A stretch of 64,000 bases of DNA from Agreia sp. PsM10 (GTDB taxonomy: Bacteria; Actinomycetota; Actinomycetes; Actinomycetales; Microbacteriaceae). Under the pieces are notes generated by a model. It did not search any database, was not told the origin of the DNA, and saw only the letters and a list, made by a program, of their open reading frames with translations. The stretch spans positions 186,001-250,000 of the forward strand of contig NZ_JARUXC010000006.1 of the NCBI RefSeq assembly GCF_030433855.1. Direction: 5' to 3'. This document shows, one piece after another, positions 1-64,000 of this stretch (position 1 is the first letter of the stretch; every line of letters begins with the position of its first letter). The translations under genes were made by a program, and so were the position numbers.

Positions 1-78
1 TGCGCGGTCTGTGCGTGTTATCGCGTGATTCTCGTACCTCTTAACCACGGCGTGGTCGACGGGCGCTCTACATCCTCG

Positions 79-100
79 TTCCCTGAGCTTGTCGAAGGGA
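79..100. repeat. Dispersed hairpin repeat, copy 1
   Basis: This 22 bp copy has the core TTCCCTGAGCTTGTCGAAGG and is an imperfect palindrome. Further copies lie at 18235, 22372 (two, inverted), 24683 (inside kdpD) and 56031-56314. Such copies are common in Microbacteriaceae genomes. The rest of 1-256 holds only the stem-loop at 104-160 and no convincing gene. Confidence 0.85.
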
Positions 101-103
101 ATC

Positions 104-160
104 GGGAGGAGATTTCGACATCCGACCCCGTATTCAGCTCGGATGTGCAAATCTCCTCCC
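104..160. other. Long imperfect stem-loop
   Basis: Positions 104-115 (GGGAGGAGATTT) are the exact reverse complement of 149-160. Inside them, 118-125 pairs with 139-146, leaving a 2x2 internal loop and a 13-nt apical loop. The 20-bp two-part stem lies between the repeat copy and the tRNA. No T-tract follows, so it may be a terminator for a gene left of the window, a small mobile repeat or a structured RNA. Confidence 0.6.
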
Positions 161-256
161 GTTCCGTCGGTCAGAGGAAGGAGCAGCGCGTTTCAAGACC
201 ACCTTCCTTCCTCGAATTCCCCCGCGCCGCCCCTTCGTGCTAATCTCTCTAAGTTC

Positions 257-340
257 GCGCGAGTGGCGGAATTGGCAGACGCGCTGGCTTCAGGTGCCAG
301 TGCTCGAAAGGGCGTGGGGGTTCAAGTCCCCCCTCGCGCA
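257..340 (+). tRNA. tRNA-Leu (CAG)
   Basis: The acceptor stem GCGCGAG (257-263) pairs with CTCGCGC (333-339), followed by discriminator A. The anticodon stem CTGGC/GCCAG encloses TTCAGGT, giving anticodon CAG. The long variable arm and the T-arm GGGGG-TTCAAGT-CCCCC are those of a class II leucine tRNA. CCA is not encoded, as is usual in actinobacteria. Confidence 0.96.
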
Positions 341-351
341 CGCGAACGAAT

Positions 352-392
352 GAAGGCCGGATCGGGAGAAATCCCGGTCCGGCCTTCGTCTT
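352..392 (+). terminator. Terminator after tRNA-Leu
   Basis: GAAGGCCGG (352-360) pairs with CCGGCCTTC (379-387). The stem continues inward through GGGA/TCCC to a GAAA tetraloop, and a T-rich CGTCTTCT follows. It lies 11 bp after the tRNA and faces the end of the opposite-strand gene at 415, so it may work both ways. Confidence 0.85.
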
Positions 393-414
393 CTCGTGAC
401 CTCCTGTTCAGGGC

Positions 415-1497
415 CTAATTCAGCTTTCTGTAGTCCGTGAATACGGCGATGCCATCGGTCACGATGACCCGCCCGTATACATTCATGGTCGTGAAGGTCC
501 AGGTCAGCCGTTGAGTGCTGGCGCCCACGGAGGCGTCCGCCTCGAGGGTGAACCGCCCGTCGTTGTAGGAATCAACGGTCCAACCGAGGCCATCCCAGTC
601 GCCGATCCGGGTGGTGGGGAGGGCCTGTTGCTGCCACGTGACGTTGCTATACATTGCACCTGGATCGATGCTCGGATTGAAGGTGCAGCCCACCGGCACC
701 ATGACACCTTGCGCGAGGCATCCATCGAAGTACGAAGCAACTGCGTTCTGGGCGAGTGCCTCGCCGACGGCGTTCAACTGAGCATGCAGAGATGCCCGCC
801 CGGCCTGCTCCGCGTCCTCGCCCGTGATCGCGGCAATCGAGGCTGTCGCTGGAGCGACGTCGTAGTACACATTGACGGTGGTGCTGCCGATCTCATAGTC
901 GCCCGGAAAAGCAGGCAGTGTCAGACCCTGTCTTTCGGGACCGGTCGAGCCCACGGGTCCGATCTTGCCGAGGTCCTCACCGTTCACCATCATGTCCTGC
1001 ACGTCTGGACCGAACACCGCGACGCGAACGGATGCCAGCCCGACGTTCTCGAATCGCCACACGTCGACGAGGCCGAACTCTTTCGATGAGGAGGCGAGCT
1101 GAATTCTCTGCTCCGTTGTGGTGGACGCCTGTCTGATCTTCACCGGCCCGACGGCCCGACCTGCGGAGTACTCGACGGTGCCTATGGCGAAATCCGAGAC
1201 GCGGTTGGATGCGGCGGCGTAGGTCTCGTCGGTCAGCAGACGCGTGTCGAGACCGTCCTCGACACCGCCGGACAAGCTCACGGCCTCCTCGATTCGGCCG
1301 TCGACGACAAGGCGAAGGTAGTCGGCGACGAGTCGATCAGGCGCGAGTCTCTGCTTCTCATACAGAAGACCGGCCGAGATTCCTCCAGCGAGCAGAGCAA
1401 GCAGGGACATGGCGCCGACGATCCACACCCACCAATAGCGCCGAGTTGCTCGATTGCCCGAATGGCGGGCAGGTTCGTCGATATGTGCCGTGGACAT
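415..1497 (-). CDS. Membrane-anchored protein of unknown function
   Basis: The 360-residue product has a short basic cytoplasmic head, one transmembrane helix at about residues 22-46 (WVWIVGAMSLLALLAGG), and an exported remainder with two internal segments that resemble each other in style. The opening of the exported part (LVADYLRLVVDGRIEEAVSL) recalls NTF2/DUF4878-like folds of bacterial lipoproteins, but this is weak. ATG 1497 was chosen over the longer ORF start at 1545 because AAGGAGA precedes it at good distance. The gene diverges from the RHS gene and shares the CRP-like box region with it, so co-regulation is possible. No enzymatic motif is visible. Confidence 0.75.
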   Translation of the reverse strand: MSTAHIDEPARHSGNRATRRYWWVWIVGAMSLLALLAGGISAGLLYEKQRLAPDRLVADYLRLVVDGRIEEAVSLSGGVEDGLDTRLLTDETYAAASNRVSDFAIGTVEYSAGRAVGPVKIRQASTTTEQRIQLASSSKEFGLVDVWRFENVGLASVRVAVFGPDVQDMMVNGEDLGKIGPVGSTGPERQGLTLPAFPGDYEIGSTTVNVYYDVAPATASIAAITGEDAEQAGRASLHAQLNAVGEALAQNAVASYFDGCLAQGVMVPVGCTFNPSIDPGAMYSNVTWQQQALPTTRIGDWDGLGWTVDSYNDGRFTLEADASVGASTQRLTWTFTTMNVYGRVIVTDGIAVFTDYRKLN

Positions 1498-1658
1498 AGT
1501 CGTCTCCTTGTAGACGGCGAATCCCCCCCGGATACGTGTCAGCACGCCAGTGCCAGCTAAGCCAGCGGATATCTATCCGCCGACCACATGAGTGATTCTC
1601 AGTCCCCATAACAGCTCCTAAATTGGGATGCAAACATTTTTCTCTTTTTCTGGCTGAT

Positions 1659-1674
1659 TGTGATCTGATTCACA
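1659..1674. promoter_or_regulatory. CRP/GlxR-type operator
   Basis: TGTGA-TCTGAT-TCACA is a perfect match to the TGTGA-N6-TCACA palindrome bound by CRP-family cAMP regulators, including the actinobacterial GlxR/CRP type. It lies in the 243-bp gap between the divergent membrane-protein and RHS genes, 67 bp before the RHS start and within an unusually AT-rich patch (1640-1690). A cAMP or other CRP-family input to one or both genes is inferred. Confidence 0.7.
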
Positions 1675-1740
1675 GTTAAGCCCTAAGCTAACGGAACGCA
1701 CGCCAGCATTTCTGGCCCTTATCACTCGGAGTGCCTCATT

Positions 1741-4700
1741 TTGCTGCGACGTTTCCGCGCCTCATTCGGTTCACGCTCCACTCGATTCAAGGGTGCGACT
1801 GCAGCAGCGAGTGCTGTCGTCGTGGCCGGTCTCGTTGCTCTCCTGATCACGGGAGCGGTGGACGCTGCCGGCTCGAAGCCGTCTGGCAACGATGTCGCAG
1901 AGCTGATCAGCTCGGGAGGCTCGGTGACGCCGGCCGCGAGTGGAGGCAGTTCGGGCAGTTCAGCTAGTGGCGTGGATTCGAAGTCCTTCGTCCCTTCCGA
2001 TGGATACTCCATGCCCGAAGGTGACGTAGATCTCGACGAGGTGGGCGACAACGCCGAGCTGGCCACCGGCGGCAATCTGACGTCGACGACGCCACTTGAA
2101 ACGGTCGATGGCGGGCGCGGTGTTCCGGCCTGGCAGGCCGTTGTCGTCTGCGGAGACGCGACCTGTGTCGATCCTGCGGACGTGAACCGTCGCGGTGTGC
2201 CGACGTATCTGTCGATTCTGGTGTGCGGCACGGCCTTGTGCGCTACGGGATACGAGGACACTGACCAGAATGGCATTCCCGACTGGATCTCCTTCGTTCT
2301 CGCGGGTGTCAGGAATGGCCCGGAGTCTCTGTCCTCGCTGGACGCGAATCACGATGGGTTGACAGACATGAGTCAGTTGATGAACTGTCTCATCGCCGAA
2401 GATCTTGCCGAAACCGGGTTGAAGATCCTGCCATGGCTCGTTGCGGCAGCCGTGGCGGCCGTCGCCCTCGGCTTCTGGCTGCGGAACCGTCGCAAGGGCG
2501 ATCGCGATGGCATGACCAGGTCATCGGATGCCGAGACTGCGGCCGTCATGGCTGGTGCGGGTATGGCATTTGCCGGGCTGAATCCAAACAGCCTCGGAGC
2601 CGTTCTGGTACACGGCGCCCGTGCCCTGAGGGGTTTCGCTCGAACCCTCAGGCTCAGGTTGTCACGGCTCGTTCGCCGATTGACCCATGTGCCGCGTGTT
2701 GCACTCACTGTGGTCGTGACGGTTGCGGTTGTTGTTGTGGGCACCGTCACTCCGCAGGTTGCCTCGGCGGCCACCCTGGCTGACCGGGCTGCAGCCGAGA
2801 CGCTTGCAGAGGTGCAGAAAGCCGCTGAACCCACCGCGCACGAATCGAACACGCCGAGCTCGTCGCCGGTGACGGAGCCGACCGGTGACCCGTTGGGCAG
2901 TGGAACGGTAAACCCCGGCAAAGAATCAACGATCACCGCCGATTCGATCGGGGTGGACGCCACGTTCTCCGGCGAGAAGATCGCGGAGAAGCTCGACGTC
3001 GTCGTCACGCAGCTGCCTAAGGCGGTGGCGCAGGTTGCCGAGGCGGAGACGGGCGGCACGGCGGTGTCGGTGCCGGTCGATATTTCGGCAACGACGGCTG
3101 CGGGCAATGACGTCACGCAGTTCCCCTCGACCTCGACGGTGGTCCCTGGGGCGGGCACCATCCCTGATGGCGAGAAGGACGTGAAGACGGGGGTCGCGCT
3201 GTCGATCAAGGTCGATCCTGCGCAGCTCGAAGGGCTCGACACTTCTCAGCTCAAGATCTACACCCGCGAGAAACCGGGCGACCCGTGGACTGCGTTGCCG
3301 TCGTACTACGACGAAGAATCAGGCACGGTCAAGGCTGACTCGTACCACCTGTCCGAACTTGTGGTCATCGGCGGCAAGATCGAGGCGACCAAGGGCCCCA
3401 CAATCGTTCTCGACCCGGACAACGATTCGGGCTTTGCCGAGACCCCGCTACCGGCAGTCACGGAGCTTCCCTACAACATTCGTCTGGCACAGGGCGTGCG
3501 TGACCTGTTGACGCAGGCGTGTTTGGCGAACGTCGTGATCACCCGTGAAGATCCGGGGCAGGGAACGGTTGACCCGGCCACTCGCGCGGCGACCGCGGCG
3601 GCAGCGAATCCAGACCTATTCGCCACATTCGGCTTCAACACGTTGGACGGTCACGCGTGGGGTTCGGACGCGGATGCGGCCGAGGGTGGAACGCAGGTGT
3701 ACACCTACGGCGGTGCCGATGATGACGCCCTGTCGAATACGGTGAACGGCGTCATGCACGATTGGACAGACCGACAGTCGAAGATCGAACCTTCACATGA
3801 CTCGCAGAACATTCCCGAGGTCGAGTTTGCGGGCGTGCCCGGCGCGAAGACGCACCTCGAGGTGCTGTTCATGGACAACAACTTTGACCGTGTTGTCATC
3901 GACAACGGCTTCGACAAGATCATCGGCGGGGTCGCGACCGGTTTCAAGACCTACCTGGAATCCAAAGGCTTCGAGTGCACCAACCCTGTACAGGGCGGTT
4001 GGCCAACTCCGCCCACGGACGCGGAGAAACAGCGGTGGCGTGACCTCGGCTACCAGAACTACCTTCTATACGGCGCCGAACCTGTCTCCATGTCCACAGG
4101 AAACCTCATCGAGTCGCAGAAGATCTTCGACCTGACCGGCCCCGGAGGTTCCGAGACGAACGTGGGCCTGGTGTACAACAGCCAGGACGGACGTGAGTCT
4201 CGGGTCGGCTACTCGTGGACCTTTGGCGCGGGGGCTCGGGCGCAACGATTCAGCGACAACAGTGTGATGGTCGTCCGCAACGACGGAGCCAGCTTCACCT
4301 TTGCGTCCAACGGGGCAGGCGGCTACAACTCTGAGGCCGGCGTCAACCAGACGCTCTCCGAAGCCGGCGGCGGCCAGCTACTCCTGACCTCGGTCGACGG
4401 CGAGACCTGGCAGTTCGACGCCGCCGACATCGACGGTATCGGCGAACTCGTCAAGCACACAGACCGTCAAGGTCACACGACAACCCTGACGTATGGGGCA
4501 CTGGACGAGGATCAGCAGCACTTCCTGCCTCTGACGAGCATCACGGATGCCGGCGGCCAGACCATCCAGGTCGGCAACGACATCCAGGGCCACATCACGA
4601 GCTTCACGCACCCGGATGGCCGGGTGTGGCAGCTCTCCTACGACGGTGCCGGAAACCTCAGCACGATCACCAATCCCGACGGCACCACACGAACATTCAC

Positions 4701-7700
4701 CTACGATGGCGCGCACCAGATGCTCACCGCCACCGACGGTCTGGGTGTCACCTATCTGACCAACGTCTATGACGCATCCGGTCGAGTGTCTCAGCAGACA
4801 GACGCGGACGGTTATCTGCGGACCTTCGATTACTCGACCCCCGGCAAGACCGTCTACACGGATCAGGAGGGTCAGAAGACCACCTACCTGTACGACTCGC
4901 AAGCTCGAGTCACAGCCAAGATCGACGCGGCTGGCAACAGCACCGCGTACACGTATGACGAGAACAACAACGTGACGTCGTACACCGACCAGGCCGACCA
5001 TGTCTGGAAATACAGTTACGACGCCGGGGCGCACGTCACCCAGACGACCCTGCCCGACGGCAGCGACATCAAGTACACCTACACGCCCACTGGCGAAATC
5101 GCATCGATGACCGATCTCGGGGGCCCCAATGGAGCTCCGCGAACGACGGCCTACCAGCTCGACCCACTCGGACTGGTGACGCAGACGACCCTGCCGACGG
5201 GTGACGTTCTGGGAAGCGCGTATGACGGACAGGGCAACCTGACGACCGCCACCTCGGCTGCCGGAGCGGTGACGCAGTATGGGTACGACGGTCATGGAAA
5301 CGTGACCTCGGTGACCGACCCGGATGGCAACGTCACTCAACTGGCCTACGACTCTGCGAACCGGGCGACCTCTGTCACAGACCCGATCGGCCGCGTGACG
5401 TCATACGCCTGGGATGTTCAAGACAGGCTGCAGTCCAAGACCGACCCCACCGGCGCGGTGACGAGCTACGCCTACGATGCGAACGACCACCTGCTCTCGA
5501 GCACGGACGCTCTCGGCAACGTCACGTCGTACACGTGGGACAACCGCTTCAACCTGACCTCGTGGACAGCTCCCGACGGTGGGGTGACACATTACGAATA
5601 CAACAAGGAAGACAAGCTCACCAAGGTCACTGACCCGCTCGGCGGAGTTGTCACCTACGGTCTCAATGCCATGTGGAACGTCACCAAAATCACGGACCCC
5701 AACGGGGGCGTGTGGAAGCGTGAGTTCGACCAGATCGGCAACCTCACGGCCTCTACCGCACCAGACGGCGGAGTGACGAGCTACGACTACGACACCCTGT
5801 CGCGGCCCACAACGGTCACCGACCCAAATGGGGCGGTAACCGAGACACGTTACGACAAAGTCGGGCAGGTCACTGACACGACGGATGCCTCGAACCAGCG
5901 CATCAGCTACGTCTACGACCTTCTCGGGCAGTTGACGGAGGTCACCGACCAGGCTGGTAAGACGGCCACTCTCGAGTACGACAAGGACGGACACCCCGTC
6001 ACCTCGACCGACAGACAAGGCAACAGCACCACCCTCGCGTACGACCCGGCAGGCCGACTCACGTCCACGACCGACCCCATGGGCGGCACCAAGACCTTCA
6101 GTTACGACTCGGCAGGCCAGGTGACCGCGCTGACAGACGAGCTGAACCGCACCACGACCTTCGCCTATGACGGTCAGGGAAATACGACCGGTATCACCAA
6201 CCCTCTCGGACAGACGACTCTCAGCAGCTACGACCCTCTGGGGCGTGTGAAGACCGTCACCGATCCGAACGGCAACGACACCACACGCGACTACACCTCC
6301 ACCGGGCTCGTCTCCACGATCACGGATGCCGTGGGCAACGCGACCGCGTACGGCTACGACCTGAACGGGCAACAAACGTCACTCGTCGACCCGCTCGGAA
6401 AAGAGACCCGGTACTCCTACGACCCTGCCGGTCAGCTCACGAAGGTCATCGAGGGCTACAAGTCGGGCGCGACCCCGAGCTCGGACGTGAACGTCACCAC
6501 CAGCTACGGGTACACTCCGACGGGCGGACTCGCCGCAATCACGGATGCCAACGGGCACATCACATCCTTCGACTACGACCTTGCGGGTCGAGTCGTTACG
6601 GAGACGAACCCGCTCGGAAACACCTGGAAATACGACTACACACCCACGGGTCGACTCGCGAACCAGAACGACCCGAATGGTGTCACCACCAACTACGCGT
6701 ACTCGCCGACCGGCAACGTCACCAGCGTGGGATACACGGGCGGACAAACGACCACCCTCGGCTACGACAACAACGGCCGAGCCGTATCAATGGTCGACAG
6801 CACCGGCACGTCGGGCTGGAAGTACGACAAGAACGGCAACCAGATCGAACAGATCGACGCCAAGGGCAAACGGTTGGACTACGCGTACGACGCCGCCAAC
6901 CAACTGACGTCGCTGACTCTGCCCACGGGCGAAAGCATCGGCTACACCTACGACAACGCCGGCCGCCCGCTCGCGCAGAAAAGCGATTGGGGAACTCTCG
7001 CATACGAATGGGACCCCGCCGGCAACCTGACCAAGACGACGCGATCAACCGGTCTCAACACCAGCTATAGCTATGACGCCGCCAACCGGGTCACACAGAT
7101 CGCGCACCTCACCCCTACCGACGCCGACCCATCGGCACCGTCCGGAGCAGTCGACGCGCAGCAAGCCACCGCGTGTGCGGTCGAATGTCTGCCCGTGGCT
7201 GACTTCCTGAAGCAGCGAACCGTCCCCACCCCTACGCCGGTCGCGACCCAGGGTGCAGGCTTGGTCTTCGATTACACGTACGACAAAGACAGCAACGTGG
7301 AGTCGGCGACGCGCACCATCACGGGTTCGGGAACAGCATCCGATCAGTCGTCGACCCCGTCGACTCCGACCGCGCCGGTTCCGGCGTCTCCTGCTCCGGT
7401 GATCGGAGGCAAGAGTGTTGTGGTGAAGGACGCGCGTTCGTACACGTACGACAACCTCAACCGTCTGAGTTCGTCAACAGGAACACTGAGTTCCTCGACC
7501 TACAGCTACGATCCGGCAGGCAACCGCACGGCAGCCACGGTCACCACCGCGGAGCAGACGGTGACCACGGATGCGTCATACAACCTGGCGAATCAGCTCA
7601 CCGGAGCAACGGTCACGGGGAGTCAGACGTCGACTGATTCGTACAACTATGACGGAAACGGCAACCGCACCTCTCAAACCGAGGGCAGTGCGACGACCCA

Positions 7701-8841
7701 GTACAGTTACGGGCCCGACAACAAGCTCAGCACCGTGACAACGCCTGACCGCACCGCGACCTACAGCTACGACGGTGTCGGCCGGCAGACCGGGTCAACT
7801 CAGACGACCAGCCTCGGCACCCAATCGACCGACGTCACCTTCGACGGCGCCCAGCCCGTTCAGCAGACCAACACCGTCTCCGGGATCACGACTCAACTAC
7901 GGGATGCTCAGGGCAACATCAGTGCAGACGTCACCAGCGACGGCACCAAGTGGGACCTGCTCGACAGGCTCGGCTCAACGAGCGCGCAGGCGGTCGGGGG
8001 AAGCGTGACCCAGCTGGCGAACTTCGCCGACTACGGCACCCAGAACTTCGAGACCGACGGCTGGGACACCACAACCAACTACACAGGCCAAACCACAGAC
8101 CCCGGCCTCGGACTGAACACTTACCTCACCCGCACCTACGACCCGACCACCGGGGCATGGCTGCAGCAAGACAAATGGCGCGGCTTGCTGGAACAACCGC
8201 AGACGCTATCCCGCTACGCATACGTGACAAACAACCCGACTTCCGACACCGACTTGCTCGGATACATGGGTGCCGACCGCATGGAGACCTACGCGACGGC
8301 CCACGATTGTCACTGGATCTCAGTCAGCAGATGCGTTCCCAACAACCGAACAATCAATGACCAGACAAGCCCAGGAACGCCGGCTGCGCAGCGGCCACCT
8401 ACGGCGAGCCCGTCACAACCTGAGGTTCAGACATCTGAGGGCGACACCACTACCGAGGAAGACAGACATGCCGAGGAAGCGAAGGCGGGCTTCGACCTCT
8501 TCTTCGAAATTCTGGGGTCCGTCGGCGCCGTCGTGAACGCGATCAAGCCGTTGCTGTTTCTCTTTGGTGCTCTGGGTACGATCATTCTCGTTCTAGGTAC
8601 GCTGGCTGGTATCGCCTCGACCGTGTATTCCTGTGCGCAGGCCATCTTTGGTGAACACAGCACGGGGGACATTATCGGATGCGCCATCGGTGCCCTGTCG
8701 ATTGCGCTTGGCCTTTCCAGTCAATTCATTCTTGGGGCGATAAAAGACGGGGCAGAGGCCGTCAAGAGTGCAGACCAAGCCCTTAAAGCGTTCGGCATTT
8801 CCTTAGACGCCCTCGACCAACTGATTGGATGGTTGTCATAG
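1741..8841 (+). CDS. Giant RHS/YD-repeat protein with degenerate amidase-like domain
   Basis: This 2366-residue protein starts at TTG 1741 behind GGAG. Order of parts: a hydrophobic export segment (about 21-43); a region with Asp-rich calcium-type loops (DTDQNGIPD, DANHDGLTD); a second membrane segment (229-247); a third hydrophobic stretch ending ASAA (317-343); and a ZU5-like beta region (about 430-545). An N-acetylmuramoyl-L-alanine amidase (amidase_3)-like domain (555-745) has lost both zinc histidines (N561 and G631 instead) but keeps E707. A DUF6531-type RHS entry domain (about 775-900), more than 35 YD repeats to about 2060 and an RHS core-like domain (2070-2173) follow. The last 193 residues are Pro/Thr-rich, then carry two hydrophobic stretches (2268-2303, 2311-2335). 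RHS proteins usually encapsulate and deliver a C-terminal toxin; a membrane-acting tail is inferred here. Confidence 0.93.
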   Translation: MLRRFRASFGSRSTRFKGATAAASAVVVAGLVALLITGAVDAAGSKPSGNDVAELISSGGSVTPAASGGSSGSSASGVDSKSFVPSDGYSMPEGDVDLDEVGDNAELATGGNLTSTTPLETVDGGRGVPAWQAVVVCGDATCVDPADVNRRGVPTYLSILVCGTALCATGYEDTDQNGIPDWISFVLAGVRNGPESLSSLDANHDGLTDMSQLMNCLIAEDLAETGLKILPWLVAAAVAAVALGFWLRNRRKGDRDGMTRSSDAETAAVMAGAGMAFAGLNPNSLGAVLVHGARALRGFARTLRLRLSRLVRRLTHVPRVALTVVVTVAVVVVGTVTPQVASAATLADRAAAETLAEVQKAAEPTAHESNTPSSSPVTEPTGDPLGSGTVNPGKESTITADSIGVDATFSGEKIAEKLDVVVTQLPKAVAQVAEAETGGTAVSVPVDISATTAAGNDVTQFPSTSTVVPGAGTIPDGEKDVKTGVALSIKVDPAQLEGLDTSQLKIYTREKPGDPWTALPSYYDEESGTVKADSYHLSELVVIGGKIEATKGPTIVLDPDNDSGFAETPLPAVTELPYNIRLAQGVRDLLTQACLANVVITREDPGQGTVDPATRAATAAAANPDLFATFGFNTLDGHAWGSDADAAEGGTQVYTYGGADDDALSNTVNGVMHDWTDRQSKIEPSHDSQNIPEVEFAGVPGAKTHLEVLFMDNNFDRVVIDNGFDKIIGGVATGFKTYLESKGFECTNPVQGGWPTPPTDAEKQRWRDLGYQNYLLYGAEPVSMSTGNLIESQKIFDLTGPGGSETNVGLVYNSQDGRESRVGYSWTFGAGARAQRFSDNSVMVVRNDGASFTFASNGAGGYNSEAGVNQTLSEAGGGQLLLTSVDGETWQFDAADIDGIGELVKHTDRQGHTTTLTYGALDEDQQHFLPLTSITDAGGQTIQVGNDIQGHITSFTHPDGRVWQLSYDGAGNLSTITNPDGTTRTFTYDGAHQMLTATDGLGVTYLTNVYDASGRVSQQTDADGYLRTFDYSTPGKTVYTDQEGQKTTYLYDSQARVTAKIDAAGNSTAYTYDENNNVTSYTDQADHVWKYSYDAGAHVTQTTLPDGSDIKYTYTPTGEIASMTDLGGPNGAPRTTAYQLDPLGLVTQTTLPTGDVLGSAYDGQGNLTTATSAAGAVTQYGYDGHGNVTSVTDPDGNVTQLAYDSANRATSVTDPIGRVTSYAWDVQDRLQSKTDPTGAVTSYAYDANDHLLSSTDALGNVTSYTWDNRFNLTSWTAPDGGVTHYEYNKEDKLTKVTDPLGGVVTYGLNAMWNVTKITDPNGGVWKREFDQIGNLTASTAPDGGVTSYDYDTLSRPTTVTDPNGAVTETRYDKVGQVTDTTDASNQRISYVYDLLGQLTEVTDQAGKTATLEYDKDGHPVTSTDRQGNSTTLAYDPAGRLTSTTDPMGGTKTFSYDSAGQVTALTDELNRTTTFAYDGQGNTTGITNPLGQTTLSSYDPLGRVKTVTDPNGNDTTRDYTSTGLVSTITDAVGNATAYGYDLNGQQTSLVDPLGKETRYSYDPAGQLTKVIEGYKSGATPSSDVNVTTSYGYTPTGGLAAITDANGHITSFDYDLAGRVVTETNPLGNTWKYDYTPTGRLANQNDPNGVTTNYAYSPTGNVTSVGYTGGQTTTLGYDNNGRAVSMVDSTGTSGWKYDKNGNQIEQIDAKGKRLDYAYDAANQLTSLTLPTGESIGYTYDNAGRPLAQKSDWGTLAYEWDPAGNLTKTTRSTGLNTSYSYDAANRVTQIAHLTPTDADPSAPSGAVDAQQATACAVECLPVADFLKQRTVPTPTPVATQGAGLVFDYTYDKDSNVESATRTITGSGTASDQSSTPSTPTAPVPASPAPVIGGKSVVVKDARSYTYDNLNRLSSSTGTLSSSTYSYDPAGNRTAATVTTAEQTVTTDASYNLANQLTGATVTGSQTSTDSYNYDGNGNRTSQTEGSATTQYSYGPDNKLSTVTTPDRTATYSYDGVGRQTGSTQTTSLGTQSTDVTFDGAQPVQQTNTVSGITTQLRDAQGNISADVTSDGTKWDLLDRLGSTSAQAVGGSVTQLANFADYGTQNFETDGWDTTTNYTGQTTDPGLGLNTYLTRTYDPTTGAWLQQDKWRGLLEQPQTLSRYAYVTNNPTSDTDLLGYMGADRMETYATAHDCHWISVSRCVPNNRTINDQTSPGTPAAQRPPTASPSQPEVQTSEGDTTTEEDRHAEEAKAGFDLFFEILGSVGAVVNAIKPLLFLFGALGTIILVLGTLAGIASTVYSCAQAIFGEHSTGDIIGCAIGALSIALGLSSQFILGAIKDGAEAVKSADQALKAFGISLDALDQLIGWLS

Positions 8842-9440
8842 TGACAAAGGACGAGGACCCGGGCCGTGGACGCCGCGGGCCAAAACCGATGGCGGAGAGG
8901 TCTCGCCTCACTCAGATCGTTTGGAACTCTTATCGTCCACTGCCTGTAGACCATCCGGGGCACGTGGATAACGCCACGACCCGGATGGGGTCAATGATCG
9001 GCATACTCGTATTTGGTGCGGTTTTTGCGGCACTCATTATTGCCTTGGTGGTTGTCTCGACGAATCAAAAGAGGGATTCCCCCAAGACCCCGGGGCCTGA
9101 AGCGGTGGTTGCGTCGCTGGCGGGGGCGTGGGACGAGCGTAACTGCGCGGACCTTCGGTCCGCCACAACGGAGAAGTTCCGCAATGATCGGGGCTGGAGA
9201 CAGTGCACTGAGTTTGAGCAGGCCCTGACCTTGCCAGAAACTGTGACCACTTATCCGGCTGAAACATTCGACAGTCTTGCCATAGACGGAAAATATGCGG
9301 ACGTTCACGCGTGCGAGACCACAGTATTGCTGCCGACAGATGTACCGACCTCAGAAAACACGACAACTTGTCTTTGGTATCACCTTGAGTTCAACACCTT
9401 CGGGTGGAAGATCTATGCGACGAGCGGACTTGTCGACTAG
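8829..9440 (+). CDS. Single-pass membrane protein, possible RHS partner or immunity protein
   Basis: The 203-residue product has a basic Pro-rich cytoplasmic head, one transmembrane helix at about 56-78 and an exported domain of about 120 residues. That domain has four cysteines (C110, C126, C161, C172 approximately) and ends in an aromatic-rich strand pattern. ATG 8829 overlaps the end of the RHS gene by 13 bp; GTG 8841, one base into the RHS stop codon, is an equally good start. This coupling and the membrane topology fit an immunity protein for a membrane-acting RHS tail, but no known immunity family is recognised. An NTF2-like lipoprotein fold is the alternative. Confidence 0.75.
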   Translation: MVVIVTKDEDPGRGRRGPKPMAERSRLTQIVWNSYRPLPVDHPGHVDNATTRMGSMIGILVFGAVFAALIIALVVVSTNQKRDSPKTPGPEAVVASLAGAWDERNCADLRSATTEKFRNDRGWRQCTEFEQALTLPETVTTYPAETFDSLAIDGKYADVHACETTVLLPTDVPTSENTTTCLWYHLEFNTFGWKIYATSGLVD

Positions 9441-9455
9441 CGGCGGACGGGAGAC

Positions 9456-9908
9456 ATGGCAGAGATGAAAAAGAACGATAACGAATTGCGTCAAAGCGAC
9501 CTCTTGCCTGGCTGGACCTTGCACAAATGGAGCGGTCCTGTTGCAGGTCTTTTCGTCGCATGTTTACTCTTTCTCATCGTGGCACTTTTTGTGTTCTTGG
9601 GCACTCAGACGACTGAGCATCCGTTTCATCCAGCCTTCGTCTTGTTCATCGCTCTCGCGGTCCTTTCAGCTGCTAGTGGAGGGTTGCTCTGGCCGTTCAT
9701 GGCAGCAAAGGAACGGCGTGAACTGGCGGCCGGATATACGACCGCTGCTCAGGGGCACTATGAGGTCGAGCGTCGCGATTGGAAGTATGGCGTGATCATG
9801 CGTGAGGCCAACACCGGCAAGATGAGTTATGACGATTGGGTTGCGGCGAAGCGTCGCATCCAGGCCTACGCGGATGCACAGAAAGTCTCTGTTGATGACG
9901 CCGACTGA
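9456..9908 (+). CDS. Two-helix membrane protein of unknown function
   Basis: The 150-residue product has two transmembrane helices (about 29-52 and 62-85). A charged cytoplasmic C-terminal part contains a short-domain-like stretch (MSYDDWVAAKRRIQAYADA). It starts 15 bp after the previous gene behind GGGAG and overlaps the next gene by 14 bp, so it belongs to the transcript that begins with or follows the RHS gene. Function is not recognised; the position suggests a role linked to the RHS protein. Confidence 0.75.
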   Translation: MAEMKKNDNELRQSDLLPGWTLHKWSGPVAGLFVACLLFLIVALFVFLGTQTTEHPFHPAFVLFIALAVLSAASGGLLWPFMAAKERRELAAGYTTAAQGHYEVERRDWKYGVIMREANTGKMSYDDWVAAKRRIQAYADAQKVSVDDAD

Positions 9909-10545
9909 CGATGATCGCGGTACGGGGCGCGCGACGTTTGTGATTGTCATGGTCCTCTTCGTTCTGTCGCAAGGACTGATGATCGCGATCCGTATCTCTA
10001 CGACTGATGGGTCCGGGTCGAGCAAGGCTCTCACTCAGCTAAGCAACGCGTTACTCGGTATCGGATGCCTGGGTGCACTGATCGCTATTGCGTGGTTGGC
10101 GTTGATTCCCAGCGTTCTTCGTCGACATATTCTGCTGGGACGGTTTCCAGATGCCGTGGTTTTCACGGGGCGTCGGCATGGGGCAACGACGAAGGCCCTC
10201 CGATCGCTGTCTCCCGCCGCGGAGTGGGCTCGCCCGGGACTGCATTACTCGGTCACGGTTGACCGTGACGGCATACGGCTTTTCTCAGGCTTTCCTATGA
10301 TCACCGAGACATCGGTGATCCCGTGGGAGCAGATTCGTTGGGTGCATTCCGGGCCAGTGCGAGGCTGGTATTCGTCGAGCCAAGCTGTTTTCGTCGAGAG
10401 ATTTGCAGATGGCTCGACCACCGACATCCCATTGGTCATCGGGAGTCGATTCTTGTCAGGGCTCGTGCTTCTAACGTCAAATGGGGCAAGGCGCGCGACA
10501 GAGGCCTTTGAGGTCGCGCGGACCACCACGTCGCGAGAGGCGTGA
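9895..10545 (+). CDS. Membrane protein with PH-like cytoplasmic domain
   Basis: The 216-residue product begins at ATG 9895, inside the end of the preceding gene; the longer in-frame ATG at 9829 lies too deep in that gene. Two transmembrane helices (about 13-34 and 47-71) are followed by a beta-rich domain (VTVDRDGIRLFSG, IPWEQIRWVHSGP) resembling bacterial PH-like domains of small membrane proteins. It is the last gene of the tight cassette after the RHS gene. The 181 bp that follow (10546-10726) hold no clear gene. Confidence 0.72.
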   Translation: MTPTDDDRGTGRATFVIVMVLFVLSQGLMIAIRISTTDGSGSSKALTQLSNALLGIGCLGALIAIAWLALIPSVLRRHILLGRFPDAVVFTGRRHGATTKALRSLSPAAEWARPGLHYSVTVDRDGIRLFSGFPMITETSVIPWEQIRWVHSGPVRGWYSSSQAVFVERFADGSTTDIPLVIGSRFLSGLVLLTSNGARRATEAFEVARTTTSREA

Positions 10546-10726
10546 GCGTCTCAGGCCTAGCGGGCTCTCGGAGGCCTTGGCTCTTCTGCGATTTGTGGAC
10601 CGTCAAGACCTGCGTCCTTCTTCGAAAGCGCTGTTGGCTTGATCAATCGCCGTTGTCATTTCTGTGGTCTTCGATCTCTTCCTTTACCGGTATTCCATTC
10701 AAACATGGTCGTCGGGGCGAAATCCG

Positions 10727-11254
10727 ATGAGCGCACTCCATAAATCGGAGACCCTGGGCGAGCCGAACCTGATCTGGAAAGAGGGAACTCGCATATCGGA
10801 CGGTGAGCTCCAGACGGCGCGCTTTTGGGGAGAGGCGCTCTTCGCCCCAAAACCCCTGCCCGTAGTTGCCGCGCTGCGCATCAGAAACTTGGTCGGCCGA
10901 GTTTTCGGAATCGAACCCTTCGCCGATGGCGCTCAAGGGCCCAAACGCGCCGACCGCCTGGGGCCATTTCCGGTGCTCGCTGAGGCGGCAGACCAGATTG
11001 ACTTTGGAATCACCGACAAGCATCTGACCTTTCGGTCATCGCTCCAGGTCTCCGCAGACGATGGAGTCGTCGTCATCGAGGTGGAGACCAGAGTCTGGAC
11101 GCACAACTGGTTCGGTCGCTGTTATGCAGCTGGCCTCCGAATCGGACACCCCGCGGTCATGACCCTGTTCCTGCGCGCGCTGCGTCGATCTCAAAATCAG
11201 GCAGCGTCAATTCGGTCTCAGCATGAAATCCAAGCCCCCGACGAAATGAAGTGA
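10727..11254 (+). CDS. DUF2867-family protein
   Basis: The 175-residue soluble product matches the DUF2867 pattern: an N-terminal RISDGELQTARFWGEALF strand-helix part, a central VAALRIRNLVGRVFGI segment, a beta meander (LTFRSSLQVSADDGVVVIEVET) and a C-terminal helix beginning GHPAVMTLFLRAL. ATG 10727 is preferred because GGGG lies upstream and the extra residues from 10664 look unrelated. DUF2867 proteins occur alone or joined to SDR-type domains and have no settled function. The following gene overlaps its stop codon. Confidence 0.72.
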   Translation: MSALHKSETLGEPNLIWKEGTRISDGELQTARFWGEALFAPKPLPVVAALRIRNLVGRVFGIEPFADGAQGPKRADRLGPFPVLAEAADQIDFGITDKHLTFRSSLQVSADDGVVVIEVETRVWTHNWFGRCYAAGLRIGHPAVMTLFLRALRRSQNQAASIRSQHEIQAPDEMK

Positions 11255-11790
11255 ACGGTCGCCACGCTCTGCCCGGGATGAAACCAGCGGAAGGTGAGGC
11301 TGAAGCTCGGCTGCTGGCGTGGCTCGGCGTCGGCTGGGCCGTTCTTGCAGTCGCCGGTGCCGCGCTGTTCGCATACGGACTTGCGCCCGGCCTTGGCGAT
11401 ACCTTCGCTATCGAGACCCTGGGCAGGCGCGGCCGGCTGAACACCCTGTTGCTCGACACCCGATCGTTCGCCATAGTTCAATTGGTCGTCGCGGTCGTCG
11501 TTCTCCTCCTGTGCGTGCTCGCTGTACTAGGAGTGAGAAAAGCGCCTCTCATGGCCATGTGTAACGGCCTGCTCACGGCGATGCTCGTTCCGCTTGCCGC
11601 CGGAGTCGTCTTCACGAACGCGGTGATCCCTGCCGAATCGGCCGAGGTGCTGGCAGGGTACGCCTACGTCAGCATGTTCGCGGGTGCGTTCCTCGGCGGG
11701 GCCTCCATTCTTGTTGGCGTGGTCATAGTGCACCTCCGTCAGGTGCGGATGCGGCGACCGCGGCCAACCGAGGGGGCGCACGCGAGATAG
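11251..11790 (+). CDS. Four-helix membrane protein of unknown function
   Basis: The 179-residue product starts at GTG 11251, overlapping the preceding stop codon as GTGA, which implies translational coupling. Hydrophobic segments lie at about 23-46, 74-95, 101-123 and 133-160, with a basic C-terminal tail. It resembles uncharacterised small integral membrane proteins of actinobacteria. The coupling to the DUF2867 gene suggests that the two act together. Confidence 0.75.
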   Translation: MNGRHALPGMKPAEGEAEARLLAWLGVGWAVLAVAGAALFAYGLAPGLGDTFAIETLGRRGRLNTLLLDTRSFAIVQLVVAVVVLLLCVLAVLGVRKAPLMAMCNGLLTAMLVPLAAGVVFTNAVIPAESAEVLAGYAYVSMFAGAFLGGASILVGVVIVHLRQVRMRRPRPTEGAHAR

Positions 11791-11863
11791 CCTCACAACC
11801 CCGTTCCGAGAATTCGATCGACCGCGCACCTCGCTAGAATTCGACGACATCGAAGGTCGGGGG

Positions 11864-12835
11864 GTGCCGGTGAGCCGCATGTCCGCGTGGGTGGCGCGGC
11901 GGTCGATTCCGCCGTTCGCCTGGGTCACCTCGGCGGCCGGCGCGGTGATCGCCGCCAGCGGCCTTCTCGACGCCGTCACCTCGACCGGCGATTCGCTCGG
12001 CGGAGCGTGGACCTGGTTCTGGATTGCAGTGACCGTCGTCCTCGCGGGCACGCCGCTCGCCCTGGGTACGCGGTTCGTGAACGGGGTCGGCCTCGCGGGG
12101 GCCTGCATCTTCTTCGTCGTCACATCGCTGCAGCTGTCCGTATCGACCGCACCCATCGCATCCGTCAACAACGTTCTGCTCTACCCGATGCTGGCCTGCT
12201 ACCTGGGCTGGTTCTATCGGCGGTGGATCGCGCGCTCGGCCACCGCGGGCGGGTTCGTGCTGTCGGGCATCGCTATCGTCGTGAACCCCCTCGACGACGT
12301 GCTGCTGCCGTGGATCAACGTCGCACTCGTCTCGACGTTCTGCCTCGAGGCAGCGGGCTACCTGCGCAGCAGGCTCGATCAGGAGATCACCACCGACCCG
12401 CTCACCGGCGTTCTGAATCGCTCCGGACTCGACGCACGGATCGAGACGGAGCTGGCGCGTTCGACGAGGACCGGTCAGGCGCTGGTGCTCGTGATCATCG
12501 ACCTCGACGACTTCAAGCGGATCAACGACGAGCGCGGCCACGCCGCCGGGGACCACCTGCTCGTGGAGTATGCGGCCGCGCTCAGATCGGTGACGCGCCC
12601 CTATGACTCGGTCGTGCGCATCGGCGGCGACGAGTTCCTGCTCGTGCTGCCCGCGACGACGGAGCTGCAGGCCCTCGCCCTGATCGATCGGCTGCGCGTT
12701 TCGACCCCCGAGCAGTGGTCGTTCGGGCTGACGGAGGCGCTGTCGGACGACACGGCGCACACGATCAGGGAACGCGCGGACCAGCGGCTCTACCTTCACA
12801 AGGCGTCGCGCAAGCGAAGGGCGACCGAGGCGTGA
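11864..12835 (+). CDS. Membrane diguanylate cyclase (GGDEF)
   Basis: The product makes c-di-GMP from two GTP. About five transmembrane helices (20-165) precede a GGDEF domain beginning DPLTGVLNRSGLDARI. The active-site GGDEF is intact at residues 254-258, and the allosteric inhibition site RPYD (245-248) lies exactly five residues before it, so both activity and product inhibition are expected. There is no EAL domain. Starts at GTG 11864, GTG 11870 or ATG 11879 are all possible; GAAGGTCGGGG upstream favours one of the two GTGs. The stop overlaps the next start as GTGA. Confidence 0.93.
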   Translation: MPVSRMSAWVARRSIPPFAWVTSAAGAVIAASGLLDAVTSTGDSLGGAWTWFWIAVTVVLAGTPLALGTRFVNGVGLAGACIFFVVTSLQLSVSTAPIASVNNVLLYPMLACYLGWFYRRWIARSATAGGFVLSGIAIVVNPLDDVLLPWINVALVSTFCLEAAGYLRSRLDQEITTDPLTGVLNRSGLDARIETELARSTRTGQALVLVIIDLDDFKRINDERGHAAGDHLLVEYAAALRSVTRPYDSVVRIGGDEFLLVLPATTELQALALIDRLRVSTPEQWSFGLTEALSDDTAHTIRERADQRLYLHKASRKRRATEA

Positions 12836-13452
12836 CTGGCTTGCCGGGCAGAGCCGAGCACCCCGTGGATGAGCTCGATCGCATCCGTCGGGAGATCGTG
12901 AAGCACCCGTCGAACGCCTGGGCGACGGACCTGGGGTGGGAGCCCTTGTTCGCCGGATCGGCTCGCGCTCGCGTGCTGGTGATCGGCCAGGCGCCCGGCC
13001 GGGTCGCGCAGGAGACGGGGCAGCCGTGGAGTGACGTCAGCGGGCGGTTGCTGCGATCGTGGCTCGGCGTGACGGAGGCCACGTTCTACGACCCCGATCA
13101 GTTCGCGCTGCTGCCCATGGATTTCTACTTTCCCGGCAAAGGTGTCAGTGGCGACCTGCCCCCTCGACCGGACGTGGCGCCGCTGTGGCATCCGCGCATC
13201 ATCGGCGCTCTGACCGACGTGCGCCTGACGGTTTTGGTGGGTGCCTACTCGCAGCGGTACTACCTCCACGGGCAGAAGCGGCAATCCGTCACCGAGACCG
13301 TTCGAGCCGCCGAGACGTTTCTGCCCTTCTTTCCGTTGGTGCATCCGTCGCCATTGGCTCGAGGGTGGCGCTCCCGCAATCCGTGGTTCGAGCAGACGAC
13401 CATTCCGCGGCTCGCGCAGGAGGTGCGGCGGGCGCTGGACGTCGGTCGATGA
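12832..13452 (+). CDS. Uracil-DNA glycosylase family protein
   Basis: The 206-residue product has the UDG-superfamily fold signature: VLVIGQAPG at residues 48-56 (water-activating motif region), a Pro-rich GQPWSD-SGRLL segment, and a C-terminal LVHPSPL motif, equivalent to the HPSP DNA-intercalation loop. Proteins of this size and pattern are annotated as uracil-DNA glycosylase family, but activity on uracil is not proven. The GTG start at 12832 overlaps the cyclase stop, so the two are probably co-translated. Confidence 0.85.
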   Translation: MTGLPGRAEHPVDELDRIRREIVKHPSNAWATDLGWEPLFAGSARARVLVIGQAPGRVAQETGQPWSDVSGRLLRSWLGVTEATFYDPDQFALLPMDFYFPGKGVSGDLPPRPDVAPLWHPRIIGALTDVRLTVLVGAYSQRYYLHGQKRQSVTETVRAAETFLPFFPLVHPSPLARGWRSRNPWFEQTTIPRLAQEVRRALDVGR

Positions 13453-13464
13453 AGCCGGGGTGGG

Positions 13465-14097
13465 TCAGCTGAGGAATCCGGAGGCGCGGAACGCGCGTTC
13501 GTAGATCTCGAGGATCACGGCCTGCTTGCGCACGTTGTAGTCCATGACCGCGTCGTGCTCCTGCTGGGCGGCGGCGGCCGCACGTTTCGCGTCGGCATAG
13601 AGTTTTCGATCGCTCTCGCTCGAACGCAGCCAGTTGCGGAAGACGAGGTGCTTGATGAGCTCCGGGCTGTCTGGTCCGAAGACATGGATGTTCGTGGCCG
13701 GCCCGCCGTCGGTCGGCGCGACACGATCGTCGGCGCGTTGGCCGCCGCGGAACAGTCGGTGCTCGTGCCACCACGGCTCACGCACGGTGAGAACGAATCC
13801 CGCGTCCTGCAGCGTGCTGACATAGCCCGCCTCGTCGGCGGAGTCGGCCACCGTGAGGTCGATGTCGATGACCGGTTTGGCGGGCAGGCCCTCGACGGCC
13901 GTCGATCCGACGTGATCGATGCGGATCGCCCGGAGGCCGAGCAGTTCACTGATCCGTTCGCTGATCCCGCGGGCCTGAGCGGGCCATTCCGGATCGTATT
14001 CGACCAGCTCGATCGTCGTGGGCAGGGGCTCGACGACCCAAGGGTTTCCAATGGCCGGTTCATCGGAGAACTCGGTGATCTGGCGCGTGGAGGGCAT
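13465..14097 (-). CDS. GrpB-family (UPF0157) nucleotidyltransferase-like protein
   Basis: The 210-residue product carries the GrpB/UPF0157 signature: IELVEYDPEWPAQARG near residue 28, then IDHVGSTAVEGLPAKPVIDIDL, where HVGST and D-x-D-x form the minimal nucleotidyltransferase-like active site. A later WWHEHRLFRGG segment is also typical. The family is related to the domain fused to CoaE in many actinobacteria; its substrate is unknown. The gene converges with the UDG gene 12 bp away. Confidence 0.88.
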   Translation of the reverse strand: MPSTRQITEFSDEPAIGNPWVVEPLPTTIELVEYDPEWPAQARGISERISELLGLRAIRIDHVGSTAVEGLPAKPVIDIDLTVADSADEAGYVSTLQDAGFVLTVREPWWHEHRLFRGGQRADDRVAPTDGGPATNIHVFGPDSPELIKHLVFRNWLRSSESDRKLYADAKRAAAAAQQEHDAVMDYNVRKQAVILEIYERAFRASGFLS

Positions 14098-14165
14098 CGC
14101 TTCAACGTATCAGGGGCTGGGGCTCGTCTTTGCTTCGATGCCTCTCATCCCTCAGGTCTCACTCC

Positions 14166-15608
14166 TCAGCTCGTCTCGCGGCGGATGGCTTCGAGTGCGG
14201 CCTGCAGCTCGAGATCGGTCGCCGCGCCGTAGCCGAACACAATTCCCTCGCGCGCTCGCGGGGTCGGTGCGACGTAGTGTCTGGCCAGGCCGCTCACGAT
14301 GATTCCGCGTCGCTGCAGCCGCTCGGCCAGGTCGGCGTTACCGGCGTCGACGGGCGACGACAGCACGGCGTGCAGCCCTCCGTCGACCGCGCTCAGCTCG
14401 AGCGATGAGCCGAGGCGGTCGCCGAGCGCATCCAGAACGAGGGTGCGTTTGTGCCCGTATGCGCGACGGGTTCGAGCCAGGTGCCGGCTGAGTCCGCCGC
14501 TCTCGAGGTAGTGCGCCAGTGCCTGCTGCGGGATGCCCGACACGGTCTCGCCGATGTCGGCCCGAGCATCCAGAATCTGGGCCCGCACCTGCGGATCGCG
14601 CGCGACCACGTAGCCGCAGCGCAGCCACGGCGTGATCACCTTCGAGTAGCTGCCGACGTGCACGACGCGGCCGGAGTCGTCGAGCGAGGCGATCGACGGC
14701 AGCGCCCTGCGCCCGTGCCGGAACTCGCTGTCGTAGTCGTCTTCGACGATGATCGCGTTCGTTCGCTCGGCCCACTCGAGCAGTTGCAGTCGCCGCCCCA
14801 CGTCGAGGCTGCCTCCGAGCGGATACTGGTGGCTGGGTGTGACGAGCAGGGCCGAGATGGTCGAGTTCTGCACCGATGAGAAGTCGACCCCTCCGTCGAC
14901 GACCTCGATCGGCACGATCTCGGCACCGAGTCGACCGAGCACCGCGCGGCTGCCCACATGACCCGGGTTCTCGCATCCGACCCGCAGCCGCCCGCCGAGC
15001 CGGGCTGCAAGGCCGAGCGCGACCAGAGCCAGACCCTCGCGCGCCCCCGAGGTGACGATCACGTCGTCGGGGTCGCACGCGAGGCCGCGCGAGTGGAACA
15101 GGTGCCGCGCGATCTGCTCGCGAAGGGCCGGCAGACCCGCGGGCGGCGGATAGACGGCGGCGGGTTCGCCGGCTGTCGCCCGGCGCCAGGCCGAGGCCCA
15201 GTCGCCGCGCGCAATCGACGCGGTCGAGGGGATGCCGGGGCGCAGCTCGATGGATCGGTCGGGGGAGCCGGATGGGTAGGTGGTATCCAGACTCTCTGGG
15301 GCCTCGTCGGAGGGCCCTGCGCCCTGATGCGGGGTGCGCACGGGCACGCTCGTCGACACGAAGGTGCCCGACCCCGCGACGGTCTCGAGATATCCCTCTC
15401 CGGACAGTTCGTCGTAGATGCGCACGACGGTGCCTCGCGCCACTCCGACGGCGGATGCGACGGCGCGGCTCGACGGCACCGCGTCGCCCGGCCGCATACG
15501 CCCGTTGAGTATGGCCGCCCGGAGCCCCGCCGACAGTCGCTCGCGCGGGCTGCCGGGGCCGTCGGCCGCAATCAGCTCTGCGATGTCGATCGCGCGCGCG
15601 TGCCGCAT
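14166..15608 (-). CDS. MocR/PdxR-type regulator (GntR head, aminotransferase body)
   Basis: The 480-residue product joins an N-terminal GntR winged helix (SPRERLSAGLRAAILNGRM, VPSSRAVASAVGVARGTV) to a type-I aminotransferase-like domain. That domain keeps EDDYDSEFRH and the PLP-lysine region GSYSKVITPWLRCGYVV. ATG 15608 is chosen because AAGGAGC lies 5-11 bp upstream; the longer ORF to 16190 is read-through opposite the GNAT gene. MocR proteins use PLP as a sensor and usually control the divergent neighbour, here the acetyltransferase 82 bp away. The PdxR type (pyridoxine synthesis) is one possibility, but no pdx genes are present. Confidence 0.9.
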   Translation of the reverse strand: MRHARAIDIAELIAADGPGSPRERLSAGLRAAILNGRMRPGDAVPSSRAVASAVGVARGTVVRIYDELSGEGYLETVAGSGTFVSTSVPVRTPHQGAGPSDEAPESLDTTYPSGSPDRSIELRPGIPSTASIARGDWASAWRRATAGEPAAVYPPPAGLPALREQIARHLFHSRGLACDPDDVIVTSGAREGLALVALGLAARLGGRLRVGCENPGHVGSRAVLGRLGAEIVPIEVVDGGVDFSSVQNSTISALLVTPSHQYPLGGSLDVGRRLQLLEWAERTNAIIVEDDYDSEFRHGRRALPSIASLDDSGRVVHVGSYSKVITPWLRCGYVVARDPQVRAQILDARADIGETVSGIPQQALAHYLESGGLSRHLARTRRAYGHKRTLVLDALGDRLGSSLELSAVDGGLHAVLSSPVDAGNADLAERLQRRGIIVSGLARHYVAPTPRAREGIVFGYGAATDLELQAALEAIRRETS

Positions 15609-15689
15609 GGTGCTCCTTGAAACTGGTCTCATCGTTTCGGCCAATACTGGCATATTCGGTGAACCACTACGGCGGGCAGACTCGATCGC

Positions 15690-16304
15690 ATGACACTCGC
15701 GATCACCCCCGTCACCCTGTCTGGAACCCACGTCGTTCTGGAGCCGCTCAGCCACGATCACCACGATGGCCTCGTCGACGCCGTGCGCGACGGCGAGCTC
15801 TGGAAGCTCTGGTACACGACGGTGCCGTCGCCGGAGGGGATGCGCGCCGAGATCGATCGACGACTCGGGCTGCAGCATGAGGGCTCGATGCTGCCGTTCG
15901 TCACCCGCCTGCGCGACCGCGAGACGGGAGAGCCGGGCCGCGTGATCGGCATGACCACCTACATGGACATCGACCACACGACGCCCCGGCTCGAGATCGG
16001 CTACACGTGGAACGCGGCCTCGGTGCATGGAACGGGCACGAACCCGGACTCGAAGCTGCTGCTGCTCGGGCACGCCTTCGAGGTGCTCGGATGCGTGGCC
16101 GTCGAGTTCCGCACGAACTGGATGAACCAGCAGTCGCGCGAGGCGATCGCCAGGCTCGGCGCGAAGCAGGACGGTGTGCTGCGCAGCCACACCCGCACGG
16201 CAGACGGAACCCTGCGCGACACGGTCGTGTTCTCAATCGTGGAGAGCGAGTGGCCGTCGGTGCGCGCCGGGTTGCGCCGCCGCGTCGAGAAGGTGCGGGG
16301 CTAG
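15690..16304 (+). CDS. GNAT-family N-acetyltransferase (RimJ/RimL-like)
   Basis: The 204-residue product matches RimJ/RimL-type GNAT enzymes: LSGTHVVLEPLSHDHHDGL at the start, VIGMTTYMDIDHTTPRLEIGYTW in the core strand, and an acetyl-CoA loop region near GTGTNPDSKLLLLGHAFE. It would acetylate a protein amino terminus or a small amine. It diverges from the MocR gene, a frequent MocR target arrangement. Its TAG stop overlaps the opposite-strand stop of the DUF1801 gene as CTAG. Confidence 0.88.
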   Translation: MTLAITPVTLSGTHVVLEPLSHDHHDGLVDAVRDGELWKLWYTTVPSPEGMRAEIDRRLGLQHEGSMLPFVTRLRDRETGEPGRVIGMTTYMDIDHTTPRLEIGYTWNAASVHGTGTNPDSKLLLLGHAFEVLGCVAVEFRTNWMNQQSREAIARLGAKQDGVLRSHTRTADGTLRDTVVFSIVESEWPSVRAGLRRRVEKVRG

Positions 16305-16657
16305 CGCCCGGTTCGATCGATCTGCGCGACGCGGCGTCGAATGAAGGCGCCGAGGAGATCGACGGGCAATGTCTGCCCGTCTTTCAGGTGGATGGAGCCT
16401 TTCGTCGTGTCGAGGCCGGCGGCGGCGACCTCGCTCGCGAGCTCGGCCAGATTGCCGAACGGGTAGATGCCGATGTGCTTCTTCGTCTTCACCACGGACA
16501 GGAGGCCTTTGCCCTTGTACAGGAGCGCGGGCACGCCGTAGGTGAAGCCCTCGACGGCATCGGGCGCGAGAGCTCGGGCAGCCGAGTAGAGCTCCTCGAT
16601 GCGTAGCCGGTCGGATCCGGTCAGGCTGGAGATGTAGTCCGTGACATCGGTGGCCAT
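16301..16657 (-). CDS. DUF1801 protein (YdhG/CyaY-like fold)
   Basis: The 118-residue product has the DUF1801 pattern: RIEELYSAARALAPDAVEGFTYGVPALLYKGKGLLSV, followed by HIGIYPFG and SIHLKDGQTLPVDLLGAFIRRR. This is a small frataxin-like fold of unknown role. The start at 16657 begins directly before MATDVTDYIS; the extra residues of the longer ORF are low-complexity. It converges with the acetyltransferase with overlapping stop codons. Confidence 0.88.
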   Translation of the reverse strand: MATDVTDYISSLTGSDRLRIEELYSAARALAPDAVEGFTYGVPALLYKGKGLLSVVKTKKHIGIYPFGNLAELASEVAAAGLDTTKGSIHLKDGQTLPVDLLGAFIRRRVAQIDRTGR

Positions 16658-16739
16658 GCCCGATTTTCCCACCGCGCCTGCATCCGGACAAGAGCCGGCC
16701 CGTCGCATCCGATAGCGGGCCGGCTGTGATCTCAGTCGA

Positions 16740-17342
16740 TCAGGCGGCGACGGTCTCGTCGGCGTCGGCGTCGCTCTCGGCAGCCGCGGCGTGCAGCGGC
16801 TCGAGCGCCTTCGACCAGGCAACGAGCTGGTCGAGCATGGTGTCGACCTGGGGCAGCAGGTAGTCGTTCGGCTTGAAGACCGAGAAGTTCTCGAACTCGG
16901 TCATCAGCGAGATCGCGACCTGGGCGCGAACCGTGGCCAGCTGCAGCTCGGATGCGACAAGACGCAGGTGCTCGACCGCGCGGGCTCCGCCGACCGAGCC
17001 GTAGCTCACGAAGGCGGCGGCCTTGTTGTTCCACTCGTTGTAGAGGTAGTCGAGGGCGTTCTTCAGCACGCCGGAGGTCGAGTGGTTGTACTCGGGAGTG
17101 ACGAAGACATAACCGTCGAACTCGGCGATCTTCGCCGACCAGGCCTTCGTGTGCTCGTTCTGGTAATTGCCCCACGCGGGCGATCCGGGCTCGTCGAAGT
17201 GGGGGAGCGGGAAGTCGGCCAGGTCGACGAGCTCGAAGGTCGCGTCGTCGCGCTTCACGGCGATGTCGCGCACCCACTTTGCCACGGCCTCTCCGTTTCG
17301 TCCGGGGCGCGTGCTGCCGAGAATGATTGCGATCTTGGTCAT
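16740..17342 (-). CDS. NADPH-dependent FMN reductase
   Basis: The 200-residue flavodoxin-fold enzyme has the FMN-phosphate loop GSTRPGRNG (9-17), the PEYNHSTSGVLKNALDYL flavin-binding segment and GSVGGARAVEHLR. These are typical of NAD(P)H-dependent quinone or azo/chromate reductases. A strong AAGGAGA ribosome site precedes ATG 17342. The gene diverges from an HxlR regulator across a 136-bp region with repeated operator-like 13-mers, so it is probably that regulator's target and induced by electrophiles or quinones. Confidence 0.92.
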   Translation of the reverse strand: MTKIAIILGSTRPGRNGEAVAKWVRDIAVKRDDATFELVDLADFPLPHFDEPGSPAWGNYQNEHTKAWSAKIAEFDGYVFVTPEYNHSTSGVLKNALDYLYNEWNNKAAAFVSYGSVGGARAVEHLRLVASELQLATVRAQVAISLMTEFENFSVFKPNDYLLPQVDTMLDQLVAWSKALEPLHAAAAESDADADETVAA

Positions 17343-17368
17343 CTGGTTTCTCTCCTTAGGAACTTTTC

Positions 17369-17458
17369 GTGCCTAACGCACGTTGTCAGTCATACGAAGA
17401 GGTCGGGAGTGCGTTTTAGTCCCGCCTCGGGCCGCGCACTTTCGAGTGCGTCACGCAC
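17369..17458. promoter_or_regulatory. HxlR operator cluster
   Basis: Two similar 13-mers, GTGCCTAACGCAC (17369-17381) and GTGCGTCACGCAC (17446-17458), agree at 11 of 13 positions; the second is a perfect 6-1-6 palindrome. A third, partial copy begins GTGCGTTTTAG at 17409. They lie between the divergent FMN reductase and HxlR genes and are the obvious candidates for HxlR binding and autoregulation. Confidence 0.6.
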
Positions 17459-17478
17459 ACGAAGGGAAGTAATCCGAG

Positions 17479-17880
17479 ATGGCGGCATTGTCTATCGCGA
17501 CCGCTGCGGAAACCATTGCAGGCGTCGAGAAGGCCTGCGAGGTTCCGGGCACCCGAAACCTGGTGCGCGACATCTTCACGATGACGGGAGACCGCTGGTC
17601 GATGCAGGTGACCAGGGCGCTCGACGAGGGCCCGCTGCGTTTCACGGCGCTGATGAGTTGCGTCGAGGGCATCTCGCACCGGATGCTCACCCGCACTCTT
17701 CGCTCGCTCGAGAGGGACGGCCTGGTCAGCCGCACCAGCTATCCGGAATCGCCGCCGCGCGTCGAGTACGAGCTCACCACCCTCGGCGAGACGCTGAGCG
17801 AGCCGGTGCGCGCGTTCATTCGGTGGACCCAGCAGCACCAGTCCGAGATCGAGGAGAGCCGGCGTCGGTTCGACGGCTGA
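17479..17880 (+). CDS. HxlR-family transcriptional regulator
   Basis: The 133-residue winged-helix protein has the HxlR core DIFTMTGDRWSMQVTRAL, then GPLRFTALMSCVEGISHRMLTRTLRSLERDGLVSR and a wing ending PRVEYELTTLGETL. Its only cysteines, C34-equivalent near CEVPGT and C69-equivalent in LMSCVEG, could serve redox or electrophile sensing as in YodB/HypR relatives. ATG 17479 is behind GAAGGGAAG. It diverges from the FMN reductase, the usual partner of such regulators. Confidence 0.9.
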   Translation: MAALSIATAAETIAGVEKACEVPGTRNLVRDIFTMTGDRWSMQVTRALDEGPLRFTALMSCVEGISHRMLTRTLRSLERDGLVSRTSYPESPPRVEYELTTLGETLSEPVRAFIRWTQQHQSEIEESRRRFDG

Positions 17881-17954
17881 CGCGCAGGCGCCTCTCCGTA
17901 AACTCCCAGCGCACGCTCATACGGTTGAGAGAAGCAACCGGAAGGAATGAACTC

Positions 17955-18170
17955 ATGGGTTTTCTCGAGAACGCAAAAGACGCCGCACAGGCCACCGGTA
18001 AGAAGATCGGCGAGGCTGTCGACGACGCGAAGGACCGCATCGGCGACAAGGTCGACGAGGTTCGTGCCGATGCCGAGGTCAAGCGCGCGGAGGCCGACGT
18101 GAAGCGTGCCGAGGCCGAGCGCGACTCGACCGAAGCGAAGAACGAGTACAAAGAGAAGCTGCGCGACTAG
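17955..18170 (+). CDS. CsbD-like small stress protein
   Basis: The 71-residue, highly charged, helical product (MGFLENAKDAAQATGKKIGE, then DDAKDRIGDKVDEVRADAEV) matches the CsbD-like family of general-stress proteins. It lacks cysteine and any hydrophobic segment. GAAGGA precedes ATG 17955, and a strong terminator follows, so it is probably a separate transcript. The molecular role is unknown. Confidence 0.82.
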   Translation: MGFLENAKDAAQATGKKIGEAVDDAKDRIGDKVDEVRADAEVKRAEADVKRAEAERDSTEAKNEYKEKLRD

Positions 18171-18186
18171 CAGCAGCCGATCGATC

Positions 18187-18220
18187 AAGGGCCCCGGGTG
18201 ACGAACCCGGGGCCTTCGTC
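18187..18220 (+). terminator. Terminator after csbD-like gene
   Basis: AAGG-GCCCCGGGT (18187-18199) pairs with ACCCGGGGCCTT (18205-18216) with one bulged G and a five-base loop, followed by CGTCGTGT. It lies 17 bp after the stop codon. Confidence 0.8.
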
Positions 18221-18234
18221 GTGTAAGAAGAGTC

Positions 18235-18259
18235 GTTCCCTTCGACAGGCTCAGGGAAC
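18235..18259. repeat. Dispersed hairpin repeat, copy 2
   Basis: This is a 25-bp copy in reverse orientation (CCCTTCGACAGGCTCAGGG core) whose ends GTTCCCT/AGGGAAC are self-complementary. It lies between the csbD-like terminator and the kdp promoter region. Confidence 0.85.
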
Positions 18260-18299
18260 GGTGCAGGCGTATCGAGACCGTATGGATGCGCGGGGCGCC

Positions 18300-18317
18300 C
18301 GTTAGGGATCCGTTAAG
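18300..18317. promoter_or_regulatory. OmpR-family direct repeat, candidate KdpE site
   Basis: CGTTAGG (18300-18306) and CGTTAAG (18311-18317) are repeated with an 11-bp period, the usual layout for dimers of OmpR/PhoB-type response regulators. The pair lies 78 bp before the first micro-ORF of the kdp operon, which ends with its own OmpR-type regulator, KdpE. A very similar pair occurs at 63912-63930. Confidence 0.6.
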
Positions 18318-18394
18318 GCCCGGAAACCCGCGCGAAAGCGGGTATCTACTCGGATGTGCGACCCCGACCGGGGCGCGTTCTGCCACATCATCCG

Positions 18395-18490
18395 ATGGAG
18401 TTCTCCGTGCTCGACCTCGTCTACGTTCTCGGCATCTTCGCCGCGTTCGCACTCGTCGGCCTCATCGCCTGGGGGGTGTCGAAGCTGTGA
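18395..18490 (+). CDS. 31-residue single-pass membrane peptide upstream of kdpF
   Basis: ATG 18395 opens a 31-codon frame encoding [20 protein letters not shown] followed by [11 protein letters not shown]: one transmembrane helix with a short amphipathic head. Its stop overlaps the GTG start of kdpF as GTGA, the coupling expected of a translated gene. No clear ribosome site precedes ATG 18395, so it may be leaderless. It is distinct from KdpF and may be an extra small Kdp component or a translated leader. Confidence 0.6.
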
Positions 18491-18576
18491 TCGTCTTCGA
18501 CGTGCTCTCGGCCGTGCTGGCCGTCGCCACCCTCGCCTACCTCGTGTACGCCCTCGTGAAGCCGGAGAAGTTCTAG
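18487..18576 (+). CDS. kdpF: KdpF, small subunit of the Kdp K+-ATPase
   Basis: The 29-residue peptide [20 protein letters not shown] then YALVKPEKF has the length, single helix and terminal P-E-K/R-F typical of KdpF, which stabilises the KdpABC complex in the membrane. Start GTG 18487 overlaps the micro-ORF stop, and kdpA starts 2 bp after its stop. Confidence 0.9.
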
Positions 18577-18578
18577 AC

Positions 18579-20255
18579 ATGGACTCCTCTCTTCTCGCGA
18601 TTCTGCAGGTCGGCGCGCTCGTTCTCATCCTCGTGGCGATCCACCGTCCGCTCGGTGACTACATGGCCCGCATCTACTCGTCGACGAAAGACCTGCGGGT
18701 CGAGCGCGGCTTCTACAGGCTGATCGGGGTGGATGCCCGGGGCGAGCAGACCTGGATGGCCTACCTCCGCAGCGTGCTCGCGTTCTCGCTCGTCGGCGTG
18801 CTGCTGGTCTACGCCCTTCAGCGCGCGCAGGCGATCCTGCCGTACTCGCTCGGGTTCCCCGCCATCCCCGAGGGCCTGTCGTTCAACACGGCGATCTCCT
18901 TCGTGACGAACACCAACTGGCAGAGCTACTCGCCCGACGTCACCATGGGCTACACGGTGCAGCTCGCCGGCCTCGCGGTGCAGAACTTCGTCTCGGCAGC
19001 CGTGGGCATCGCCGTGGCGATCGCCCTCGTGCGCGGATTCGCCCGCACCCGCCAGGGCACCCTCGGCAACTTCTGGGTCGACCTCACCCGCGGAACGCTT
19101 CGCCTGCTGCTGCCCCTCGCGGTGCTGGTCGCGATCGTGCTGATCGCGGGAGGCGTCATCCAGAACGTCGCCGGCTTCACCGACGTGACGACCCTGACCG
19201 GCGGCACCCAGAGCATCCCGGGCGGGCCCGTGGCCAGCCAGGAGGCCATCAAGATGCTCGGCACCAACGGCGGCGGCTTCTTCAACGCGAACTCGGCGCA
19301 CCCGTTCGAGAACCCCACCGGCTTCACGAACCTGCTGCAGGTCGTGCTGATGCTCGCGATCCCGTTCAGCCTGCCGCGCACCTTCGGTGCGATGGTCGGC
19401 GACAAGCGACAGGGCTACGCGATCCTCGCGGCCATGGCCGCCATCTTCGTGGTCTCGCTCACTGCGCTGACGCTGTTCGAGCTGAACGGCGCGGGCACAG
19501 CCCCGCAGCTCGCGGGCGGAGCGATGGAGGGCAAGGAGACCCGATTCGGCGTCGCCACCTCGACGCTCTTCGCCTCGACGTCGACGCTCACCTCGACGGG
19601 TGCCGTCAACTCGATGCACGACTCGTTCACGTCTCTCGGCGGCATGATGCCGCTCATCAACATGATGCTCGGCGAGGTCGCACCCGGCGGCGTGGGCTCG
19701 GGTCTCTACGGCATGCTCATCCTCGCCGTGATCGCCGTGTTCATCGCGGGCCTGCTCGTCGGACGCACCCCCGAGTACCTGGGCAAGAAGCTCGGCCCGC
19801 GGGAGATCAAGCTGGCCAGCCTCTACATCCTTGTCACCCCGACGCTGGTTCTCGCCGGAACGGCCCTGAGCTTCGCGATTCCCGCCATTCGCGAGGATGT
19901 CGAGGGCACGTCGATCTGGAACCCCGGCCTGCACGGTCTCACCGAGGTGCTCTACGCGTTCACCTCGGCGGCGAACAACAACGGGTCGGCCTTCGCGGGA
20001 CTCACGGCGAACACCCCGTGGTTCAACACGGCGCTCGGCGTGGCCATGCTGTTCGGCCGCTTCATTCCGATCGTCCTGGTGCTCGCGCTCGCGGGCTCCC
20101 TCGCCGCGCAACCGAAGATCCCCTCCACGGCAGGGACCCTGCCAACGCACCGACCGCAGTTCGTGGGGCTGCTCGTCGGCGTCACGATCATCGTCTCCGC
20201 CCTCACCTATTTCCCCGTCCTCGCACTCGCACCGCTCGCTGAAGGGCTGCAGTAA
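18579..20255 (+). CDS. kdpA: KdpA, K+-binding channel-like subunit
   Basis: The 558-residue polytopic protein is close to the usual 557 residues. It is the K+-translocating SKT-family subunit of the high-affinity KdpFABC transporter. The four selectivity-filter loops are visible, for example [23 protein letters not shown] and [13 protein letters not shown]-type segments, plus [11 protein letters not shown] near the end. GGAGAAG precedes ATG 18579. The next gene, kdpB, starts 5 bp downstream. Confidence 0.97.
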
Positions 20256-20260
20256 CACTC

Positions 20261-22366
<2,106 letters not shown>

Positions 22367-22371
22367 TCACA

Positions 22372-22417
22372 TTCCCTTCGACAGGCTCAGGGAACGTTCC
22401 CTGAGCTTGTCGAAGGG
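22372..22417. repeat. Inverted pair of dispersed repeats between kdpB and kdpC
   Basis: Two copies of the dispersed repeat in opposite orientation (22372-22395 and 22396-22417) meet head to head. They form one long hairpin with a single G-T wobble. It lies between the kdpB stop and the kdpC ribosome site, so it may adjust the amount of downstream kdpC-D-E message. Confidence 0.85.
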
Positions 22418-22445
22418 CCGCATTCATAGAGAGAGAAGCACGACA

Positions 22446-23057
22446 ATGAGTTCACGTTCACGGTCAGGCCGGCAGTACTGGGTGGCGATTCGCGCCATGG
22501 TGGTTCTCACCGCCGTCCTCGGCGTCGGATACACCGCCGTCATCACGGCAGTCGGCCAGCTGGCGATGCCGGCCCAGGCCAACGGCCAGCTGGTCGAGGA
22601 TGCCGACGGCCGGGTGGTGGGGTCGGCCCTCGTCGGCCAGTCGTTCACCGACGCCGACGGGGCGGCCCTGCCCGAGTGGTTCCAGTCGCGCCCGTCTGCG
22701 GCCGGCGACGGATACGACGCCTCCGCCTCGAGCGGCAGCAACTACGGGCCCGAGAACGCCGATCTCATCGCCGCCATCGGCGACCGTCTGGCCTCGGTCG
22801 CTAAACTGGAGGGCGTGTCGGAGTCCGAGGTTCCCGCAGATGCCGTGACCGCATCCGCATCCGGCCTCGACCCCCAGATCAGCCCGGAGTACGCGCGCCT
22901 TCAGGTGCCACGCGTCGCCGAGGCCCGCGATCTTCCCGAAGACGAGGTGGCAGAGCTCGTCGAGAATCACATCCAGGGCCGCGACCTCGGCATTCTCGGT
23001 GACCCCACCGTGAACGTGCTCGAACTCAACCTCGCGCTCGCAGCGCTGGCCGACTGA
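22446..23057 (+). CDS. kdpC: KdpC, accessory subunit of the Kdp ATPase
   Basis: The 203-residue product has one N-terminal transmembrane helix (about 12-35). The periplasmic-type domain carries the family hallmarks GSALVGQSF, WFQSRPSAAGDGYDAS, SGSNYGPEN, DAVTASASGLDPQISPEYA and QVPRVAEAR. ATG 22446, behind AGAGAGAAG, is preferred to the earlier ATG at 22407, which lies inside the repeat hairpin. kdpD begins 2 bp after the stop. Confidence 0.96.
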   Translation: MSSRSRSGRQYWVAIRAMVVLTAVLGVGYTAVITAVGQLAMPAQANGQLVEDADGRVVGSALVGQSFTDADGAALPEWFQSRPSAAGDGYDASASSGSNYGPENADLIAAIGDRLASVAKLEGVSESEVPADAVTASASGLDPQISPEYARLQVPRVAEARDLPEDEVAELVENHIQGRDLGILGDPTVNVLELNLALAALAD

Positions 23058-23059
23058 CG

Positions 23060-25633
23060 ATGTCGCGGGGTCGGCTGCGCGTGCTGCTCGGCGCCGCGCC
23101 CGGCGTGGGCAAGACCTACACGATGCTCGAAGAGGGCTCGCGTCTTGCGGCCGAGGGGCGCGACGTGGTCGTGGCCGTGGTCGAGACCCACGGCCGCGAG
23201 GCCACCGCCCGCATGGTGGCCGGCCTCGAGGTCGTGCCGCGTGTCTCGGTGACCCACCGCGGGGTGACGCTGAGCGAGATGGATCTGGAGGCCGTGCTCG
23301 AGCGGCATCCGGATGTCGCCCTCGTCGACGAGCTCGCCCACAGCAACGCGCCCGGCTCCCGCAACCCGAAGCGCTGGAACGATGTCGAGGCGCTGCTCGA
23401 CGCCGGCATCGACGTGATGACGACCGTGAACATCCAGCACCTCGAGTCGCTCGGCGACGTCGTGGAGCAGATCACGGGTGCCCGGCAGCAGGAGACCGTG
23501 CCCGATCGGGTCGTGCGCGCCGCCGACCAGCTCGAGGTCGTCGACCTGGCGCCTCAGGCCCTGCGCGACCGGCTCGCCGACGGGCGGGTCTACCCGGCCG
23601 AGCGCATCGATGCTGCGCTCTCGAACTACTTCCGGCTCGGCAACCTCACCGCCCTTCGCGAGCTCGCCCTGCTCTGGCTGGCCGACGAGGTCGACTCGGC
23701 GCTCACGTCGTATCGCGCCGACCACGGCATCGCGAGCAAGTGGGAGGCCAGGGAGCGCGTGGTCGTCGCCCTCACCGGCGGACCGGAGGGGGAGACGCTG
23801 CTGAAGCGCGGGGCCCGCATCGCGGCCCGCTCGGCCGGCGGCACGCTGGTGGCCGTTCACGTCACCAGCCAGGACGGCCTGCGCGCGGCGCATCCCGGCG
23901 CACTGGCGGCTCAGCGATCGCTCGTGGAATCGCTCGGCGGAACCTTCCACCAGGTGGTCGGCGACGACATCCCGGCCGCCCTCGTCGACTACGCGCGCGG
24001 CGTGAACGCGACCCAGCTCGTGATCGGCGTGAGCCGTCGCAGCCGGCTGAGCGCGGCCCTGTCGGGGCCGGGCATCGGCGCGACCGTGATCCGCGCATCC
24101 GGCGACATCGACGTGCACATCGTGACGCACGCGGCCGCCGGAGGGCGGCTCTCTCTTCCGCGTTTCACCGGATCGCTGACCGTGCGCCGTCGCGTGCTCG
24201 GATTCGCGCTCGCCCTCGGCGGGGGGCCGCTGGTGACCTGGCTGCTCGTATCGCTGAGGTCGGACGAGTCGATCACCTCGGACGTGCTGACGTTTCAGCT
24301 GCTGGTCGTTCTCGTGGCGCTGGTCGGCGGCATCTGGCCGGCGCTGTTCGCCGCGCTGCTGTCGGGCCTCACGCTCGACTTCTTCTTCGTCGATCCGCTC
24401 TACACGGTCTCGGTGGGCGAGCCGCTGCACCTGCTCGCACTCGGCCTGTATGTCGTGAACGCCGTGCTCGTCAGCGTGGTCGTCGACACCGCTGCGCGGC
24501 GCAGCCGGCAGGCGCGACGGGCGGCCGCCGAGTCGGAACTGCTCGCGACCGTCGCCGGCAGCGTGCTTCGCGGACAGGACGCGCTTCAGGCGCTCGTCGA
24601 CAGGACCAGGGAGGCCTTCAGCCTGCGCGAGGTGCGTTTGAAGGGCGACGACGGCAGTGTTCTGGCCGTGTCGACTGCGCCGTTCCCTGAGCCTGTCGAA
24701 GGGAAACCCGTCTCGACAGGCTCGACGAACGGGCGCGTCTCGACGAACGGCGTCGACTCGAGCGTGCCCGTCGGCGACCGCGCCACGCTCGAGCTGTGCG
24801 GCCCCGACCTCGCGGCATCCGAGCGTCGCCTGCTCGGCGTCATCGCCGCGCAGATGGAGCAGGCGCTCGAGCACAGGGACCTGGCCGCGACCGCGAGCGA
24901 GGTCGGGCCACTCGCGATCGCGGATCGTATGCGCAGCGCCCTTCTCGCGGCGGTCGGCCATGACCTGCGGCGCCCGTTGACGGCGGCGACGGCCGCGGTC
25001 AGCGGATTGCGCTCGACAGAGGTGCAGCTCAGCCCGGATGATCGGGCGGAGCTGCTCGACACGGCTCAGGAGAGCCTCGACGCGCTGGCCACCCTCGTGA
25101 CCGATCTGCTCGACGTGAGCCGGGTCGAGGCGGGGGTGCTGGCGGTCTCGGTGCACCCGATCGACGTCGAGGACGTGATCGTTCCCGCCCTCGACGAGTT
25201 GGAGCTCGGCCCCGATCGCGTGGAGCTCTCGCTCGGCGCCGACGCGCTGCCACCCGTGCTGGCCGACGAGATCCTGCTGCAGCGCGTGCTGGTGAATCTG
25301 CTCTCGAATGCCGTGCGGTTCTCGCCGGATGGCGCGAGGGTGCGTCTGTCGGCCAGCGACTTCCGCGGTCGCGTCGAACTGCGGGTCGTCGACAGCGGGC
25401 CGGGAGTTCCTGGCGAGCGGCGGGATGAGATCTTCGTTCCGTTCCAGCGCCTCGGAGACACCGACAACTCGACCGGCCTCGGGCTGGGCCTCGCCCTGTC
25501 GAAGGGCTTCGTCGAGGGCATGGGCGGAACGATCGAGGCAGAGGACACCCCCGGAGGCGGGCTGACCATGGTCGTCTCGCTGCCCACGGCACCGGATGAG
25601 CGGGCGGCCGACGAGCTCGAGGAGCAGCAATGA
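23060..25633 (+). CDS. kdpD: KdpD, K+/turgor sensor histidine kinase
   Basis: The 857-residue sensor has the KdpD N-terminal domain with Walker A GAAPGVGKT (9-17) and the VDELAHSNAPG motif. A universal-stress-like domain (about 230-355), four DUF4118 transmembrane helices (about 375-480), a GAF-like segment, HisKA with phospho-acceptor H634 (VGHDLRRPLTA) and an HATPase domain (DSGPGVPG, GLGLGLALSKG) follow. Between the GAF-like and HisKA parts, residues 541-548 read FPEPVEGK, the translation of a dispersed repeat copy followed by repeat-like remnants. It overlaps kdpE by 4 bp (ATGA). Confidence 0.97.
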   Translation: MSRGRLRVLLGAAPGVGKTYTMLEEGSRLAAEGRDVVVAVVETHGREATARMVAGLEVVPRVSVTHRGVTLSEMDLEAVLERHPDVALVDELAHSNAPGSRNPKRWNDVEALLDAGIDVMTTVNIQHLESLGDVVEQITGARQQETVPDRVVRAADQLEVVDLAPQALRDRLADGRVYPAERIDAALSNYFRLGNLTALRELALLWLADEVDSALTSYRADHGIASKWEARERVVVALTGGPEGETLLKRGARIAARSAGGTLVAVHVTSQDGLRAAHPGALAAQRSLVESLGGTFHQVVGDDIPAALVDYARGVNATQLVIGVSRRSRLSAALSGPGIGATVIRASGDIDVHIVTHAAAGGRLSLPRFTGSLTVRRRVLGFALALGGGPLVTWLLVSLRSDESITSDVLTFQLLVVLVALVGGIWPALFAALLSGLTLDFFFVDPLYTVSVGEPLHLLALGLYVVNAVLVSVVVDTAARRSRQARRAAAESELLATVAGSVLRGQDALQALVDRTREAFSLREVRLKGDDGSVLAVSTAPFPEPVEGKPVSTGSTNGRVSTNGVDSSVPVGDRATLELCGPDLAASERRLLGVIAAQMEQALEHRDLAATASEVGPLAIADRMRSALLAAVGHDLRRPLTAATAAVSGLRSTEVQLSPDDRAELLDTAQESLDALATLVTDLLDVSRVEAGVLAVSVHPIDVEDVIVPALDELELGPDRVELSLGADALPPVLADEILLQRVLVNLLSNAVRFSPDGARVRLSASDFRGRVELRVVDSGPGVPGERRDEIFVPFQRLGDTDNSTGLGLGLALSKGFVEGMGGTIEAEDTPGGGLTMVVSLPTAPDERAADELEEQQ
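24683..24704. repeat. Dispersed repeat inserted in kdpD
   Basis: TTCCCTGAGCCTGTCGAAGG lies in frame in kdpD. The next 55 bp contain CTCGACAGGCTCGACGAACG and GTCTCGACGAACGG, fragments of a related repeat. The insert sits in the linker before HisKA and keeps the frame. Confidence 0.85.
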
Positions 25634-26316
25634 AGATTCTTATCGCCGACGACGATCCCCAGATCCTGCGTGCCCTCTCGGTGACGCTTCGGGCCCGCGG
25701 CTACGACGTGGTGGTGGCCCGCGACGGAGCCGAGGCCCTCAACGCGGCGATCGACGAGCATCCTGATCTGGTCATGCTGGATCTCGGCATGCCGAAGCTG
25801 ACGGGCATCGAGGTCATCGAGGGTCTGCGCGGCTGGTCGCAGGTGCCCATTCTCGTGGTCTCGGGTCGCACCGACGGGGCGGAGAAGGTGCTCGCGCTCG
25901 ACGCGGGCGCCGACGACTACGTCACCAAGCCGTTCGCCATCGACGAGCTGCTCGCGCGCATCCGGGCCCTCACCCGGCGGGTGCCCTCGGCCGGCGACGA
26001 GGCGCTGATCGCCTTCGGCGACGTCACCGTCGACCTCTCGGCCAAGCGGGTCACCAAGCGATCGGATGCCGGTGGCGACGAGACCGTGAGGCTCACGCCG
26101 ACCGAATGGATCATTCTCGAGACCCTGGTGCGGAGCCCCGGTCGTCTCGTCACGCGGGCGGCCCTGCTCACCGCGGTGTGGGGGCCGAACCACACGAACG
26201 ACTCGGGCTACCTGCGCGTGTATCTCGCCCAGCTGCGCAAGAAGCTCGAACGCGAACCGGCGCGGCCCCGCCACCTGCTTACCGAGGCCGGCATGGGCTA
26301 CCGCTTCGTTCTGTGA
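25630..26316 (+). CDS. kdpE: KdpE, OmpR-family response regulator
   Basis: The 228-residue regulator has a receiver domain (IADDDPQILRALSV, phospho-acceptor D51 in VMLDLGMP, switch residues S/T and K in VVSGRT and DDYVTKPF). Its OmpR/PhoB winged helix has LTPTEWIILETLVRSPGRLV, HTNDSGYLRVYLAQLRKKLE and GMGYRF. It would be phosphorylated by KdpD and activate the kdp promoter. The direct repeat at 18300-18317 is the proposed target. Confidence 0.97.
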   Translation: MKILIADDDPQILRALSVTLRARGYDVVVARDGAEALNAAIDEHPDLVMLDLGMPKLTGIEVIEGLRGWSQVPILVVSGRTDGAEKVLALDAGADDYVTKPFAIDELLARIRALTRRVPSAGDEALIAFGDVTVDLSAKRVTKRSDAGGDETVRLTPTEWIILETLVRSPGRLVTRAALLTAVWGPNHTNDSGYLRVYLAQLRKKLEREPARPRHLLTEAGMGYRFVL

Positions 26317-26849
26317 CGGCTAGAACACCTGGCGCTCGACCCGCTCGGGATGCGCGCTCAGAAGGTCACGCTCGTCCCGTGTGGTTAGGAGGGCGGGCTG
26401 GCCAGCACCCCTCTCATTGGGGGAATGCGTCGTACGGCGCTGACCTATTAAATGAGGATTACTAACGGGGGGGTCCTGACCGATCTATAGGCCTACCTCG
26501 TCTGTCTGCGGATGTGGGAAAGACATTGCGCAATCAGGTGACGCGAGCAGTTCGATGAAGGTCCAAGGGTGGATCGAGTCTGCTAGTTGTCATCGCTTCC
26601 AGAGACCTGGGCTCATGATCAATTTAGGTTCAACACATTCCGCTCCTCCTGAATGTGAAGAAACCTCGGATAGCCGCGTTCGAAAACGACAGAGCGCGCG
26701 TCTCTTCTCATAAGACCGGCAGGCTTCCTGCCGTTCTCCGCAACTGGAACTCCCAAAAGAGGCCTGTTGTGAGCATCTCACTCACCACCTTGGCGCGCAT
26801 TTGGGGATGCCGCCGATCAATCTGTATGCACATTCGAAGGGGACCCAAA
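26317..26849. other. 533-bp low-GC gap before the surface-protein island
   Basis: No gene is convincing here: the in-frame extension of the next gene to ATG 26655 lacks a ribosome site and a signal-peptide-like start. The base composition is noticeably AT-richer than the neighbouring genes. A small perfect hairpin CGGCAGG-CTT-CCTGCCG (26717-26733) and an inverted repeat GTGAG-CAT-CTCAC (26769-26781) may mark the leader or operator of the surface-protein gene. Confidence 0.6.
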
Positions 26850-29800
26850 ATGACCACAGCACCGACCCAAGCGGCCCACCCGCCGCGCAGAGCGAGATAT
26901 GCGCTGGCCGCGGTAGCGACCCTGCTCACGCTCATCTCCACGATCTTTGTTGGAGGCCTGCCAGCCCAGGCCGCTGTCATCAGCGCCCAACTCGGAGTTA
27001 TCAGCGACGGAACCGGACCGTTCGACGAATTGGACGCCGACGCGAACAACGGTCTCGTTCGCACTCACGACACCGTCGCTTACGGGTGGCAGTACAACAC
27101 CGATGAGACGGCTGTCGACGCCACCTTCGTTCAGACGATCTCGGCGCCAACCACAGGCGTTACCTTCAGTGAGAGCAGCCTCGTGCTGTGCACGGGCCCG
27201 AACGGCGGATCGATCAGCGCCGACGGCCTGACGATCACCTGCCAGGTCGCTTTGCCCGCGAATACGACCGGCTCCATTCCGATCAACGTCACGGTCGACG
27301 GCACGAACCCGAACGGCACTGTCATCACTACGGCACTGACAGTGGACAGCGTCGACGCAGGGACGCAGTTGACCACCATCGTCGCAGCCCCCAACTTCGA
27401 TCTGAAGAAAAACATCTTCGCCTTCTCAGCAGCGACTGTCCTCAACGGCGAACTCGGCCGCTACGCCTCATACGTGTGGGCCGTTTCCGCGCCCACCTCC
27501 TTGAAAGGCAGCGAGAACCTCACCAGCCCCTTCACTTTCGTTGACGACGTCAGCGGAGTTTCCCCTAACGCGCAGCTCATCTCGTGCCCGGCGATCACCG
27601 CGGGCTACGAGGGATACCACATGCCGTATTCGGCGATCGGAATCACCCCGGCCGCAAATGCCGGCAACTCCGTCGCCAACTCGGGCACAACAAACTGCAC
27701 CCAGCCCAACGGTGCCGGCACCGACATTCAGGTAACTGTTACCGGCGCCGACCTCAGCGCCGACAGCATCCCGACGCTCAGCGCTGATTCGAACCCGGTC
27801 GCCGGCGGAAGTAACTACGTCGCTACTGGGATCGTGTTCCTGTTCATCCCGACCTCGGACATCGTCGACGCCGGTGGTTCTATCGACACCACGAACCAGT
27901 TCCGAGGCTTCGACCCCGACTCGATCTCCGGTCAGTCCAACTTCGGTACCGGCTACGAGTCCGGCAGTGACCCCACAACTCCCGCCTGCGAGTTCGTCAG
28001 CGACAACTCCACCCGGGCCAACAACAACTGCTTTTCCTTCACAATGGTCGCCACGCAGGGCGCGCACGACAAGTACCTCCTCACCATGGATGCCTCCGCC
28101 TATGCCGGGGGAGGAACCGGTGCACACGCGGGCAATGGAGTCGTCGCACCCGGAACCGAGTACCAGAGCCAACTCGTCATCGCCAATGTCGGCGTGACGG
28201 ACTTCACCGGCCAGGGCATCTGCGATATCTGGGACCCGGCAACACAACAGATAACCGCCGCAGGAGACGTGCTCCGCAACTCCACCACGCTTATGGATCC
28301 GTCCCAGTACACCGTCGAATTCGGCGCCTTCCCGCTGACCAACGACGACGACCGCCGAAACCTCAACTGCGGCACCGGCACGTGGTACCCGAGCATCGCC
28401 GCTGCAGGCGGAGCATCCGTGGTGAACGCAATTCGTTTCCTACCGAAGTGGGATATGACACCTAACGAGCAAGACCTCTTCCGGGTCAGATTCGTCGCCG
28501 TGGACAATCCCTACGGAACGATCATCGGCGACTGGGCCAATGTCAACTTCGGTGGCGGTTGGAGTAACTCCAACTACGACAAGAACTCCAACACGGGGGG
28601 TGTCGGCGACCGCCTGACCCTCACTCCGGCCCAGGCGGGAATCTCCAAGACCACAGTTCCTGCGGCGAGCTCCGTGCTGGCCGGCCAATCACTGACCTAC
28701 CGTCTGCAGCCCACTCTCACCACGGCGGCGGACACTCCGGCGCCGGTGGAGAACGTGACGGTCGTTGATACCCTGCCCAGCTGCCTGCAGTACGTGGCGA
28801 GTTCGGCGTCTCTGCCCGTCACCCTTACCCCCGGCAACACCGGTACCGATGGCATCCCCTGCACCGGTGACACAGGCGAGACAGGCGACGTTCTCACCTT
28901 CGCTCTCGGCACGCAGACGCCCAACACGGTGCTGCCGGCTATCACGTACCAGGTCTCCACACTCGGAACGACCCCGAATGGAACGCACGCGTCGAACACC
29001 GCCGTGGTGTCGTTCGATGGAGCCGACCCGATCGACCTGTCGCGCCGCACTGCGGTCTACGACATCGTGATTCTCAACCAGGCCCAGTTCTCGATCGCCA
29101 AGACAACCGACACGCCGCTGGTTCAGGTGCGTGATTCGTTCCGCTACACAATCTCGTACCGCAACAACACAGGCAACACCGTCGCACAGGCGCAGTTGAT
29201 CGACGAGCTGCCATACAACGGCGACAGTCGAGGAACCTCCTACACAGGACAGGCCGACTTCGCCGGCGCTACAGGGGTTCCCTCGAACGCGGTCGTGGAG
29301 TGCACGACCGACGCGCACGGCACGATCGGGGCCGATCCGGCGACCAACACCAACACGTGGTCGACGGCCTGCCCGGCGAACACCACCGCGGTGAGAATCA
29401 CGGTCACCACGATTCCGGATGCAGCCGTCGGCGGGGTCACCCTGCAATTCACCGGCCTCGCGAACCAGGAAGGCGACCACTACATCAACAACGTCGCCGG
29501 GGCGCGTGTGTCCGGCTTGACGAACGTCATCCCGCCGACCGCCCCGGTGCGTGTCGACGTGATCGCGTCGACCATCGGTGACGTCGTCTGGAACGACGCC
29601 AATTACAACGGTCTGCAAGATGAGGGCGAGACCGGAGTCGAGGGTGTGACGGTCACACTCGCAGGAACCGACGACCTCGGTAACCCCGTGTCGGCGTCGA
29701 CCACCACGGCCGCTGACGGGTCGTACTTGTTCAGCAACCTCAGGGCAGGCACCTACACCGTGTCGTTCACCGCACCCAGCGGTGAGGAGTTCACGATTCA

Positions 29801-30815
29801 GAACGCGGGCGATGGAAGCAACGACTCCCGAGTTCCCGTTGGACTCGGAACCCAGTCGGCCGCGCCCATCACCCTCGGAGTCGACAGCGACAACCTCGCC
29901 CAAGACGCGGGAATCTCGTCACCCGACATCTCGCTGGTCAAGAGCGCATCGCCGCCCGCGAACGGAGAGAAGTACCAGGCCGGTGAAACGGTGACCTACA
30001 CCTTCGTGGCAACCAACACGGGTCCGACTCCGCTGACCGGGGTGACCGTCACCGAGACGTCGTTCACCAACGGCGCGGGTGACGTGCTGACTCTGACGAC
30101 ACCGATCGTCGCCTCCGTGCCGTCGCCCTTCGATGGAACGCTGGCGTCCGGCGCTTCGGTGACCTTCACCGCCACTTACGTCGTCACCCAGGCAGACGTG
30201 GATGCCGCCGGTTCGATCGATAACTCGGCCCACGTCGTGGGGCTCTCGCCTGCTTTCCAGCAGGTGACCGATGATAGCGACGTGTCGATCAACACGGGCA
30301 CCCCGGCCCCTGGCATCAGCCTGGTGAAGGGGGTCGCCAATAAGCCGGCCAACGGAGTCGGCTTCGTCGCAGGCGAAACGGTGAAGTACATCTTCACGGT
30401 GCGCAACACCGGCAACGTCACCCTGAGCGACGTCACCGTCACGGAGGATTCGTTCACCAACGCGGCCGGCCAGAAGCTGAAGCTGACGACCGGCCCGGAT
30501 GCCCCCGCCGGCTTCACGGGAACCCTCGCCCCGGGCGAGCAGGTCGTCTTCACCGGCAGCTACATCTTGACCGCGGCTGACACCACGGGAGATCTCGTGA
30601 ACGTCGCGACCGTGACCGGTACTCCGCCGACAGGTACTCCGCCGACGAGCACCGATCGTGTGAAGACACCGACCTACGCACCGCCCGGTGCGTCGACGGT
30701 ATCGCTGCCCAACACCGGTATCGATGTGACCTCCGGAGCGATGGGAGCCCTGCTCCTGCTGCTTCTCGGAACCGTCCTGATGATGCGGCGGCGGAGACTG
30801 CAGCACGGGAAGTAG
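26850..30815 (+). CDS. Sortase-anchored surface protein (LPNTG) with SdrD-like and DUF11/DUF7507 repeats
   Basis: The 1321-residue product has a signal peptide (about 1-41, ending PAQAA). A large beta-rich N-terminal region runs to about 590. Two DUF11-like domains start near 596 and 745. An SdrD B-like collagen-binding-type repeat (IGDVVWNDANYNGLQDEGET) covers about 906-1027, followed by two DUF7507/DUF11-type repeats starting ISLVKSAS and ISLVKGVA. The C-terminus is a classic sorting signal: LPNTG at 1286-1290, a hydrophobic stretch and RRRRLQHGK. ATG 26850 was chosen for the GAAGGGGA ribosome site and the signal peptide. It is expected to be a cell-wall-linked adhesin or stalk; the ligand is unknown and no sortase gene is in the window. 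Confidence 0.9.
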   Translation: MTTAPTQAAHPPRRARYALAAVATLLTLISTIFVGGLPAQAAVISAQLGVISDGTGPFDELDADANNGLVRTHDTVAYGWQYNTDETAVDATFVQTISAPTTGVTFSESSLVLCTGPNGGSISADGLTITCQVALPANTTGSIPINVTVDGTNPNGTVITTALTVDSVDAGTQLTTIVAAPNFDLKKNIFAFSAATVLNGELGRYASYVWAVSAPTSLKGSENLTSPFTFVDDVSGVSPNAQLISCPAITAGYEGYHMPYSAIGITPAANAGNSVANSGTTNCTQPNGAGTDIQVTVTGADLSADSIPTLSADSNPVAGGSNYVATGIVFLFIPTSDIVDAGGSIDTTNQFRGFDPDSISGQSNFGTGYESGSDPTTPACEFVSDNSTRANNNCFSFTMVATQGAHDKYLLTMDASAYAGGGTGAHAGNGVVAPGTEYQSQLVIANVGVTDFTGQGICDIWDPATQQITAAGDVLRNSTTLMDPSQYTVEFGAFPLTNDDDRRNLNCGTGTWYPSIAAAGGASVVNAIRFLPKWDMTPNEQDLFRVRFVAVDNPYGTIIGDWANVNFGGGWSNSNYDKNSNTGGVGDRLTLTPAQAGISKTTVPAASSVLAGQSLTYRLQPTLTTAADTPAPVENVTVVDTLPSCLQYVASSASLPVTLTPGNTGTDGIPCTGDTGETGDVLTFALGTQTPNTVLPAITYQVSTLGTTPNGTHASNTAVVSFDGADPIDLSRRTAVYDIVILNQAQFSIAKTTDTPLVQVRDSFRYTISYRNNTGNTVAQAQLIDELPYNGDSRGTSYTGQADFAGATGVPSNAVVECTTDAHGTIGADPATNTNTWSTACPANTTAVRITVTTIPDAAVGGVTLQFTGLANQEGDHYINNVAGARVSGLTNVIPPTAPVRVDVIASTIGDVVWNDANYNGLQDEGETGVEGVTVTLAGTDDLGNPVSASTTTAADGSYLFSNLRAGTYTVSFTAPSGEEFTIQNAGDGSNDSRVPVGLGTQSAAPITLGVDSDNLAQDAGISSPDISLVKSASPPANGEKYQAGETVTYTFVATNTGPTPLTGVTVTETSFTNGAGDVLTLTTPIVASVPSPFDGTLASGASVTFTATYVVTQADVDAAGSIDNSAHVVGLSPAFQQVTDDSDVSINTGTPAPGISLVKGVANKPANGVGFVAGETVKYIFTVRNTGNVTLSDVTVTEDSFTNAAGQKLKLTTGPDAPAGFTGTLAPGEQVVFTGSYILTAADTTGDLVNVATVTGTPPTGTPPTSTDRVKTPTYAPPGASTVSLPNTGIDVTSGAMGALLLLLLGTVLMMRRRRLQHGK

Positions 30816-30821
30816 GCCCGT

Positions 30822-30849
30822 GGGGCGGTGGCACTCCCGCCACCGCCCC
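30822..30849 (+). terminator. Terminator hairpin 1 after the LPNTG gene
   Basis: GGGGCGGTGGC (30822-30832) pairs perfectly with GCCACCGCCCC (30839-30849) around a six-base loop, 7 bp after the stop codon. It is the first of two tandem hairpins before the sigma-factor gene. Confidence 0.8.
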
Positions 30850-30866
30850 GCGCTAGCCCTGAACTG

Positions 30867-30902
30867 CCGGACGGCGAAGGACCCCCAACCTTCGCCGTCC
30901 GG
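30867..30902 (+). terminator. Terminator hairpin 2 before the sigma-factor gene
   Basis: CCGGACGGCGAAGG (30867-30880) pairs perfectly over 14 bp with 30889-30902, with loop ACCCCCAA and then TTCCCGT. Together with the first hairpin it should separate the LPNTG transcript from the sigma-factor gene, which begins 30 bp later. Confidence 0.8.
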
Positions 30903-30931
30903 TTCCCGTCTGCCAACCCAGAGATACACAT

Positions 30932-32662
30932 ATGACCGACCCCTCTTCGCTCTCCGATGCGATGCTTCTGGACGCGTCGCGTTCAGGGGATCAGGCCGCG
31001 TTCGCAGAACTGTGGAAAAGGCACGCCAAGGCCGCGCGTGCCGTCGCCGCATCCTTCAGCACGTTCGACGCCGATGATCTCGTATCCGAGGCGTTCGTGC
31101 GGATCTTCGATGCGCTCCAACGCGGACTGGGGCCCACCGGCGCATTCCGTCCCTATCTGTTCACGACAATCCGCAATATCGCCTCGTCGCTCGGGCGGCG
31201 GCAGCACGAGCTCAATGTCGACGAACTCGACGAGCTAGGAGATCCGAGCAGCAGCGAGGACGCAGTCATGGCCCGCCTTGATCGTTCCATGATCGCCGAG
31301 GCGTTCCGTGCCCTGCCGCCGCGCTGGCAAGAGGTGCTCTGGTACACCGACGTCGAGTCCATGAAGCCGCGGCACATCGCCGAGCATCTTGGCATAAAGC
31401 CGTCGGCGGTGACGGCCTTGGCGCGTCGGGCGCGGGAGGGTCTGCGACAAGCGTGGATCGCTCTCCACCTCGATGCGGCGACCCTGGACCCGGGTTGCCA
31501 CGCCGTACTCCTCAATCTTCCCGCATATGTCCGAGGCGGTCTCGGAGCTCGCGCAACGGCCGAAGTCGCGGCGCATCTTCTGACCTGCGCAGACTGCCGC
31601 GCAATAGCGGCGGAAGCCGCGTCTCTTTCGTCGAAACTGGCGCTGGTGTTGCTACCACTATCTGTCGGCGCCGCGATCGCCGCAGCATATTCAGAAACGT
31701 CTTCTACCGCGCATGATGACGCATCTGTTCGCGCCGGGGAGGGCCCGGAGGGGGCCGTCGCGGACACAGTGGGATGGAAGGTCACGATGCTGTCTGTTGT
31801 GTCACTCCTGGCCCTCATCGTTCTGGTCGCTTTGATCGCGCTACCTCAGGAATCGTCACGAACCTCGTCGGATGAGATTGCCACGACGAGCCCGCAGCAC
31901 CTTACCTCGAGCGTCGTTCCATCCGAATCTGACGACAATGACTCGAAGCCCGGCGACACCGCGGACCCGACGACCACCCCGAGGGCGAACGATATCTCTC
32001 AATCAGATGGGTCAGAACCCCAAGACGATCCTCGGCCGAGCTTTACTTCACCAGACCGGGCACAGGCATCGCCAGACCCCTCCAACCCCGGGAACCCCCA
32101 ATCGGGGTCAGGTCTGGGCGCACCGGTCTTCTCTCACGTGGAAACACCCACTTTCGCCTACCCGGCGGTCTCAGGCAGCGCCTACCCGGGCGCGCTCATT
32201 ACGGTTACCCGAATTCGACCCAAAACCGAGACACCCACACCAACGGATGTCACCCAGTGGACGGTCGTGGCCAGCCAATCCGGCAATTGGAGCGTTGACC
32301 TTATAGGCATAAGACCGGGTACCTCACGGATCGTAGCAATCCAGAAAGCCTCATCCACGGGCCACGCGGCCCGAGTATCGAAGGCGTCGGCAATCCAAAC
32401 ACTCGTCGTCCGCGCACCGCCAGCGCTCACCACCTTCCGTACAGCAAACTCCACCGAGGCGACACTCGACATTCGGGGCGCGCCCGGCGAGAGCATCATT
32501 GTCACTCATACGAATGAGGCAGGCGACGTCGACTGGGTGAGTGATCCGTTGACAATCGGGCCTTTGGGCAAAGTGACCATTTCTGTCAGGCCGCCGTCCA
32601 CCGGATTGTTCATCGCCCGGTACATCGCGGACGGCCGAGCCGCGCCAGAAAGTCTGGCCTAG
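30932..32662 (+). CDS. ECF-like sigma factor fused to anti-sigma zinc motif, membrane segments and outside domain
   Basis: The 576-residue product begins as a sigma-70 family factor: region 2 (about 9-85, DADDLVSEAFVRIFDAL and FRPYLFTTIRNIASSLGRRQ) and region 4 (about 115-175, LPPRWQEVLWYTDVESMKPR, then HIAEHLGIKPSAVTALARRA). It continues into an anti-sigma-like zinc motif H215-x3-C219-x2-C222 (HLLTCADC). Two hydrophobic stretches follow (about 234-253 and 285-308), then a Ser/Thr/Pro-rich linker to about 400 and a C-terminal beta-rich domain. Sigma factor, tether and possible sensor would be one polypeptide, needing cleavage or a conformational change to act. It lies between two sortase-substrate genes, its likely regulon. 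Confidence 0.88.
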   Translation: MTDPSSLSDAMLLDASRSGDQAAFAELWKRHAKAARAVAASFSTFDADDLVSEAFVRIFDALQRGLGPTGAFRPYLFTTIRNIASSLGRRQHELNVDELDELGDPSSSEDAVMARLDRSMIAEAFRALPPRWQEVLWYTDVESMKPRHIAEHLGIKPSAVTALARRAREGLRQAWIALHLDAATLDPGCHAVLLNLPAYVRGGLGARATAEVAAHLLTCADCRAIAAEAASLSSKLALVLLPLSVGAAIAAAYSETSSTAHDDASVRAGEGPEGAVADTVGWKVTMLSVVSLLALIVLVALIALPQESSRTSSDEIATTSPQHLTSSVVPSESDDNDSKPGDTADPTTTPRANDISQSDGSEPQDDPRPSFTSPDRAQASPDPSNPGNPQSGSGLGAPVFSHVETPTFAYPAVSGSAYPGALITVTRIRPKTETPTPTDVTQWTVVASQSGNWSVDLIGIRPGTSRIVAIQKASSTGHAARVSKASAIQTLVVRAPPALTTFRTANSTEATLDIRGAPGESIIVTHTNEAGDVDWVSDPLTIGPLGKVTISVRPPSTGLFIARYIADGRAAPESLA

Positions 32663-32680
32663 GAGCCGTGCACGCGGCTC
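32663..32680 (+). terminator. Weak terminator-like hairpin; remainder of gap to 33006 empty
   Basis: GAGCCG-TGCACG-CGGCTC follows directly after the sigma-factor stop without a T-tract. The rest of the gap to 33006 is AT-richer than the genes and shows no convincing reading frame; it probably holds the promoter and leader of the LANTG gene. Confidence 0.5.
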
Positions 32681-33006
32681 GATGGCGTCGCCTCAACGGA
32701 CAGTACGAAGCACCGGTGAGAGTTCAAGAAAAATTTCCTCGAGCATTCGCGTCGATAATCGACTTCTGACTCGTCTCTTGGGTAGAGGGTCGCAGAGACT
32801 TCGGGTCCCCATCCGTCCTGCGGCCCTCATCTACGTCACTCCGTCAGGAGGGTGGAACGCAAAGTGAAATCGGCGCTTGCTCGTCCCGCGCCGAGAGGAC
32901 GAAAGGCGTCGTGCGATCGCCGTTTGAAATCGAACATCTGAACGTCTCTTCAATATAGATGTCACGTGCACCCGCTGCGGCATCACCGTCGATGAGAGGC
33001 ACACCC

Positions 33007-34143
33007 GTGAGATCGAATGCAGCAAAGATCGCGCTACCCGCAGTGATACTTGTCGGTGCGAGTATCGCCGTCAGCTCCGGGGCGGTCCAGGCAGCTCAGT
33101 GCGCTCCGATCTCGGTCGACGCACGCGTTCTGTTGTCGGGACCCTATGTTCCAGAGACGGGGCTTATGGGGGACGCTCTGCGAACCTCGGGGGAGCTTCC
33201 TACGACCGAACCATATCGAGACCTCGGATTCATCATGAGGGGTGGTGAGGCTTCCACCCTCGAACTCGGCGACCCCTCGACCTCCGGCCCATCGTCTTTC
33301 GTCGACTGGATGCTGTTCGAGCTGCGAGACCCGGCAGATCCTCGTCTCATCATCGCGACTGACACTGTGCCCGTAGAGCGAGACGGCGACCTCGCTCGTT
33401 CACTGTCGTTCACCGTTCCCTCCGGCGACTACTACCTCGCTGTCGAGCACCGCAATCACCTCGGAGTCATGACCGAAGCTCCGATTTCGCTCACGTCCGG
33501 CACGATACCCATGATCGATTTCACCGACCCGGCGACACCGGTGTGGGACCGAATCGATGTCATCGACGGCGGCGCGGTTATCGACTACCACGGCGTCGAA
33601 CGGCAAATAATCGATGGTGTCGCCGTACTCTGGCCGGGTGACGCAGATCATGACGGCCGATCCCTCTTTGATGGCTCAGGCGATGATGACCCCGCCGTTG
33701 TCGAGAACGCAGCCATGTCAGCTCCAGAGAACATACTCTCTAGCCCCAGCTACATTGTGCCGGCCTACGTCGGCTCCGACCTCAACCTGGATGGCAACGC
33801 CATTTATCAAGGTCAGATCAATGACCCTACGGTCACCGCAAACGCAGTATTTCTCTTCCCTCTGAACATCACAAACGATCCAAATTACCCGTACCTCATC
33901 GAGCAACTCCCGCTTGATCAACTTGGCGAGGCGCGAACCGACAGCTGCGAGTTACCGACTACCCAGCCGAGTCTGCCCCCGGCCAGTGACCCCCGGTCGC
34001 CTAAGCAACCGATCCTGGCGAACACTGGATTCAGTATTTTCGAGAGCTGGCCTGCCGTTGCCGTTTCTCTGTGCATGGTTGCCGCAGGGCTGGTTGTCAC
34101 TGGTCTCCGTCGCCGGGGAAATCGACGTGGTAGCCGCAGCTGA
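33007..34143 (+). CDS. Sortase-anchored surface protein (LANTG)
   Basis: The product is 378 residues from GTG 33007, which has GAGAGG seven bases upstream; ATG 32959 and ATG 32992 in the same frame lack a ribosome site. A signal peptide (AKIALPAVILVGASIAV to about residue 30) leads to a beta-rich domain with DARVLLSGPYVPETGLMGDA, FVDWMLFELRDPADP, DYYLAVEHRNHLGVMTEAPI and a calcium-type loop GDADHDG. This pattern recalls secreted proteins of Bacteroidetes. The C-terminus has LANTG (337-341), a hydrophobic helix and RRRGNRRG, the LAXTG signal preferred by class E sortases of actinobacteria. Confidence 0.85.
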   Translation: MRSNAAKIALPAVILVGASIAVSSGAVQAAQCAPISVDARVLLSGPYVPETGLMGDALRTSGELPTTEPYRDLGFIMRGGEASTLELGDPSTSGPSSFVDWMLFELRDPADPRLIIATDTVPVERDGDLARSLSFTVPSGDYYLAVEHRNHLGVMTEAPISLTSGTIPMIDFTDPATPVWDRIDVIDGGAVIDYHGVERQIIDGVAVLWPGDADHDGRSLFDGSGDDDPAVVENAAMSAPENILSSPSYIVPAYVGSDLNLDGNAIYQGQINDPTVTANAVFLFPLNITNDPNYPYLIEQLPLDQLGEARTDSCELPTTQPSLPPASDPRSPKQPILANTGFSIFESWPAVAVSLCMVAAGLVVTGLRRRGNRRGSRS

Positions 34144-34855
34144 CGCAGCCCCTCGCGACGTCAAAGACGACAACCTTCAAAGAACCCGGCCCCTTCAACA
34201 GACAGCGGTCCATCTCGATCGAGTCGCACATGATGTCGCGTGCGAACGACGAACGGTTCGGGCTCTTCCGCGGCAGCAGCGATCGATTGATCTTGTCAAC
34301 TCATTTATCGATGCCGCCCGCGATGGGATTCTGCTCAGGGGTGTAAATGGTGTGACCCTGAAGAGGGTGACCCACATAGTGGGGGTGACTGCGTCAACGA
34401 TCTATCGATACTTCCCGGATAACGTCTCGCTGATAGACGCGGTCGTGGCGCGGGACCTTGAACGTCTCGAGGCGCTCTTCGCAGCTCGGTTATGCGTCGA
34501 TCACATCAGGAGCGCCCAGCACGTTGTGAGGGAGGCGGTTCGAGCAATGGTGGAGCTTCACCTGAGTGCCACAGGATCGACATCTCTCGCCACGAACATG
34601 ACGCGGATGAAACCTGGCCATGATCACGTCTCTCAGTTCGCGGCATCAGTCTGGTCGCGAGTAGTGCAAGAAGGACAATCACCTGCAGGCGACGTCAGCC
34701 TGAGGCAGTGCGTCAATCTCATTGCCCTGATGGATGCTGTTCTCCTCAACGCATCCCATCCTGCAACGCGAACGTGGCGTGAGACGCGATTAAGAACCTG
34801 CGAAGAACTTCTCGGAGTCGTGGTTGGGCAGATTTCTGGTTCGAAACTCATCTAA
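34127..34855 (+). CDS. TetR-like transcriptional regulator
   Basis: The product is 242 residues from GTG 34127, which has GGGGAA upstream and overlaps the LANTG gene by 17 bp. A DNA-binding helix-turn-helix at about 50-100 reads VNSFIDAARDGILLRGVNGV, TLKRVTHIVGVTASTIYRYF and PDNVSLIDAVVARDL, the TetR/AcrR pattern. The C-terminal ligand domain is helical and not assignable. The first 45 residues are unusually long and poorly conserved in style, so the true start may lie further in. It closes the surface-protein island. Confidence 0.75.
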   Translation: MVAAADAAPRDVKDDNLQRTRPLQQTAVHLDRVAHDVACERRTVRALPRQQRSIDLVNSFIDAARDGILLRGVNGVTLKRVTHIVGVTASTIYRYFPDNVSLIDAVVARDLERLEALFAARLCVDHIRSAQHVVREAVRAMVELHLSATGSTSLATNMTRMKPGHDHVSQFAASVWSRVVQEGQSPAGDVSLRQCVNLIALMDAVLLNASHPATRTWRETRLRTCEELLGVVVGQISGSKLI

Positions 34856-35007
34856 ACGCGGGGTTGCACGATGAATGGTTTCACGGGTGAAAAGTGAGGT
34901 TAATTACTGGATTCGCAGTGGCAACCTTTACCGCCACGGTGCACTCTTCGACTAGGGCGCAGAGATTCACTCTTCTCCTTGGGCAGTCCACTCTTCTGCT
35001 CCTTCTG

Positions 35008-35038
35008 CGGGCTGCGCAGCTTTCCCCTGCGCAGCCCG
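35008..35038. terminator. Bidirectional terminator hairpin
   Basis: CGGGCTGCGCAG (35008-35019) pairs perfectly with CTGCGCAGCCCG (35027-35038) around CTTTCCC. It lies between the convergent TetR-like gene and the small gene at 35104 and can serve both. The rest of 34856-35103 shows no gene. Confidence 0.75.
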
Positions 35039-35103
35039 TCCTGTTGAGCTGGGGGATTATCCACCGGAGGGTAGAAGCGCCGTTTGGGAGACAGGCACTC
35101 GCG

Positions 35104-35484
35104 CTAGTTAGCGATGCTAGACGTGAGGACCCCGGCGTTGGTCAGTGCCGTGCCGACCGCGTGCGAGGTCGCCTCGAATGCGGTCGCGGTCCTCGACGCT
35201 CCGAGCGCTCCGCCCTTGAGAGCGCTCGTGCCCAGGTCGCGCACGAGACGGGCGACGAGCTGTCCCCGGTCGTCGACGAAGAACTGGGTGTCGAACGCCA
35301 TGTGCAGCTTCTTGCCCGCGAGGCCTCCCCAGAGGACCGTCGCAGCGGTGCTGCCGCGAACGGCATGGAAGCCACCATCGGTGTTGATCGTGATGGTGAA
35401 CCCCTCGGCCGTCAGCGCGTCGCCGATGAGGGTCTTCGCCGCGTTGTGGTCGCCGGAGATGAAGAAGTCGTAACTGGATGCCAT
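35104..35484 (-). CDS. Conserved hypothetical small protein
   Basis: The 126-residue product has a compact alpha/beta start (SSYDFFISGDHNAAKTLIGDA), a strand-rich centre (GSTAATVLWGGLAGKKLHMA, FDTQFFVDDRGQLVARLVRD) and an Ala/Gly/Thr-rich end. There is no signal peptide, membrane helix or recognised motif. The coding pattern and the terminator downstream support a real gene. Its function is not recognised. Confidence 0.65.
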   Translation of the reverse strand: MASSYDFFISGDHNAAKTLIGDALTAEGFTITINTDGGFHAVRGSTAATVLWGGLAGKKLHMAFDTQFFVDDRGQLVARLVRDLGTSALKGGALGASRTATAFEATSHAVGTALTNAGVLTSSIAN

Positions 35485-35531
35485 GCACCGACCCTAGCGG
35501 CAGGTGCGGCACGGCGGGCGGTAGCTGTGCG

Positions 35532-36047
35532 TCAGCGCGCGGCGCCCTGGAGGGTTCCCGTGGTCTTCACGTTCTCCTCGTAGATGTAGCAGAGCACCTC
35601 GCGGTCGCCCTGCTCGGTCCAGCTGTCTTCGGTGGGGAGCAGGTAGCCCAGGTACAGGGTCGAGTCGTCGTAGCCGACGCCGTTGAACTCGGCGAAGGCG
35701 GGGGTGCAGCCGTCGCCGGCCTGCTGGGTCACGGCATCGTCTCCGGGAAACTCATCGCCCGCGAGGTCGAATGCGCTGTACGCCTCGAAGTCGTGCGGCT
35801 GGTCGCAGGGAACGACGGGAACCTCGCTGATCTCCTCACTGCTCACATCGTTGAAGCAGTCGCCCACCGCGACCGTGAACACGTCGGCCTGCCCGGCCTC
35901 GGTGACCTCGCTGGTCTCGTCATCGCGAACTGCCTCGTCTTTCGGCGTGATCGAGTCGATGACGCTGCAGCCCGTGAGGGCGAAGAGCCCGATCATCAGG
36001 GATACGGCGGCGAGTGGCGTGAAGGTGCGCTGGGCGATCGTGGGCAT
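35532..36047 (-). CDS. Septum-formation-domain lipoprotein
   Basis: The 171-residue lipoprotein has a signal peptide ending in the lipobox LTGC with C27. The exported domain contains VGDCFND, VPVVPCDQPHDFEAY and a later CTPAF and CYIYEE, the four-cysteine pattern of the septum-formation (Septum_form) family common in actinobacteria. The family name derives from a proposed link to septation; the role here is unproven. Confidence 0.82.
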   Translation of the reverse strand: MPTIAQRTFTPLAAVSLMIGLFALTGCSVIDSITPKDEAVRDDETSEVTEAGQADVFTVAVGDCFNDVSSEEISEVPVVPCDQPHDFEAYSAFDLAGDEFPGDDAVTQQAGDGCTPAFAEFNGVGYDDSTLYLGYLLPTEDSWTEQGDREVLCYIYEENVKTTGTLQGAAR

Positions 36048-36202
36048 GAGCTGGTGAGGCCTTTCGTAGAGGACGTGGTCGAATCCTCATCGTGGCATCC
36101 GTGTGGGCCGCCCGCGGGCGCGCGGTCAGACGTGAGCAGCCCGGCGGCAGAATCTGAGCAACGGCAGCGTGCGACTGAGTAGGTGCCGAGCGGTTGGGCC
36201 CG

Positions 36203-37024
36203 CTACCTCCACCAGGAGTCGGCGGGGCCGACCGGGAGCGAGCGCTTGTGCTCTGTCGCCGCGTAGCGCGCGATGATCGCGTCGGCCACGCTGTCGGCGA
36301 CCTCTTTGCCCTCGAGGAAGTCGTCGATGTCGGCGTAGGTGAGCCCGAGGTTGGCTTCGTCGGTCTGGCCGGGGGTGTCGTCGAGCAGGTCCGCCGTCGG
36401 GGCCTTGAGGTAGAGCCGCTCGGGCGCATCCAGTGCTTCGAGCAGCGCGCGGCCCTGCCGCTTGGTGAGGCCCGACAGCGGCAGGATGTCGGCGCCGCCG
36501 TCGCCGAACTTGGTGAAGAAGCCCGTCACGGCTTCGGCGGCATGGTCGGTTCCCACGACCAGCAGGCCCTCGTCGCCGGCGATGGCGTACTGGGCGACCA
36601 TGCGGGCGCGGGCCTTGACGTTGCCCTTGTTGAAGTCGGAGATGGGACGCCCGACAGCGTCGATGAACTCCGCGGCGATGCCGTCGACTCCTCGCTTGAT
36701 GTCGAACGTGATCACGCGCTCGGGCTTGATGAACGTCAGCGCGAGCTGGGCGTCGTCTTCGTCGGCCTGAACGCCGTACGGCAGGCGCACGGCGATGAAG
36801 GTCGCCTGCACGCCCTCGCCCTGGAGGCGCTCGACGGCCAGCTGGCAGAGGCGACCCGCGAGCGACGAGTCCTGGCCGCCGCTGATGCCGAGCACGAGAC
36901 CCTTGGCCCCCGTGCGGCGCAGGTAGTCGACGAGAAAAGACGTGCGGCGTTCGATCTCGGCGTGAGCGTCGATTGTGGGCAGGACGGTGAGGGCATCGAT
37001 GATGTGGGCCTGTTCTTCGCGCAT
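36203..37024 (-). CDS. nadE: NAD synthetase, ammonia-dependent type
   Basis: The 273-residue N-type ATP pyrophosphatase makes NAD from nicotinate adenine dinucleotide, ATP and ammonia. SGGQDSS at 48-54 is the ATP loop. [54 protein letters not shown] and LTKRQGR match short NadE enzymes of the Bacillus/E. coli type (about 272-275 residues). No glutaminase domain is present, so free ammonia is the nitrogen donor. Confidence 0.96.
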
Positions 37025-37060
37025 GAGTACAAAGCTACGCCGAACAGCGCCTCGACGCGC

Positions 37061-37486
37061 CTAAAGCTGCGTGGGAGGAGTCTGATCCGCCTGCGCCGGC
37101 GTCGGAACGGCCGCCGCGGACTCGACGATGTAGGCCGACTGCCCGGTTGCTCCGGCCTCTCCGCGACCCAGCGGGATGACGAAGACGGCCGTGCCGTAGG
37201 CGCAGACCTCGGTCCAGTTGGTGCCCATCTCCGAGGTGTCGAACCGCATGGCGACGATCGCGTTCGCGCCCTTGGCTTCGGCCTCGAGCACCATGCGGTG
37301 CATGACCTCCTGGCGGCTCTCGTACAGGGCCTTGGTCATCTCGGGCAGCTCGCCGCCGCCGAGGGCGCGGAAACTGGCCGTGAACTGCGCGCCGATGTCG
37401 CGCGATCTCACGGTGAGGCCCATCACCTCGCCGAAGACGGCATCGATGCGGTGGCCGGCGATCTCATTGGTTGTCACGACGATCAT
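37061..37486 (-). CDS. YbjQ/UPF0145 family protein
   Basis: The 141-residue product has the UPF0145 pattern: VTTNEIAGHRIDAVFGEVMG, then RDIGAQFTASFRALGGGELPEM, then SRQEVMHRMVLEAEAKGANA and IVAMRFDT. It is a small pentamer-forming fold sometimes called heavy-metal-binding, with no proven activity. The Pro/Gln/Thr-rich tail (from about 115) is outside the family core. Confidence 0.9.
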   Translation of the reverse strand: MIVVTTNEIAGHRIDAVFGEVMGLTVRSRDIGAQFTASFRALGGGELPEMTKALYESRQEVMHRMVLEAEAKGANAIVAMRFDTSEMGTNWTEVCAYGTAVFVIPLGRGEAGATGQSAYIVESAAAVPTPAQADQTPPTQL

Positions 37487-37535
37487 GGCTCGATGCTAGC
37501 GGCGACGACGCCGTCATGCGGGTACCTTTCTCGGT

Positions 37536-38399
37536 ATGAGTTCGTCGCGCCCCGTGCTGTTCCTTGTCTCTGCCGAAGCCGGATGCGTGCGGGCCGACCC
37601 CGAGACTCCTCACGTGTCGGTCATGGACCTCGGGGTGACCCGGGGCGATGGCATCTTCGAGACGATCAGCGTCTGCGACGGCCGGGCGCAGGCGTTGGAG
37701 CCTCATCTCGCCCGCTTCGCGCGCTCGGCGCGCCTGCTCGACCTGCCCGAGCCCGATCTCGACCTCTACAGGAGGGCCGTGCTCGCGGCCATCGAGGCGC
37801 ACGACGACGTCGCCGAGCTCTACGTCAAGACGGTCATGACCCGGGGCATCGAGGGAACGGGAGTCCCCACGGGATGGGCGTATGCCGCCGAGGCGGGCGA
37901 CTTCGCGCGGGCTCGCACCGAGGGCATCCGAGCCGTGACTCTCGACCGGGGCCTCAGGCACGACGTCGCCCAGACCTCACCCTGGCTGCTCCAGGGCGCG
38001 AAGACGCTCTCCTACGCAGTGAATCGCGCGGCGCTGCGGGAGGCCGAGCGCCGCGACGCCGACGACGTGATCTTCACGTCGAGCGACGGGTACGTTCTCG
38101 AGGGCCCCACGGCCAACGTCATCCTGCGTCGGGGCGACACCTTGGTCACGCCCCGCACCGACCAGGGGATCCTGGCCGGAACGACGCAGGCGAGCGTGTT
38201 CGACTTCGCCGCCTCGATCGGTCTGGCGACGGAGTACGCGCTGGTTCCCGTCGCCGAGCTCGCGTCGGCCGATGCGCTCTGGCTGGTGTCGAGCGTGCGG
38301 CAGGCGGTTCCGATCAACAGCCTCGACGGTGTCGAGCGGGAGATCGACGCCGACCTCAGCGCGCGGATGACGGCCTACCTGCTGGGGCGCCGCGAGTAG
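37536..38399 (+). CDS. Class IV aminotransferase (aminodeoxychorismate lyase-like)
   Basis: The 287-residue PLP enzyme of fold type IV has the PLP lysine K156 in LLQGAKTLSYAVN. GVTRGDGIFETI near the start, VLEGPTANVILRRG and LVTPRTDQGILAGTTQA are typical of PabC and branched-chain/D-amino-acid aminotransferases. The PabC role (4-amino-4-deoxychorismate to p-aminobenzoate) is the most common annotation for actinobacterial members. No pab genes are adjacent, so substrate remains open. Confidence 0.88.
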   Translation: MSSSRPVLFLVSAEAGCVRADPETPHVSVMDLGVTRGDGIFETISVCDGRAQALEPHLARFARSARLLDLPEPDLDLYRRAVLAAIEAHDDVAELYVKTVMTRGIEGTGVPTGWAYAAEAGDFARARTEGIRAVTLDRGLRHDVAQTSPWLLQGAKTLSYAVNRAALREAERRDADDVIFTSSDGYVLEGPTANVILRRGDTLVTPRTDQGILAGTTQASVFDFAASIGLATEYALVPVAELASADALWLVSSVRQAVPINSLDGVEREIDADLSARMTAYLLGRRE

Positions 38400-38417
38400 G
38401 GAAGGCCGCGCTCGAGG

Positions 38418-39095
38418 TCAGTGCTCCAGTGCGGAGCGGATCCACGACTCGATGCCGCCGATGTGCACCGTGAGGGCGGCTCGGGCCATCTCGGGATCGC
38501 GGTTCTGGAGGGCCTGCAGAATGGCGGCGTGCTCTGCGAGGGTGCGTGCCGAGGAGCCCTCCTGGGTGATGCCTCGCCAGATACGGGCCCGGATCGTCTC
38601 GCCCGACATGCTGTCGAGCAGGCTCGCCAGGTAGGCGTTGCCGCCGGCCTCGCTGATGAGCCGGTGGAACTCCAGGTCGTGAGCCACGAGCTCCTCCACC
38701 GAGGTGGTGAGCGACACGGCGTCGAGCGAGGAGCGGAGCCGCTCCAGCTCCTCGTCGGTGATGCGGGTGGCTGCCAGAGCGGCGGCGTGCGGTTCGAGAA
38801 CGCGCCTCACGTCGAAGATCTCGACGATCGACTGGTTCTGGTGCAGGTCCACGACGAATGCCATCGCCTCGAGCAGCAGCCGGGGCTCGAGGCTCGTGAC
38901 GTACGTGCCGTCGCCGCGGCGGACATCCAGCACCCGGATGATCTCGAGCGACTTCACCGCCTCGCGCAGCGAATTGCGCGACAGGCCGAGCGTCTCGCTC
39001 AGCTCCTTCTCCGGCGGCAGTCGCTGCCCGGGCTTCAGCTCGCCGGAGACGATCATCGCCTTGATCGTCGAGATCGCGTCATCCGTCACTGCCAC
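38418..39095 (-). CDS. FadR-type GntR regulator (FCD domain) of the L-fucose locus
   Basis: The 225-residue regulator has a GntR winged helix (ISTIKAMIVSGELKPGQRLP, ELSETLGLSRNSLREAVKSL) and an all-helical FCD ligand domain with metal-binding residues of the D-x3-H...H...H type (HDLEFHRLI, EHAAILQAL, ALTVHIGG). It starts 4 bp after the L-fuconate dehydratase stop, so the two form one transcript. A sugar-acid ligand such as fuconate or 2-keto-3-deoxyfuconate is inferred. Confidence 0.92.
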   Translation of the reverse strand: MAVTDDAISTIKAMIVSGELKPGQRLPPEKELSETLGLSRNSLREAVKSLEIIRVLDVRRGDGTYVTSLEPRLLLEAMAFVVDLHQNQSIVEIFDVRRVLEPHAAALAATRITDEELERLRSSLDAVSLTTSVEELVAHDLEFHRLISEAGGNAYLASLLDSMSGETIRARIWRGITQEGSSARTLAEHAAILQALQNRDPEMARAALTVHIGGIESWIRSALEH

Positions 39096-39099
39096 CGGG

Positions 39100-40389
39100 T
39101 CAGCCTAGCCGGGCCGGAAAATGAAACCGTTCGACCGTCTCGGCGAGCATCTGCGCGCCCGACCCCGGCTGCTGGGGTGCCCGGTAGCGCCCATTGCGGA
39201 TCACGACCGGTTCGACGAAGTGCTCGTGCAGGTGATCGACGAATTCGATGAGTCGCCCCTCGGTCGTGCCCGAGACCGCGATCGAATCGAACATCGCCAG
39301 GTGCTGCACCAGCTCGCACAGGCCGACGCCGCCGGCGTGCGGACAGACCGGTACGCCGAACTTGGCCGCGAGCAGCAGGATCGCGATGTTCTCGTTGACG
39401 CCGGCCACGCGGGTCGCGTCGATCTGGAGGATCTGCAGCGCATCCGCCTGGAGGAACTGCTTGAACATCACCCTGTTGGCGCCGTGTTCGCCCGTGGCCA
39501 CAGGGGTGGGGGCGATGGCGCGTGAGATGGCGGCGTGGGCCAGCACGTCGTCGGGATTCGTCGGCTCCTCGACCCAGGCGAGGTCGAAGGGCGCGAGCTC
39601 CGAGATCCAGTCGATGGCCTCGTCACGATCCCAGCGCTGGTTCGCGTCGACGGCGATGCGCACGTCGGGCCCGACCGTGTCGCGGGCGATCGCCAGGCGC
39701 CGGATGTCGTCGGCCCGGTCAGCGCCGACCTTCAGCTTGATCTGGGTGAAGCCGTCGGAGACCGCCTCGGAGCACAGTCGCGCCAGCTTCTCGTCGGAAT
39801 AGCCCAGCCATCCCGGAGTGGTCGTGTAGGCGGGGTAGCCGTGCTCGATCAGCGACGCCTCGCGGCCATCTCGGCCTTCCTGCGCCGCGTGCAGGATCTG
39901 CAGCGCGTCGTCACGGGTCAGCGCGTCGGACAGGTAGCGGAAGTCGACCAGATCGACGATCTCGTCGGGAGTCAGCCGCGAGAGAAGCTGCCAGAGGGGC
40001 AGTCCTTCGCGCTTGGCCCGCAGGTCCCACAGAGCGTTCACCGCGGCGCCGATGGCCATGTGCATCACGCCCTTCTCCGGTCCGAGCCAGCGCAGCTGCG
40101 AGTCGTAGACGAGTTCTCGCCACGTGCCGCCCATGTCGGCGAGCAGCGGTTCGACCTCTCGGCCAACGAAATAGGGCTCGAGAGAGCGGATCGCCTCGAC
40201 CTCGACGTCGTTGCCACGGCCGATGGTGAAGACGAAGCCGTGCCCCTCGTGGCCGTCGGATGCGTTGGTGCCGATCACCAGGTAGGCGGCCGAATAGTCG
40301 GGGTCGGGGTTCATCGCGTCGGAGCCGTCGAGCGACAACGACGTGGGAAATCTCACGTCGCTGAGGCGGAACTCGGTGATCTTGCTCAT
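39100..40389 (-). CDS. L-fuconate dehydratase (enolase superfamily)
   Basis: The 429-residue enzyme removes water from L-fuconate to give 2-keto-3-deoxy-L-fuconate. The mandelate-racemase-type motifs are complete: IKLKVGAD (catalytic lysine), [25 protein letters not shown] and [12 protein letters not shown]. The N-terminal [20 protein letters not shown] and the [16 protein letters not shown] segment are characteristic of the L-fuconate dehydratase family (about 430-440 residues). ATG 40389 follows GAAGGAG. It diverges from the FAH-type hydrolase gene. Confidence 0.95.
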
Positions 40390-40422
40390 TGCGCTCCTTC
40401 GGGCTACGGTGGTGCCGAGCCT

Positions 40423-40437
40423 AAACATAGGATGTCT
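40423..40437. promoter_or_regulatory. Candidate GntR operator in divergent fucose promoter
   Basis: AAACATAGGATGTCT matches the perfect palindrome AGACATCCGATGTCT (43318-43332) at 12 of 15 positions. It lies between the divergent L-fuconate dehydratase and FAH-hydrolase genes, where one site could control both transcripts. Confidence 0.45.
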
Positions 40438-40488
40438 GCGCTGTCAAACACGGCGTCCGTCACGACCCACTTCGAAGAGGAAGCATCG

Positions 40489-41337
40489 ATGAAACTCGCC
40501 AGACTGGGCCCGGTGGGCCACGAGATCCCCGTGCTGATCGATGGCGACCGCCATCTCGACCTGCGCGGCGTCGTGACCGATCTCGACGGCGCACACCTCG
40601 CATCCACGGAGCTCGACCGCATAGCGGCGGCGCGCGACGCAGGCGGGCTGCCCGAGCTCGAGGGGGCGGCCGAGCTGCGGGTCGGCGCGCCCATTGCCAG
40701 GCCGGGGTCGATCCTGTGCATCGGCATGAACTACGCGGCGCACGCGGCCGAGTCGGGCTCGGCGCCGCCGGAGATCCCGATCCTGTTCCTCAAGACCACC
40801 AACACGGTGGGCGGCCCCTTCGACGAGGTCGACATTCCGAGGCGCAGCGTGAAGACCGACTGGGAGGTCGAGCTCGGCGTCGTGATCGGCGAGCGCGCCC
40901 TCTACCTCGATTCGCCGGCCGACGCGGAGCGGCACATCGCGGGCTATCTGACCGCGAACGACCTGTCGGAGCGCGACTTCCAGCTCGCCGAGTCGGGCGG
41001 CCAGTGGAGCAAGGGCAAGTCTGCTCCGGGCTTCACGCCGCTCGGCCCGTGGCTGGTCACCGCCGACGAGGTAGACCCCAGCGATCTGCGCCTGCGCAGT
41101 TGGGTGAACGGCGAACCGCGTCAGGACTCGTCGACCGCCGACCTCATCTTCGACGTGAATCACATCGTGTGGCACCTCAGCCAGTACCTCGCGCTCGAGC
41201 CGGGCGATGTGATCCTCACGGGAACACCGGAGGGGGTCGCGCTCTCGGGCCGGTTCCCGTACATCGCCGAGGGCGACGTCGTCGAGATCGAGATCGAGGG
41301 GCTCGGCCGCCAGCGCCAGCACTTCGGCCAGGCATAG
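40489..41337 (+). CDS. FAH-family hydrolase, probable 2,4-diketo-3-deoxy-L-fuconate hydrolase
   Basis: The 282-residue enzyme has the fumarylacetoacetate hydrolase C-terminal fold: ILCIGMNYAAHAAESG, PILFLKTTNTVGGPFDEVDI, DWEVELGVVIGERA, YLTANDLSERDFQ and ILTGTPEGVALSG, with the acidic metal ligands intact. In the non-phosphorylating fucose route it would cleave 2,4-diketo-3-deoxy-L-fuconate to pyruvate and L-lactate. ATG 40489 has GAAGAGGAAG upstream; the earlier ATG at 40432 overlaps the operator-like site. It heads the operon FAH-SDR-lactonase-mutarotase. Confidence 0.92.
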   Translation: MKLARLGPVGHEIPVLIDGDRHLDLRGVVTDLDGAHLASTELDRIAAARDAGGLPELEGAAELRVGAPIARPGSILCIGMNYAAHAAESGSAPPEIPILFLKTTNTVGGPFDEVDIPRRSVKTDWEVELGVVIGERALYLDSPADAERHIAGYLTANDLSERDFQLAESGGQWSKGKSAPGFTPLGPWLVTADEVDPSDLRLRSWVNGEPRQDSSTADLIFDVNHIVWHLSQYLALEPGDVILTGTPEGVALSGRFPYIAEGDVVEIEIEGLGRQRQHFGQA

Positions 41338-41348
41338 GAGGAGCAGAC

Positions 41349-42122
41349 ATGGCACAGGAATTCGACGGCCTGGTGGCCCTCGTCACGGGTGGGGCGTCGG
41401 GAATCGGCGCGGCCATCGTGGCCGAACTCATCGATCGCGGTGCCCGGGTGGCGGTGCTCGACCTGAGGATCGACGGCGCGCACCTCGACGCGTTCGCCGT
41501 GGCGACCGACATCGGTGACGACGCGTCGGTGCGCGGGGCGGTGGATGCGGTGGTCGCCGAGTACGGATCGCTCGACATCGTGATCAACAACGCCGGCATC
41601 GGAGCCCAGGGAACCGTGGAGGACAACCCCGACGACGAGTGGACGCGCGTGCTCAACGTGAACGTGATCGGCATCGCCCGCGTGAGCCGGGCAGCGCTGC
41701 CGCATCTCAGGACGTCGACGGCCGCATCCATCGTGAACACCTGCTCGATCGCGGCCACCGCAGGCCTTCCGCAGCGTGCGCTCTACAGCGCGTCGAAAGG
41801 TGCCGTGCTGTCGCTCACCCGAGCGATGGCGGCCGATCACCTGCGCGAGGGCGTGCGTGTGAACTGCGTGAACCCGGGCACGGCCGACACGCCGTGGGTG
41901 GGGCGCCTGCTCGACAGTGCTGCCGACCCGGCCTCCGAACGAGCGGCCCTCGAGGCGCGGCAGCCGCACGGCCGCCTGGTCGCGGCATCCGAGATCGCCG
42001 ACGCCGTCTGCTATCTCGCCAGCCCGCGCAGCCGCTCGACCACCGGCACGAGCATCGCGGTCGACGGCGGAATGCAGGAGCTGCGCCTGCGCCCCGCCGA
42101 GCCGAGAGAGGCCGCCTCGTGA
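41349..42122 (+). CDS. SDR dehydrogenase, probable 2-keto-3-deoxy-L-fuconate dehydrogenase
   Basis: The 257-residue short-chain dehydrogenase has the cofactor motif TGGASGIG, VDAVV-YGSLDIVINNAG and the catalytic Y146-x3-K150 (YSASK). The fold ends TTGTSIAVDGGM. It would oxidise 2-keto-3-deoxy-L-fuconate to the 2,4-diketo compound with NAD. AGGAGGAGC lies just upstream, and the stop overlaps the next GTG start by 4 bp. Confidence 0.92.
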   Translation: MAQEFDGLVALVTGGASGIGAAIVAELIDRGARVAVLDLRIDGAHLDAFAVATDIGDDASVRGAVDAVVAEYGSLDIVINNAGIGAQGTVEDNPDDEWTRVLNVNVIGIARVSRAALPHLRTSTAASIVNTCSIAATAGLPQRALYSASKGAVLSLTRAMAADHLREGVRVNCVNPGTADTPWVGRLLDSAADPASERAALEARQPHGRLVAASEIADAVCYLASPRSRSTTGTSIAVDGGMQELRLRPAEPREAAS

Positions 42123-42973
42123 TCCTCGACTCCCACGCGCACCTCTGGCGGAGGGATCGCACGCCGCAGCCCTGGATCGACGGCGCCTCCATGGCGCCGA
42201 TCGACCGCGACTTCTGGCTCGACGACCTGCACGAGGCGCAGCGCGAGGCGGGCATCGACGGCACGATCCTCGTGCAGTCGGCGAACAGCGCATCCGAGAC
42301 CATCGACCTGCTGTCGCTCGCGGCCGATCCGGGCGTTCGCGGCGTGGTCGGCTGGATCGACCTGACGACCGACGTGGCGTCCCAGCTGGAGCGCGTGCGG
42401 CAGACTTCCGGCGGCGACCACCTCGTGGGAATCCGGCACCTGGCTCACCAGGATCCCGACGACCACTGGCTGCGACGCCCCGACGTGGGCACGGGCCTCG
42501 AGGCGCTCGCCGAGGCGGGACTCGTGTTCGACCTGGTGGTGCGCCCCGATCAGCTCTCCGATGCGGCGGCGCTCGCGGCCGAGCATCCGGCCGTCACCTT
42601 CGTGCTCGATCACCTCGGCAAGCCGCCGATCGCGGGCGGCGACCTCACCGTCTGGTCGGCGGGTCTGCGGGCGATCGCCGCCTCGCGCAACGTGCACGCG
42701 AAGCTCTCTGGTCTGGTGATCGAGGCCGACTGGTCGACGTGGTCGATCGACGAGCTGCGCGAGCCGGTCGAGCTCGCCCTCGAGGCGTTCGGGCCGAGCC
42801 GCCTGATGTTCGGCAGCGACTGGCCGCTCACGCGGGTGACCGGCGGTCTGACGAGCTGGGCGGATGCCGCCCGCGAGCTGACGTCGGGGCTCTCGCAGAG
42901 CGAGCGCGACGACATCTTCGGCCGCACGGCGGCCGGCGTCTACCGACCCGTCCCCCCACCCCGAAAGGACTGA
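42119..42973 (+). CDS. Amidohydrolase, probable L-fuconolactonase
   Basis: The 284-residue TIM-barrel amidohydrolase (amidohydrolase_2 type) starts at GTG 42119, overlapping the SDR stop. The metal motif DSHAHLW opens the protein; TFVLDHLGKPPI, HAKLSGLVIEADW and LMFGSDWPLTRV carry the other ligands. This pattern is that of L-fucono-1,5-lactonase and related sugar lactonases. It would open the lactone made by the aldo/keto reductase dehydrogenase to L-fuconate. Confidence 0.92.
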   Translation: MILDSHAHLWRRDRTPQPWIDGASMAPIDRDFWLDDLHEAQREAGIDGTILVQSANSASETIDLLSLAADPGVRGVVGWIDLTTDVASQLERVRQTSGGDHLVGIRHLAHQDPDDHWLRRPDVGTGLEALAEAGLVFDLVVRPDQLSDAAALAAEHPAVTFVLDHLGKPPIAGGDLTVWSAGLRAIAASRNVHAKLSGLVIEADWSTWSIDELREPVELALEAFGPSRLMFGSDWPLTRVTGGLTSWADAARELTSGLSQSERDDIFGRTAAGVYRPVPPPRKD

Positions 42974-42976
42974 CCC

Positions 42977-43300
42977 ATGCGCGTCGCCCTGCACTCCGTC
43001 GTGCGCGAAGGCCTCGAAGACGGCTACGACAGCACCCACGCCACGATTCCGGCCGACCTCGTCGAGAGCTTCGCGCGGGTCGGAATCCACGACTGGACGA
43101 TCTGGCGCAGCGGCCGCGACCTCTTCCACGTGGTCGACTGCGACGACTTCGAAGCAGCCATGACGGCCCTCGACTCAGACCCGGCCAACGCCCGCTGGCA
43201 GGACATGATCGGGCCCTTCGTCGACCATTTCGAGACGGTGGGCCCGGGTCACGCCGGGCTCGTGGTGCCGCAGGTGTGGAGGCTCAGCGAACAGGACTAG
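42977..43300 (+). CDS. L-rhamnose/L-fucose mutarotase (RhaM/FucU-type ferredoxin-like fold)
   Basis: The 107-residue protein has the L-rhamnose mutarotase-family pattern: LHSVVREGLEDGYDSTHATI, then IHDWTIWRSGRDLFHVVDCD and W-x-D-M-IGPFVD. Such proteins convert the anomers of 6-deoxyhexoses; in this locus the substrate is probably L-fucose released by the fucosidases. It is the last gene of the + strand operon, 3 bp after the lactonase, and converges with the second GntR gene. Confidence 0.9.
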   Translation: MRVALHSVVREGLEDGYDSTHATIPADLVESFARVGIHDWTIWRSGRDLFHVVDCDDFEAAMTALDSDPANARWQDMIGPFVDHFETVGPGHAGLVVPQVWRLSEQD

Positions 43301-43317
43301 CGGTGCCGGCCCGAGTC

Positions 43318-43332
43318 AGACATCCGATGTCT
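43318..43332. promoter_or_regulatory. Perfect 7-1-7 palindrome between convergent fucose genes
   Basis: AGACATC-C-GATGTCT is a perfect inverted repeat with a one-base centre, the length and form of FadR-type GntR operators. It lies in the 43-bp gap between the mutarotase and GntR 3' ends rather than in a promoter. A related site is at 40423-40437. Confidence 0.55.
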
Positions 43333-43343
43333 AGGGATGACGT

Positions 43344-44075
43344 CTACGAGCGATTCGGCTCCGGCGCGCCGGCGCCGATAGCCGATGCGATGCGCACATA
43401 CGAGTGCGAGATGTGCTCGACCATCGCGCTCTCTGCGGCGGCGGCATCTCCGCTGCGCAGCGCCTCGAGAACAGCCTCGTGCTCACCCGACGTCTCGTCG
43501 GCGACCCCGTGCTTGAAGAACAGACGGTAGTGGTGCATGTGCGAACGCAGCCGCACGATGGCGTCGGAGAGCAGCGCATTCCCCGAGTGCTCGGCGATGA
43601 GCTTGTGGAACTGCGCATCCTGGTTCATGAAGTCCTTGTAGTCCTGAAAGCGGTCGTCGCCCGACTGCGACGCCTCGCCGCTGCGGTGCATCTCGATCGC
43701 CAGGCGCTCGAGCTCGGCCAGGGCCTCGGGGGTGAGCCGCTCCACGGCGAGACGAGTGGCCGTGGGCTCGAGCAGCCGGCGCATCTCGAACAGCTGGCGC
43801 AGCCCGTCGTCGTCGAGCAGCGGCGCCGCCGTGTAGCCCTTGAGCGCCTGCTTGAGAACGAGACCCTCCGACTCGAGGCGGGCCAGGGCCTCGCGCACCG
43901 GCGTGGGCGACACGTTCAGCTGGCGGGCGATGCCGTCGATGCTCGCTCGCGACCCGGGTTCGATCACCTGGTCCATGAGCAGCTCGAGCACGGCGTCGTA
44001 CACATCGTCGGCGAGCGCACGGCGCGCGGGAAGGAACCTCGACCCGTCGTCGGCGCTCATGCTCATGTGGCCCAT
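43344..44075 (-). CDS. FadR-type GntR regulator (FCD domain), last gene of importer operon
   Basis: The 243-residue product has a GntR winged helix (VYDAVLELLMDQVIEPGSRA, IARQLNVSPTPVREALARLE) and an FCD domain with YKDFMNQDAQFHKLIAEHSG, RSHMHHYRLF and SGEHEAVLEALRSGD. ATG 44075 lies 14 bp after the AKR stop; ATG 44066 and ATG 44060 are also possible and no strong ribosome site distinguishes them. It is co-transcribed with the importer and AKR and is therefore a probable autoregulator. Confidence 0.9.
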   Translation of the reverse strand: MGHMSMSADDGSRFLPARRALADDVYDAVLELLMDQVIEPGSRASIDGIARQLNVSPTPVREALARLESEGLVLKQALKGYTAAPLLDDDGLRQLFEMRRLLEPTATRLAVERLTPEALAELERLAIEMHRSGEASQSGDDRFQDYKDFMNQDAQFHKLIAEHSGNALLSDAIVRLRSHMHHYRLFFKHGVADETSGEHEAVLEALRSGDAAAAESAMVEHISHSYVRIASAIGAGAPEPNRS

Positions 44076-44089
44076 GTTATTGCGTTGTC

Positions 44090-45097
44090 TCACGATGGCC
44101 GGGAGACGAGGCCCGCCTCCGCCAGCTCCGACCAGATCTCGTCGGGAACGGTGCGGGCGAGAAGGCTCGCGTTGCGTTCGGCCTGTCGCGCGTCGCGGGC
44201 ACCCAGCACGACCGTCGAGACGGCCGGATGCCGCAGGGGGAACTGGGCGGCCAGCTCGGGAACGGTGAAGCCGTGCGCCTCGGCGATGTCGGCGATGGCG
44301 TCGACCTTCGCGACGAGATCGCCGGATGCGGCCGCGTAGTCGTAGTGCGCGTCGGGCGACGGCCGATCGGTCGCCAGGATGCCGGAGTTGAAGACGCCCG
44401 CCGCGGCGATCGACACCCCTCGGGCGAGCGCGGCCGGCAGGAGGTCGGCGAGGCCGCTCTGATCGAGGAGGCTGAAGCGCCCGGCCAGCATCACGATGTC
44501 GAGGTCGGTGTTCTCGACGAAACGCGTGAGCATCGCCGACTGGTTCATGCCCGCGCCGTACGAGCGGATGACGCCCTGCGACCTCAGCTCGTCGAGTGCC
44601 GGGAACGCGCCGTCGAGCGCCTCGCGATAGTGCTCGTCCGGATCGTGCACGAACAGCACGTCGATGCGGTCGATCCCCAGCCGTTCGAGGCTGCCCTCCA
44701 CCGAGCGCAGAACGCCGTCGCGGGAGTAGTCGACGATGCGATCGCGGTCGGCCGGAACGTCGAACAGGTTCGCCATGTCGCTCGCGCCCTCGGGGTTCTC
44801 GCGCGGCACGATGATGCGGCCCACCTTCGTCGACAGCACGTACTCGTCGCGGGGCAGGCCGGCCAGCGACTCGCCCAGTCGCTGCTCGGCAAGACCAAGG
44901 CCGTAGTGCGGCGCCACATCGAAATACCGGATGCCCGACGCCCAGGCGGCGGGCACGCATCCGGGCCACACGTCGTCGGGAAGGGCGCCGTAGAGATTGC
45001 CGAGCCCGGCGGCGCCGAAGCCCACAGGCCCGACGCGCAGGCCGCCGCGGCCGAACGGGCGCGTCGCCGTCTCGTGGCCCAGGGTCGTCTCGTTCAC
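44090..45097 (-). CDS. Aldo/keto reductase, probable L-fucose 1-dehydrogenase
   Basis: The 335-residue AKR has the catalytic tetrad D60, Y65, K91 and H151 (YFDVAPHYG, STKVGR, LFVHDPDE). Its closest recognisable relatives are the D-threo-aldose/L-fucose dehydrogenase and pyridoxal 4-dehydrogenase group. It would oxidise L-fucose to L-fucono-lactone with NAD(P). It lies between the acid-sugar dehydratase gene (4-bp gap) and the GntR gene in the importer operon. Confidence 0.9.
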   Translation of the reverse strand: MNETTLGHETATRPFGRGGLRVGPVGFGAAGLGNLYGALPDDVWPGCVPAAWASGIRYFDVAPHYGLGLAEQRLGESLAGLPRDEYVLSTKVGRIIVPRENPEGASDMANLFDVPADRDRIVDYSRDGVLRSVEGSLERLGIDRIDVLFVHDPDEHYREALDGAFPALDELRSQGVIRSYGAGMNQSAMLTRFVENTDLDIVMLAGRFSLLDQSGLADLLPAALARGVSIAAAGVFNSGILATDRPSPDAHYDYAAASGDLVAKVDAIADIAEAHGFTVPELAAQFPLRHPAVSTVVLGARDARQAERNASLLARTVPDEIWSELAEAGLVSRPS

Positions 45098-45101
45098 CGG
45101 T

Positions 45102-46196
45102 TCACCGTACTTTCACTGTATCGAGGGCGTCGAGGTTCCAGTCGATGCCGATGCCCGGTTCGCCCGGCGCGTGGGCGCGGCCGTCGACGATCGACAGCTC
45201 CTGGTGGGTGACCGCCCGCAGCTGGGGGATGTGCTCGAGGTAGAGCGCGTTGGGAATCGCGCAGGTCAGCGACACGTGCAGCTCCATGAGGAAGTGCGGG
45301 GCGACCTTCACGTTGAACGCCTCGGCCAGATGCGCGACCTTGAGCCAGGGCGTGATGCCGCCGATGCGGGCGACGTCGACCTGAACGATCGAGGCGGCGC
45401 CGGCCTGCAGGTACTCGCGGAAGTGGCCGATCGAGTACATGCTCTCGCCCACGGCGACCGGGATGCTCGTGGAACGTGCGAGGGCGAGGTGGCCCTGCAC
45501 GTCTTCGGCGGGCAGCGGCTCCTCGAACCAGAAGATGTCGAGGGGCTCGAACAGCCGCGCCCGCCGGATCGCCTCGGCCGCGGTCATCGACTGGTTGGCG
45601 TCGATCATGATGTCCATGCCAGGGCCGACCGCGTCGCGCACCGCGGCGAGGCGCTCGGCGTCTTCATGGGCTCGGGGCTTGCCGACCTTGATCTTGACGC
45701 CGTTCATGCCGAGCCTCTGCGACTCGACAGCCTGGCTCACGAGCTCGTCGGTCGTGAAGTGCAGCCACCCGCCCTCGGTGTCGTACACGGGAACCGACGG
45801 GCTGGAGCCGCCCGCCTCGATCCACAGGGGCAGGCCCGCGGCCTTGCTCCGGGCATCCCAGACGGCCGTGTCGACGGCCGCCAGCGCGAGCGCCGTGATC
45901 GGGCCCACCGTGGTGGCGCGGGTCGAGTTGAAGAGGGCCGTGTAGATCTCCTCCGTGCGCGTGGCGTCCATGCCCACGAGGACCTGCAGCAGACTCGTGC
46001 GCAGCAGGCTGAGCACCGCCGGTCCGCCGGTGCCGATCGTGTAGCTGTAGCCGATCCCTTCGACCCCCGCAGAGGTGCGGATGCGCACGAAGATGGTCTC
46101 CTGCTTGATGAACGACTGCATGGCGTCCGTGCGCACGGTCTCGACGGCGATGTCGCAGAGCCAGGCGTCGGCATCCACGATCGTGTGCGCGCCCAT
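45102..46196 (-). CDS. Second enolase-superfamily acid-sugar dehydratase/racemase
   Basis: The 364-residue mandelate racemase/muconate lactonizing-type enzyme has VKIKVGKP (catalytic lysine), MIDANQSM, WFEEPLPAED, AVGESM and VAPHFLMELH. It is clearly distinct from the L-fuconate dehydratase and shorter (364 against 429 residues), so it probably acts on a different acid sugar, for example one from a co-released hexose, pentose or rhamnose. The substrate cannot be read from sequence. Its ATG overlaps the permease stop as TGATG. Confidence 0.88.
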   Translation of the reverse strand: MGAHTIVDADAWLCDIAVETVRTDAMQSFIKQETIFVRIRTSAGVEGIGYSYTIGTGGPAVLSLLRTSLLQVLVGMDATRTEEIYTALFNSTRATTVGPITALALAAVDTAVWDARSKAAGLPLWIEAGGSSPSVPVYDTEGGWLHFTTDELVSQAVESQRLGMNGVKIKVGKPRAHEDAERLAAVRDAVGPGMDIMIDANQSMTAAEAIRRARLFEPLDIFWFEEPLPAEDVQGHLALARSTSIPVAVGESMYSIGHFREYLQAGAASIVQVDVARIGGITPWLKVAHLAEAFNVKVAPHFLMELHVSLTCAIPNALYLEHIPQLRAVTHQELSIVDGRAHAPGEPGIGIDWNLDALDTVKVR

Positions 46197-47080
46197 CAGC
46201 GGCCCCCGAATCCGCCGAGGGCGACGCCCTTGATGAGTTGTCGCTGCAGCAGCGCCACGATGATGAGCGACGGGATGACCGCGAGGGTGGCGGCCGCCAT
46301 CATCAGGCTCCACTGGGTGCCGCGCTCGCCCGTGAACATCGAGAGGCCCAGCGGCACCGTCGCCAGGTCCTGGCTGTTGATCACGATGAGCGGCCACAGG
46401 TAGGAGTTGTAGTAGCCGATGAACGAGAAGACGGCCAGCACCGACAGCGGCGCCGTGAGCTGGGGGAGCAGCACCGACCAGAGGGTGCGGAACCGCGAAG
46501 CGCCGTCGATGAGCGCCGCCTCCTCGTACTCGAGGGGGATCGTGAGGAAGAACTGCCTCATGAGGAAGGTGCCGAAGGCCGTGAACGCGAACGGCACGAT
46601 GAGGGCGGCGTAGGTGTCGACGAGTCCGAGCTTGTTCATCATGATGAACAGCGGAACGACCAGCACCTCCTGGGGCAGCACGAGCGTGAGCACGTAGAGC
46701 AGGAAGAGGCGGTCGCGGAACTTGAAGCGCAGTCGCGAGAACGCGTAGGCCGACAGCACCGCCACGATGATCGACAGCAGCGCGCCGAGGATCGAGACGA
46801 AGAAGCCGTTGAAGATGAAGCGGCCGAACGGAACGAGGGTCCAGGCGTCGCTGAAGTTCTGCCAGCGCACCTCCGATCCGATGAACGTGGGGCTGCTCGA
46901 GAACACCTCGTCCTCCGGTTTGAGCGCGGTGAAGAACATCCAGATGAACGGGAAGGTGAAGACCAGCGCGACGACGGCGATGGCGGCCGTGTTGGCCCAT
47001 GTCTTGACGGCCGTTCGGCGCTGGGCCGGACGCATCCGGGTCTTGACCCTGCGCGGTCGGTTCACGGTGTCACTTGTCAT
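46196..47080 (-). CDS. CUT1 sugar ABC permease, MalG-type
   Basis: The 294-residue, six-helix permease has an N-terminal helix (WANTAAIAVVALVFTFPFIW) and the EAA loop YEEAALIDGASRFRTLWSVLLPQL. This marks it as the second permease of a carbohydrate uptake (CUT1) importer. It overlaps the first permease by 11 bp and the dehydratase by 1 bp. No ATPase gene is in the operon; CUT1 importers of actinobacteria often share one MsiK-type ATPase encoded elsewhere. Confidence 0.94.
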   Translation of the reverse strand: MTSDTVNRPRRVKTRMRPAQRRTAVKTWANTAAIAVVALVFTFPFIWMFFTALKPEDEVFSSSPTFIGSEVRWQNFSDAWTLVPFGRFIFNGFFVSILGALLSIIVAVLSAYAFSRLRFKFRDRLFLLYVLTLVLPQEVLVVPLFIMMNKLGLVDTYAALIVPFAFTAFGTFLMRQFFLTIPLEYEEAALIDGASRFRTLWSVLLPQLTAPLSVLAVFSFIGYYNSYLWPLIVINSQDLATVPLGLSMFTGERGTQWSLMMAAATLAVIPSLIIVALLQRQLIKGVALGGFGGR

Positions 47081-48038
47081 AGTTGACCCACTTCTTCTGG
47101 CCCGCGAACTGCAGGGCGGTGATGAGCATCACGACGATGAACAGGATCCAGGCGAGCGCCGAGGCGTAGCCGAGCTTGTCGAAGACGAAGCCGTTGCGAT
47201 ACAGGTAGAGCACGAAGGTGTTGGTCGATTCGCCGGGGCCGCCCTGGGTGAGGATCTGCGGCTGCACGAACACCTGGAAGGCGCCGATCATGGTCATCGT
47301 CATCGTGAAGAAGAGCGACGGCGAGATCATGGGGAGGATGATGAAGCGCAGGCGGTTCCACGCGCTCGTGCCGTCGACGCGCGAGGCCTCGAGGATCTCC
47401 TTGGGGATGCCTCCGAGGCCGGCCGAGAGCACGATCACGTTGTAGCCGAACGACTGCCAGACCGACATGGTGATGACGGCGAGCAGGGCGAAGCGCGAGT
47501 CGGACAGCCACGAGGCGCCCTCGATGCCGAAGGTGCCCAGCAGCGAGTTGAGCAGTCCGTCCTGCGAGAGCATCAGGCGCCAGATCAGCGCGTTGGCGAC
47601 CATGGGGGTGATGGCGGGCAGAAAGAAGATGACCCGCCAGAAGCCCGAGAACTTGAGCTTGGTCGTGAGCCAGAGCGAGACGCCCAGGGCCAGAGCCAGG
47701 TTCACCGCCGTGTAGACGAACGCGAAGATGACGGTGTTCAGCAGCACCGTGTAGAAGGTCGGGTCGCCGAAGAGCTTCTCGTAGTTGGCGAAGCCGATGA
47801 AGGTGGGGGAGCCGAAGAGCGGCCACTCGAAGAGACTGATGACGAGCGAGCCGATGAGCGGAACCACGATGAAGAACACGAATCCGGTGAACCCGGGCGC
47901 GAGGTACGCGAGGGCGACGAGTCCGTCGCCCTTCTTCTTCTTGCCGGCCGGGGTGGGGATGCGCACGGCCGGCTGGTCGGCGGCGGGTGCCACCGCCTCC
48001 GAAGAGGCGATGACACCCGGGCTGGTGGAGATGGCCAT
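47070..48038 (-). CDS. CUT1 sugar ABC permease, MalF-type
   Basis: The 322-residue permease has six or more helices and the EAA loop PKEILEASRVDGTSAWNRLR. It begins with a Pro/Ala/Lys-rich cytoplasmic head ending PAGKKKKGDG. ATG 48038 lies 4 bp after the binding-protein stop; the longer ORF to 48098 would run into that gene. It forms the importer with the next gene. Confidence 0.94.
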   Translation of the reverse strand: MAISTSPGVIASSEAVAPAADQPAVRIPTPAGKKKKGDGLVALAYLAPGFTGFVFFIVVPLIGSLVISLFEWPLFGSPTFIGFANYEKLFGDPTFYTVLLNTVIFAFVYTAVNLALALGVSLWLTTKLKFSGFWRVIFFLPAITPMVANALIWRLMLSQDGLLNSLLGTFGIEGASWLSDSRFALLAVITMSVWQSFGYNVIVLSAGLGGIPKEILEASRVDGTSAWNRLRFIILPMISPSLFFTMTMTMIGAFQVFVQPQILTQGGPGESTNTFVLYLYRNGFVFDKLGYASALAWILFIVVMLITALQFAGQKKWVNYDK

Positions 48039-48042
48039 GCGG

Positions 48043-49293
48043 CTACTCGCCCACCGAGTTCTGGATCGTGTCCATGATCTCGTCTGCCGTCTTCTCACCG
48101 CGGTAGCCCTCGACGCCGTACTGGCTCATCAGCGTCTCCACCTGGTTCCAGGTGGGAGTCGTGATGTAGGCGCTCGCGTTCTCGAGCAGCGCGTTCACGG
48201 CGTCGGCGGCCTCGGGCGACTTGCCCTCCGCCCAGGCCGGAACGGCCTCGGGACGGGAGGGGACGATGCCGCGGGACTGCGCCTGCGCCTCGAGCACGGG
48301 GGTGGTGGTCATGGCGAGGATCGCCTTGAACGCCGCGTCGGGGTCGGAGCAGTTCTTCGCGATGCCGAAGCCGGAGCCCTGCGTCATGCCGTGCGCCTCG
48401 CCGGAGGTGCTCGGAACGATGGTGACGCCCATCGTGAAGTCCGCGGCCTCGTCGAAGGTGCCGTACATCCACGGGCCCTCGAGCAGCATGGCCGCGTCGC
48501 CGCTGGTGAAGGCGGCCTGCGACACGTCGGAGGAGTCGGCCGCCTCGGGCGCATTGGCCACCTGGTCGACCGAGACGAGATCGAAGAAGCTCTGGATCTC
48601 GTCGACGAAGTCGGAGTTCGTGAGGTCGAGCGTGCCGTCCTCATCCACTCCGCTGTAGCCGTCGGCCGTGGCCCAGGCGGTGGGAATCGAGATGCCGGGC
48701 GCGATGGCCAGCCCCTTCTTGTCGCCGCTGGTGAGCGCCTTGGCGTCACTGATGAACTGATCGCGGGTGTACGTGGCGCCGGGCGGGGTGAGGCCCGCCG
48801 CCGTGAACGCGTCGACGTTGTAGAACAGCACGATCGGCTCGGCGTCGTAGGGGATGGCCCGGATCGTTCCGTCGACCGTCATGCCGTCGAGCATCGACGC
48901 GTCGTAGTCCGACGTGTCGACGTCGTTCGATGCGATCAGATCGTCGAGCGGCAGCAGCAGTCCCTCCAGCTCCTGTGCCCGGGCCGCCTGTGTGGTGAGG
49001 ATGCAGGGCGGGTTGCTGCCGGAGAGGCGCGTCTTGACCTTGGTCCAGTAGTCGTTGAAGTTCGGCCCGTCGATCGTGATCTTGAGGTCGGGGTCCTCCT
49101 TCTGGGCGAGCGAGACGAACGACTCCCACTGGTCGCGGTCGCTCTGGCTGCTGACCCAGGTGTACATCGAGAGGGTTCCGTCGGCCGCGGCCGATCCTCC
49201 ACTCGAGCACCCGGCGAGGGCGGTCATGGCTCCGGCCATGAGAACGGCCGTTCCGATCGTTGCGGCCCGTCTGCGTCGATTGTTGCGTGTCAC
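48043..49293 (-). CDS. Sugar ABC substrate-binding lipoprotein
   Basis: The 416-residue extracellular solute-binding protein (family 1) has a lipoprotein signal ending ALAGC with C29. GTG 49293 is chosen because AAGGAGG lies eight bases upstream; ATGs at 49311, 49320 and 49323 precede that ribosome site. Family features are DQWESFVSLAQKEDPDLKIT near the start, ALLEGPWMYGTF and PSTSGEAHGM later. It would capture L-fucose or fucosylated oligosaccharides. It heads the six-gene importer operon. Confidence 0.95.
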   Translation of the reverse strand: MTRNNRRRRAATIGTAVLMAGAMTALAGCSSGGSAAADGTLSMYTWVSSQSDRDQWESFVSLAQKEDPDLKITIDGPNFNDYWTKVKTRLSGSNPPCILTTQAARAQELEGLLLPLDDLIASNDVDTSDYDASMLDGMTVDGTIRAIPYDAEPIVLFYNVDAFTAAGLTPPGATYTRDQFISDAKALTSGDKKGLAIAPGISIPTAWATADGYSGVDEDGTLDLTNSDFVDEIQSFFDLVSVDQVANAPEAADSSDVSQAAFTSGDAAMLLEGPWMYGTFDEAADFTMGVTIVPSTSGEAHGMTQGSGFGIAKNCSDPDAAFKAILAMTTTPVLEAQAQSRGIVPSRPEAVPAWAEGKSPEAADAVNALLENASAYITTPTWNQVETLMSQYGVEGYRGEKTADEIMDTIQNSVGE

Positions 49294-49397
49294 TGTGTGT
49301 GCCTCCTTCATTGGATTCATCATGTGATTGCCTACGCGAGACCCTGTTCGCGGCCGATCGGGTGACGGTCATTGTCGAGCCCGATCGGGAGCTAAAT

Positions 49398-49436
49398 CCT
49401 ATAGGGTCTTTGATATAGGGATAGTCGGACTATAGG
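49398..49436. promoter_or_regulatory. CCTATAGG-type operator cluster before the importer operon
   Basis: CCTATAGG (49398-49405) is a perfect palindrome. ATATAGG (49413-49419) and CTATAGG (49430-49436) are further copies of the half-site. The cluster lies about 105-145 bp before the binding-protein start. The same palindrome occurs at the fucosidase promoters (50862-50869), so a shared regulator is inferred. Part of the signal could be -10-like promoter sequence. Confidence 0.6.
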
Positions 49437-49463
49437 TCGACGCCGATCCGGCGTCAAGGTCTC

Positions 49464-50816
49464 TCAGCGAAAGTCGACGGCGATGACGTCGACGAGAGCG
49501 CCGGATGCCCGGGGTGCGGGAATGCGGATCTCGCCGCTGGGCTCGGCGTCGTGCGAGACCTGCTCGTGCACCTCGAAGCTCACGGAGTGATCAAGCGCCT
49601 CTCCCGTCTCGAGAAGCCGGATGCCGCTGATGCGCCGAACGGGCAGGCCGCGAACCACGACCTCCTCGACGGGCGTCATGACGAGGTGAAGATAGAGCGT
49701 GCCGGGCCGCGCCGTGCTCGGGCCGTAGAAGTCCACTCCCGCGGTCGGCTGCACGCCGACCACGCTCTCCGCGTGCCGGTCCATCCACGAGCCGATGTCC
49801 TGCAGTCGCTCGATCTGCACCGGGTTGAGGCTGCCGTCGCCCTTGGGCCCGATGTTCAGCAGCAGGTTGCCGCCGCGGCTCGCCACCTCGATGAGTGTGG
49901 TCACCAGAGATCGGGGGGACTTGTCGGCCGTGTCGTCCGGCCTGTAGGCCCAGTTGTCGCCGATGGTCAGGCACAGCTCCCACGGGCCCGTCGGCGCCTC
50001 GATGGGGAAGGCCTGTTCGGGGGTCTTGTAGTCGCCCTGGCCGAGCAGGCGCTCGTTGATGACCACGTCGGGCTGCAGGCTCTTGATGAGCTCACGGAGG
50101 CCGGCACTGTTCCACTCGTCTTCGTTGCGCTCCCACTCGCCGTCGAACCAGAGCAGATCGATCGTTCCGTAGTTGCTGAGCAGCTCGGTGAGCTGGCCGC
50201 GCAGGTACTGCTGGAACCTCGCCCACTGCTCGGGACTCGCGCGGCGGTGCCGATCTGTGGCGATGGGCTTGTCGGCGTTCTCGGGCAGCCCGGCACCGGG
50301 CCAGTGCTCTTCGGCGTACGGAAGGTCCGACGGCTGGAACGCCGGGTAGTCGGGGTGGTTCCAGTCGGGAAGGCTGTAGTAGATGCCGACCCGGATGCCT
50401 TCGGCGCGGATCGCCTCGACGAACTCCTTCGTGATGTCGCGGCCGAACGGCGAGTTCTGGATGCCGAAATCGGAGTGCTCGGTGTGGAACATCGAGTAGC
50501 CGGCGTGATGCCGCGCGGTGAAGACCACGTACTGGGCGCCCGCGCGCTTGGCGAGACGGGCCAGTTCGGTGGCGTTCCACTCGATGGGATTGAACGTCGC
50601 CGCACTCGACTGGTACTCGTCGACCGTCACCGGGTCTTCGACCTCGGTGGCGCCGGGAATGATGGAGCGGCCGACCAGGGGCCACGAGATTTCGATGCCC
50701 TGCTGGCTGGCGTGGTCCCAGTGCACGAAGAGGCCGAAGCCCGCACCGATGAACCATTCACCGCCCGGCAGCGAGAAGTCGTCGGGTCTGATGAAGCTGT
50801 CTGGCAGATGCGCCAT
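49464..50816 (-). CDS. Alpha-L-fucosidase, GH29 (first)
   Basis: The 450-residue enzyme has the GH29 core: WFIGAGFGLFVHWDHASQQG, AKRAGAQYVVFTARHHAGYS, IRVGIYYSLPDWNHPDYP and nucleophile D225 in DLLWFDGEW. A beta domain follows. There is no signal peptide, so it should act in the cytoplasm on imported fucosides. AAGGGAGAG precedes ATG 50816. It diverges from the second fucosidase across a gap with two operator-like palindromes. Confidence 0.94.
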   Translation of the reverse strand: MAHLPDSFIRPDDFSLPGGEWFIGAGFGLFVHWDHASQQGIEISWPLVGRSIIPGATEVEDPVTVDEYQSSAATFNPIEWNATELARLAKRAGAQYVVFTARHHAGYSMFHTEHSDFGIQNSPFGRDITKEFVEAIRAEGIRVGIYYSLPDWNHPDYPAFQPSDLPYAEEHWPGAGLPENADKPIATDRHRRASPEQWARFQQYLRGQLTELLSNYGTIDLLWFDGEWERNEDEWNSAGLRELIKSLQPDVVINERLLGQGDYKTPEQAFPIEAPTGPWELCLTIGDNWAYRPDDTADKSPRSLVTTLIEVASRGGNLLLNIGPKGDGSLNPVQIERLQDIGSWMDRHAESVVGVQPTAGVDFYGPSTARPGTLYLHLVMTPVEEVVVRGLPVRRISGIRLLETGEALDHSVSFEVHEQVSHDAEPSGEIRIPAPRASGALVDVIAVDFR

Positions 50817-50840
50817 GGATGAACTCTCCCTTGAGTCGGC

Positions 50841-50870
50841 CCTGTAGGTCAGTGGCTATTTCCTATAGGA
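50841..50870. promoter_or_regulatory. Paired operators in the divergent fucosidase promoter
   Basis: CCTGTAGG (50841-50848) and TCCTATAGGA (50861-50870, perfect palindrome) are 21 bp apart, two helical turns. The second matches the site before the importer operon at 49398. They lie between the two GH29 genes and could control both. Confidence 0.65.
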
Positions 50871-50962
50871 TAAGAGCGATCATCGTCGCTCTGCAAGGGT
50901 GCGTGCGACGAATGATGTTCGACCGGCACCCAGCCCACGATGCAGAGAGGCATACGAAGCCC

Positions 50963-52306
50963 ATGGCCATGTTCACAGACGGAGCGACCCGCCCGGCGGA
51001 CTACGAGAAGTTCGTCACCCCGACACCGCAGTGGTATTCCGACGCGAAGCTCGGCATCTTCGTGCACTGGGGGCCGTTCTCGGTTCCCGCCTGGGCCGAG
51101 CCCATCGGCGCGCTCGGAACCATCGAGAAAGAGCACTGGTTCAGGCACAACCCCTATGCCGAGTGGTACTACAACACCATCCGCATCGAGGGCAGCCCGG
51201 CGCAGCAGCACCAGATCGAGACCTACGGGGGCGCCCCCTACGACGACTTCATCGACATGTGGACGGCCGAGAAGTTCGACGCCGACGCGGTGCTCGCCCT
51301 CGTGGCGAGCACGGGCGCCCGCTACTTCGTGCCCACCACCAAGCACCACGACGGCGTCACGCTGTGGGATGCGCCGGGAACGGGCGACCGCAACACCGTG
51401 CACCGCGGCCCGAAGCGCGACCTCATCGCCGAGTTCCAGCGGGCCACTGTCGACGCCGGCCTGCACTTCGGCGTCTACTACTCGGGCGGCCTCGACTGGT
51501 TCTTCGGCAAGAACCCGCCGATCGTGCGCGACGACATGCCCCGGCCGGTCGACCAGGCCTACGCCGACTACGCCTTCGACCACGTGAGCGACCTCATCGC
51601 GAAGTACACCCCCGACGTGCTGTGGGGCGATATCGAGTGGCCGGATGCCGGCAAGACGCCGGGCCCCAAGAGCCTCATCACGATGTTCGAGCAGTTCTAC
51701 GCTGCCGCTCCCGACGGCGTCGTGAACGACCGCTGGGGCGAGACCCACTGGGACTTCCGCACGAGCGAATACGAGCAGGGGCTGGGCGTCGAGGCCGAGG
51801 CCACCTGGGAGAACTGCCGCGGCATCGGCTACTCCTTCGGCTACAACCGGCTCGAAGACGAGAGCAACTCGCTCGACGGGGCCGCGGCCATCCATCACTT
51901 CGTCGACGTGGTGTCGCGCGGCGGCAACCTCCTGCTCAACATCGGCCTCACGGGCGAGGGGCTCGTGCCCGAGCTGCAGCGACGCACGCTCGAGCAGCTC
52001 GGTGCGTGGAACGAGGTGAACGGCTCGTCGATCTTCGGATCCCGGCCGCTCGATGCCTCCATCGCGACGGCCTCCGACGAGCCCTGGGTGCGCTGGACCC
52101 GCACGGGTGACACCGCCCACGCCTTCGTCGAGACGACGGAGCCCACGGTGCTGCTGCAGCTCGACGCGTCCCGGCTCGTCGCCTCGAGCGCGCGCACGGC
52201 GAGCGGCGAGCCCCTCTCCGTCTCCGAGGGCTACGGCGGGATCGTTGCGAGCCTGCCCGCCGCCACGATCGCCGGGCCGGTTCAGATCACCTTCGACCTC
52301 GTCTGA
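50963..52306 (+). CDS. Alpha-L-fucosidase, GH29 (second)
   Basis: The 447-residue product comes from ATG 50963 (GAGAGG and GAAG upstream; ATG 50969 also possible). GH29 motifs are WYSDAKLGIFVHWGPFSVPA, WFRHNPYAEWY, YFVPTTKHHDGVTLWDAP and nucleophile D223 in VLWGDIEWPD. It has no signal peptide and is therefore also cytoplasmic. It differs clearly from the first fucosidase, so the pair probably covers different linkages. GH38 starts 5 bp downstream. Confidence 0.94.
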   Translation: MAMFTDGATRPADYEKFVTPTPQWYSDAKLGIFVHWGPFSVPAWAEPIGALGTIEKEHWFRHNPYAEWYYNTIRIEGSPAQQHQIETYGGAPYDDFIDMWTAEKFDADAVLALVASTGARYFVPTTKHHDGVTLWDAPGTGDRNTVHRGPKRDLIAEFQRATVDAGLHFGVYYSGGLDWFFGKNPPIVRDDMPRPVDQAYADYAFDHVSDLIAKYTPDVLWGDIEWPDAGKTPGPKSLITMFEQFYAAAPDGVVNDRWGETHWDFRTSEYEQGLGVEAEATWENCRGIGYSFGYNRLEDESNSLDGAAAIHHFVDVVSRGGNLLLNIGLTGEGLVPELQRRTLEQLGAWNEVNGSSIFGSRPLDASIATASDEPWVRWTRTGDTAHAFVETTEPTVLLQLDASRLVASSARTASGEPLSVSEGYGGIVASLPAATIAGPVQITFDLV

Positions 52307-52311
52307 CCCGG

Positions 52312-55300
52312 ATGCACGACACCAACCACCTCATCGAAGGTCGGCTCGAGCGGTTCCTGCGTGATCGCATCCGGCCGCACGCCAGCACCGTTCTCGCCGA
52401 GCTGCAGCTGACCGCCTGGCACGTCGACGGAGGCCAGGGCGAGCCGGTCGCTCCGGCCGCCGCCCTCTCAGACGAGACCGCGGCTCTCTACGAGCCGTTC
52501 GGCGTAGGCGACGCGTGGGGCCCCGCCTGGGGAACCACGTGGTTCCGGGTGCGAGGCCACGTTCCGGCCATCGCGGCCGGTCGCCGCATCGAGCTGCTCG
52601 TCGACCTCGGCTGGCATGGGGACTCGTCGGGCTTTCAGGCGGAGGGCCTCGTCTACACGCCCGACGGGCGTGCGGTGAAGGGGCTCAACCCCATGAACCA
52701 GTGGATTCCGATCGCCGCCGAGAGCGCAGGGGGAGAGGACATCGACCTCTTTATAGAGGCAGCCGCCAACCCGCAGGTGTTCGACCGGCACGACCGGCCG
52801 TTCACCTCCACGCCGCTCGGCGAGAAGGCGACCGCCGGCATCCGGCCCCGCTATCGCGTGAACCGCGCCGACATCGTGGCCGTCGACGAGGAGGTGACCG
52901 CGCTCGTCGCCGATCTCGAGTTCCTCGGGGGTCTGGCCGCCACGCTCGGCTCCCAGGATGCGCGACGCTGGCGCATCCTCGAGTCTGTCGACCGCGCGCT
53001 CGACCTGGTCGATCCGGCCGATGTGCCCGGCAGCGCCCCGGCCGCGCGCGCGGCGCTGCGACCGGTTCTGGATGCGCCGGCCGTCGCATCCGCCCACCGG
53101 GTGAGCGCGATCGGCCACGCGCACATCGACTCGGCCTGGCTCTGGCCGACACGCGAGACGGTGCGCAAGGTCGCCCGAACGGCAGCGAACGTGCTGCAGC
53201 TCATGGATGACCGACCCGAGCTGAAGTTCGTGATGTCGAGCGCGCAGCAGTGGGTCTGGCTGCGCGACGACCGGCCCGAGCTCTATGCGCGAGTGCTCGA
53301 GAGGGTGCGCGAGGGCCGGTTCATTCCCGTGGGCGGCATGTGGGTGGAGTCGGACACCAACATGGTCGGAGGCGAGGCCATGGTGAGGCAGTTCGTGGCC
53401 GGCGCCCGCTTCTTTCACGACGAGCTCGGCATCGACAGCCGCGTGGTGTGGCTGCCCGACAGCTTCGGCTACTCGGCCGCGCTGCCGCAGATCGTGCGAC
53501 TCGCGGGGTTCGACTACTTTCTCACCCAGAAGATCTCGTGGAACCAGGTCAACACCTTTCCGCACCACACCTTCGACTGGGTGGGCATCGACGGCACGGC
53601 GGTCTTCACCCACTTTCCGGCCGCCGACACGTACAACGGTGACCTCACGCCCGCCGAGCTCGCGCACACGGCCCGGAACTTCGCCGACAAGGCCCGCGCG
53701 TCGCGGTCGCTGATTCCCTTCGGATTCGGAGACGGCGGCGGCGGGCCCGTGCGCGAGATGCTCGACAGGGCCGAACGAGCCGCCGACATCGAGGGTCTGC
53801 CCCGCGTGGCCATCGAGTCGCCCGAGGAGTTCTTCGATGCCGCACGGGCGGAGTACGATCCGGCCCCGCAATGGTTCGGCGAGCTCTACCTCGAGCTGCA
53901 CCGCGGCACCTACACGAGCCAGTCCGAGATGAAGGCCGGCAACCGCCGCAGCGAGCACCTGCTGCGCGAGGCCGAGCTGTGGGCCGCGACCGCCGCCGTG
54001 CGTGGCGTCGCCGACTACCCCGTCGAGGAGCTCGCCGAGGCGTGGCGGCTGGTGCTGCTGCAGCAGTTCCACGACATTCTGCCGGGATCGTCGATCGCCT
54101 GGGTGCACCGCGAGGCCCGCGAGCGGTACGCCCTCGTGCGTGAGACGCTCGAGCGGCTCATCGCGGCGGCGCAGGAGGCGCTCGCGGGTACTTTGTCCGG
54201 CTCGGGTCAGGCTCCGGACGCCGCACGGCTGGTCTTCAACGCCAGGCCGCACGCGGTCGACGGCGTGCCCGCGGGCGGGGCCGGCGCGATCGCTCGACCC
54301 ATCGCATCCGATGTCGCCGTTCGTGTATCGCCCGACCGTGACGGGTTCGTGCTGTCGAACGACGCGGTGACCGTGCGCCTCGACGGCGCGGGAACGATCG
54401 TGTCGATCGTGACCGCCGCCGACGGGCGCGAGGCCGTGGCGCCCGGGCAGCGGGCCAATCTGCTGCAGCTGCATGACGACAAGCCGGTGATGTGGGACGC
54501 GTGGGACATCGACGGCTACTACCGCAACGCGGTGACAGACCTGCTCGACGTCGACGGCATCGAGGTGGTGGCCGGCGGAGTGCTGGTGCGGCGCAGTTTC
54601 GGCGCGTCGACCGTCGAGCAGCGCATCACGCTCGACGACGCATCGGCGGTCGTGCACTGCTCCACCCGGGTCGACTGGCACGAGACCGAGAAGCTGCTCA
54701 AGCTCAGCTTCCCCGTCGACGTGCACGCCGAGCGCGCCCGGTTCGAGACGCAGTTCGGGCACCTCTCGCGGCCGATCCACGAGAACACGTCATGGGATGC
54801 CGCACGTTTCGAGGTCTGCGCGCACCGCTGGGTGCACGTGGGCGAAGGCGAGGGAGTCGCCATCGCGAACGACTCGAGCTACGGGCACGAGGTTCGACGC
54901 GTCGCCCGCTGGGGAGGCGGCATGAACACGATCGTGCGCGTCTCGCTGCTGCGGGCGCCGACGTATCCCGACCCGGACACCGACCATGGGGTGCACGAGT
55001 TCCGCACGGCGATCGTTGCCTCGGCGAGCATCGGCGACGCCGTGCGGGTCGGGTACGAGCTGAACATCCCGCTGCGAGAGAGCGTCGGGATGCCGGTCGA
55101 GCCGCTCGTGGCGGTGGTAGGCGACGGGGTGTCGGGCGACGGGGTCGTGGTCGAGGCGGTGAAGCTCGCAGAGGACGGCTCGCAGGATGTGATCGTGCGT
55201 CTCTACGAGTCGCTCGGGCAGACATCCACGGCGCGGGTGTCGGCGAGCTTCGACGTGTCGGAGCTGCGCGAGGTCGATCTGCTGGAGCGGCCGATGGAGC

Positions 55301-55389
55301 AGCTCGGGCTGCAGCGCGATCCCGTTCTCTCGGGCGACGTCGTGACTCTGCGCCCATTCGAGATCGCGACGCTGCGCTTCGTGCGATAG
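52312..55389 (+). CDS. Alpha-mannosidase, GH38
   Basis: The 1025-residue enzyme has the GH38 zinc-binding motif GHAHIDSAWLWP (H271, D273) and the nucleophile D383 in WLPDSFGYSAALPQI. A middle helical domain (LHRGTYTSQSEMKAGNRRSE) and a long C-terminal beta region end in RPFEIATLRF. There is no signal peptide. Co-transcription with a fucosidase suggests that imported fucose- and mannose-containing glycans, such as N-glycan fragments, are trimmed inside the cell. Confidence 0.95.
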   Translation: MHDTNHLIEGRLERFLRDRIRPHASTVLAELQLTAWHVDGGQGEPVAPAAALSDETAALYEPFGVGDAWGPAWGTTWFRVRGHVPAIAAGRRIELLVDLGWHGDSSGFQAEGLVYTPDGRAVKGLNPMNQWIPIAAESAGGEDIDLFIEAAANPQVFDRHDRPFTSTPLGEKATAGIRPRYRVNRADIVAVDEEVTALVADLEFLGGLAATLGSQDARRWRILESVDRALDLVDPADVPGSAPAARAALRPVLDAPAVASAHRVSAIGHAHIDSAWLWPTRETVRKVARTAANVLQLMDDRPELKFVMSSAQQWVWLRDDRPELYARVLERVREGRFIPVGGMWVESDTNMVGGEAMVRQFVAGARFFHDELGIDSRVVWLPDSFGYSAALPQIVRLAGFDYFLTQKISWNQVNTFPHHTFDWVGIDGTAVFTHFPAADTYNGDLTPAELAHTARNFADKARASRSLIPFGFGDGGGGPVREMLDRAERAADIEGLPRVAIESPEEFFDAARAEYDPAPQWFGELYLELHRGTYTSQSEMKAGNRRSEHLLREAELWAATAAVRGVADYPVEELAEAWRLVLLQQFHDILPGSSIAWVHREARERYALVRETLERLIAAAQEALAGTLSGSGQAPDAARLVFNARPHAVDGVPAGGAGAIARPIASDVAVRVSPDRDGFVLSNDAVTVRLDGAGTIVSIVTAADGREAVAPGQRANLLQLHDDKPVMWDAWDIDGYYRNAVTDLLDVDGIEVVAGGVLVRRSFGASTVEQRITLDDASAVVHCSTRVDWHETEKLLKLSFPVDVHAERARFETQFGHLSRPIHENTSWDAARFEVCAHRWVHVGEGEGVAIANDSSYGHEVRRVARWGGGMNTIVRVSLLRAPTYPDPDTDHGVHEFRTAIVASASIGDAVRVGYELNIPLRESVGMPVEPLVAVVGDGVSGDGVVVEAVKLAEDGSQDVIVRLYESLGQTSTARVSASFDVSELREVDLLERPMEQLGLQRDPVLSGDVVTLRPFEIATLRFVR

Positions 55390-55560
55390 GCGCCAACCCC
55401 TATTCCCGGGTCTCCGAAGATACCCCCGGGGGAGTGGGCGAGGTGTATCCCGCGGGCGGATTCGGTTCACGGCCGATCGGAGGAGTATCTACTACAGCAG
55501 CCAGAACGGCTGCCTCCCCGGCCCGGCACGAACGCCCTTCCGGGGCACACGATCCCCAGA

Positions 55561-55959
55561 ATGGAACAGCACATGACTCACAATTTCGATGAGGGCTACG
55601 AGCCCGACACAGAGAACACCGACAACTCCGAGCGCCGCGGTTTCGGTCGCGGACAGCGCCCCGGCTTCGGCCAGGGCTTTCCGTTCGGAGGCCCGGGCTT
55701 CGGCCCCGGCTTCCCCGGCTTCGCCGCTCGCGGCGGACACGGCGGCCACTTCGGACCTCGCGGCTTCCGCGGTGGCCGAGGACTCGGCGGCCACCTCGGC
55801 GAGGTCGTTCTCGCCGAGCGCTTCGCTCGCGGCGAAATCGACGCGACCGAGTACCGGGAGCGCGTCGCCGTGCTCCGTGAGGTGCAGGCCGAAGGGCGGG
55901 CGGCCCACGAGGCGGCCCGCGAGGCCCGCTCCAAGAACGGCAAGCCCAGCGACGCGTAA
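55561..55959 (+). CDS. Gly/Phe-rich protein with SHOCT domain
   Basis: The 132-residue product has an acidic head and a low-complexity Gly/Phe/Arg segment (about 25-80, repeated GF/GP and RGF units). A C-terminal SHOCT-type helix (LAERFARGEIDATEYRERVA) ends the protein. SHOCT domains are short oligomerisation units. ATG 55561 and ATG 55573 are both possible; GGAA precedes the second. The Gly/Phe-rich part may support condensate-like or membrane-surface assembly, which is speculation. The 171 bp before it hold only an AT-poor leader. Confidence 0.8.
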   Translation: MEQHMTHNFDEGYEPDTENTDNSERRGFGRGQRPGFGQGFPFGGPGFGPGFPGFAARGGHGGHFGPRGFRGGRGLGGHLGEVVLAERFARGEIDATEYRERVAVLREVQAEGRAAHEAAREARSKNGKPSDA

Positions 55960-56030
55960 CGCGACGCTGAACTGATCCACCGGATGCCCGGACCGCACAC
56001 GCGGCCCGGGCATCCGTGCGTTGGGTCCCG

Positions 56031-56314
56031 GTCCCTGAGCCTGTTCCGCCCGCCGTTCCCTGAGCTTGTCGAAGGGAACCGGCCATCTTCGCCACATCAC
56101 CGTCGACGCACCGCGACTGGTGGTGTCGAGATGTCGCACATGGTGGGTTTCGCTCACAGGAGGCCGCCATCTGTGACACCTCAGTGTCGCGCAGCATCCA
56201 CCGCGCGCCGACGGGGTGGTCTCGATACGCTCGTTCCCTGAGCTTGTCGAAGGGAATCTCTTCGCGCTGGTTGTCGCCCTTCGACAGGCTCAGGGAACGG
56301 GTGGCTCAGGGAAC
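56031..56314. repeat. Cluster of dispersed repeats
   Basis: Copies or fragments lie at 56031-56044 (partial), 56055-56079, 56233-56256, 56277-56298 (inverted) and 56304-56314 (partial). The last supplies the final codons and stop of the MocR gene on the other strand. Between them, 56080-56232 shows no gene; GACAC-CTCA-GTGTC (56175-56188) is a small palindrome in it. Confidence 0.85.
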
Positions 56315-57706
56315 GGCGAGTTGCGCCGCCACCGTCGTCATCGCGCCCGCGAACTGCTCCGGCCGCGCCCCCGAGTAGTTGAGCCTGATGAACGACCCCG
56401 TCGGCTCCGTCGGAAACCAGTCCGCGCCCGGCGCGACCATCACGCCCGCCGCGCGACTGCGCGCGACCAGCCCCGCGACATCCACGTTGTCGGCCAGCCG
56501 AACCCAGAGATTGAGCCCGCCCCGGGGCAGAAATGTGAGCGCGCCGGCGCCCAGATGCGCCTCGACCTGCCGTGCCAGCTCGTCGCGGCGATCGCGCAGC
56601 TGCACCCGCAACCGACCGAGGTGGCTGCGCCATCCGGGGTCGCGCACCACGTCGAGGGCCGCCGACTGCAGCACCCCGCTCACGTAGAGATCGTCGACCG
56701 TGCGGTCGGCCTGGATGCGCGCGAGCGCGGGCCCGCGCGCGATCACCGCGCCCACCCGCAGCGAGGGACTGAGGCTCTTGGTGAGCGAGCGGATGTAGAT
56801 GACGTGCCCGTCGGCGTCGTCGGCCACCAGCGGGTGCACGTCGCCCTCGATGGCGAAGTCGTGCGCCCAGTCGTCTTCGATGAGATAGGCCCCGCGTGCC
56901 CGCACGACGGCCAGGATGTCGCGGCGCTCGTCGCGGTTCCACTGTGCGCCCGTGGGGTTTGCGAAGTGGGGTTGCGCGTAGAACAGACGGGCGCCGCTCG
57001 AGGCGAAAGCGTCGTCGAGCTCGGTCGCCGAGGGCGCATGCGAGCCGCGGGCCACGGGGATGACGCGGAGCCCGGCCTGCCGAGCCGCCGCGATCGCGCC
57101 CCAGTAGGTCGGCGATTCCATGATCACCGCGTCGCCCTGTGCCGCCAGTGCGCGGAAGATCGACGACAGCGCGCTCTGGCCGCCGGGCGTGATCATCACG
57201 TCGTCGCTCGAGACGGGTGCGGATGCTCCGACCGGCGCGATCTCGCCGGCGAACCACGAGCGCAGCTCGGGCTGGCCGTCGACCGGTCCGCGGGCGAGAG
57301 CGGATGCGCCGCGCGCCGCCCGAGACAGGGCCGCGCGAACAAGACGGCCGGGAAGCAGCTCCTCGATCGGGTAGCCCGAGTGCATCGTGATGACCGACGG
57401 CGCGACCGAGGCCATGGCGGTGCCCACGGCGGACGCATCGGCTCGGGCCTCGCCCAGGGCGGTGGTCTGCCACGCGAAGTCGGCGTGCCGCACGGCCCGG
57501 GGGCGCGCGACGAAGCTGCCTGCTCCGGGGCGCGTCTCGATGAGTCCCTCGCCGACCAGGCGCTGAACCGCGCGCTGCACCGTGAGGGGGCTGGCCGAGT
57601 GTTCCGTGACGAGCGCGCGGGTGGAGGGCAGTCGCGAGCCTGCCGGGCGGGACTCGACCAGGAGGCGGAGGTGACGCTCGATCGCGGAAGTGCTATCGTC
57701 GCTCAT
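56306..57706 (-). CDS. MocR-type regulator with aminotransferase domain (second)
   Basis: The 466-residue product has a GntR winged helix (IERHLRLLVESRPAGSRLPS, TRALVTEHSASPLTVQRAVQ) and an aminotransferase-like domain with ESPTYWGAIAAARQAGLRV, IEDDWAHDFAIEG and PLP-lysine region IRSLTKSLSPSLRVGAV. The start ATG 57706 shares three bases with the opposite start of the DMT gene and has no ribosome site, so the mRNA may be leaderless. The C-terminus LAVP and the stop are encoded by a partial copy of the dispersed repeat. The divergent exporter is its expected target. Confidence 0.88.
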   Translation of the reverse strand: MSDDSTSAIERHLRLLVESRPAGSRLPSTRALVTEHSASPLTVQRAVQRLVGEGLIETRPGAGSFVARPRAVRHADFAWQTTALGEARADASAVGTAMASVAPSVITMHSGYPIEELLPGRLVRAALSRAARGASALARGPVDGQPELRSWFAGEIAPVGASAPVSSDDVMITPGGQSALSSIFRALAAQGDAVIMESPTYWGAIAAARQAGLRVIPVARGSHAPSATELDDAFASSGARLFYAQPHFANPTGAQWNRDERRDILAVVRARGAYLIEDDWAHDFAIEGDVHPLVADDADGHVIYIRSLTKSLSPSLRVGAVIARGPALARIQADRTVDDLYVSGVLQSAALDVVRDPGWRSHLGRLRVQLRDRRDELARQVEAHLGAGALTFLPRGGLNLWVRLADNVDVAGLVARSRAAGVMVAPGADWFPTEPTGSFIRLNYSGARPEQFAGAMTTVAAQLAVP

Positions 57707-57752
57707 GAACAATGACAGTAGCGCTATCGAGTCGGCCGCGCCAGCGCTATCC
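57689..57752. promoter_or_regulatory. Direct repeats at the MocR/exporter junction
   Basis: AGTGCTATCG (57689-57698), AGCGCTATCG (57720-57729) and AGCGCTATCC (57743-57752) are near-identical direct repeats around the head-to-head starts. Direct repeats are the usual binding mode of MocR regulators. Parts of them also resemble -10 elements placed for leaderless transcription. Confidence 0.5.
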
Positions 57753-58661
57753 TCCGAGACCGGTGCGCGCATGAGCCGCGGCGGGCTCGTCTTCGGGTTC
57801 CTCGGGGTGCTCGCCTTCTCGTTCACGCTGCCGTTCACCCGCATCGCGGTCGAACAGATCGATCCACTCTTCATCGGGGCCGGTCGCGCGGTCGTCGCCG
57901 CTGTGCTCTCCCTCGTCGTGCTGGCCGTCAGCCGGCAGCGCCTTCCCCGGGGCGCCCAATGGATGCGCCTCGCGGTCGTCGCGGTCGGCGTCGTCGCAGG
58001 CTTCCCGCTGCTCACGAGCTTCGCGCTGCAGACCGTTCCCGCGGCGCACGGCGCCGTGGTCATCGGCTTGCTGCCCGCCGCGACGGCCATCGCGGCGGTG
58101 ATCCGCGCGAAAGAGCGGCCATCCATCGCCTTCTGGATCGCGTCGGGCGCCGGCGTTCTCGCCGTGATCGCGTTCATCGCGCTCGCGGGCGGCGGCCTCG
58201 AGGGGCTGCACCCGAGCGACCTGCTGCTGCTCGGGGCGGTCGTGCTCGCGGCGATCGGCTACGCCGAGGGTGCGCTGCTCTCTCGCGAACTCGGCTCGTG
58301 GCAGACGATCTGCTGGGCGCTCGTCGTGGGCCTGCCGATCATGATCCCGCTCACGGCCGTTTCGGTGTCGACGGGCGGATGGCCGCAGGCCGACACGGCG
58401 CACTGGCTGGCCTTCGGCTACCTGGCCCTCGTGAGCATGTTCCTGGGATTCTTCGCCTGGTACCGCGGTCTCGCCATCGGGCCCATCGCGCAGGTGAGCC
58501 AGATCCAGCTCGTGCAGCCGGTGCTCACGATCGTGTGGTCTGCCCTGATCGTGGGCGAACGCCTCGACCTGCTGGTCTGGTTGGGAGCACTCGTGGTCGT
58601 CGCGTGCGCGGCGACCGCAGTGCGCGCCCGCGTCGCGTCCGCCAGCATCCGCGCCCGCTAG
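57705..58661 (+). CDS. DMT/EamA-family transporter
   Basis: The 318-residue product from ATG 57705 has ten hydrophobic helices in two EamA repeats (first GLVFGFLGVLAFSFTLPFTR, second LLLLGAVVLAAIGYAEGALL). It is typical of drug/metabolite exporters next to MocR regulators. An alternative start, ATG 57771, removes the polar head and would lie after the direct repeats. The last codons (SIRAR, stop) and the following 50 bp are duplicated after the next gene. Confidence 0.9.
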   Translation: MNNDSSAIESAAPALSSETGARMSRGGLVFGFLGVLAFSFTLPFTRIAVEQIDPLFIGAGRAVVAAVLSLVVLAVSRQRLPRGAQWMRLAVVAVGVVAGFPLLTSFALQTVPAAHGAVVIGLLPAATAIAAVIRAKERPSIAFWIASGAGVLAVIAFIALAGGGLEGLHPSDLLLLGAVVLAAIGYAEGALLSRELGSWQTICWALVVGLPIMIPLTAVSVSTGGWPQADTAHWLAFGYLALVSMFLGFFAWYRGLAIGPIAQVSQIQLVQPVLTIVWSALIVGERLDLLVWLGALVVVACAATAVRARVASASIRAR

Positions 58662-58709
58662 GTGCGTCGGCTTCCGGCCGACCGGCAGCGGATGCGCCGG
58701 AGGGGCGCG
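58644..58709 (+). repeat. 66-bp direct repeat, copy A
   Basis: This covers the last codons of the DMT gene (SIRAR, stop) and about 48 bp downstream. It aligns without gaps to 59729-59794 at 54 of 66 positions. The two copies flank the EEP-family gene. Confidence 0.75.
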
Positions 58710-58735
58710 GATGCTGAGCCGGTAGGGTCGGGCGC

Positions 58736-59746
58736 ATGTGGGGTCGCATCGTTCCGCTCGTCGTGTGCGCTGTCGCGGCACTTCTCGTCAGCGCGCCCGG
58801 GCTGTTCGGGCTGCAGCGACAGCTCGTCTTCGCGCAGCTGATCGCGTTCCGCGGGCTGCTCGCCGTGGGCTTCATCGCGCTGGCCGTGGTCGGTGCGCTG
58901 CTGTTCTGGATGCTCCGGGGCCGGGCCCGCACGGCACGCCCGGTCGTCGCCGGGCTGGCCGTGATCGCCCTGCTCGCGGCCGGCGGGAACGCCGCCGTGC
59001 AGGCCGGGCGCGGCCTCGGATCGGACGCGCCGCCCGAGCCCGCAGCGGCCTCCACCGACCCGGCCACGAGCATCCGGGTTCTCAGCTGGAACACCTACGA
59101 CACCGTCACCGCCGTCGAGGTCGCCCGCGTGGCCCTCGCCCAGAACTCCTCGGTCATCACCCTCCCCGAGACGTCGCGAGAGACGGCCGAGGCCGTCGGC
59201 CGTGCAATGGATGCCGCGGGCCGGCCCATGCAGGTCTTCACCGCCGAGCGCGACGACCCCGACGAGACGCCTCCGACGTCGCTGCTCGTCTCCGAGTCGC
59301 TCGGTCCATACGAGGTCACCGGCGAATTCGGCGACACCGGCGTGCTGCCCAGTGTTGTCGCGCGACCCGCCGACGGAAGCGGCCCCGTGATCGTCGCGGC
59401 GCATCCGATGCCCCCGCTGCCGTCGATCATGTCGTCGTGGCGCAGCGACCTCGACTGGGTGCGGTCGCTCTGCGACGAGCCCGAGTTGATTCTGGGCGGT
59501 GACCTCAACGCGACGCCCGATCACCTCGGGGCGCTGGGCGGATGCTCAGACGCGCTCGCCGAGGCGGGCTCGGCGGGTGCGGGCACCTGGCCGACGAGCC
59601 TGCCGCCGGTGCTCGCCGCGCCGATAGACCACGTGTTGACCACGGGCGACTGGCGCGCCGATGCGGCCGAGGTGTTCGTCACCGAGGACTCTGCGGGCAG
59701 CGACCACCGCCCGATCGTCGCGACCTTGAGCATCCGCGCCCGTTAG
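58736..59746 (+). CDS. Membrane-anchored endonuclease/exonuclease/phosphatase-family protein
   Basis: The 336-residue product has three N-terminal helices (about 4-24, 34-56, 66-85) and an exported EEP domain beginning IRVLSWNTYDT. The catalytic motifs are present: WNT (Asn), LPETS (Glu), GGDLNATPDH (Asp/Asn) and GSDHRPIVATL (Asp-His). Members cleave phosphodiesters in nucleic acids or lipids; which one is unknown. Its C-terminal SIRAR and the downstream 48 bp repeat the end of the preceding gene. Confidence 0.88.
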   Translation: MWGRIVPLVVCAVAALLVSAPGLFGLQRQLVFAQLIAFRGLLAVGFIALAVVGALLFWMLRGRARTARPVVAGLAVIALLAAGGNAAVQAGRGLGSDAPPEPAAASTDPATSIRVLSWNTYDTVTAVEVARVALAQNSSVITLPETSRETAEAVGRAMDAAGRPMQVFTAERDDPDETPPTSLLVSESLGPYEVTGEFGDTGVLPSVVARPADGSGPVIVAAHPMPPLPSIMSSWRSDLDWVRSLCDEPELILGGDLNATPDHLGALGGCSDALAEAGSAGAGTWPTSLPPVLAAPIDHVLTTGDWRADAAEVFVTEDSAGSDHRPIVATLSIRAR

Positions 59747-59794
59747 GCGCATCGGCGCGTGGTCGGCCGGCAGCGGTTGCGCCGAAAGGGCGCG
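59729..59794 (+). repeat. 66-bp direct repeat, copy B
   Basis: This is the partner of 58644-58709. It covers the end of the EEP gene (SIRAR, stop) and the 48 bp after it. Confidence 0.75.
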
Positions 59795-59822
59795 CACGGC
59801 GCGGCTCGGACGCAGCGCAGCG

Positions 59823-60503
59823 CTAGACGAGCAGCGCGCGCAGCTGCTCCATCGAGTGCACCACGTGGATGGCGCCGGCCGCCTCTGCGGGGGAGCCGTA
59901 GCCCCACTCGACCATGATCGTGGGGATGCCGTGCTCGGCCGCGCCCTCGATGTCGTGGTGCCGGTCGCCCACGAGAACCGTGTTCGAGAGGTCGACGTCG
60001 GCGGCGCGCAGGCGAACGAGCGCCTCGGCCACGACGTCGGCCTTGGCGCTGCGGGTCTCGTCTTCGCTCGAGCCCGTGATGGTGGTGAAGAGGTCGGCGA
60101 TGCCGAGGTGCTGCAGAATGCGCACGGCCTGCACCTCCGACTTCGACGTCGTGATCGCGAGCGGCACACCGGCGGCATGGATGTCGCGCAGCACCCCGAG
60201 GATTCCCGGGTACACGACGCTGTCGCCCTCGGGCCCGTCGGATGCTGCCAACCCGCGATAGACGACGAGCGCCTCCTGCGCACCCTCGGCATCGATGTCG
60301 GCCACGGCGCGGAAGCCGTCGAGAATGGGCGGCCCCACGAACTTGACCAGTTCGCTGGGCGGCGGAACGGGGTGCCCGAGGATCTCGAGCGTGCGGGCCA
60401 ACCGGTGCAGGATGCCCGGGGCCGAGTCGGTGATCGTGCCGTCGAGATCGAACAGGATCGTCGACCAGGGCTTGGAGGGGGCGTGGCTAGTCATCGCAGA
60501 CAT
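59823..60503 (-). CDS. HAD-family hydrolase, phosphoglycolate phosphatase-like
   Basis: The 226-residue HAD hydrolase (subfamily IA) has the nucleophile motif LFDLDGTITDSAPGI, motif II ITTSKS, motif III lysine near RSAKADVV and motif IV VGDRHHDIEGAAEHGI. The helical cap lies between motifs I and II. It resembles Gph phosphatases that remove 2-phosphoglycolate, but the substrate range of such enzymes is broad. ATG 60494 is an alternative start, three codons inside. Confidence 0.92.
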   Translation of the reverse strand: MSAMTSHAPSKPWSTILFDLDGTITDSAPGILHRLARTLEILGHPVPPPSELVKFVGPPILDGFRAVADIDAEGAQEALVVYRGLAASDGPEGDSVVYPGILGVLRDIHAAGVPLAITTSKSEVQAVRILQHLGIADLFTTITGSSEDETRSAKADVVAEALVRLRAADVDLSNTVLVGDRHHDIEGAAEHGIPTIMVEWGYGSPAEAAGAIHVVHSMEQLRALLV

Positions 60504-60562
60504 CCTATGGGGAGGAGGTGGCGCACCTCTCGTGTATCCGAGGGATGACCGTCGCCGCGAGC

Positions 60563-60886
60563 CTATGACCCGGGCGTCTGCTCTCCGTCCGGGTCATAGA
60601 CCCTGAACCCCTCCACCACGTGCAGCTGCGGCCCGAGCTCCTCCTGCAGGTCGCGCACCAGGCTCTCGCCCTCGGCGATCCATTGCCTGCCGACATCCGG
60701 GTCCGGCCACCGGATGTCCTCAACGGGATCGAGCACCGATTGCCAGACGTGATTCCAGTTCCGCAGTCGCAGGCGAAGTGAATCGGAGATCGGCATGAAG
60801 TCGGGGATCAGGTCTCGCGGTCCCCACTCGGGCCAGAGCCGCACGACGTTCGGGGGATCCCTGTGGCCCTGACTCACGTCATCCAT
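60563..60886 (-). CDS. Conserved hypothetical protein
   Basis: The 107-residue soluble product is rich in Trp and Pro (VRLWPEWGPRDLIPDFMPIS, RNWNHVWQSVLDPVEDIRWP). A helical C-terminal part follows (GRQWIAEGESLVRDLQEELG). It has no signal peptide or membrane helix and no recognised domain. It diverges from the transporter gene, with starts 35 bp apart. Confidence 0.65.
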   Translation of the reverse strand: MDDVSQGHRDPPNVVRLWPEWGPRDLIPDFMPISDSLRLRLRNWNHVWQSVLDPVEDIRWPDPDVGRQWIAEGESLVRDLQEELGPQLHVVEGFRVYDPDGEQTPGS

Positions 60887-60921
60887 GACTGCCAGCGTAG
60901 TGAGGCGCGCCGATCAGCTCG

Positions 60922-62211
60922 ATGAGACGGCGTGCACGTCGCTGTCCCTGTGGACCTCCTTGTCAGCAACTCAGCCATAGAATCACCTTCATAGAACAGC
61001 ACCCCACGGCCGCACCGGATCCCGCCTCCCCTGCCGAGCCCCCCAGTCGCCGCGGACTCGTTGTCGTCGTCTCTCTCCTGGCGGCCTCCTTCGTGGTGAT
61101 CGCCACGGGCATCCTGCCGTGGCGCGACACCCTCGTGCTCGCCGATCGCGTCGTGCCGGTTCTGGGCTTCGTGGCCGCGATCACCATCGTCACCGAACTC
61201 GCCGCGGAGGCGGGGGTCTTCACCGCGCTCGCGGGCCGGCTGGCGCGCTGGGGCCGCGGCCGGCGCATCCTGCTCTGGCTGTTCGTGCTGGCGCTCGCGG
61301 TGGTCTCGACCATCTTCCTGTCGCTCGACACGACCGCCGTGCTCGTCACTCCGGTGGTCGTGCTGCTCGCCCTGCACGCCGGCCTTCCGCCGCTGCCGTT
61401 CGCGCTCGCCACGGTGTGGCTGGCGAATACCGCGTCGCTGCTTCTGCCGGTGTCGAACCTCACGAACCTGCTCGCCGAAGGGCGAATGGATGTCGGTGGT
61501 CCGGCCGGATTCGCGGCCCTCGTCGCCGCCCCTGCCGCGGTCGGCATCGTCGTGCCCGTGATCGTGCTCAGCCTGATGTTCCGCAAGGAGCTCCGCGGCC
61601 GCTACTCCGCGCCCGCCGTGGAGAAGGCGCCCGACCGCACCCTCCTCCTCGTGAGCGCGATCGTGGTCGCGGCCCTGCTTCCGCTGCTCGTCTCCGGCCT
61701 GCCCGTCTGGATTCCGGCCACCGTCGCGGCCGTGGTGATCGTGGTGCTCTTCGGCATCCGGCGCCCCGGCGCCCTGAGCCTGAGGCTCGTGCCCTGGCAG
61801 CCGCTCGGCATCGCGGTGGGACTGTTCGTGCTCGTCGAGACGGCCCACGCGCGCGGGCTCACGGCCTTCATCTCGAACATCGGCGGATCGGGCACCGACC
61901 TGCTGAGCCTGCTGCAGCTCTCGGCCCTCGGCACGGTCTCGTCGAACGCCATCAACAATCTGCCGGCCTACCTGGTGCTCGAGCCCATCGGCCACTCGCC
62001 CGTGCGCCTCGCAGCCCTGCTCATCGGAGTCAACCTCGGGCCGCTGATCACGCCGTGGGCCTCGCTCGCCACCCTGCTCTGGCACCAGAAGATCACCGGC
62101 CTCGGGGTGACGCTGTCGTGGCCGAAGTTCATGCTGGCCGGTCTCGGCGTGGTGCTGCTGACAGTGCCGCTCGCGACCGTGGCGCTGTGGCTGGTCGCTG
62201 GGCAGCGGTAG
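60922..62211 (+). CDS. ArsB/NhaD-like (SLC13-type) membrane transporter
   Basis: The 429-residue protein has about eleven hydrophobic helices. Two signature stretches, FLSLDTTAVLVTPVVVLLAL with WLANTASLLLPVSNLTNLL, and SSNAINNLPAYLVLEPIG with GVNLGPLITPWASLATLL, mark the ion-transporter superfamily of ArsB and NhaD. Arsenite or anion export is possible; there is no ars operon nearby. No in-frame start other than ATG 60922 was found before the first helix, though its Arg/Cys-rich opening is odd, so the start is uncertain. Confidence 0.85.
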   Translation: MRRRARRCPCGPPCQQLSHRITFIEQHPTAAPDPASPAEPPSRRGLVVVVSLLAASFVVIATGILPWRDTLVLADRVVPVLGFVAAITIVTELAAEAGVFTALAGRLARWGRGRRILLWLFVLALAVVSTIFLSLDTTAVLVTPVVVLLALHAGLPPLPFALATVWLANTASLLLPVSNLTNLLAEGRMDVGGPAGFAALVAAPAAVGIVVPVIVLSLMFRKELRGRYSAPAVEKAPDRTLLLVSAIVVAALLPLLVSGLPVWIPATVAAVVIVVLFGIRRPGALSLRLVPWQPLGIAVGLFVLVETAHARGLTAFISNIGGSGTDLLSLLQLSALGTVSSNAINNLPAYLVLEPIGHSPVRLAALLIGVNLGPLITPWASLATLLWHQKITGLGVTLSWPKFMLAGLGVVLLTVPLATVALWLVAGQR

Positions 62212-62224
62212 TTCCCGACACGGA

Positions 62225-62273
62225 CAGTAATTCCCGGCGCACCGGTACATGTTGTCCGCGCCGGGCACTACTG
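62225..62273 (+). terminator. Hairpin after the transporter gene
   Basis: CCCGGCGC (62233-62240) pairs with GCGCCGGG (62258-62265). An outer CAGTA/TACTG pair (62225-62229 with 62269-62273) extends the stem across a 3x3 internal loop. It lies 14 bp after the stop codon and has no T-tract. The rest of the gap to 62451 shows no gene. Confidence 0.6.
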
Positions 62274-62451
62274 CCGAGCTCGTCGGCTGCTGCGACCGCG
62301 ACCGCAACTATCGCTTTCGCACGCTGCCGCCCGGTAGAGATGTTGCCGTTTCGGATGCCTTCCTATGTGCCTTTTCGCAGGGATATGGCGCACGTCGTAG
62401 AGTGGGCAGCGCGGTGGGGGCAGCGCAATACCAATCGTAAGGACAAGAGGA

Positions 62452-63897
62452 ATGGCCGAATCGGGCGACTTCTACTCGCAGCAAGAAGCGTTCGACCGTC
62501 TCGCACGACTGCTGGCAGCGATGCGCGCCGCAGATGACGATCGGGTCGAGCTGTCGGTTGCCACTGTCGGTGGAGTCTCCACACCACGACTGCGTGCCTA
62601 CAATCCGAACGGCAAGTACCCGACGCCCGACGGTCGAGCGAACTCCCTGAATTTCAATCTGGAGATATACAAAGCTATCGAGAACCTTCGTACCGTCTGC
62701 TATCGACAAGGTTCTGGCACGTGGTTCTCCATGACGATGTCGGTTGACAAGTCGGGCGCCGTTGACGCCGCGTACAACTATGACGAAGAACCGGATTGGA
62801 TCGACGTCCCTCCAGCCGCCACAGCTTTCGCAGCAGACCAGCAGAAGTTTCCGCGAGACGCGGACAAACAACCCGCTTGGCTGAAGAGCAAGCTCTCGAG
62901 CATCGACCCGGTTCTAGATGGCGCTGCGCCTGTGCCTGAGCAGAAGGCAGTGCAGAGCGAGTGGCAACGCCTCTGCTCGCTCCTGACTGCCGATTCCCGT
63001 CTGCTCGAGGCGGTCACGCATCCGGCGTCGTACTTCGACGAGAATGCCGAGACTCTACGAGCACGAGGCATTCACGACGTCGGCCAGGCTACGCCCTGGG
63101 TCATCTGCATCGACTGGCTCGAGCGCAACAACCTTCTTGTCGAACTCGCTCCGCACGAGTCGAGCCTCGAGCTTCAGGTCGACCTCGACTCGTTGGCCAT
63201 CGTTCGAGGGCAGGGCGTCGACCTGTCTGCCTTGGGCACCGAGCTGGTGCCGCTGCCCGATGCCCTCGCCTGGGCGGATCGGCTGTTGAACGCGGCCGGC
63301 CTGCAGCTCCTTCGCCTGGAGGACGGACGTGACAGCTACTCGCTCGTGGTGGTGTGGCAGGCGTCGGCGGACGAGGCGACCCAGCTGGCCGAGCACCTCG
63401 GCTCTCGGGCGCGAGCGTTGCCAAGGAGCGGCACAGTCGTATTCGGCAAACAACTCGTTGTCGGCAGCATCGGAGCGCGGATCGCCGCGTTCGCCCTTGA
63501 TCTCGTGTTTCTCGCCATTGTTGCGAACATCGGTGTCGGAGTGGGCGCTCTGATCAACGGGTCGACCTCGAGTGAGGGCGGTGTCATCTTCACGACGCTC
63601 GGAATCGTTGGAGGTGTCTATCTGATCGGTCTCATCGTCACGGTAGGGCTCTCCGGATGGACTCCGGGACTTCTCTGCCTCGGCTTACGAATCGTTCGCG
63701 AAGACACGTTGATGCGCGCCGGCATCGGGCGTGCGCTGGGCCGCGGAGTCCTCCTGCTCCCTGTCGTCTTCTGGCCTTGGTGGGTTCTTCTGCTCGTCAC
63801 CGCGGTGCGCGACAAGTCGGGGAGGCACCAGGGCCTGCACGATTCGCTGTCACGAACGATGGTGCTGAATGTCAGACGCGGGCTCGACCCGCGCTAG
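62452..63897 (+). CDS. Fusion of YezG-like immunity-type domain, middle domain and RDD membrane domain
   Basis: The 481-residue protein has three parts. Residues about 1-145 resemble the YezG/DUF600 immunity fold: a helical head, GTWFSMTMSV and AAYNYDEEPDWID, then QKFPRDADKQPAWL. Residues about 150-325 form a soluble alpha/beta part of unknown type. Residues about 337-480 are an RDD domain (GSIGARIAAFALDLVFLAIV, GWTPGLLCLGLRIVRED, GRHQGLHDSLSRTMVL) with three hydrophobic helices. A membrane-tethered antitoxin-like protein is inferred. No cognate toxin gene lies beside it in the window. Confidence 0.85.
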   Translation: MAESGDFYSQQEAFDRLARLLAAMRAADDDRVELSVATVGGVSTPRLRAYNPNGKYPTPDGRANSLNFNLEIYKAIENLRTVCYRQGSGTWFSMTMSVDKSGAVDAAYNYDEEPDWIDVPPAATAFAADQQKFPRDADKQPAWLKSKLSSIDPVLDGAAPVPEQKAVQSEWQRLCSLLTADSRLLEAVTHPASYFDENAETLRARGIHDVGQATPWVICIDWLERNNLLVELAPHESSLELQVDLDSLAIVRGQGVDLSALGTELVPLPDALAWADRLLNAAGLQLLRLEDGRDSYSLVVVWQASADEATQLAEHLGSRARALPRSGTVVFGKQLVVGSIGARIAAFALDLVFLAIVANIGVGVGALINGSTSSEGGVIFTTLGIVGGVYLIGLIVTVGLSGWTPGLLCLGLRIVREDTLMRAGIGRALGRGVLLLPVVFWPWWVLLLVTAVRDKSGRHQGLHDSLSRTMVLNVRRGLDPR

Positions 63898-63911
63898 TGG
63901 CGAGCGGTGCC

Positions 63912-63930
63912 CGTTAGGAATCCGTTAGGA
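63912..63930. promoter_or_regulatory. OmpR-family direct repeat at right edge
   Basis: CGTTAGGA (63912-63919) and CGTTAGGA (63923-63930) are identical and 11 bp apart, nearly the same as the kdp-promoter pair at 18300-18317. They lie 60-78 bp before an ATG at 63990 that opens a reading frame cut by the window end, so that gene probably belongs to a two-component regulon. Confidence 0.55.
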
Positions 63931-64000
63931 CTGCAGCGCTGCGGCGCCATCCGGTCCCGGACGGGTCGCGCGGGGGCCAAGCTGTACTCATGACGACTTC

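Follow-up and report, generated by a model that had tools for sequence, protein, structure and literature searches.

The window analyzed here, the whole stretch of 64 kb, contains a gene for an unusual sigma factor fusion, which, as the earlier note had stated, is located between two sortase-substrate genes: an LPNTG gene upstream (26850-30815) and a LANTG gene downstream (ending at 34143). The features of the locus are listed in Table 1. The products of both flanking genes have an N-terminal signal, an LPXTG-like motif, a hydrophobic stretch and a basic tail, the features by which sortase substrates were called. The LPNTG protein was also matched by TIGR01167 (16.6 bits, cut-off 15.9); the LANTG protein matched no family among the Pfam and TIGR models and was called by the motif rule alone. 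For the start of the LANTG gene, GTG 33007 is a better choice than ATG 32959, because this ATG is only 11 nt behind the -10 element of candidate promoter 3 and because the GTG is preceded by AGAGG and followed by a hydrophobic signal. A gene for a TetR-family regulator (PF00440, 34100-34855) overlaps or closely trails the LANTG gene in another frame. Immediately upstream of the surface locus is a potassium-uptake operon (18579-26316), in which Pfam identified KdpA, a P-type ATPase in the KdpB position, KdpC and a response regulator; the intervening gene looks like KdpD. The LPNTG gene and the sigma gene are separated by two very stable GC-rich hairpins without a T-run, which fill 30815-30903 (z = -8.66; none of 200 shuffles was equally stable), and it is possible that they serve as an attenuator before the sigma gene.

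Table 1. Genes, protein domains, RNA hairpins and candidate promoters at the locus (window coordinates)
Feature	Position	Strand	Basis
Candidate promoter 1 (CGTY-N18-CGTCTC type), ~146 nt before LPNTG gene ATG	26677..26704	+	PWM rank 3
Sortase-substrate surface protein, 1321 aa, N-terminal hydrophobic signal, SdrD_B, DUF11, DUF7507, LPNTG anchor	26850..30815	+	Pfam, TIGR01167, motif rule
Strong RNA hairpin, 14-bp core stem, at LPNTG gene end, no T-run	30815..30858	+	Folding
Second RNA hairpin, 15-bp stem, directly before sigma gene	30866..30903	+	Folding
ECF sigma / anti-sigma / membrane / Ig-like fusion protein, 576 aa	30932..32662	+	ORF, Pfam, AlphaFold2
Sigma-70 region 2, residues 28-91	31013..31204	+	Pfam
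Sigma-70 region 4, residues 120-169	31289..31438	+	Pfam
zf-HC2 zinc-finger anti-sigma domain, residues 189-223, HLLTCADC	31496..31600	+	Pfam
First hydrophobic segment, residues 236-254, within predicted helix 232-260; may not span membrane	31637..31693	+	Segment prediction, AlphaFold2
Second hydrophobic segment, residues 286-304, likelier membrane anchor	31787..31843	+	Segment prediction
Ser/Thr/Pro/Asp-rich linker, low model confidence, probably disordered	31844..32116	+	Sequence, AlphaFold2
Two predicted Ig-like beta-sandwich domains, residues 396-576	32117..32659	+	AlphaFold2, fold comparison
Candidate promoter 2, before LANTG gene; top PWM hit in window	32750..32777	+	PWM rank 1
Candidate promoter 3, before LANTG gene	32921..32948	+	PWM rank 4
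Sortase-substrate surface protein, LANTG anchor	33007..34143	+	ORF, motif rule

The fusion gene is a single uninterrupted ORF that begins with ATG. Its product contains sigma-70 regions 2 and 4 only, the composition of an ECF sigma factor, and both domains scored above their Pfam cut-offs (Sigma70_r2, 30.4 bits against 24; Sigma70_r4_2, 32 bits against 25.7), as did the match to TIGR02937 (77.3 bits, cut-off 42.9). These regions are followed by a zf-HC2 domain (35.7 bits, cut-off 22.2), whose HxxxCxxC motif, HLLTCADC, starts at residue 215 and is that of a class I ASD. Residues H215, C219 and C222 were invariant across 32 aligned rows, which had been chosen for possessing the motif. Judged by its family, this domain is most likely a putative inhibitor of the protein's own sigma part. 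The AlphaFold2 model, for which 29 homologues from named genomes were used as input, contained sigma2, sigma4, the zinc-finger helices and helices 220-230 and 232-260, had low confidence in residues 261-390, and placed two beta domains at residues 399-576, mostly with pLDDT > 90. In fold comparisons, the sigma part matched E. coli sigmaE (1or7_A, Z 12.3, rmsd 14.7 over 156) and SigW (5wuq/5wur, Z 12.0; rmsd 3.0 over 91 for 5wur_A). The best match of the outer part was the C region of Bap (7dm0_A, Z 10.7, rmsd 9.9 over 152), and SiiE scored similarly (2yn3_C, Z 10.6, rmsd 23.0 over 154); however, because many animal FN3/Ig proteins were within 1-2 Z of these bacterial adhesins, only the fold and not kinship is demonstrated for this part. 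The outer part itself matched no Pfam family at 0.01; at the same threshold the outer parts of relatives contained Big_6 in 29 and Big_13 in 25 of the 88 proteins scanned (94 were eligible). Thus, the earlier description of a sigma factor, an anti-sigma motif, a membrane part and a beta domain in one polypeptide holds, given the open reading frame of 576 aa, the Pfam scores and the model.

The same domain order was found in 97 complete ORFs from 50 genomes, the fusion at 30932-32662 included, and in 81 ORFs from named genomes. The former set was obtained from 110 profile matches by removing 13 that had no zinc motif or no later hydrophobic segment or were truncated; for a few named-genome proteins, blastp rows without the expected sigma match were left out. 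The two sets, which have four genomes in common, comprise 171 distinct proteins. The earlier note had considered a frameshift that would split the two halves, but the ORF is open throughout and the identical fused order is kept in all 171 proteins, so that a frameshift, a chimera or a chance product is ruled out. In broader searches, 44 of 60 genomes (the source genome included) had matches to the fusion protein at 0.001, plain sigma factors being among them; the family profile matched 85 of 199 genomes of the family at 1e-20, with plain sigma factors among some of the weakest matches; and 43 of 296 genomes of the phylum had matches at 1e-25. The source genome has two further fusions, on contigs C12 (39% identity over residues 5-527) and C10 (52% over residues 6-254), and the sigma parts of both are ~52% identical to that of the fusion in the window. 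In the closest homologues found (L198 and L199), identity in the sigma part was 59-60%, and a quick tree (SH-aLRT) placed the fusion in a Microbacteriaceae branch of 25 rows (support 96). The common orthologue adjoins serine hydroxymethyltransferase or amidohydrolase genes (one protein of each was scanned with Pfam) and has no sortase partner. SerS, a candidate identity of the 427-aa gene beside some orthologues, was rejected, as Pfam identified a serine hydroxymethyltransferase.

The location of the outer part depends on how many of the hydrophobic segments cross the membrane. Two true spans together with a cytoplasmic sigma part would leave the Ig domains and the C-terminus inside, with only the short loop between the segments exposed. 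Two segments were predicted in 68 of the 97 members and AlphaFold2 built helices for both, as this arrangement would require, yet several observations make it quite improbable. Where only one segment was predicted, it was the second that was retained (18 of 22 members). Among the 68 two-segment members, Lys/Arg averaged 1.09 per 15 residues before the second segment and 0.31 behind it, which points to an outside C-terminus, although the first segment is biased alike (1.96 versus 0.46). In addition, the domain families recognized in outer parts are families of surface proteins, and outer cysteines were even in number in 34 members, odd in 11 and absent in 52. In the topology that we tentatively prefer, the protein would be anchored by the second segment, the first would prolong the anti-sigma helix as a hydrophobic extension, and the Ig domains would be outside.

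The earlier note had also expected the same fusion beside LPXTG/LAXTG genes in relatives, and in several lineages this was the case. Throughout, genes were called with a single home-made caller and sortase substrates by a single motif rule. The first same-strand gene called upstream encoded a sortase substrate at 24 of the 97 fusions, the downstream neighbor did so at 15 and a neighbor on either side at 33, compared with 4 of 337 genes in the background, which comprised 20 regions placed arbitrarily in three of the genomes; pairing occurred in 11 genomes. In four of the 15 downstream pairs the two genes are 798 to 6410 nt apart, and the caller may have missed genes in between. The expectation failed for the closest homologues, L198 and L199, which have no sortase gene within the fetched flanks (L197 has almost no upstream flank), and for the named genomes, where a partner was found upstream of 1 of 81 fusions, this one lacking the promoter motif described below, and downstream of none of 81. 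The first batch of 58 fusions, chosen for similarity to the protein in the window, had 23 upstream and 9 downstream partners, and the second batch of 39 had 1 and 6, respectively. A universal sortase partner is ruled out by the upstream counts of 1/39 and 1/81, and because of these same counts the link is lineage-specific, strong in some lineages and missing in others.

Pairing was most evident in a Microbacteriaceae genome, G010, where 15 of 21 fusions are directly behind a sortase-substrate gene, versus 1 of 196 background genes in the same genome. Twelve of the 15 partners are 1582-2266 aa long, and in three cases there is a 4-nt overlap between the partner gene and the sigma gene. This genome (L050-L069) has at least 21 complete fusions, some in tandem sigma-surface-sigma-surface arrays (e.g., L058 and L059). 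On a separate tree, the upstream-partner label took 9 changes, 8 of them forced by well supported branches, against a shuffled mean of 21.5 (the bootstrap had not settled); therefore, the pairing was gained or lost several times. Within 24 pairs, similarity of the outer parts tracked that of the surface proteins (Mantel r 0.37, no permutation of 1000 as high, although repeats inflate some scores), and similarity of the sigma parts did so somewhat less (r 0.30, 1/1000). Thus, a fusion and its surface protein tend to be co-inherited. It should be noted that all P values here are nominal, because paralogues are not independent. In another class of the phylum (L343, 4619-6358), a similar fusion is followed by an LPMTG gene on the same strand, and the sortase link may therefore extend outside Microbacteriaceae. 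A short ORF encoding a sigma part and a zinc finger with no hydrophobic segment was seen beside a full fusion (L065, 6426-7139); it may be a remnant or a separate gene.

Upstream of the sigma genes of this Microbacteriaceae group we detected a bipartite motif, CGTCATGA-N14-CGTCTC, with 18 nt between two CGTC words. Exact CGTC words at a spacing of 17-19 preceded 33 of the 81 named ORFs (shuffle mean 7.6) and 15 of the 97 others (shuffle mean 6.0), four genomes being common to both sets. The training set of a PWM, 28 distinct sites taken from 30 named loci, excluded Agreia bicolorata and the 64-kb window. Of 80 named loci, 62 had a site scoring >= 14 in the 450 nt that precede the sigma gene (30 of the 80 had given training sites), as had 20 of 97 other loci; the background was 2 such hits in 400 kb. 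A motif before its own sigma gene is the expected pattern for ECF autoregulation, and the motif before these sigma genes looks like an instance of it.

The motif is not confined to sigma genes. Among 182 PWM hits near fusions, 83 preceded sigma genes, 70 preceded other genes, often distant ones, and 6 preceded sortase genes, which are thus a minority among its locations. Many of the hits before other genes are due to a reverse-facing site upstream of the sigma gene: in the ~450 nt before it, such a site was present at 65 of 80 named loci (L197-L276), with sites in both directions at 49. At 41 of these 49 loci the upstream gene is co-oriented with the sigma gene, so that transcription from the reverse site would be antisense or would lead to a gene that was not called. 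PWM sites scoring >= 14 preceded sortase genes near fusions at L018, L057, L103, L174 and L246, as well as the LANTG gene at 33007. The site before the divergent LAHTG gene at L246 counts for less as independent proof of sortase control, since reverse-facing sites are general at the named loci and sortase genes are rare there. No motif was found at Herbiconiux L203 (best score 5.4), where the outer part resembles that of the fusion in the window and the partner is an LASTG protein. When a bipartite motif was sought before surface genes alone (20 regions), the best pair, CGTT-N18-CGTC, occurred in 5, a count that shuffles also reached. Among 29 neighboring sortase genes examined for gaps of 12-24, a gap of 18 was seen in 8 (2.1 expected) and a gap of 20 in 5 (2.2 expected), the others occurring in 1-3; without the genes of the window, a gap of 18 was seen in 6 of 27 (nominal P 0.012).

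In the 64-kb window, plus-strand sites at 32748 (score 16.0), 26675 (12.4) and 32919 (9.5) took PWM ranks 1, 3 and 4. Thus, motif sites precede both surface genes: the three lie within the 0.83 kb preceding these genes, on the right strand (nominal P 1e-6). The site of rank 2 is a minus-strand hit within the sigma gene. All three scores fall short of the training range (22.6-40.3), and shuffled windows reached 19.2, so that the case for these promoters rests on their clustering and not on single scores. No motif precedes the sigma fusion gene at 30932 itself, and a search for sigma-70-type promoters at the locus found none, with 1.7 expected by chance. Genome-wide, CGTYNNNR-N14-CGTCTC, whose Y and R were relaxed after the window sites were known, had 54 matches versus 15 for the reversed control. 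Forty-eight of these overlap called genes; the six intergenic ones comprise the three at the locus, one before the C12 sigma gene and two elsewhere. The three locus sites have in common CGTYNRWAAWCGA-N9-CGTCTC, a pattern fitted to these sites. In the 4.01-Mb genome it occurred exactly three times, always at the locus, with no further site at one mismatch and three at two mismatches (reversed control, 2).

These sites also bear on the question of which sigma factor uses them. It is unlikely, in our estimation, that the flanking surface genes are driven by the related sigma factor of the C12 or C10 fusion, with the targets of the protein at 30932-32662 being elsewhere or nowhere and its adjacency incidental. 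The sigma parts are alike, as noted above, both other fusions could use the locus promoters, the -10 word CGTCTC is common to the locus sites and some paralogue sites, and the closest homologues of the fusion are not beside sortase genes. However, the -35 part differs, being CGTYNRWAAWCGA at the locus and CGTCAYRA-like at C12 and C10, which argues for separate promoter classes, and within the genome the locus variant, fitted as it is to these sites, is confined to this locus. Of the 48 loose matches in the whole genome (reversed control, 20), 5 fall within 6.4 kb at the C12 locus, and one of these is 83 nt ahead of a gene on the other strand that encodes an LASTG leucine-rich-repeat protein. 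Loose matches there (L018, 7297-13751) also preceded a SnoaL-like gene, whose score was below the cut-off, and a 170-aa gene without a family match. The five matches round the C12 fusion are a possible local regulon. As to the fusion in the window, the common promoter-like sequences suggest that it probably turns on both flanking wall-protein genes. The earlier proposal of a switch for wall proteins is thus backed, for the flanking genes, by promoter-motif and comparative evidence for a regulatory link; it does not carry over to the closest homologues found, where no such partner was seen in the flanks, or to the named genomes, where one is rare.

Taken together, we favor, with a probability of roughly 0.6, a transmembrane switch in one protein, in which a self-inhibited ECF sigma factor with Ig domains reaching the wall would be released by a signal and transcribe both flanking surface genes. 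The N-terminal sigma part would be cytoplasmic, where the zinc-finger anti-sigma domain fused to it would keep it from RNA polymerase; the fusion would be anchored in the membrane, and the Ig-like domains would extend into the wall. In response to a surface signal, the sigma part would be freed by cleavage (or by a change in conformation) and would then transcribe the two sortase-anchored surface-protein genes from the CGTY-N18-CGTCTC promoters. The sigma gene itself may be fed by read-through from the LPNTG gene across the two hairpins. Proteolytic release is what we infer by analogy with IutY and with the proposal for ECF52. A profile search of the source genome detected one Peptidase_M50 and two sortase genes; an M50 match was present in 14 of 14 control genomes too, and these genes are permissive for the mechanism and not specific to it.

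Activation might also proceed with no proteolysis, if a conformational change or zinc/thiol chemistry in zf-HC2 opened the sigma part, which would then be active on the membrane. ECFs that carry C-terminal extensions and some ZAS proteins have been described as being activated conformationally (excerpts of PMC8999054), and no protease was among those neighbors that Pfam could identify. A sigma factor tethered to the membrane would, however, need to find chromosomal promoters, and in the accessible parts of the literature IutY is freed by proteolysis and ECF52 is proposed to be (PMC8999054, PMC5826349), so that we regard this route as distinctly improbable. Returning to the switch with release of the sigma part, a broader view can be offered tentatively, as a possibility we would not count on: each fusion and its wall-anchored neighbor might form a self-contained module, in which the sigma factor monitors its partner at the surface (e.g., its export, anchoring or ligand binding) and adjusts the partner's transcription via a private promoter variant, the module having been duplicated to as many as ~15-20 parallel, mutually insulated circuits per cell.

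To our knowledge, little is known about how Gram-positive actinobacteria choose which large wall-anchored proteins to display. The switch, if true, would offer a concrete single-protein example with predicted promoters and target genes, and the 21 paralogues of G010 would be a natural set for studying how parallel sigma factors avoid cross-talk. Parallel sigma/anti-sigma sensors with varied outer domains that control surface or secreted proteins are known from SigI/RsgI of Clostridium thermocellum; unlike the fusion, these are two separate proteins, with another sigma class and polysaccharide-binding outer domains. One target of sigma-I is a xylanase, according to excerpts of PMC10766802.

The earlier note had taken the fusion as unusual, sigma and anti-sigma normally being separate proteins. 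The fusion is real, but it is not new as a type, since sigma/zinc-finger/TM fusions have been described as ECF48, ECF52 and ECF53 (excerpts of PMC8999054 and PMC5826349). In the portions of these papers that were accessible, SCO4117 of Streptomyces coelicolor (ECF52) is the one studied member of the actinobacterial fused group, its signal and promoter are unsettled, and both proteolytic release and autoregulation are proposed for it (PMC8999054, PMC5826349). Like the fusion, SCO4117 combines a sigma part, zf-HC2, a membrane segment, a proline-rich linker and a C-terminal domain in one protein (PMC5826349, in part). Profile A1 found SCO4117-type proteins in large genomes of one genus at 207-229 bits, and they are thus homologous to the fusion. 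The fusion has the ECF52 order of sigma part, zinc finger, hydrophobic segment and linker, its linker being Ser/Thr/Pro/Asp-rich; in place of the C-terminal NPCBM domain of ECF52 it has two predicted Ig-like domains. NPCBM was present in all 4 ECF52-type homologues scanned (L336, L337, L338 and L352), and the homologues of this type, with a TetR-like gene upstream, fit the description of SCO4117 beside atrA. In the quick tree (SH-aLRT only), the 6 SCO4117-type rows, identified via NPCBM (tested in 4) and a TetR-like neighbor judged by eye, formed their own branch (99), with the fusion outside it. None of the 6 ECF52-type loci had the CGTC-N18-CGTC motif of the fusion group, from which the published putative ECF52 motif, CSGYN-17bps-SRHA, also differs (PMC5826349, in part). 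The genes affected by SCO4117 are antibiotic and development genes (same excerpts), whereas the predicted targets of the fusion are sortase substrates, and the likely targets adjoin the sigma gene at 30932-32662. ECF52 is the nearest described group, and the fusion would work like ECF52 while sharing its defining features only in part.

Other known systems are more distant or were compared by description only. ECF48 and ECF53 of Actinobacteria likewise have a C-terminal zinc finger and one to two TM helices, with predicted proteolytic release, and the accessible parts of their descriptions mention no sortase link (PMC8999054, PMC10766802). IutY (ECF243) of Pseudomonas putida also unites a sigma factor and a membrane anti-sigma factor in one polypeptide and undergoes RIP by Prc and RseP, but it belongs to Gram-negative iron-starvation cell-surface signaling and responds to aerobactin (excerpts of PMC8999054). 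We found no paper in the open-access collection searched that links sigma/zinc-finger/membrane fusions to sortase substrates, and flanking sortase-substrate genes as the target of a sigma fusion appear to be new. Thus, compared with these systems, the type of fusion is known, and what is new in the fusion described here is its predicted Ig-like outer part, its promoter class and its repeated, though lineage-bound, pairing with wall-anchored proteins.
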